Shown one piece after another: positions 1 to 21,633 of a stretch of 21,633 nt of DNA. Position numbers and translations under genes: made by a program. The stretch comes from a virus: positions 1-21,633 of IMG/VR virus record IMGVR_UViG_3300036791_000758. One strand, given 5' to 3'. Each line of letters opens with the position of its first letter. Positions within the stretch are counted from its first letter, which is position 1. The notes beneath the pieces are model-generated. The model was given only the letters and a program-made list of their open reading frames with translations, searched no databases and had not been told where the DNA came from.

Positions 1-60
1 GTCGTTTTTTGTGTCCTGTAGGCCCAGACTGGGCGGGTTTGTACCGATACGGGCGGGCTG
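1..60. other. Left terminal non-coding segment, probable cos side
   Basis: This short segment lies before the small terminase gene and I see no gene in it. It contains a T6 tract (positions 5-10) in the context CGTTTTTTG, which loosely resembles CGATTTTTTGG near the right edge (21602-21612). In cos phages with an HNH gene just before the small terminase, the cos site lies in this interval. I cannot identify the nick positions or an overhang. Assignment is by position only. Confidence 0.4.
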
Positions 61-357
61 GTGAGTGAACGCCGCCGGTTGGGGCGGGCCGAGGCCGGTT
101 TGGAGCGGGAGCTCCTCGAGCGGCGGGATATCGGCCAGGCCATGCGCGGCCAGCTGCGAGCCCAGGCCCGGGCGGTGGATGTGGCCGAGGCCCGGAACGA
201 TCCGGAGGCGGTGAGCACCGCCAACCGTGTCTACCTCGACTCGCTCAACGCGGCCGGCCTCACCCCGCAAGGCGCCAAACCGGTCGACGCCGTCGATGCC
301 TTCTTGGCCGGACTCATCCGGCCCACCCCCAGCGCTGGCGACCCCCCGAACCCCTGA
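61..357 (+). CDS. Terminase small subunit (putative)
   Basis: Predicted 98-residue protein, GTG start. It is probably the DNA-recognition subunit of the packaging motor, which binds near cos and hands DNA to the large subunit. The N-terminal half is highly charged and helical (many Arg, Glu and Ala up to about residue 60), followed by a short Pro-rich tail. This fits small terminases of actinophages, but no diagnostic motif is visible. The call rests mainly on position: first gene of the late operon, directly before and overlapping a clear large terminase, and preceded across the presumed circular junction by an HNH gene. No strong Shine-Dalgarno precedes the GTG. Confidence 0.65.
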   Translation: MSERRRLGRAEAGLERELLERRDIGQAMRGQLRAQARAVDVAEARNDPEAVSTANRVYLDSLNAAGLTPQGAKPVDAVDAFLAGLIRPTPSAGDPPNP

Positions 358-1726
358 CCGGCTGACGTTCGGGCCGGCGGTGGCCAAACTGGCCGAGGCG
401 TTGGGCAAGCCGTTCATGCCCTGGCAGGCGTATGTCGCTGATGTGGCTTTGGAGGTCGACGCGGCCGGCCGGTTCGCCTACCAGTTGGTGTTGGTGACGG
501 TGCCGCGCCAGTCTGGCAAGACCACGCTGTTCGGGTCGGTGCTCGACCATCGGGGCCTGATCGTCCCCCAGGCCCGCTGCTGGTTCACCCAGCAGTCCGG
601 CAAACACGCGGTGGACTGGCTGATCAACGAGCACTGGCCGCTGCTGGCCCCCTTCGTGCCGAAGGTCCATTTGCGGCGGGCGGCCGGGTCGGAGCACATC
701 AAATGGTTGCCGTCGGGCGGGCTGATCCGCCCCTTTCCGCCCACCCCCGACGGTCTGCACGGCAAAACCTCGGATCTGGTGGTGGTCGACGAGCCGTGGG
801 CGTTCGACCTGGTCAGAGGCACGCAACTGGATCAAGCAATTGTCCCCACTCAAGCTACGAGACCGAACGCCCAGGTGTGGAAGGTATCCACGGCCGGGGA
901 TGCCACCTCGACATGGTGGCTGGGCACGGTGGAGGCCGGTAGGGCCGCCGTCAATGCCGGCCGCACGTCGGGGATCTGCTACTTCGAATGGTCCTGCCCC
1001 GACCGGCTGGACCCGTGCGAGGCGGTCTCATGGCCGGTGTACCATCCCGCCTACGGGCACACGGTGGGACCGGATGCCATGCAGGCGGCGCTGGACATGC
1101 TCGGCCCCGACGAGTTCGCCCGGGCCTACGGCAACAAATGGGTCAGCACCACGGCCCGGGTTATCCCGCTGGCGGCGTGGCGGGCCGCCGCCGACGACAA
1201 CCCGCCCCTACCCGAGGTCGGCCGGCTGGTGTTGGCCTTCGACGTGGCCGTCGACCGCTCCGACGCGGCCATCGTGGCCGGCTGGCGCGACTCGGACGGT
1301 ACCGCCCGGGTGGAGGTGGCCGACCAACGCCCGGGGGCGGGCTGGCTGCTCGAGCGGCTGACCGAGCTGGTGGAGCGGTGGCGGCCGCTGGCGGTGTGTT
1401 TCGACGAGGTCGGCCCGGCCTTGGATGTGGCCGACGCCGCCCGCCGGGCCGGGCTGGAGCTCACCGGGCTGAAAGCCAGAGAGTACGCAGCCGCCTGCGT
1501 AGGCCTGCTGGACGCCCTCGTGAGCGACCCGCCCGCCGTCCGGTACCGAACCCACCCGGCTTTGGATGCGGCGGCTAACGACGCCGCCCGGCGGGCTCTG
1601 GGCGACGCCTGGGCGTGGGGGCGGCGCCAGTCGGCCGGGTCGCTGGCCTGTCTGACCGCGGCCACGGTGGCGGTGTGGGGGTTCGATCACGCCCCCGCCG
1701 CCCTGGGCGAGTTCCGCATTCTCTAG
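296..1726 (+). CDS. Terminase large subunit
   Basis: ATPase-nuclease motor that packages DNA into the procapsid and cuts it at the packaging site. With the ATG at 296 the protein has 476 residues. The ATPase half carries a Walker A-like PRQSGKT (residues 70-76) and Walker B VVVDEP with D165/E166. The RNase H-like nuclease half has acidic candidates D316 (AFDVAVDR), D370/E371 (CFDEVG) and D429 (AANDAARR). An upstream in-frame ATG at 227 would add 23 residues that look like out-of-frame translation of the small terminase gene, so I prefer 296, although the overlap is still 62 bp. A GTG at 380 is another possibility. Family identity is secure; the start is not. Confidence 0.93.
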   Translation: MPSWPDSSGPPPALATPRTPDRLTFGPAVAKLAEALGKPFMPWQAYVADVALEVDAAGRFAYQLVLVTVPRQSGKTTLFGSVLDHRGLIVPQARCWFTQQSGKHAVDWLINEHWPLLAPFVPKVHLRRAAGSEHIKWLPSGGLIRPFPPTPDGLHGKTSDLVVVDEPWAFDLVRGTQLDQAIVPTQATRPNAQVWKVSTAGDATSTWWLGTVEAGRAAVNAGRTSGICYFEWSCPDRLDPCEAVSWPVYHPAYGHTVGPDAMQAALDMLGPDEFARAYGNKWVSTTARVIPLAAWRAAADDNPPLPEVGRLVLAFDVAVDRSDAAIVAGWRDSDGTARVEVADQRPGAGWLLERLTELVERWRPLAVCFDEVGPALDVADAARRAGLELTGLKAREYAAACVGLLDALVSDPPAVRYRTHPALDAAANDAARRALGDAWAWGRRQSAGSLACLTAATVAVWGFDHAPAALGEFRIL

Positions 1727-1731
1727 TTATC

Positions 1732-1759
1732 CGTAATAGCCGGCGGTGACGGCATTACG
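1732..1759 (+). other. Stem-loop between terminase and portal genes
   Basis: CGTAAT (1732-1737) plus GCCG (1739-1742) pairs with CGGC (1750-1753) plus ATTACG (1754-1759). This gives a 10-bp stem with one bulged A (1738) and a 7-base loop. It lies in the 44-base gap between the large terminase and portal genes. No U-tract follows, so it is not a normal intrinsic terminator. An RNA-processing, attenuation or protein-binding element is possible. Confidence 0.45.
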
Positions 1760-1770
1760 CTGGGCGTTCG

Positions 1771-2988
1771 GTGTCTCTGACCTGGTCGCGCAACCCCGGA
1801 CCGTGGCCGCTGGGGCGCACCTCGGCCGGGGCGCCGTCGTTGCGGTTCGCCCCGCCGGACGGCACCAACGCCATGGTCGGCCCGTTCGTGTGGGACGCCA
1901 CCTCGGCCCGCCAGATCCCGGCCGTGGCCCGCTGCCTGCAGGTCTATTCCGGTTTGGTCCGCCAGATGAAAATGGACGCCTACCGCGGGGAGGTGAAGCT
2001 GCCCCGACCCCGGCTGCTGGAACGGCCGGACCCTTTGAACGCCGGCTCCTGGTTTGTCGGCATATCGGTCGAGGACTATTTGATGTCCGGCAACGCCGTG
2101 TCGCTGGTCACCTCGCGGGGGGTGGACGGCTGGCCGGTGTCGGTGCAGTACCTGCCCATCAACTACGTGTACATCGTGTGGGTGCCCGGCCAGGCGTTGC
2201 CGGATTACTACTTTTACGGCCAGCCCCTCAACACCGACGACGTCATCCATGTCAAACGGGGCGCGGACCGGTGGTTCGGGGCGGTGCGGGGGGTGGGGAT
2301 CGTGGAGGAGGCGCTGGGCACGCTGGACCGCGTGGCCATGGAAGAGGTGTACGAGGCGGCCACCCTGGCCGGCGCCGCCGTACCCAGCGTGGCGATCATC
2401 ACCCCGCAGGCCACGTTGACCCAGGATGTGGCCGATCAGGCCGCCGACTCCTGGGAGGTCAAGTACGGCGGCCCGAACCGGCGGCCGGCCATTCTCCCTA
2501 ACGGCACGCAGGTGATCCCGCTGGCCTGGTCGCCTTCGGACACGCAGCTGATCGAGGCCCGCCACATGTCGTTGACCGATATCGCCAACCTGTTCAACAT
2601 TGACGCCTACTGGCTGGGGGCGCCGGTGGCCGGGATGACTTACAAGACGGCCAGCCCCCAATATCAGCAGGTGTTGCGCACCTCGCTGGAGCCGGTTTTG
2701 TCCGACCTGGAGGACGTGTGGTCGTGGGCGTGGCTGCCGCGCGGCCAGACCATCCGTTTCGACCGCAACAAACTGCTCTCCGACGACCTGACCGTCACCT
2801 CCAACGCCGCGGTGGCCACCTACAACGGCAAGATCGTCACCCTCGACGAGGCCCGGGCCATGCTCAACCTGCCCCCCACCGACGAGGACACCGGACCGCC
2901 GGCCCCGCCACCCCCGCCGCCGCCCGTACCACCACCCGCCGAGCCGGCCCCGGCGGCCACCCAACCCGAGGAGGTGCCGGCCGCATGA
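1771..2988 (+). CDS. Portal protein, HK97 family
   Basis: Predicted 405 residues, GTG start. It forms the dodecameric ring at the capsid vertex through which DNA enters and leaves. Typical HK97-type features are visible: the core with LMSGNAVSLV and YLPINYVYIV segments, DDVIHVKR near residue 155, the stretch ending in LFNIDAYWLG, and the late TYNGKIVTLDEARAMLNLPP segment that many actinophage portals carry. The last 30 or so residues are an unusually Pro/Ala-rich tail with a run of seven prolines, probably disordered. It sits between the terminase and protease genes, and its stop overlaps the protease start as ATGA. Confidence 0.93.
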   Translation: MSLTWSRNPGPWPLGRTSAGAPSLRFAPPDGTNAMVGPFVWDATSARQIPAVARCLQVYSGLVRQMKMDAYRGEVKLPRPRLLERPDPLNAGSWFVGISVEDYLMSGNAVSLVTSRGVDGWPVSVQYLPINYVYIVWVPGQALPDYYFYGQPLNTDDVIHVKRGADRWFGAVRGVGIVEEALGTLDRVAMEEVYEAATLAGAAVPSVAIITPQATLTQDVADQAADSWEVKYGGPNRRPAILPNGTQVIPLAWSPSDTQLIEARHMSLTDIANLFNIDAYWLGAPVAGMTYKTASPQYQQVLRTSLEPVLSDLEDVWSWAWLPRGQTIRFDRNKLLSDDLTVTSNAAVATYNGKIVTLDEARAMLNLPPTDEDTGPPAPPPPPPPVPPPAEPAPAATQPEEVPAA

Positions 2989-3605
2989 CCGACCCCGAAC
3001 AACGCGACTTCACCGCCGTGCTTGAGCTCCGCGACCTGCAGGCCGTCGGCCACGGCCGGCCGTACAAGTACCTGGAGGGCCGGGCCGTCCCCTACGGCGA
3101 GTGGGCCACCGTCCACACCGGGTTCGGGGCGTTTTTGGAGCAGCACCGCCACGGCTCGTTTAAACGGTCGACCAGCCCGGCCCGCTCGGCGTCGCCGTTG
3201 CCGTTGCTGCTGTTCCACGACAACCGGTCGTTTCCGATCGGTCACGCCGAGTCGTGGTCGCATCCGGGCGACGGCCTGCATGGGGTGTGGAAGTTGAACG
3301 AATCGGCGGAGGCGCAGCGGGCCGCGCAGGCGGCCGAGGCCGGCGACCTGATCGGCCTGTCTATCGGGTTCAACGATTCGCGGCCCCCGGCCTGGGAGGA
3401 CGGCGACCCGTTCTCCGATGATCCCGACGAGCTGCCCCGGGTCACCCGGGTGGAGTCCCGGCTGGTGGAGGTGTCGATGACCCCGACCCCGGCGTTCGAG
3501 AACGCCGAGGTGACCATGGTCCGCTCGGCCTGGCGGCCCCCGACCCCGGCGGAACGTCAGGTGGATCGCTGGCGCAGGATCGCCGATCAGTTACGCTCCG
3601 GTTAG
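2985..3605 (+). CDS. Prohead protease, HK97 family
   Basis: Predicted 206 residues. Serine protease (herpesvirus-assemblin-like fold) that digests the capsid delta domain during maturation. The start at 2985 overlaps the portal stop as ATGA; an open frame continues upstream but is out of frame with the portal and is not coding. Visible motifs are GRAVPYGEW (residues 32-40), LLLFHDN with candidate catalytic H78, GLSIGF with candidate nucleophile S126, and VEVSMTPTPAFENAEV, a typical HK97 protease signature near the C-terminus. It lies directly before the capsid gene, as expected. Confidence 0.93.
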   Translation: MTDPEQRDFTAVLELRDLQAVGHGRPYKYLEGRAVPYGEWATVHTGFGAFLEQHRHGSFKRSTSPARSASPLPLLLFHDNRSFPIGHAESWSHPGDGLHGVWKLNESAEAQRAAQAAEAGDLIGLSIGFNDSRPPAWEDGDPFSDDPDELPRVTRVESRLVEVSMTPTPAFENAEVTMVRSAWRPPTPAERQVDRWRRIADQLRSG

Positions 3606-3738
3606 AAAGCGACGCACGCGGCCGACCCCGCCCGTCCCCCGGCGACCCCCCGGGCCGTAAAAGGCCCCCTGGCCGCCCCGGACGCTGGCCCTTCGGCAAG
3701 CCCCGCCGGCTGACACCAACTACGCGGAGGTTTGACCG
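3606..3738. promoter_or_regulatory. Non-coding leader before capsid gene with hairpin and strong RBS
   Basis: This 133-base gap is the largest between head genes. I see no start codon giving a credible peptide. It contains a hairpin GGGCC (3652-3656), loop GTAAAA, GGCCC (3663-3667), with no U-tract after it. A GGAGG Shine-Dalgarno (3727-3731) precedes the capsid ATG. Together these suggest a leader tuned for high capsid expression, by a promoter, RNA processing or structure. No convincing -35/-10 pair is visible. Confidence 0.45.
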
Positions 3739-5100
3739 ATGAATCCTGTACTTGACCGTCTACGCGTCCAGCGGGCCGAACAAATGGCGGCCATGGACGC
3801 GGTGCTGTCTCAGGTGTCCGACGACCGGGACCTGGTCGACGCCGAAAAATCTTTGTTGACGGCCACCCAGCAGCGTTTGGGCGAGATCGACGCCCAGATC
3901 AAACCTTTGGCCGACTACGAGGACATGCGGGCCGCCCACGAGGCCGCCGCCGCCTCGTTGCCCCAACCGCGCGGCGACCGGCTGCCGGCCCAGCCCCGCC
4001 GCCTGGACGCCGAGTCCCGCGGGTTCGTGTACGCCTCGGCCGGCTCGTTTCTGGTGGACTATCTGCGGGCGCATGGGATCACCGATCGGGGCAACCCGGA
4101 TCCGGCCGCGGCGGCCAGGATCGCCCAAACCCGGGCGGTGGCCGACCAGAAGACCACCGACACTACCGGCGTGCTGCCCACCCCCATCGTCGGCCAGGTC
4201 GTCAACCTGATCGACGCTAACCGGCCTTTCATCTCGAGCCTGGGCGGCGCCAAAGCGTTGGACAACATCCCCGGCGCCACCTTCACCCGCCCCAAGATCA
4301 CCACTCACACCACCGTGGGCCAGCAGGTCCCGGCCGGCGGGGCCGGCGAAAAAACGCAGCTGCCGTCCCAGAAGATGACGATCAGCCCGGTGTCGTTCGC
4401 CAAGAATACCTACGGCGGCACCGTCGACATCTCAAGACAGGACATCGATTGGACCAGTCCGTCAGCGTGGGACATTTTGGTTCGAGATCTGGCCAACGTC
4501 TACGCCGTGCAAACCGAGACGGCGGCGGCGGCCGCCTTCAAGACGGCGGCCACGGCCACCGCGGTGGTGGTGGCCACCAACGACCTGAAAGGCTGGACGC
4601 TGGCGTTGTACACGGCGGCTATGCACGCCTATTCGGCCGGGTTCATGATGCCCGACCGGATTTGGTGCTCGCTGGACGTGTGGGCCGCCCTCGGCTCGCT
4701 GGTCGACGTGGCCCGGGTGGTGCTGCCGCAGAACACCACCGACGAGATGAACGCCCCCGGCACCTCCACCCTGGCCTCTTTCCGGGGCGACATGCTGGGC
4801 GTCCCCCGGGTGGTGGTCCCCACCTTCGTGGCCGGGACCTGCATCGTCGGTAACTCGTCGCTGTTCGAGGTGTACGAGCAAGTCATAGGCCTGTTGTCGG
4901 TGATCGAGCCCAGCATCCTGGGGGTGCAGGTGGCCTACGGCGGCTATGTGGCCTGGGGTGCCCTGCAGGGCGCCGCCCTGGTGCCGCTGACCCCGCCGGC
5001 CGGCATGCCGACCATGCTCGAGGCCGACGAAGAGCCGCCCGCCGACGAACCCGACGCGGCGCTGTCGCCCGGTCCGGGCGCCGCGGCCCGCAAACGGTAA
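3739..5100 (+). CDS. Major capsid protein, HK97 fold
   Basis: Predicted 453 residues; builds the icosahedral shell. The N-terminal 75 or so residues are charged and coiled-coil-like (LSQVSDDRDLVDAEKSLL, then QQRLGEIDAQI), which matches the delta (scaffold) domain removed by the protease encoded upstream. The HK97 core follows from about residue 95, with VLPTPIVGQVVNLIDANRPF, the segment NTYGGTVDISRQDIDWTSP, and LGVPRVVVPTFVAGTCIVGN. The C-terminal 30 or so residues are acidic and Pro-rich, then end in ARKR. A clear GGAGG ribosome-binding site precedes the ATG. The exact cleavage site is not visible. Confidence 0.95.
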   Translation: MNPVLDRLRVQRAEQMAAMDAVLSQVSDDRDLVDAEKSLLTATQQRLGEIDAQIKPLADYEDMRAAHEAAAASLPQPRGDRLPAQPRRLDAESRGFVYASAGSFLVDYLRAHGITDRGNPDPAAAARIAQTRAVADQKTTDTTGVLPTPIVGQVVNLIDANRPFISSLGGAKALDNIPGATFTRPKITTHTTVGQQVPAGGAGEKTQLPSQKMTISPVSFAKNTYGGTVDISRQDIDWTSPSAWDILVRDLANVYAVQTETAAAAAFKTAATATAVVVATNDLKGWTLALYTAAMHAYSAGFMMPDRIWCSLDVWAALGSLVDVARVVLPQNTTDEMNAPGTSTLASFRGDMLGVPRVVVPTFVAGTCIVGNSSLFEVYEQVIGLLSVIEPSILGVQVAYGGYVAWGALQGAALVPLTPPAGMPTMLEADEEPPADEPDAALSPGPGAAARKR

Positions 5101-5105
5101 CCGGA

Positions 5106-5537
5106 GTGGCCTGGACTATCAAACCGGCCGGGTCGTGGGGCATTGCTACCAGCAATGCCCCCGCCACCGACGTGGCCGCGGTGTTGGCGTTGCCCGGATC
5201 GTGGAAGTTCGATCAGTACCCGCAGGGGGCGACGCCAACGCAGCGGCTCTACGTCCGCAAGGACCAGTGGGCCACGCTGGCGGCCACACCAAGCGTCGAC
5301 AGCATCACGCCGACCGGGGGGCCGGTGGCGGGCGGCACGGGCGTGACCATCCGGGGCTCGGGTTTGATCGGTTCGACCGGGGTCACCTTCGGCGGCACCG
5401 CCGCCACCGGCTTTATCGTCAACAGTGACGCCACCGTTACTTGCATCTCGCCCGCCCACGCTGCCGGGGCGGTGCCGGTCGTCGTTTTGAACCCGCGCGG
5501 CAACGTGACCGCGGCCGAGCAGTACACCTACGCCTGA
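5106..5537 (+). CDS. IPT/TIG Ig-like protein, probable capsid-associated
   Basis: Predicted 143 residues, GTG start five bases after the capsid stop. Residues 58-143 form an IPT/TIG immunoglobulin-like domain: SITPTGGPVAGGTGVTIRG, then VTFGGTAATGF, then ISPAHAAGAVPVVVLNP and a final YTYA strand. The first 57 residues are a separate part with no family I recognise and may anchor the domain to the particle. Ig-like domains are well known on phage capsids, tail tubes and tail tips and are thought to aid weak surface binding. Position directly after the capsid gene suggests a decoration role, but a head-tail role cannot be excluded. Confidence 0.7.
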   Translation: MAWTIKPAGSWGIATSNAPATDVAAVLALPGSWKFDQYPQGATPTQRLYVRKDQWATLAATPSVDSITPTGGPVAGGTGVTIRGSGLIGSTGVTFGGTAATGFIVNSDATVTCISPAHAAGAVPVVVLNPRGNVTAAEQYTYA

Positions 5538-5905
5538 TGGCGGTCTGGCCGACGCTCAAGGAGGTTCGGACGTTGCTGCGTTTGCAGCCCGACCCGAACG
5601 AGGACGGCGTCATCCAGACCGCCCTGGCCGCCGCCATCGACTACGGCATTCGCCGCATGGGCTCCACCTATGTGACCAACCCGGACGGCTCGATCACCGA
5701 GACGCCGATCTATCCGGGGGACACCACCGTCCTGCCCGACGCCGCCCACGAGGCCTGCCTGTTCCACGCCGCCCGCCTGTACCGCCGCCGCGACTCCATA
5801 GACGGCACGTTGGGGTTTGCGGACACCGGGCTGATCCGGGTGGGCCGCTACGACCCCGACAAGGACGACCTGTACGCCGTTTGCGCCCCCATGGTGTTCG
5901 GCTGA
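5537..5905 (+). CDS. Head-tail connector (adaptor) protein
   Basis: Predicted 122 residues. Probably the ring protein that docks under the portal after DNA packaging (HK97 gp6 / SPP1 gp15 group). It opens with VWPTLKEVRTLLRLQPDPNEDGVIQTALAAAIDYGIRRMG and has a second helical segment HEACLFHAARLYRRRDSIDG, which is the usual alpha-helical pattern of this group, where RLYRRR-S-G is common. The end FADTGLIRVGRYDPD-D-L also fits actinophage connectors. The ATG overlaps the previous stop by one base (TGATG), and its own stop overlaps the next start the same way. The family call is by pattern and position. Confidence 0.75.
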   Translation: MAVWPTLKEVRTLLRLQPDPNEDGVIQTALAAAIDYGIRRMGSTYVTNPDGSITETPIYPGDTTVLPDAAHEACLFHAARLYRRRDSIDGTLGFADTGLIRVGRYDPDKDDLYAVCAPMVFG

Positions 5906-6300
5906 TGTCCTGGGCCCGGGCGTCGGTGGCGACGGCTATCGCCGCCGACCTGTTCGCGGCCACCGAGGGCGGCGTGACCGCCTTCGCCGACCCGCCGCCC
6001 ACGTTCAACATTCCCGCCTTCATTGTCGGCTGGCCCCAAACGGTGATCTACGACATACCGATCATGGGCGTCGACGAGGTCACCCTGCCGGTCATCACCG
6101 TGGCCGGCCTGCCCGAGGCGGCCGCGGTGGACCAGATGTTGAACACCGCCCGGGCGGCCCTGGAGGCGGACCGCACGCTGGGCGGGCTGCTGGCCCACGG
6201 GGTGTTGGTGGTGACCGGCACCCGCAACTGGCGGGCTCTGCTCGACGTGGGCGGCGGCCAGTATTTGGCCGCCGACCTGATGCTCACCATCCGCATGTAA
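5905..6300 (+). CDS. Tail terminator-like / head-tail joining protein
   Basis: Predicted 131 residues. Features fit tail terminators of siphophages, the hexameric ring that caps the tail tube and joins it to the head: an N-terminal helix (RASVATAIAADLFAAT), a central beta segment, then a helix AAALEADRTLGG-like (residues 82-100) and a beta hairpin ending in LAADLMLTIRM. The order connector, this gene, major tail protein also supports it. No separate head-closure (HK97 gp7-like) gene is visible, so this protein may take that place instead. Confidence 0.55.
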   Translation: MSWARASVATAIAADLFAATEGGVTAFADPPPTFNIPAFIVGWPQTVIYDIPIMGVDEVTLPVITVAGLPEAAAVDQMLNTARAALEADRTLGGLLAHGVLVVTGTRNWRALLDVGGGQYLAADLMLTIRM

Positions 6301-6305
6301 GGAGG
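6299..6305 (+). promoter_or_regulatory. Consensus ribosome-binding site of the major tail gene
   Basis: AAGGAGG, full Shine-Dalgarno, six bases before the ATG at 6312. It is the strongest such site in the tail region and overlaps the preceding stop codon. It fits a structural protein needed in many copies. Confidence 0.8.
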
Positions 6306-6311
6306 AAACAC

Positions 6312-7007
6312 ATGTCAGACAAGAACGGCGGGGTCGGCCTGCTCGACCAGGTCAACCCGCTGGTCGATCCCACCCCGCCGGTGGCCACCCCGCTGATATT
6401 GACCGACGGTTACGTGGAGGTCAACGGCGTCAACCTGCGGTGTTTGGGTTTGCATTTCGAGGTGAACCCGGAGAACAAGCCGGTCACCGTAACCACGTTC
6501 TGTTCGGAAACCGACTATCCGGCCATCATCAAGTGGCATTTCGTGGCCAAGTTCGCCCAGTCGTTCGCTCCTGGGGCGACCGACGCCACCTTGCGGGCCG
6601 CGGTGGCCGCCTACAACGCCAGCCAGCAGCCGGCCCAGTTCAAATGCCGGGCCTACTCGTCCCAGGTGGTGTCGGCCAGCAACCCGCAGTTTTCGGGGTT
6701 TATGATCCCCCAGCCGTACCGGTATATAGGCGGCGACGCCGGCACCCTGTCCGAGGTCGACATCGACTGGATTTTGACGGCCCCGCCGTCGGTTGACACC
6801 GGCGCCGTGACGGCCACCGGGGCCACGGCCGGCTCCCCCGGCTTTTTCACCCCGTCGGGGGCCAACACCCCGGCCAACCTGGCCGCCCTGGCCGGCCTGA
6901 CCGGCACCCCGGCCACCACCTGGGCTACCGGCCAGTATGTGGTCACCGCCGACCGGCTGGCCGCCAACTGGAACGGCACCGCCTTCGTGGCCGGCATCCA
7001 CCCCTAG
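6312..7007 (+). CDS. Major tail (tube) protein
   Basis: Predicted 231 residues; polymerises into the tail tube around the tape measure. Central part: YVEVNGVNLRCLGLHFEVNPENKPVTVTTFCSE-like beta strands near residues 35-70, the segment DATLRAAVAAYNA, and SGFMIPQPYRYIGGDAGTL-E-DIDW, a pattern common in actinophage tube proteins (final strand ending in W-L). From about residue 185 a short extra domain follows: ANLAALAGLTGTPATTWATGQYV, then WNGTAFVAG. Similar appended tryptophan-containing modules occur on several actinophage tail proteins and are probably surface-exposed. Position before the chaperones and tape measure, and the strong ribosome-binding site, support the call. Confidence 0.88.
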   Translation: MSDKNGGVGLLDQVNPLVDPTPPVATPLILTDGYVEVNGVNLRCLGLHFEVNPENKPVTVTTFCSETDYPAIIKWHFVAKFAQSFAPGATDATLRAAVAAYNASQQPAQFKCRAYSSQVVSASNPQFSGFMIPQPYRYIGGDAGTLSEVDIDWILTAPPSVDTGAVTATGATAGSPGFFTPSGANTPANLAALAGLTGTPATTWATGQYVVTADRLAANWNGTAFVAGIHP

Positions 7008-7008
7008 C

Positions 7009-7428
7009 GTGCCGGACGCCGAAATCGTGGGGGTCAAAGCGCTGGTCAAAGACTTCGACCGGATGGCGGCCCCGGCCGGGCCGCTGGCCGCGGCCCTGCG
7101 CACCGCCGGCCGTACCGCTATCACCCCCATCGCCGACGCCGCCCGTAGCGCCGTCCCGCATGTGACCGGCACCCTGGCCGGCTCGGTGGTGGTCGAAACG
7201 GTGAAGCTGGGGGCGAAGGTGGCCATGACCGCCATCTACGCCGGGCCGGTCGACTTCGGCGGCTACCCCGGCGACCGCCCCTACCTGCCCCAAGGCCGCT
7301 ACCTGTACCCGGCCGCGGCCCGCCTCGGCCAGGCCGGCGAACAGGCGTACGCCGACGCCGTGGCCGCCACCCTGGAGCGTTACCCCTGGACCAACGCCAC
7401 CACCGACGCCGGGAGTGTCCATGAGTGA
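7009..7428 (+). CDS. HK97 gp10-like tail-completion protein
   Basis: Predicted 139 residues, GTG start one base after the tube-protein stop. The pattern is that of the HK97-gp10 family (minor structural protein at the head-tail junction): N-terminal GVKALVKDFDRMA, a helix with ALRTAGRTAITPIADAARSA, then GTLAGSV and a region ending in GRYLYPAAARLGQ. Members of this family normally lie before the tube protein gene; here it lies after it. It overlaps the next gene by eight bases. Confidence 0.72.
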   Translation: MPDAEIVGVKALVKDFDRMAAPAGPLAAALRTAGRTAITPIADAARSAVPHVTGTLAGSVVVETVKLGAKVAMTAIYAGPVDFGGYPGDRPYLPQGRYLYPAAARLGQAGEQAYADAVAATLERYPWTNATTDAGSVHE

Positions 7429-7723
7429 AGAGCCGCCGGTCCGTATCGACGCCACCCAGCTGCGCATGCGGCCGTCCGACATGCGCCAACTGACCAAAGC
7501 CACCGGCCGCACCTTCGAACAGCTTTTACAGTCGGACGAGTCGGCCGACAAGTTCCAGGCCATGGCCTTCATGGAGCTGCGCCGCCGCCACCGCGACCTC
7601 GACGCCGACCAGCTGTGGTCGATGGCCGGGGAGGTGGAGATCGAGCTGGGCGACGAGCTGCCGGACCCTACCGCCAACGGGCGGCCGACAATGTCGCTGC
7701 CCTCTGCCGCTACTGGCGAATGA
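7421..7723 (+). CDS. Tail assembly chaperone (gpG-like)
   Basis: Predicted 100 residues from the ATG at 7421; a GTG two codons earlier (7415) would add two residues. In siphophages two overlapping products at this place, before the tape measure, act as chaperones for tape-measure and tube assembly. Features that fit: RIDATQLRMRPSDMRQLTKATGRTFEQLLQ, then a helical middle ending in DADQLWSMAGEVEIELGDEL, with the acidic end common in this family. The downstream reading frame (to 7827) probably forms the longer gpGT-type product by -1 frameshifting. Confidence 0.75.
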   Translation: MSEEPPVRIDATQLRMRPSDMRQLTKATGRTFEQLLQSDESADKFQAMAFMELRRRHRDLDADQLWSMAGEVEIELGDELPDPTANGRPTMSLPSAATGE

Positions 7724-7827
7724 CCCCCAACCAGCTGGCCGAGCTCGACGACGACATTTTCCGGGCGTTCGTGCGGTACATGGAACGCGAGGCGGCCGAG
7801 ATCAAACGGGCGCCGCAGAGGCGATAG
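7720..7827 (+). CDS. Second frame of tail assembly chaperone (probable -1 frameshift extension)
   Basis: An ATG at 7720 overlaps the stop of the first chaperone (ATGA) and would give only 35 residues. However, the same frame looks like real protein before that ATG: from about 7684 it reads DNVAALCRYWRMTPNQLAEL, and RYW-MTP is typical of the T part of actinophage chaperones. This argues that ribosomes enter by a -1 shift from the 7421 frame somewhere upstream of about 7690, giving a fusion. I see no canonical slippery heptamer in the right phase, so the shift site is unresolved. Confidence 0.6.
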   Translation: MTPNQLAELDDDIFRAFVRYMEREAAEIKRAPQRR

Positions 7828-7830
7828 CAG

Positions 7831-9783
7831 ATGGCCAGCCCGTCGGTAACGGTCCGCATCCTGGCCGACCTCAAAGGTTTCGCCGCCTCGGTGTCGGGGG
7901 TCGGCTCCACCGCGGCGTCGGCGGCTGGGAAGATGCACGATGCCTTCTCCGGCACCCTCAACGTCCTGAACTCCACCGGCGTGCTGGGTCCGTTCGGGGC
8001 GGCCCTGGACGGTATAGACCAGGCGTTGGGGACCATCGCCGAGCACGTCGGTGGCATCTCCACGGCCATGATGGGCGTGGGCGGCGCCCTGGCCGGCGTC
8101 GGCGTCGGCCTGTCCGCCCTGGGGTCGAAAGACCAGGCCGCCCACCAGCAGCTGCAGGCCGCGGTGGCCGCCACCGGCAAAAACTACGACGACTACGCCG
8201 ACCAGGTCGACAAGGCCATCAAACACCAGGAGAAGTTCGGTAACACCTCGGCCGAAACCCAGGACGCCCTGTCCAAACTGACCGAGGCCACCGGCGACCC
8301 CACCAAAGCGCTCGGCCTGCTGAACACCGCCACCGACCTGGCCGCGGCCAAACACGAATCGCTGAACACCGCGGCCGGGCAGCTGGGCAAGGCCTACAAC
8401 GGGGCCGGCAAAATCCTGAAGGACTTCGGGATTACCGCCGCCCCCAAAGCCGCCTCGGCCACCAAAGCCCTGGAGGCGGCCAGCCGATCGGCCGAATCGG
8501 CCGACAAGGCGTTGGCGTCGGCCAAACAGCACCTGTCCGACATCCAGGCCAGCCTGTCCGGCAAGACCAAACTGTCAGCCGCCGACCAGATCCGCCTGCG
8601 CGACGCCACCCAAAAAGTGTCCGACGCCTCGGCCAAAGCGGTCGACGCCCACCACAAACTGACCGCCGCCCAGGACACCGCCAAAGCCGCCTCCCAGGGC
8701 CAGATGACCACCATGGACGAACTGTCCAACAAACTGAAAGGGCAGGCCTCCGCCGCGGCGGACACCTTCGGCGGGCATATCTCCGCCATCCGAGCCCACC
8801 TGGAGGACACCGCCGCCACCCTGGGCCAAAAGTACGGGCCGGCCATCACCGGCGCCGGCACCGCCATGGCCGGCCTCGGCAGCGTGATGAAAATCAGCGG
8901 GGCGGCCATGGACACGGCCAAAGCCGCCGCCATCGGCACCCGCCTGGAACTGATGGCCCTGAACATCTGGACGAAAATCCAGACCGCGGCCCAATGGCTG
9001 TTCAACGCGGCCATGGACGCCAACCCCATCACCCTGGTGGTGCTGGCCATCGCCGCCCTGATCGCCATCATCATCCTGGTCCTGGTCAAAACCGGCGTCC
9101 TCAAAGACGTCTGGAACGACATCAAACGGGTGGCCCTGGACGTGTGGCACGCCATCCTGGCCGCCGTCCGGGCGGTTTGGGATTGGATCAAAGCCTATTG
9201 GCCGCTCATCCTCGGTTTTCTGCTCGGCCCCATCGCCCTGGCCGTCGGGGCCATCTACAAATACCGCGACCAGATCTGGGACGGCATCAAAGCGGTTTGG
9301 AACTGGATCAAAACCACCTGGGGCCAGATTTACGGTTTCCTCAAAAAACCGGTCGAGGACGCCGCCAACTGGATACGCCAAACCTTCAACGATCTGGTCA
9401 CCTTCTTCACCGGCATCCCCCACCGCATCTCCACCGCCATCGCCGACGTCGAACACCTCCTCGAGGCGCCGTTCAAGGCCGCCACCGACTTCATCAAACG
9501 GGTCTGGGACGACACCGTCGGCAAACTCAAAGTACCCAGCATCCCCGGCGCCGGGGTCATTTCCGGGCTGGCCTCCCACATTCCCGGTTTACAGACGGGC
9601 GGGACGATCACCTCCACCGGGCTGGCCTTACTCCACCAGGGCGAAACGGTGGTACCGGCCGGCCATCAGCCCGGCCCGGCCGGCCCGGCCGTCGTCATCG
9701 CCAACGCCCACTTTTCGACCGAGCTGGACGTGGAGGCGTTCATGCGCAAGGCGGCCTGGGTCATCCGCACCCAGAGGGTCTGA
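7831..9783 (+). CDS. Tape measure protein
   Basis: Predicted 650 residues, the longest gene. It sets tail length and is ejected ahead of the DNA. The first third has Ala/Gly-rich helices and DPTKALGLLNTATDLAAAK-like text typical of actinophage tape measures. Residues 200-310 are a long Ala/Ser/Lys-rich coiled-coil-like stretch. Two hydrophobic segments (about 400-422 and 457-476) could cross the host membrane. Trp-rich repeats (VWNDIKRVALDVWHAI, WDWIKAYWP, WNWIKTTWG) follow. By the usual 1.5 angstrom per residue rule the tail would be about 100 nm. No peptidase motif is visible. Confidence 0.93.
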   Translation: MASPSVTVRILADLKGFAASVSGVGSTAASAAGKMHDAFSGTLNVLNSTGVLGPFGAALDGIDQALGTIAEHVGGISTAMMGVGGALAGVGVGLSALGSKDQAAHQQLQAAVAATGKNYDDYADQVDKAIKHQEKFGNTSAETQDALSKLTEATGDPTKALGLLNTATDLAAAKHESLNTAAGQLGKAYNGAGKILKDFGITAAPKAASATKALEAASRSAESADKALASAKQHLSDIQASLSGKTKLSAADQIRLRDATQKVSDASAKAVDAHHKLTAAQDTAKAASQGQMTTMDELSNKLKGQASAAADTFGGHISAIRAHLEDTAATLGQKYGPAITGAGTAMAGLGSVMKISGAAMDTAKAAAIGTRLELMALNIWTKIQTAAQWLFNAAMDANPITLVVLAIAALIAIIILVLVKTGVLKDVWNDIKRVALDVWHAILAAVRAVWDWIKAYWPLILGFLLGPIALAVGAIYKYRDQIWDGIKAVWNWIKTTWGQIYGFLKKPVEDAANWIRQTFNDLVTFFTGIPHRISTAIADVEHLLEAPFKAATDFIKRVWDDTVGKLKVPSIPGAGVISGLASHIPGLQTGGTITSTGLALLHQGETVVPAGHQPGPAGPAVVIANAHFSTELDVEAFMRKAAWVIRTQRV

Positions 9784-10952
9784 TGGCTGTCCCCACTCTC
9801 ATCTCGCCGTCACCGAACCCTGCTTCCGGGGTGATCGGCGCCACCGTGGCCCTGTACGGCACCGGCCTGGACACTGTTACCACCGTCACCGTCGGCGGCA
9901 TAGCCGTGAGCTCGTTTTTGCAGCAGTCCGCCACCAGCATGCTCATCACCGCCCCCAATCACGCCAATGGGGCGGTGTTCGTCTTCGCCACCAACCCGGA
10001 CGGCATGTCCAATTCGGTCGTGTTCACCTATGTGCCGGCCTACGTGCCGACCGGGCCGGGCTGCGCCCGCAGCGCCTGGCTGGTGCTCGGTTCGCTGGTG
10101 GTGCCGTTGGAGAACTTCACCGGCGGCTGGTTCTGTGAAAGCCTGGATTTGGGCTACCCGGCCGTGCGGGAGGTGGTGTCGAACAAACCTTCCCAGGACG
10201 GCGTCGACGACCGCACCCAGTACATGGGCGGCCGGGTGGTGTCGGCCAACGTGCACACCGTGGCCGGCGCCGGCGCCCGCATCGACGCGGTGGCGTCGCA
10301 GTTCGCCCCGTTCATGGTCCCCTCCGCCCGGCCGATCCTGCACTATGTGTTGGACCGGCCCGGCGCCCCCGAACGCACCATGGTGCTCCGCCCGTCGGGG
10401 TACGCCTGGCCGGTCGCCGGCGGCCAGGAACGCCAAATCCAGATGCAGTGGCTGGCCGCCGACCCCGCCGCCGTCGACCCCAACCTGCAGACCGCCATCT
10501 CCTGGTCGGGGGCGTCCACCTCCCCCGGACGGCTGTATAACCTGACCTTCGACCGGGCCTACCCGGCCGGCGGCGGCTCAAGATCCTCGGCGGTCGTCAA
10601 ATCCTACGGCGACCTGCCGGTCCGCCCGAAATACCGGATTTACGGGCCGATCACCCAGCCGGTCGTCAGCGTCAGCCAGGACGGCACCGGCAGCGGGGTG
10701 GTCTACTTTCTGGCCTCCTTCAACGTCAACGCCGGCCATTTCGTGGAGGTCGACTCCTGGAATAAGACCGCGGTGATGGACGGCGACCCGGCCCAGTCGA
10801 TGGTCACCTATCTGGACTGGCAGAACTCCAAGTGGACGCCCATCCAGCCCATGCCCCCCTCGACCACCGGCGCCCTGGTCCGCCTGGACGGAAGCTCTAC
10901 TTCCGGGGTCACCCAGGTGCAAACCATCTGGCAGGACCGGTTCCTGACATGA
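9783..10952 (+). CDS. Distal tail (Dit-like) protein with N-terminal IPT/TIG domain
   Basis: Predicted 389 residues. The start ATG overlaps the tape-measure stop by one base; the frame is open far upstream but that part is a shadow of the tape measure. Residues 1-85 are an IPT/TIG Ig-like domain (PNPASGVIGATVALYGTGL, then ITAPNHANGAVFVFATNPDG, ending VVFTYV). The rest resembles siphophage tail proteins of the Dit group: VPLENFTGGWFCESLDLGYP, then PAVREV and DDRTQYMGGRVVSANV, which fit the usual start of that domain. It is placed right after the tape measure, as Dit genes are. The N-terminal Ig fusion is the unusual part. Confidence 0.78.
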   Translation: MAVPTLISPSPNPASGVIGATVALYGTGLDTVTTVTVGGIAVSSFLQQSATSMLITAPNHANGAVFVFATNPDGMSNSVVFTYVPAYVPTGPGCARSAWLVLGSLVVPLENFTGGWFCESLDLGYPAVREVVSNKPSQDGVDDRTQYMGGRVVSANVHTVAGAGARIDAVASQFAPFMVPSARPILHYVLDRPGAPERTMVLRPSGYAWPVAGGQERQIQMQWLAADPAAVDPNLQTAISWSGASTSPGRLYNLTFDRAYPAGGGSRSSAVVKSYGDLPVRPKYRIYGPITQPVVSVSQDGTGSGVVYFLASFNVNAGHFVEVDSWNKTAVMDGDPAQSMVTYLDWQNSKWTPIQPMPPSTTGALVRLDGSSTSGVTQVQTIWQDRFLT

Positions 10953-12247
10953 CCATGACCGCGCCGCGCGCTACGACGCCGCTGCCGGCCGGGCGGGGCC
11001 GCTGGCGGCTCACCTTGCACGCCCGGGCGTTCGCCACCCCGGTCTACCCGACCGCCACCGGGATCGGCGAGCTGGCCGACGCCCGCTCCAGGGTCCTGAC
11101 CCAGGCGTGGGCCACCCCGGCCCAACTGACGTTCAGCGTGGACGGGCACACCGCCAACGCCGCCACCATCCGCGAGCTCCAGCACGACGTGATCGCCTGG
11201 CGCTACGACGAAACCGCCGGCGCCGACGTTCCCTACTTCCGGGGGGTGATCACCCAGTCCGAGGATCAGATTTCCGAGGACGCCCACATCATCAATTTCG
11301 TTTGCCACGACTACTCCGCGATGCTGGCCCGCCGGTTTTTGACCGGCCCCAGCCTGCTGGTCTACGGCAACCCCAACCCCAGCGTCGACCAGGACAACAT
11401 CGTCGCCGACCTGCTCAGCCGGGCCAACTTGGCGGTCAGCGGCACCGGGACCAGTTTCGCCCCCGGTTCCACCCTGCCGTTGGCGGTGGCCCGGGTCAAC
11501 CCGGACGGCTCTCTCCGCACCGCCGCCAGCGGCCAGCTGCGGGACCGGTCCTACGCGGGCGGGAACGTTATCGGCGACCTGATCGACCAGCTGTCCAAGG
11601 TGGCCAACGGGTTCGAATACGACGTGCTGCCCCGCTCCGACCTCAACGGCACCGACAGCCTGCGCATCTTTTTCAACGCCGGCCAGCCGGGCGGCCCACA
11701 CCAGGGCATCGTGCGCACCTCCCCGGCGTTGGTGTACGGCTCCACCGTCAGTTCCCTGACCCGGTCGGTGAACTCGGCCGACTACGGCAACTACTGGCGC
11801 ATCCTGGGCAACAACGGCCAGTCCGACCCGAGCTACCCCCAGCTGTACGCCGACCGCTGGAACAGCGACGCCAACAACGTGGGGGTGCTGCCGGTCGGCC
11901 TGTGGATGTCGCAGGACAACGCCGCCGACGTCATCCTGCAAACCACCCTCAACGAGAAAGCCCAAGGCGACCTCAACCTGTACGGGCTGCTCATGCCGTC
12001 CTACTCGCTGACCTTGCGGCCCGGTTTTTTCGCCCACGGCCTGTTCAACATGGGCGACACCCTGCCGTTGGTGGTCCAGTCCGGACGGCTGAACGTCAAC
12101 ACCACCGTACGAATACTCGGGATTACGTACACCGTCGGCGACGACGGCCAAGAGGACGTTTCGGTCATCGTCGGCCAGCCGCCGTACACGCTGGCCAAAA
12201 TCCTGACCGACGCCCACACCGACATCAACGCCCTGGCCCGAAGGTGA
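10949..12247 (+). CDS. Tail tip protein (Tal / ReqiPepy6 Gp37-like)
   Basis: Predicted 432 residues; ATG at 10949 overlaps the upstream stop (ATGA). A second ATG at 10955 is possible. It is probably the baseplate hub or tail-associated protein that sits below Dit. Segments such as AWRYDETAGADVPYFRGVITQSEDQIS, HDYSAMLARRFL, NVIGDLIDQLSKVANGFEYDV and MGDTLPLVVQSGRLNVN have the layout of the Gp37-like tail proteins of actinophages and firmicute phages. No glycosidase or peptidase motif is visible. The family assignment is by pattern. Confidence 0.7.
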   Translation: MTMTAPRATTPLPAGRGRWRLTLHARAFATPVYPTATGIGELADARSRVLTQAWATPAQLTFSVDGHTANAATIRELQHDVIAWRYDETAGADVPYFRGVITQSEDQISEDAHIINFVCHDYSAMLARRFLTGPSLLVYGNPNPSVDQDNIVADLLSRANLAVSGTGTSFAPGSTLPLAVARVNPDGSLRTAASGQLRDRSYAGGNVIGDLIDQLSKVANGFEYDVLPRSDLNGTDSLRIFFNAGQPGGPHQGIVRTSPALVYGSTVSSLTRSVNSADYGNYWRILGNNGQSDPSYPQLYADRWNSDANNVGVLPVGLWMSQDNAADVILQTTLNEKAQGDLNLYGLLMPSYSLTLRPGFFAHGLFNMGDTLPLVVQSGRLNVNTTVRILGITYTVGDDGQEDVSVIVGQPPYTLAKILTDAHTDINALARR

Positions 12248-12254
12248 GACACCT

Positions 12255-13253
12255 ATGACCCGCTACGCCCCGCAATGGATCCAGGCCGCCAGCTACGCCG
12301 CTTCCCAGGACCGCCGATTGATCGCGGCCCTGTGGCCCGGCCCGGCGTCGACCGGGTGTGCCGTCACCGCCACCACCGCCATGACCCTGCAAATCGCGGC
12401 CGGTCAGGTAGCCGTACCGAGTCAGAACAACACCGGCACCACCCTGTGTACCTCCGACGCGGCCGAGCAGGTCACCCTGACCGCCTCCGCCGCCCAGCCC
12501 CGCATAGACCTGATCACCTGCCACCCCCGCGGTACCGACCTGGACGGCGGCACCAACAACGACTTCATATTTGACTTCGTCACCGGCACCCCCGGCGCCA
12601 CGCCGGCCGTGCCGGCCACCCCCGCCGGCCAAGTCGCTTTAGCGCAAATCGCGGTGGCTGCCGGCGCTGCCTCCATCAACGCCGCCAACATCACCGACGT
12701 CCGCCCGCCCATGTTCAACCCGGCCGCGGAGCCGGCCACCGCCTCGGCCGCCATCGTCTCCCGGGCCGACACCAGCGGCGAGGTGTGGGTGGCCAAGGCG
12801 GGCGTGAACGGCGGAGCGTGGCGCAAGGCCCGCGACGCCCTGCGGGCCAGATGGCGCCGGGCGGCCGCGTTCAACCTGACCGCCACCTGGACCCGGTTCC
12901 AGCTCGACACCATGAACTTCGACGAGTACGGCTTTTACAGTTCCGGGGCGTGGCTGGCCACCTGTCCCATCAAAGGCTATTACCGCGTGTCGCTGACGGT
13001 CACCGGTAGCGCCGTGGGCGTCTCCAACACCGCCTATGTCGCCCTGTATAAGAACGCCGTCACGATCGCCCAGGCCGCCTCAGGGCCGGCCGCGGCGGCC
13101 GGCAACGCAGTGTCGGTCACCTTGGCCGACACCATCCAGTGTGTGGCCGGCGACACCCTGGAAATGTGGATCGCCTCCGTCGGCGCCACCCTGACCGGCG
13201 CGGCCAGCCCGTTGACCTACGGCAGTTTCGAATACGTAGGCGCCACCCCCTGA
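12255..13253 (+). CDS. Minor tail / receptor-binding tip protein with C1q-TNF-like C-terminus
   Basis: Predicted 332 residues. Residues 1-180 resemble the N-terminal attachment region of actinophage minor tail proteins (a short beta-rich start, then AAGQVAVPSQNNTGTTLC and repeated Ala/Thr-rich strands ending in ANITDVRPP). Residues 200-332 look like a C1q/TNF-type jelly roll: FDEYGFYSSGAWLATCPIKG, then YYRVSLTVTGSA, YVALYKNAV, and a final YGSFEYVG strand. Such trimeric jelly rolls are common receptor-binding heads. As the last large tail gene before lysis, it is the best candidate for host recognition. Confidence 0.68.
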   Translation: MTRYAPQWIQAASYAASQDRRLIAALWPGPASTGCAVTATTAMTLQIAAGQVAVPSQNNTGTTLCTSDAAEQVTLTASAAQPRIDLITCHPRGTDLDGGTNNDFIFDFVTGTPGATPAVPATPAGQVALAQIAVAAGAASINAANITDVRPPMFNPAAEPATASAAIVSRADTSGEVWVAKAGVNGGAWRKARDALRARWRRAAAFNLTATWTRFQLDTMNFDEYGFYSSGAWLATCPIKGYYRVSLTVTGSAVGVSNTAYVALYKNAVTIAQAASGPAAAAGNAVSVTLADTIQCVAGDTLEMWIASVGATLTGAASPLTYGSFEYVGATP

Positions 13254-13267
13254 GGAGACGAACCCAC

Positions 13268-13387
13268 ATGACCGCCACCGAACCGCCCGCCTGGCCGGAA
13301 CCGCAACCCGACCCGCCCGAAGAGCCGCACGAGGACTGGGCCACCGACCCGCCCCCGCCGGACGGCGAAGACGACGAAACCGACTGA
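13268..13387 (+). CDS. Small acidic proline-rich protein
   Basis: Predicted 39 residues with a good Shine-Dalgarno (GAGGAG) upstream. About a third of the residues are proline and most of the rest are Glu or Asp, so it is probably unstructured. No family is recognised. It ends one base before the lysin ATG, which suggests translational coupling to the lysin gene. It could be a real small protein or mostly a leader for lysin translation. Confidence 0.55.
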   Translation: MTATEPPAWPEPQPDPPEEPHEDWATDPPPPDGEDDETD

Positions 13388-13388
13388 C

Positions 13389-14246
13389 ATGGCCCTCAGA
13401 CGGGTGGCGATCCCTTCGCCGAACTACTCCAGCCGGGGCGGGGCGGCGGTGACGACCATCGTCCTGCACACCGCCGAAGGCGCCCGCACCTACCAGGACC
13501 TGGGCGCCTTTTTTGCCAATCCGGCGTCGGGGGTGTCCTCGCATACCGGCATCGACGACACCCCTAACACCGTCGGCGAATACGTGCCCCGAACCGGCAG
13601 CTCGTGGACGGCCTCGGCGGCCAATAAGTGGAGCGTGCAAACCGAGCTGTGTGCGTTTGCCGCCTGGGACATTGCCGAGTGGAACCGCCACGCCCCCATG
13701 CTGGAAAACTGCGCGGCCTGGATCGCCGAAGAGGCCGCCGCCCTTGGCATCCCCATACTGCGGTTGGGGCCGGCCGACGCCCAGGATCCCGGCACGGCCG
13801 GGGTGTGCCAGCACAACGACCTGGGCGCCATGGGCGGCGGGCATTGGGACTGCGGCCCCGGCTTCCCCATGGACCGGGTGTTGGAGCGGGCCAATCAGCT
13901 GGCCGGCGGCCGCCCGGCGGTACCGTCACCGATCACAGGAGAGGACATGATTTGCACTGACCCGAACACCGGCGGGGTGTGGGTGGTCGCCACTAAAGAA
14001 GGCGCCGTCTACACCTACGACGGCGCCCCCTACATCGGCGCCACCAACAACACCCAGATGAACGCCGGCCGCAACCCTTGCGTCGGTCTGGACGTGTGGA
14101 AAGACCGCAAAGGACTGCCCGGCCTGGTCATGGTGCTCGACTGGGGCGACCGGGGCGACGGCCGCTCGAGCGATGGCGGCGACCGGTTCCGCCGCTACCG
14201 CTTCCCTAGGGACGGGTCCGGCAAGGCGTCATCGGGTACCTACTAG
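13389..14246 (+). CDS. Endolysin, N-acetylmuramoyl-L-alanine amidase
   Basis: Predicted 285 residues. Cuts the bond between N-acetylmuramic acid and L-alanine to lyse the host. Residues 1-175 are an Amidase_2-type zinc domain: IVLHTAEG with H27, SSHTGID near residue 52, and QHNDLG with H142 followed by HWDCGPGFPM with H152 and C155. H27, H152 and C155 are the likeliest zinc ligands. Residues 187-285 are a distinct C-terminal domain (TGGVWVVATKEGAVYTYDG, then LDWGDRGDGRSSDGGDRF, RRYRFPRDGS), probably wall-binding; it recurs in actinophage lysins. No signal peptide is visible, so release should need the holin. An internal start (13947) may make the C-terminal domain alone. Confidence 0.9.
   Translation: MALRRVAIPSPNYSSRGGAAVTTIVLHTAEGARTYQDLGAFFANPASGVSSHTGIDDTPNTVGEYVPRTGSSWTASAANKWSVQTELCAFAAWDIAEWNRHAPMLENCAAWIAEEAAALGIPILRLGPADAQDPGTAGVCQHNDLGAMGGGHWDCGPGFPMDRVLERANQLAGGRPAVPSPITGEDMICTDPNTGGVWVVATKEGAVYTYDGAPYIGATNNTQMNAGRNPCVGLDVWKDRKGLPGLVMVLDWGDRGDGRSSDGGDRFRRYRFPRDGSGKASSGTY
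13937..13949 (+). promoter_or_regulatory. Internal ribosome-binding site and start inside the lysin gene
   Basis: AGGAG (13937-13941) lies five bases before an in-frame ATG (13947) at lysin residue 187, exactly at the boundary between the amidase and C-terminal domains. The codons used (ACA GGA GAG) are AT-richer than the surrounding text. Initiation here would give a 99-residue C-terminal domain. Some endolysins are known to make such subunits from internal starts. It could also be the relic of a once separate gene. Confidence 0.6.
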
Positions 14247-14249
14247 CCG

Positions 14250-14435
14250 GTGAGCAAGGCCCGCCAGCTGCTGCTTTTGTACCTGGGCGGGGTGGCCGTC
14301 ATGGGCCTGGCCGTGGTCGTGTTCGTCCTCAACCGGGGTTTGGCCGTCGACTTGCTGGCCGCCGCCGGCTTTGTGGGCGGGGTGGCCATCATCATCAACG
14401 CCCTGCCCACCCACAACGGAGACTCACATGGATAA
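14250..14435 (+). CDS. Holin-like membrane protein
   Basis: Predicted 61 residues, GTG start three bases after the lysin stop. Two hydrophobic segments are visible: LLLLYLGGVAVMGLAVVVFVL (about residues 7-27) and LLAAAGFVGGVAIIIN (about 35-51), separated by a short loop with Arg and Asp. The N-terminus is basic and the C-terminus is short and polar. Size, two membrane spans and position after the lysin fit a class II holin, which would form membrane holes that let the amidase reach the wall. Holins share little sequence, so this is a call by topology and context. Confidence 0.65.
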   Translation: MSKARQLLLLYLGGVAVMGLAVVVFVLNRGLAVDLLAAAGFVGGVAIIINALPTHNGDSHG

Positions 14436-14517
14436 CACCCAAACCATCGTCCTTTTGATCGAGGTCGGCGTTATCGCCCTGGCCGCCCTGCTCCGCATCC
14501 TGGGCCAACGCGGCTGA
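14428..14517 (+). CDS. 29-residue membrane peptide, holin region
   Basis: Predicted 29 residues (MDNTQTIVLLIEVGVIALAA and so on) with one hydrophobic span (residues 7-25) and a basic end. The ATG at 14428 has a GGAG a few bases upstream and overlaps the holin-like gene by eight bases. It could be an accessory holin, antiholin or pinholin-like regulator. Very short, but the ribosome-binding site, coupling and clean membrane span make it believable. Confidence 0.5.
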   Translation: MDNTQTIVLLIEVGVIALAALLRILGQRG

Positions 14518-14534
14518 GCCTGCTCACCTTTCTG

Positions 14535-14597
14535 GTGGTCCTCACCGCCTGCCTTCTGGCCCTGCTGCTGGGGGTGCTGTTGGCCATATGGCTTTAG
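14535..14597 (+). CDS. Possible third membrane micropeptide
   Basis: In this frame the sequence from 14520 to 14594 encodes an uninterrupted hydrophobic run (LLTFLVVLTACLLALLLGVL and on to AIWL). The only usual start is a GTG at 14535, giving 20 residues; no ribosome-binding site is visible. Its stop overlaps the integrase stop on the other strand. It could be the third member of a membrane-peptide cluster or a decayed holin. Confidence 0.25.
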   Translation: MVLTACLLALLLGVLLAIWL

Positions 14598-15421
14598 GCG
14601 GTGCGGTTGAGGGCGTCGCGGATGACGTCCTCGTCGGCGTCGCGCAGGTAGCGGTCGGTGGTGGCCACGTTCTTGTGACCCAGGAACCGTTGCACGGCTT
14701 TGACGTCGTGGCTGGCGTCGTACAGGTTCGAGGCGGCGGTGTGGCGCAGGGCGTGGGCGGACACCCCGTCGTAGCGGTCGCCTTTCAGGCCGGCCTGCTC
14801 GAGCCAGCGTCGGACCAGGCGGGACAGGGTGGCCGGCGAGTGGCCGATGACCGGCCCGGCCGTCCGGGCCCCGATGTGGGCGGCGAGGAGGGCGGCCACG
14901 TCGGGGCCGAGGGGCAGGCGGCGGTGGTCGTCGTTTTTGCCGTGGACGGTGATCCGGTCCCGGCCTCGATCCCAGTCGGGCACCTCGAGGCGGGATACCT
15001 CGACGCAGCGCAGCCCCTGGCGGGCCATGAGGGCCACGATCAGGCGGGCCTGGCCGTCGGGCAGGACCAGGCCCAGGCGGCGCATCTCGGCCGAGCTGAG
15101 CGCCCTCCGGGCGGATTCCGGTTCTCGGACCTTCCCGGCCTGACGGCACGGATCGACAGCCAGCAGATCCCACTCCAGAGCCCACCGGCAAAACACCCGC
15201 ACCGTGGACAGGTAGGCCCGCCTGGACGCCGGCCGCTTGTCCCCGGTGCCGGCCTGCCAGGCCCGGACGTGCTCCCGGCCCAGCTCGCCTATGTCCACCC
15301 CTTTGCACACTTTGACCAGGCCGGACAGCCGCCAGGCCAACTGGCGGGCGGTGCCCGGCCCTATCTCACCCCGGGCGCGTCTATCACCTACGTAAATGCG
15401 GACAGCTTCGGACACCAACAT
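14594..15421 (-). CDS. int: Tyrosine integrase
   Basis: Predicted 275 residues. Recombines phage attP with a host attB and, with an excision factor, reverses this. The catalytic set is complete: R138 (RQGLRCVEVSRL), K162 (HGKNDD), H223 and R226 (HALRHTAA), H249 (FLGHKNV) and nucleophile Y258 (TTDRY). Residues 1-90 are a SAM-like core-binding domain (SRRAYLSTVRVFCRWALEWDLL). The protein begins directly with this domain, so an N-terminal arm-binding domain seems absent, giving a XerC/D-like size. It is transcribed leftward, downstream of the HNH and repressor genes, and converges tail to tail with the lysis genes. Confidence 0.93.
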   Translation of the reverse strand: MLVSEAVRIYVGDRRARGEIGPGTARQLAWRLSGLVKVCKGVDIGELGREHVRAWQAGTGDKRPASRRAYLSTVRVFCRWALEWDLLAVDPCRQAGKVREPESARRALSSAEMRRLGLVLPDGQARLIVALMARQGLRCVEVSRLEVPDWDRGRDRITVHGKNDDHRRLPLGPDVAALLAAHIGARTAGPVIGHSPATLSRLVRRWLEQAGLKGDRYDGVSAHALRHTAASNLYDASHDVKAVQRFLGHKNVATTDRYLRDADEDVIRDALNRTA

Positions 15422-15503
15422 GGGAAAACCCCCTGTGTTGCGCTGTCTCCGCTCGCCGCCGGACGTTAGGGCGCGCGTCTACCACTCGGTATTCGCGCAG
15501 AGG
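15422..15503. other. Gap between integrase and HNH gene, possible integrase promoter or attP
   Basis: 82 bases with no gene. On the - strand an AGGGGG stretch lies about eight bases before the integrase ATG and could serve as ribosome-binding site. attP usually lies beside int, so this is one candidate place, but I find no tRNA-like sequence, arm repeats or core to support it. Confidence 0.3.
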
Positions 15504-16154
15504 TCACGCCACCGCCCGGCCCTTCTTGAAGTTGCAACCCAAGTGCGCGGCGTGCACGTTTTCCGGGTCATCCGTCCCGCCCCGGCATACCGGAATGATG
15601 TGATCGATCGACGCCGACCCCGGATCGGGCGTCTTGATCGTCATGTCGATCGGCTCGCCGCACAGCTGGCAGACATAGCCGTCCCGCTCGAAGATATCGG
15701 CACGCCGGTGGCGGACTGTCGAAGCGTTCCGTAGATGCGCTTTCCTCAACTTTGAGTACACCCCCCACCGGGCTCGCGCACAGATGCGGCATCTGCGCTG
15801 CCCGGCCCGGTTGACGATGATTTTGAGGTTGTCGCCGCTCAGGGGATGGCCCCGCTTGCAGTGCGTCTGATTGCCGTGGCTACTGCGTTGCACATTCTCA
15901 AGGCGGGTTACGACTTCCATGTGGGCCGGGTTCACGCAGTGACGCACTCGGCAGAGATGGTCGAGCTCGTGGGCGATGGGGCCTACCAGTAGTTCGTAGG
16001 CGACGCGGTGGGCGCCCACCGTGGTACGGCCACCGGCCGGTTTGGCGATACTGAGGATCCCGTAACCGTTCGGGTTGCGGCTGCCGGTCCAGATCCAGCA
16101 TGTTGGCGTGGTCTGGACCTTGCTCCAGAACCGCTCGGCTAGCGTTTTGGTCAT
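15504..16154 (-). CDS. Double HNH-domain protein coupled to the repressor
   Basis: Predicted 216 residues from the ATG at 16154, which overlaps the repressor stop (ATGA); an open frame upstream of it is a shadow of the repressor. Three parts are visible. Residues 17-91 are one HNH domain of the actinophage type (CWIWTG, AHRVAYEL, D65-H66, CVNPAHMEVV with N75 and H78). Residues 99-125 are a zinc-ribbon-like part (C99, H103, C122, C125). Residues 154-213 are a second HNH domain (C162-x2-C165, D184-H185, N199, H204, C207). Both nuclease sites look intact. Either a homing-type nuclease or an accessory factor expressed with the repressor is possible. Confidence 0.85.
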   Translation of the reverse strand: MTKTLAERFWSKVQTTPTCWIWTGSRNPNGYGILSIAKPAGGRTTVGAHRVAYELLVGPIAHELDHLCRVRHCVNPAHMEVVTRLENVQRSSHGNQTHCKRGHPLSGDNLKIIVNRAGQRRCRICARARWGVYSKLRKAHLRNASTVRHRRADIFERDGYVCQLCGEPIDMTIKTPDPGSASIDHIIPVCRGGTDDPENVHAAHLGCNFKKGRAVA

Positions 16155-16432
16155 GCCGCGACCACCGGGCCTCGCGTCTCCCATCTGGTAGACGACTGGT
16201 CCTCCCCGTCGGTGTCGCCGTGGCGCAGCCAGCCTAAAGACACGCCGCAGCGGATGGCCCACAGTCGCAGCACCGGCGGCGGCGGGACCGTCTTGCCGGT
16301 TTCGTAGTGCGACATGGAGTTGCGGGATATGCCCATCCAGGCGGCCAGGGCCGGCCGTGACAGGCCGGCGTGACGGCGGGCCTTGATCAGCCGGTCAGCC
16401 AGGTCCCAGTCCGGCACCACCACATCAGTCAT
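16151..16432 (-). CDS. Cro/CI-family repressor, probable immunity repressor
   Basis: Predicted 93 residues. An XRE-type helix-turn-helix covers residues 10-70: RLIKARRHAGLSRPALAAWM, then GISRNSMSHYETGKTVP, then LRLWAIRCGVSLGWL. It would bind the palindromes at 16433-16526 and hold the early operon silent in the lysogen. It has no dimerisation or self-cleavage domain, so it is a compact repressor. The last residues are GPVVAA, loosely like a degradation tag. Start ATG at 16432 has no Shine-Dalgarno and the predicted transcript begins at or next to it. Confidence 0.8.
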   Translation of the reverse strand: MTDVVVPDWDLADRLIKARRHAGLSRPALAAWMGISRNSMSHYETGKTVPPPPVLRLWAIRCGVSLGWLRHGDTDGEDQSSTRWETRGPVVAA

Positions 16433-16439
16433 GCATGAG

Positions 16440-16467
16440 TCTATGCATACTTCAGGGCTGGTTACAA
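16440..16467 (-). promoter_or_regulatory. Predicted leftward repressor promoter
   Basis: On the - strand, TTGTAA (16467-16462) and CATAGA (16445-16440) are spaced by 16 bases. Transcription would start near 16433, so the repressor mRNA would be leaderless. The -10 overlaps the TATGCATA palindrome, fitting autorepression. Prediction from consensus only. Confidence 0.45.
16442..16449. promoter_or_regulatory. Candidate repressor operator, leftward side
   Basis: TATGCATA, a perfect palindrome sharing the TGCATA half-site with the other elements of the switch. A related ATGCAT lies at 16431-16436. It overlaps the -10 of the predicted repressor promoter. Confidence 0.45.
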
Positions 16468-16487
16468 GAGCCCCGGCACATAAATCC

Positions 16488-16517
16488 TTGCATAGTTAGT
16501 GTGCATATGCACATACT
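16488..16517 (+). promoter_or_regulatory. Predicted rightward early promoter
   Basis: TTGCAT (16488-16493) and CATACT (16512-16517) are spaced by 18 bases. Transcription would start around 16524, two or three bases before the ATG at 16527, so the first early gene would be translated from an almost leaderless mRNA, a common mode in actinobacteria. There is no Shine-Dalgarno there, which agrees. Confidence 0.5.
16500..16513. promoter_or_regulatory. Candidate repressor operator, rightward side
   Basis: TGTGCATATGCACA, a perfect 14-bp palindrome between the -35 and -10 of the predicted early promoter and touching the -10. A TTGCATA half-site (16488-16494) overlaps the -35. Binding here would block early transcription. 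Confidence 0.6.
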
Positions 16518-16526
16518 TGTGCCGCC

Positions 16527-16715
16527 ATGGATCTCATCACTACCGCCCAAGTCGCCCGCCGCCGACGCGTCGACGTCTCCACCGTCTGGCGCTGGGTCGA
16601 CCGCGGCTGGCTCGACCCCGCCATACGCCTCGACAACGGCCACATGCTCTTCGACCCCGACGAGATCGACCGCTTCCGCCCCCCGCCGGCCGCCTCCCGC
16701 GCCAAAAGCGCATGA
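16527..16715 (+). CDS. MerR/excisionase-like DNA-binding protein
   Basis: Predicted 62 residues with a winged-helix HTH of the excisionase/HTH_17 type: ITTAQVARRRRVDVSTVWRWV, then DRGWLDPAIRLDNGHMLFDPDEIDRF. Such proteins help integrase excise the prophage by bending DNA. Here it is the first gene of the rightward operon, the place normally held by Cro, so it might also act in the genetic switch. ATG at 16527 lies next to the predicted transcription start. The next gene overlaps its stop as ATGA. Confidence 0.8.
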   Translation: MDLITTAQVARRRRVDVSTVWRWVDRGWLDPAIRLDNGHMLFDPDEIDRFRPPPAASRAKSA

Positions 16716-16837
16716 CCCGCCAGTGGGAAGACGGCGAGGTCGGCTGGCATAGCGGCGACACCCGCCTGATGGTGGCGTTGGTCATCGTGTCGCTGGCGTT
16801 GGCGGTGGTCGTGGCCTTCCTCGTTTCGTCGCCGTGA
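16712..16837 (+). CDS. Small single-span membrane protein
   Basis: Predicted 41 residues. A polar, Trp-containing N-terminus (MTRQWEDGEVGWHSGDTR) is followed by one hydrophobic span (LMVALVIVSLALAVVVAFLV). The ATG overlaps the previous stop (ATGA) and its stop overlaps the next GTG. No family is recognised. Small early membrane proteins of phages sometimes act in superinfection exclusion; this is only a possibility. Confidence 0.6.
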   Translation: MTRQWEDGEVGWHSGDTRLMVALVIVSLALAVVVAFLVSSP

Positions 16838-17004
16838 GCGCCGCCGAGGTCGCCGACATGCTCGAGGACCTGCGCAGCCACCTCGAGGACGCCCGGCTGG
16901 TGGCCAGCCGGCTCCCGTATGGCCACTCGATGCGCACCGCCCTGGACGAGCTGCTGGAGGAAACCAACTTCCTGATCGCCATCACCGCCGAGGGCCGGCC
17001 GTGA
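16834..17004 (+). CDS. Small helical protein of unknown function
   Basis: Predicted 56 residues from the GTG at 16834, which overlaps the previous stop (GTGA), and ends overlapping the GTG of the RecT gene in the same way. The text (AAEVADMLEDLRSHLEDARL, then SMRTALDELLEETNFLIAI) is amphipathic helix with many Leu and Glu, likely a helical hairpin or dimer. No family is recognised. Tight coupling on both sides supports it as a real gene. Confidence 0.6.
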   Translation: MSAAEVADMLEDLRSHLEDARLVASRLPYGHSMRTALDELLEETNFLIAITAEGRP

Positions 17005-17867
17005 GCGGCGAGCAGTCTGCGGTCCCGGTCCCGTCGGCCCCTGGGGAAGTAGGCCAGGCTGCCGCTCTCCAGCGGAAGGGAGAGACGCCAGCACCGGGAC
17101 CGCAGCACTACGACGAGAGTTACCTACCGGAATGGGTGCAAACCCGGCCGCCGGTGGCAAACCCGGATTTGCAGGCGTTGCGCCGCCACTACGGCGCCCA
17201 TAACGCCAGCCAGGGCGACCTGGAGATGTACGCGGCGGCGGCCCGACATCTCGACTTGTCCATCCCAGCCGGGGAAATCGCCCTGGTCCCCTACGGCGAC
17301 ACCAATCACATCCAGATCACCATCGAGGGCCGCCGTACCATCGCCCACCGCACCGGACGGCTGCGAGGCATCCAAGGCCCGCAGTGGTGCGGACCGCGCC
17401 GCTTCAACGCCGACGGGGCCAAACTCCCGCTCGACTGGGAAGAGGTCTGGACCGGCGCCGGCAACCCCTACGCGGCCCGCTGTTTCGTCCTAGTCGAAGG
17501 GTGGGACACCCCGGTCAACGGCACCTGCCGGTTCGTGGAGTTCCAGCAGCCGACAAGCCCGGTGTGGAAGAAATATCCGGCCCACATGCTCGGCAACGCC
17601 GCCGAAAAACTGGCCCTACGGCGCGGGTTTTCCGCCGAGATCGGCCGGGCGCTCACCGAGCTGGCCGACATCACCGGCGACTACCACCCCGTAGACGACG
17701 AAACCGGAGAAATTGAACCTGATTCCCCTACCGCCGCGGCACCGACACCGCGCGCGCCGGGGAGCGCCGCACCGGCCGGTGTGGGGCCCCTCCCGCCGGC
17801 CGGGCGGCGCGACCAGCCGCCCCCAGGTTTTTACGACAACCTGCCCGAAGCGCGTGGGTGGCGGTGA
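17001..17867 (+). CDS. RecT/Bet-family single-strand annealing protein
   Basis: Predicted 288 residues, GTG start overlapping the previous stop. Binds and anneals single-stranded DNA in phage recombination. The RecT-type core is visible: LPEWVQTRPPVANPDLQALRR, then YAAAARHLDLSIPAGEIALVPY, HIQITIEGRRTIAHRTGRLRGI, and PVWKKYPAHMLGNAAEKLALRRGF near residues 190-215, a family hallmark (a conserved WK-P-M-L-K-A-ALR pattern). The last 60 residues are a disordered Pro/Ala-rich tail ending in GFYDNLPEARGWR, perhaps a partner-binding end. No partner exonuclease gene is recognisable nearby. Confidence 0.87.
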   Translation: MSGEQSAVPVPSAPGEVGQAAALQRKGETPAPGPQHYDESYLPEWVQTRPPVANPDLQALRRHYGAHNASQGDLEMYAAAARHLDLSIPAGEIALVPYGDTNHIQITIEGRRTIAHRTGRLRGIQGPQWCGPRRFNADGAKLPLDWEEVWTGAGNPYAARCFVLVEGWDTPVNGTCRFVEFQQPTSPVWKKYPAHMLGNAAEKLALRRGFSAEIGRALTELADITGDYHPVDDETGEIEPDSPTAAAPTPRAPGSAAPAGVGPLPPAGRRDQPPPGFYDNLPEARGWR

Positions 17868-18094
17868 GTGGGGTACATGAACGGCTACGCGCCATCGAAC
17901 GGCGCCTACGTAAACACCACGCCGAACCGTTGTACACCGACGAGGAGATCGACGGTCTCGACGACGACCAGGCGACGCGCAGCGTCCGGGCCGAGGGCGA
18001 CCGGCTGGCCATGCTGGCCCAGCTGGAGACCGAGATGAACCGGGGACCGTCTCGCCGTGGCCGTGAAGGACCCGACCAGGGCCGGTTGTGGTGA
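17864..18094 (+). CDS. Small charged protein of unknown function
   Basis: Predicted 76 residues from the GTG at 17864, which overlaps the RecT stop as GTGA; a GTG at 17858 would add two residues. It is highly charged: an N-terminal basic helix (HERLRAIERRLRKHHAEPLY), an acidic middle (TDEEIDGLDDDQATRS) and a basic end. No family is recognised. It lies between the recombination and replication genes and is coupled to both. Confidence 0.6.
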   Translation: MSGVHERLRAIERRLRKHHAEPLYTDEEIDGLDDDQATRSVRAEGDRLAMLAQLETEMNRGPSRRGREGPDQGRLW

Positions 18095-18684
18095 ACATCG
18101 CCGCGGTGATGGCCGCTCTTGATGTGTGGGACCTCGACCATGCGGCCAAGCACGCCCTGGTGACGGTGTGCTGCCGGGCCGACCGTTACACCGGAGTAGC
18201 CCAGGTAGCGATCCCGCGGGTGGCGGCCGACATGAAGGTCAGCTATAAGACAGCGCAGCGGGCGCTACGGCGGGCTGTTGACGCCGGCTACCTGACTGTG
18301 GATAACCAAGCCGGGGCGGCGTCCAACTGGCGGCTGACCCCTGTAATGGTTACAGGGGTACCGCGGGACCCTGGGTCCCGCGCACCGCGGGACCCAGGGT
18401 CCCGCGCGAAGGAGTCTTTGGAGAAAGACAGGAGCGCCAGCCATCCAGCCCGGCTGGCTGGCGCTGGGGAAAACCGCCGCGGCTACGCCGCCTCACGCGC
18501 CGAGATGAACCACGCTTGCGACCCCGTCAACATCGCCGCCTGCCCCTACTGCGACGAGCACGGCTGGCTGTACAACGACGATAACTCCGTCGTCGGTCGC
18601 TGCGACCACCAGCGCGAGGTCAGCGACCTCACCCTCGACGACGTCCTAGACGACGTCCTCGAACGGGACGGCACCCATGACTGA
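18091..18684 (+). CDS. Replication initiation-like HTH protein
   Basis: Predicted 197 residues from the GTG at 18091 (18088 is also possible). Residues 1-85 form a winged helix of the phage replication/HTH_36 type: WDLDHAAKHALVTVCCRADR, then VAIPRVAADMKVSYKTAQRA, then LRRAVDAGYLTVDNQ. Residues 88-130 are a low-complexity linker with two copies of PRDPGSRA, encoded by a set of DNA palindromes. Residues 140-175 hold a zinc-site-like motif CPYCDEHGW ... CDH. It likely binds an origin inside its own gene and recruits host replication proteins, in the style of lambda O. It is the only replication-initiator candidate in the window. Confidence 0.7.
   Translation: MNIAAVMAALDVWDLDHAAKHALVTVCCRADRYTGVAQVAIPRVAADMKVSYKTAQRALRRAVDAGYLTVDNQAGAASNWRLTPVMVTGVPRDPGSRAPRDPGSRAKESLEKDRSASHPARLAGAGENRRGYAASRAEMNHACDPVNIAACPYCDEHGWLYNDDNSVVGRCDHQREVSDLTLDDVLDDVLERDGTHD
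18337..18406. repeat. Three palindromes at 24-bp spacing, candidate replication origin
   Basis: Palindrome 1: ACCCCTGTAA (18337-18346), TGG, TTACAGGGGT (18350-18359). Palindrome 2: 18362-18382, arms CGCGGGACCC and GGGTCCCGCG around a central T. Palindrome 3: 18386-18406, the same arms around a central A. Arms are perfect in all three. Centres are at 18348, 18372 and 18396, exactly 24 bp apart. Palindromes 2 and 3 are also inverted copies of each other. They lie in the linker region of the replication gene. Confidence 0.75.
18433..18465. repeat. Fourth inverted repeat in the replication gene
   Basis: AGCGCCAGCCA (18433-18443) pairs perfectly with TGGCTGGCGCT (18455-18465) around an 11-base centre that itself contains CCAGCC/GGCTGG. 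It lies just after the three-palindrome cluster, off its 24-bp phase. It may be part of the same origin or an RNA hairpin. Confidence 0.6.
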
Positions 18685-19030
18685 CGATTTCGAGGGCCGC
18701 CTGTTCAAACCCATCCCGGCCAAGGACCGGCCCCGTCAGACCGACCCGGCCCGACTCATCTCGCCCGACATCCTGGATCGGGTCTCACCCCGCATGCGGG
18801 AACTGATCGAACGGTGCCTGGAACAGTCGCTTACGGCCGGGGCGGTTCGCCTCCCGCCGCGCTGCACATTCCGGGGTTGCGACGAGCTGGCCACCGAACG
18901 ACACCACTACCTCGAGAGGGAGATTTTCGGGCGGCTGGCCGAGTTCGGACCGATCGAACCGTTATGCGCCGACCATCACCACCTGATCACCGCCATCCGA
19001 GACGCCTCCCGAAAACCGGTGCACGAATGA
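18677..19030 (+). CDS. HNH-like zinc-site protein
   Basis: Predicted 117 residues, overlapping the replication gene by eight bases. Residues 60-110 contain CTFRGCDELATERHHYLERE, then EPLCADHHHLITAI. The Cys pair, the HH in the middle and the late C-x2-HHH resemble a treble-clef HNH-like fold, but the usual Asn is not clear, so activity is uncertain. The N-terminal 55 residues are polar with a helix (RVSPRMRELIERCLEQSL). It may be a nuclease or a DNA-binding zinc protein of the replication region. Confidence 0.6.
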   Translation: MTDDFEGRLFKPIPAKDRPRQTDPARLISPDILDRVSPRMRELIERCLEQSLTAGAVRLPPRCTFRGCDELATERHHYLEREIFGRLAEFGPIEPLCADHHHLITAIRDASRKPVHE

Positions 19031-19185
19031 CTGACCTGCCCGCCGCCGTGCTTTGCCCGATCGACGTGCCGCGCCAGCGGAACAAATCGGGCGACCCGCG
19101 GTACGGCCGATATGTGCTCGCCATGACCGCCGAGGTCGACGAGCTGCTCATCATTCTCGACGCTTTCCGCACGGTGACCGCATGA
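19027..19185 (+). CDS. Small protein of unknown function
   Basis: Predicted 52 residues; the ATG overlaps the previous stop (ATGA), and the next gene starts the same way. The first half is polar and Pro-containing (PIDVPRQRNKSGDPRYGRY), the second is a likely helix (EVDELLIILDAF). No family is recognised. It shares the nine-base start ATGACTGAC with its two neighbours. Confidence 0.55.
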   Translation: MTDLPAAVLCPIDVPRQRNKSGDPRYGRYVLAMTAEVDELLIILDAFRTVTA

Positions 19186-19358
19186 CTGACGATTCTGACG
19201 AGCGGGAACGCCAACACCAGGCCGAGGCCGCCCAGATCGAACGACTGTTCGCCACCTTGTGGGTGACCCGCCGCCGCCGGGCTATCCGCTCCCGCCAGCG
19301 GCTCCGCCAGCGCGGCATCCCCACCGAAGCCGAACGCCGCAAAGACAGCGGCTCGTGA
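19182..19358 (+). CDS. Small highly charged helical protein
   Basis: Predicted 58 residues. Almost all charged: an acidic start (TDDSDERERQHQAEAAQIER) followed by a very basic stretch (TRRRRAIRSRQRLRQRG). Probably helical and possibly nucleic-acid-binding. No family is recognised. Its start overlaps the previous stop (ATGA) and its own stop overlaps the GTG of the methyltransferase gene (GTGA). Confidence 0.55.
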   Translation: MTDDSDERERQHQAEAAQIERLFATLWVTRRRRAIRSRQRLRQRGIPTEAERRKDSGS

Positions 19359-19957
19359 AGGACGGCACGCAGTCTCCGGAGAATCGTGCTTATCTGCAAC
19401 TTGCCTACGCTGACCCGCCCTACTACGGGTCATGCCAGCGATACGGCCATGAGCACGGCACCGGCGGCTGCTGGAACGACCTGGAGACGCACACGGCGCT
19501 GCTCGATCGGCTGGGCGGCTACGACGGCTGGGCGCTCAGCTGCACCACCAACAGCCTGCGACACCTGCTGCCCATGTGCCCCGAAAAGGTGAGGGTGCTC
19601 GCCTGGGTGAAACCGTGGGCTACGTGGAAGAAAGGTGTCAGTCCCGCCTACGCGTGGGAGCCCGTACTAGTCAAAGCGGCACGCCGGCCACCCGCGCCCG
19701 AGGATCGCCTGGGCACCAGCGATTTTGTGCCGGTGGACTGGATGCAGCACCACATCGAACACGGCGGATTCACCGGCGCCAAACCACTGGCGGTCTGCCG
19801 CTGGATCTTCCAATGCATGGGCGCCGACCGCGACGACACCCTCGAGGATCTGTTCCACGGTTCCGGCGCGGTCAAGAGGGCATGGGAGCACTACCGGACG
19901 CATCTCACGCTGTTCCCCGGCGACCGGCCCGACCAGGGGGTGCTTGACGGTGTCTAG
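19355..19957 (+). CDS. DNA methyltransferase, N6-adenine/N4-cytosine type
   Basis: Predicted 200 residues, GTG start coupled to the previous stop. The catalytic motif IV ADPPYYG is at residues 19-25 (DPPY at 20-23), and the cofactor motif I DLFHGSGAV at 165-173. Motif IV before motif I is the permuted beta-type order of amino-methyltransferases. DPPY points to adenine-N6, but N4-cytosine cannot be excluded. The target-recognition part is short. No restriction enzyme gene is next to it, so it is an orphan enzyme, perhaps protecting phage DNA from host restriction or marking it. Confidence 0.85.
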   Translation: MKDGTQSPENRAYLQLAYADPPYYGSCQRYGHEHGTGGCWNDLETHTALLDRLGGYDGWALSCTTNSLRHLLPMCPEKVRVLAWVKPWATWKKGVSPAYAWEPVLVKAARRPPAPEDRLGTSDFVPVDWMQHHIEHGGFTGAKPLAVCRWIFQCMGADRDDTLEDLFHGSGAVKRAWEHYRTHLTLFPGDRPDQGVLDGV

Positions 19958-19979
19958 CGCCGATAATGACGTTTATCCG
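19950..19979 (+). repeat. Gene-start junction repeat, copy 1
   Basis: Starts with GTGTCTAG, in which the upstream TAG stop lies at bases 6-8 of the new gene, followed by GCGCC and GATAA-TGACGT-TTATC (19962-19977). 23 of its first 30 bases match copy 2. Confidence 0.7.
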
Positions 19980-20585
19980 CAACAGCGGCCCCGGCTCCTC
20001 GACCTGTTCTGCGGTGCCGGCGGCGCCGCCATGGGCTACCACCGGGCCGGATTCGACGTGACCGGCGTCGACGTGGAAAGCCAACCGCACTTTCCTTTCC
20101 ACTTCATCCAAGCCGACGCCCTGGCCTGGCCGCTCGAGGGATACCACGCCATCCACGCCTCACCCCCCTGTCAGGCGTGGAGCAGGGCCACCGCGTGGAG
20201 CGGTGATCGCTCATCGCACCCGAAGCTGATCGCCCCGGTCCGCGAACGGCTCCGGGCGTCAGGTCTGCCGTACGTGATCGAGAACGTCCAGGAGGCCCGC
20301 CACGATCTACGCTCCCCGATCCGCTTATGCGGCTCACAGTTCGGCATCGCCGTCCAATCCCACCGTTGGTTCGAGATCCGGCCGGAACCCTTCCGCCTGA
20401 TGCCGCCATGCCATCACCGGGCGACCGACGCCAGCCGGGATCACGGTGCCAAGCAGACCGAGTCCGAGTTCCGGGGCGCGCTCGGATGTGACTGGATGAG
20501 CGTTCAGGAGGCCCGCCAGGCAATCCCGCCCGCCTATACCGAGTGGATCGGCGCCCAGCTACTCGAGGTGCTCCAGCATGCCTAG
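19950..20585 (+). CDS. DNA cytosine-5 methyltransferase
   Basis: Predicted 211 residues, GTG start inside the previous gene (eight-base overlap). Motif I DLFCGAGGAAMGYHRAGF (residues 18-35), catalytic C74 in SPPCQAWS (motif IV), E111 in VIENV (motif VI), QSHRWFE (motif VIII-like) and AIPPAYTEWIGAQLL (motif X) are all present, so it should be active. The family usually has 300 or more residues with a large recognition domain; here only about 45 residues lie between motifs VIII and X, giving a minimal enzyme like others in actinophages. It follows an amino-methyltransferase directly. Confidence 0.88.
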   Translation: MSSADNDVYPQQRPRLLDLFCGAGGAAMGYHRAGFDVTGVDVESQPHFPFHFIQADALAWPLEGYHAIHASPPCQAWSRATAWSGDRSSHPKLIAPVRERLRASGLPYVIENVQEARHDLRSPIRLCGSQFGIAVQSHRWFEIRPEPFRLMPPCHHRATDASRDHGAKQTESEFRGALGCDWMSVQEARQAIPPAYTEWIGAQLLEVLQHA

Positions 20586-20607
20586 CGCGGATAACGGCAC
20601 TTATCCG
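20578..20607 (+). repeat. Gene-start junction repeat, copy 2
   Basis: Starts with ATGCCTAG, with the upstream TAG at the same place as in copy 1. It carries a perfect inverted repeat CGGATAA (20588-20594), six bases, TTATCCG (20601-20607). Confidence 0.7.
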
Positions 20608-20841
20608 AACAAGCGTGACTGCGAGCATGGATACCTGCGGCGGTCTTGCCCCTACTGCGAACGCGACGCCTACGAGCGCGAAGTTCAGGAGCTTGACCGG
20701 CTGATGTTGCACCGTCGCCGCGACGCCGAACAGGTGCGGGACGCTCTGACGGGGTGGGACCGGCGCGACGCGTCCAACTATGCGGACGGGTGGCGAGACG
20801 CCGAAGACGTGATCCGCGAGTGGATCAAGGCCCATGTCTAG
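20578..20841 (+). CDS. Zinc-knuckle-like small protein
   Basis: Predicted 87 residues. After a short start resembling its neighbours (MPSADNGTYP) there is C-x-H-G-x5-C-x2-C (CEHGYLRRSCPYCERD), a likely zinc-binding knuckle, then a long charged helix (EREVQELDRLMLHRRRDAEQ) and RDASNYADGWRDAEDVIREW. The role is not known; nucleic-acid binding is likely. The ATG overlaps the methyltransferase stop by eight bases. Confidence 0.65.
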   Translation: MPSADNGTYPNKRDCEHGYLRRSCPYCERDAYEREVQELDRLMLHRRRDAEQVRDALTGWDRRDASNYADGWRDAEDVIREWIKAHV

Positions 20842-20861
20842 TCCCGATAACCCCGGATATC
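20834..20861 (+). repeat. Gene-start junction repeat, copy 3
   Basis: Starts with ATGTCTAG, again with the upstream TAG at bases 6-8. GATAA (20846-20850), six bases, ATATC (20857-20861) lies at the same offset as in copies 1 and 2, with one mismatch to TTATC. More diverged than the other two. Confidence 0.55.
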
Positions 20862-21040
20862 AGGACTACATCAGCGACGTGCTGGCGGCGGCTCGACTAC
20901 GGATCAAGCCCGGCACGCTGGCGAACTGGCGGTGGCGTAAACATGGTCCCGCCTACTTCAAGATTGGCAACCAAGTCTTGTACAAGCCGGCCGATGTCGA
21001 TAGTTGGATCGAAACTCAACGCCGTAGTCCCAGGTCGTAG
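20834..21040 (+). CDS. Second MerR/excisionase-like HTH protein
   Basis: Predicted 68 residues with an HTH_17-type winged helix: LRIKPGTLANWRWRKHGPAY, then FKIGNQVLYKPADVDSWIE. This is the classic pattern of AlpA/Xis-like proteins, in fact closer to it than the gene at 16527. It could be the true excisionase, or a regulator of late genes. Its start overlaps the previous stop by eight bases. Confidence 0.78.
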   Translation: MSSPDNPGYQDYISDVLAAARLRIKPGTLANWRWRKHGPAYFKIGNQVLYKPADVDSWIETQRRSPRS

Positions 21041-21049
21041 CCTTGCGCC

Positions 21050-21286
21050 ATGGCTATCAGTCACAGTCGCCGCCAGTCGCTGCCAGCCTCGAAGGTTGGC
21101 TACGGCAAGTCGTCGCGGGTTGGTGGTAAGGGTCGTAACGCCTACCCGCTGGACACCAAAGCCAGGGCACGTAACGCCCTCAGTCGTGCGGCGCAGTCGA
21201 AGACGTCCGGTTCGTATCGGACGATCGAACGTAAGGTCAACCGCCTGTATCCGTCGATCACCACCCGTCATCATGCGGGCCGTTGA
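21050..21286 (+). CDS. Small basic protein of packaging region
   Basis: Predicted 78 residues, strongly basic. The middle reads NAYPLDTKARARNALSRAAQ and later TIERKVNRLYPSI, a pattern like the small DUF6582-type domain (P-D-K-AR-ALSR ... I-KV---YPSI) found in several phage proteins. Its function is unknown. It lies just before and overlaps the HNH gene, in the region that flanks cos, so a role in packaging or DNA binding is possible. Codon choice is a little less GC-rich than in the structural genes. Confidence 0.6.
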   Translation: MAISHSRRQSLPASKVGYGKSSRVGGKGRNAYPLDTKARARNALSRAAQSKTSGSYRTIERKVNRLYPSITTRHHAGR

Positions 21287-21572
21287 TCCACGCCTGACGT
21301 CGCCAGCGTGGCGTCGTCTGCGTCTGCTGGTGTTGGACCGTGACGGCCACGCCTGCCAGATGCGTGGTGCTGGCTGCACGCAGGTGGCTACGTGTGTGGA
21401 TCACATCGTCGGCCGCCACGAGGGCGGCGACATGTGGGACCCCCGCAATCTGCGGGCCGCGTGCCGTAGTTGCAACACCCGGGGGGGTGGGCAGATGACG
21501 GGGCGAAGAAAGACGCAAGGTCAGGGGTTGGTCTACCGGCTGGGGGTGGCCGACTATGACACCCGGTTCTGA
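21273..21572 (+). CDS. HNH endonuclease of the packaging module
   Basis: Predicted 99 residues; the ATG at 21273 overlaps the upstream gene by 14 bases. HNH motif: RLLVLDRDGHACQMRGAGC, then C-VDHIVGRHEGGDMWDPRNL (catalytic DH and N) and RAACRSCNTRGG, so the zinc Cys set and the HNH residues are present. In HK97-like phages an HNH protein encoded beside the terminase helps the terminase cut cos. Being the last gene before the window end, with the small terminase first at the other end, fits that role. Confidence 0.88.
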   Translation: MRAVDPRLTSPAWRRLRLLVLDRDGHACQMRGAGCTQVATCVDHIVGRHEGGDMWDPRNLRAACRSCNTRGGGQMTGRRKTQGQGLVYRLGVADYDTRF

Positions 21573-21633
21573 TCGACCCCCGCCAAAAATATTTTGGGGG
21601 CCGATTTTTTGGGGGGCGCCTCGCTGCGCACGC
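21573..21633. other. Right terminal non-coding segment, candidate cos region
   Basis: 61 bases after the last gene, with no gene visible. It holds CCAAAA (21583-21588), ATA, TTTTGG (21592-21597) as an inverted repeat set in C- and G-runs, then GATTTTTTGGGGGG (21603-21616). A-tracts and T-tracts of this kind suggest bent DNA or a terminase/HNH binding site. The last bases (GCGCCTCGCTGCGCACGC) may include the cos overhang, but I cannot place a nick. Confidence 0.4.

Follow-up and report, generated by a model that had tools for sequence, protein, structure and literature searches.

Positions 18297-18473 of the window, the stretch of DNA analysed here (21,633 bp, 68% GC, the whole of its IMG/VR record), are identified as the probable lytic theta-type replication origin of a small uncultured phage, lying inside the coding sequence of its own initiator; the probability of this reading is put at roughly 0.83. 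A few model systems with in-gene origins are known; the candidate described here can be recognised purely by comparing sequences, since one DNA element is retained through changes of frame and turnover of the encoded peptide. DNA-level conservation, compensatory palindromes, enrichment of DnaA boxes, a weak element kept independently of frame and an initiator-like protein all emerged from the computation, and the DnaA box, the low-stability element and a hairpin support the assignment as a putative origin. An earlier note on this DNA had proposed an in-gene origin of the lambda O kind, which appears right in substance given the compensatory 10-3-10 dyads across the family and the peptide turnover; that note spoke of the hairpin but of neither the DnaA box nor the low-stability element.

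Gene context and features of the candidate origin

The window encodes portal, capsid and prohead protease proteins, as expected of a tailed phage, and carries a tyrosine integrase and a Cro/CI-type repressor. Among the genes scanned no polymerase, helicase or primase was recognised. The HTH gene (18088-18684) follows RecT (17001-17867) and a small ORF (17858-18094), while the gene downstream (18677-19030) matched neither Pfam nor a helicase-loader PHROG. The features discussed below are as follows.

18088-18684, plus strand: putative initiator gene, 198 aa; N-terminal winged HTH, disordered linker and small C-terminal Cys/His part (CPYC...C.H)
18297-18305, minus strand: DnaA box TTATCCACA, encoded as (T)VD(N); the sole TTWTNCACA in the window
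18337-18359, no strand: palindromic iteron 1, ACCCCTGTAA-tgg-TTACAGGGGT, arms 10, spacer 3; the family's 10-3-10 dyad
18362-18382, no strand: palindromic iteron 2, CGCGGGACCC-T-GGGTCCCGCG, arms 10, spacer 1
18386-18406, no strand: palindromic iteron 3, CGCGGGACCC-A-GGGTCCCGCG, arms 10, spacer 1; tandem 24-bp duplicate of iteron 2
18409-18432, plus strand: candidate DNA-unwinding element AAGGAGTCTTTGGAGAAAGACAGG, with a core that relatives conserve in each of the three reading frames
18433-18465, no strand: GC-rich hairpin AGCGCCAGCCA/TGGCTGGCGCT, 11 perfect pairs, 11-nt loop
18465-18473, minus strand: degenerate second DnaA-like box TTTTCCCCA; TTTTCCACA in relatives L004, L005 and L009

Palindromic iterons in the linker-coding DNA

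Three perfect palindromes with 10-bp arms are centred at 18348, 18372 and 18396, in 24-bp steps, just as the earlier note had described. In Markov (dinucleotide) simulations of the window, arms of at least 10 bp turn up at a rate of 0.45 per 21.6 kb; three of them within 70 bp are therefore beyond chance. Iterons 2 and 3 form a direct tandem duplication of 24 bp (8 codons) with one mismatch, at the dyad centre. This duplication explains both the repeated peptide PRDPGSRA, which is indeed present twice in the translated linker, and the remark that either palindrome of the pair is the other in inverted form; the remark is true, but it is automatic for palindromes and adds no information. The suggestion that bound dimers would lie on nearly the same face of the helix does not hold, since a 24-bp step corresponds to 2.29 turns and places successive dimers 103 degrees apart.

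The half-site of iterons 2 and 3, ACCGCGGGAC (18362-18406), is unlike that of iteron 1, ACCCCTGTAA (18337-18359), whereas relatives use one half-site for all units; perhaps a second protein is involved or a change of specificity is in progress. The half-site of iteron 1 agrees with that of L008, and in both proteins the presumed recognition helix reads SYKTA. The exact sequence of palindromes 2 and 3 was not found in an IMG/VR search from which the window's own record was possibly left out.

Conservation of the DNA across a family of relatives

Single-sequence protein searches of IMG/VR, GTDB genomes, phages and plasmids returned no useful relatives. The family of 13 members, consisting of the window and 12 relatives from viral metagenome contigs, comes from a RecT search (L004), a two-protein HTH alignment (L005-L010), an extended alignment (L011-L013) and the conserved DNA element itself (L023 and L024). 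Close relatives of the family are apparently absent from the 50,697 annotated phage records, and searches of genome collections yielded no host. Ten members in alignment A5 share 34-55% identity with the window protein, mainly within the HTH part, and linker peptides are unrelated between most members. Aligning the relatives, as the earlier note had proposed, showed dyads that persist while the linker peptide changes, and its view that the DNA is under more selection than the protein is borne out across the family, where the DNA of the segment is conserved and the linker peptide is not.

With the homologous T codon of W-x-L-T as the reference point, a 10-3-10 dyad with at least 8 of 10 complementary pairs occupies the same place in 7 of the 13 members despite differing sequence (ACCCCTGTAA in the window, ACCTCCCGAA in L006, ACCTCGGTCA in L009, ACCTCATCAA in L023, and others); at dyad position 6, all four Watson-Crick pair types are found among members. 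As a control, only one of 2795 positions in HTH-coding DNA scores as high, and the observed level of compensatory pairing was reached by 0 of 10,000 permutations of the right arm. Half-sites repeat in direct orientation at steps of 23, 22 and 22 in most members; the repeating unit is therefore a 22-24 bp iteron, in many cases, though not in all, completed to a palindrome. The earlier note had held that relatives without palindromes would refute its reading: L005 and L011, and less clearly L013, are such relatives, but they keep half-site iterons and the melting element, and palindromy is therefore one form of the iteron and not its defining feature. Palindromes are evidently not universal in the family, and predicted iterons are present in nearly all members. 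L005 and L011 retain a DnaA box; L013 has none.

Compared with synonymous recodings, the linker-coding DNA has a strong excess of palindromes in the window and in L004 (p=0.003) and a moderate one in several other members; L005, L011 and L012 show no such excess, and the HTH-coding part gave no convincing excess in any member. These comparisons bear on the idea that a repeat driven by the protein, namely the tandem duplication of PRDPGSRA, carries the palindromes incidentally. A 24-bp unit of 8 codons and the tandem origin of iterons 2 and 3 would fit such a history, but synonymous recoding rarely produces palindromes of this kind, and the idea, which is scarcely credible, is refuted by relatives in which the DNA architecture persists although the peptides are unrelated and even the reading frame can differ.

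DnaA boxes, candidate melting element and hairpin

TTWTNCACA is expected 0.25 times per window by shuffling and was observed once, within the gene. An in-gene DnaA box is found in 12 of the 13 members, and matches number 15 in 7.0 kb of initiator-gene DNA versus 1 in 122.8 kb of flanking DNA; given the protein and codon usage, the chance of a box is 0.01-0.08 per member. The box of L011 lies about 15 bp upstream at another codon, the usual VDK there being VVK. After the hairpin stands TGKGGAAAA, which becomes a full DnaA-box match in three members (L004, L005 and L009).

The core of the candidate melting element, AAGGAGTCTTTRGAGAAA, lies 3' of the iterons and is conserved among relatives in reading frames 0, 1 and 2: it reads KESLEK in the window, L005, L011 and L023, GEGVFREK/N in L006, L009 and L024, and LRSLKEK-like in L007. 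Although it was selected by sequence and not by stability, the element has, in 11 of 12 members, the lowest stability among the gene's 24-bp stretches or comes within 0.7% of it. The AT-richer core of palindrome 1 had been put forward as a possible site of melting; the weakest duplex is instead at 18409-18432. Exact matches to the element in IMG/VR number 12, of which six are family members and six are unrelated chance matches in other genes, two of these being the same sequence, while the pattern TGTGGATAA-N96-125-GGAGTCTTTRGAG (DnaA box, spacer and element) retrieves six contigs from all of IMG/VR, every one a family member. Between the HTH and the C-terminus, the reading frame of the element in L006, L009 and L024 differs from that in the window; L024 still ends in a window-like Cys/His motif despite its other frame, which implies compensating frameshifts in the linker.

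The fourth inverted repeat that the earlier note had marked at 18433-18465 withstands codon shuffling (p=0.005), and a significant hairpin stands at the equivalent place in 9 of 12 members, the hairpins being scored one by one. Both this hairpin and the palindromes would fold in mRNA, as they should if they acted there in the control of translation or transcription. An RNA element of this sort is very unlikely: no Rfam family rose above threshold, RNAalifold gave no consensus structure for the downstream segment (where the alignment is poor), and neither the direct half-site iterons of the palindrome-less L005 and L011 nor the DnaA boxes have an explanation in RNA. Perfect palindromes with arms of 11-14 bp are also present outside the initiator gene, at 5137-5161 in the window and at 3688-3716, 4606-4633 and 6721-6749 in L004, and some may be terminators.

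The putative initiator and alternative roles for its sites

The window protein matches replication-initiation PHROGs weakly (E 2e-4), while phrog_270 (replication initiation) is matched in 7 of 8 members (best 3.6e-8), the O-like phrog_391 in 4 of 8 (best 2.8e-5) and phrog_2030, 'transcriptional regulator', in 6 of 8. In Pfam it has only sub-threshold matches, to HTH_36 and GntR. The AF2 model has an N-terminal wHTH at a pLDDT of about 90, followed by a low-confidence linker and a small C-terminal part; residues 91-150 are predicted to be disordered (pLDDT 41-48), in agreement with the earlier description of a linker without visible fold. A PDB fold search is topped by generic winged helices at E of about 3e-3, CodY, MarR and SlyA among them, and the centromere-binding wHTHs TubR and AspA are listed among many matches.

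Regulator-like folds, the phrog_2030 matches and the pairing of palindromes with an HTH protein would suit a transcription regulator acting from operators inside the gene to repress either its own operon or a neighbouring one. This is improbable, as the iteron-1 half-site is absent from the rest of the window, including the DNA upstream of the gene, even with one mismatch allowed, replication initiation is the best and most frequent PHROG match, multi-copy arrays of 22-23 bp are typical of origins, and the DnaA boxes, the frame-independent weak element and the hairpin would go unexplained. The TubR and AspA matches raise the thought that the HTH protein binds a parS-like centromere or another kind of segregation site, centromeres being at times iteron arrays. 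The odds of this are slimmer again: no ParA- or TubZ-like gene was seen among the genes scanned, the tyrosine integrase indicates that the phage probably integrates, and such a site accounts for neither the DnaA box nor the weak element, both of which an RNA element or a repeat driven by the protein would likewise leave unexplained.

Returning to the origin, a comparison of distances bears on which protein might bind the iterons. Across nine members, with half-sites partly hand-picked and phylogeny uncorrected, half-site distance correlates with the distance between presumed recognition helices (r=0.56, p=0.001), whereas the control with the N-terminal segment gives r=0.16 (p=0.24); this is suggestive only of iteron binding by the wHTH.

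From the arrangement of these parts we infer how binding, melting and helicase loading might proceed, and what the hairpin and C-terminus might do. Dimers of the N-terminal winged HTH would bind the palindromic or direct iterons at 18337-18406, assisted by host DnaA on the 18297 box and perhaps on the degenerate one at 18465 as well. The initiator-DnaA complex would then melt the adjoining weak duplex at 18409-18432, after which host helicase and primase could be loaded, possibly via the small C-terminal domain of the initiator, and the hairpin at 18433-18465 would mark a boundary or serve in priming. On this view the linker peptide would be a by-product of the DNA sites. Several points speak against an origin: the GC-skew turn predicted near 18.4 kb was not seen, GC skew being uninformative; no lambda-P-like loader was recognised beside the gene; the half-site of iterons 2 and 3 departs from that of iteron 1; L005 and L011 lack palindromes and L013 a DnaA box; and the initiator match of the window protein is weak.

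Comparison with known origins

The candidate origin would operate in the manner of lambda O/ori and of pSK41, with DnaA boxes in addition. Repeated dyad-symmetric candidate initiator sites inside the initiator gene, as in a lambda-type in-gene origin, appear both present and conserved here. The lambda origin lies in the middle of its initiator gene, where iterons about 19 bp long, in the form of imperfect inverted repeats within O, stand beside an AT-rich tract (PMC7466680), and in both systems a low-stability tract directly adjoins the iterons (PMC7466680; here 18409-18432). An N-terminal DNA-binding domain and an iteron-encoded linker are further likenesses. Unlike lambda, the family has DnaA boxes inside the origin, steps of 22-24 bp and G+C-rich DNA, and the protein has a small Cys/His C-terminus, no O sequence family match beyond the weak O-like PHROGs and no recognised P-type helicase loader encoded next to it in the window. 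The window initiator is not clearly a lambda O homologue on these comparisons.

The RepA_N plasmid pSK41 has its origin within the linker-coding part of rep, and the linker is dispensable for initiator function in trans (PMC5703833). An N-terminal winged HTH, sites central in rep, a linker encoded by the origin and a separate C-terminus are shared with the window. In the hybrid initiator of pPR9 a phage HTH_36 N-terminus travels with its origin (PMC5703833), and the window protein has its own sub-threshold HTH_36 match. According to the same review, no DnaA boxes have been detected in plasmids of staphylococci (PMC5703833). Unlike RepA_N proteins, the window protein has neither a RepA_N domain match in Pfam nor a homologous C-terminal domain, and because no such domain was matched it is not counted as a RepA_N member.

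P1 oriR, pSC101 and F place initiator iterons beside DnaA boxes and a weak-duplex region, with the origin outside the initiator coding sequence. The family resembles them in having iterons near one or more DnaA boxes (12 of 13 members) and weak duplex, and differs in that every part of the proposed origin is coding DNA. For the RepA proteins of mycobacteriophages Miko and Rachaly, an origin within repA was suggested and no repeats were found (PMC7157519); these are likewise HTH initiators of actinobacteriophages, but belong to extrachromosomal prophages with parABS, and no sequence relation to the window was found.

There is about an even chance that the family is an undescribed type of phage replicon in which all origin parts, including host DnaA boxes and a melting element conserved in sequence whatever its frame, lie in the initiator coding sequence, and in which recognition helix and iterons co-diverge as a transferable module. 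If so, the co-diverging module would offer a naturally occurring series from which the specificity code could be read. The family predicts DnaA-dependent phage replication and offers ready-made small replicons for GC-rich hosts, and the co-evolution of initiator and binding site becomes directly testable across 13 natural variants by swaps of domains or iterons.

Other observations on the window and L004

In L004, at 10046-10055, the sequences of the window's two ends stand next to each other, right before left, separated by 8 bases that the window lacks. The window therefore has the appearance of a complete genome, and those 8 bases may represent either a cohesive-end overhang or a gap in the assembly. 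The best named matches of RecT are to a Microcystis phage and cyanophages (38% and 31%), ahead of Gordonia phages. A tRNA-Ile (gat) lies at 8489-8574 of L004 between methylase-like genes and is absent from the window. Two genes of the window, at 19355-19957 and 20010-20585, have methyltransferase-like motifs (YADPPYYG; LLDLFCGAGG) with no Pfam match, and the DNA of the first is more than 90% identical to L004.
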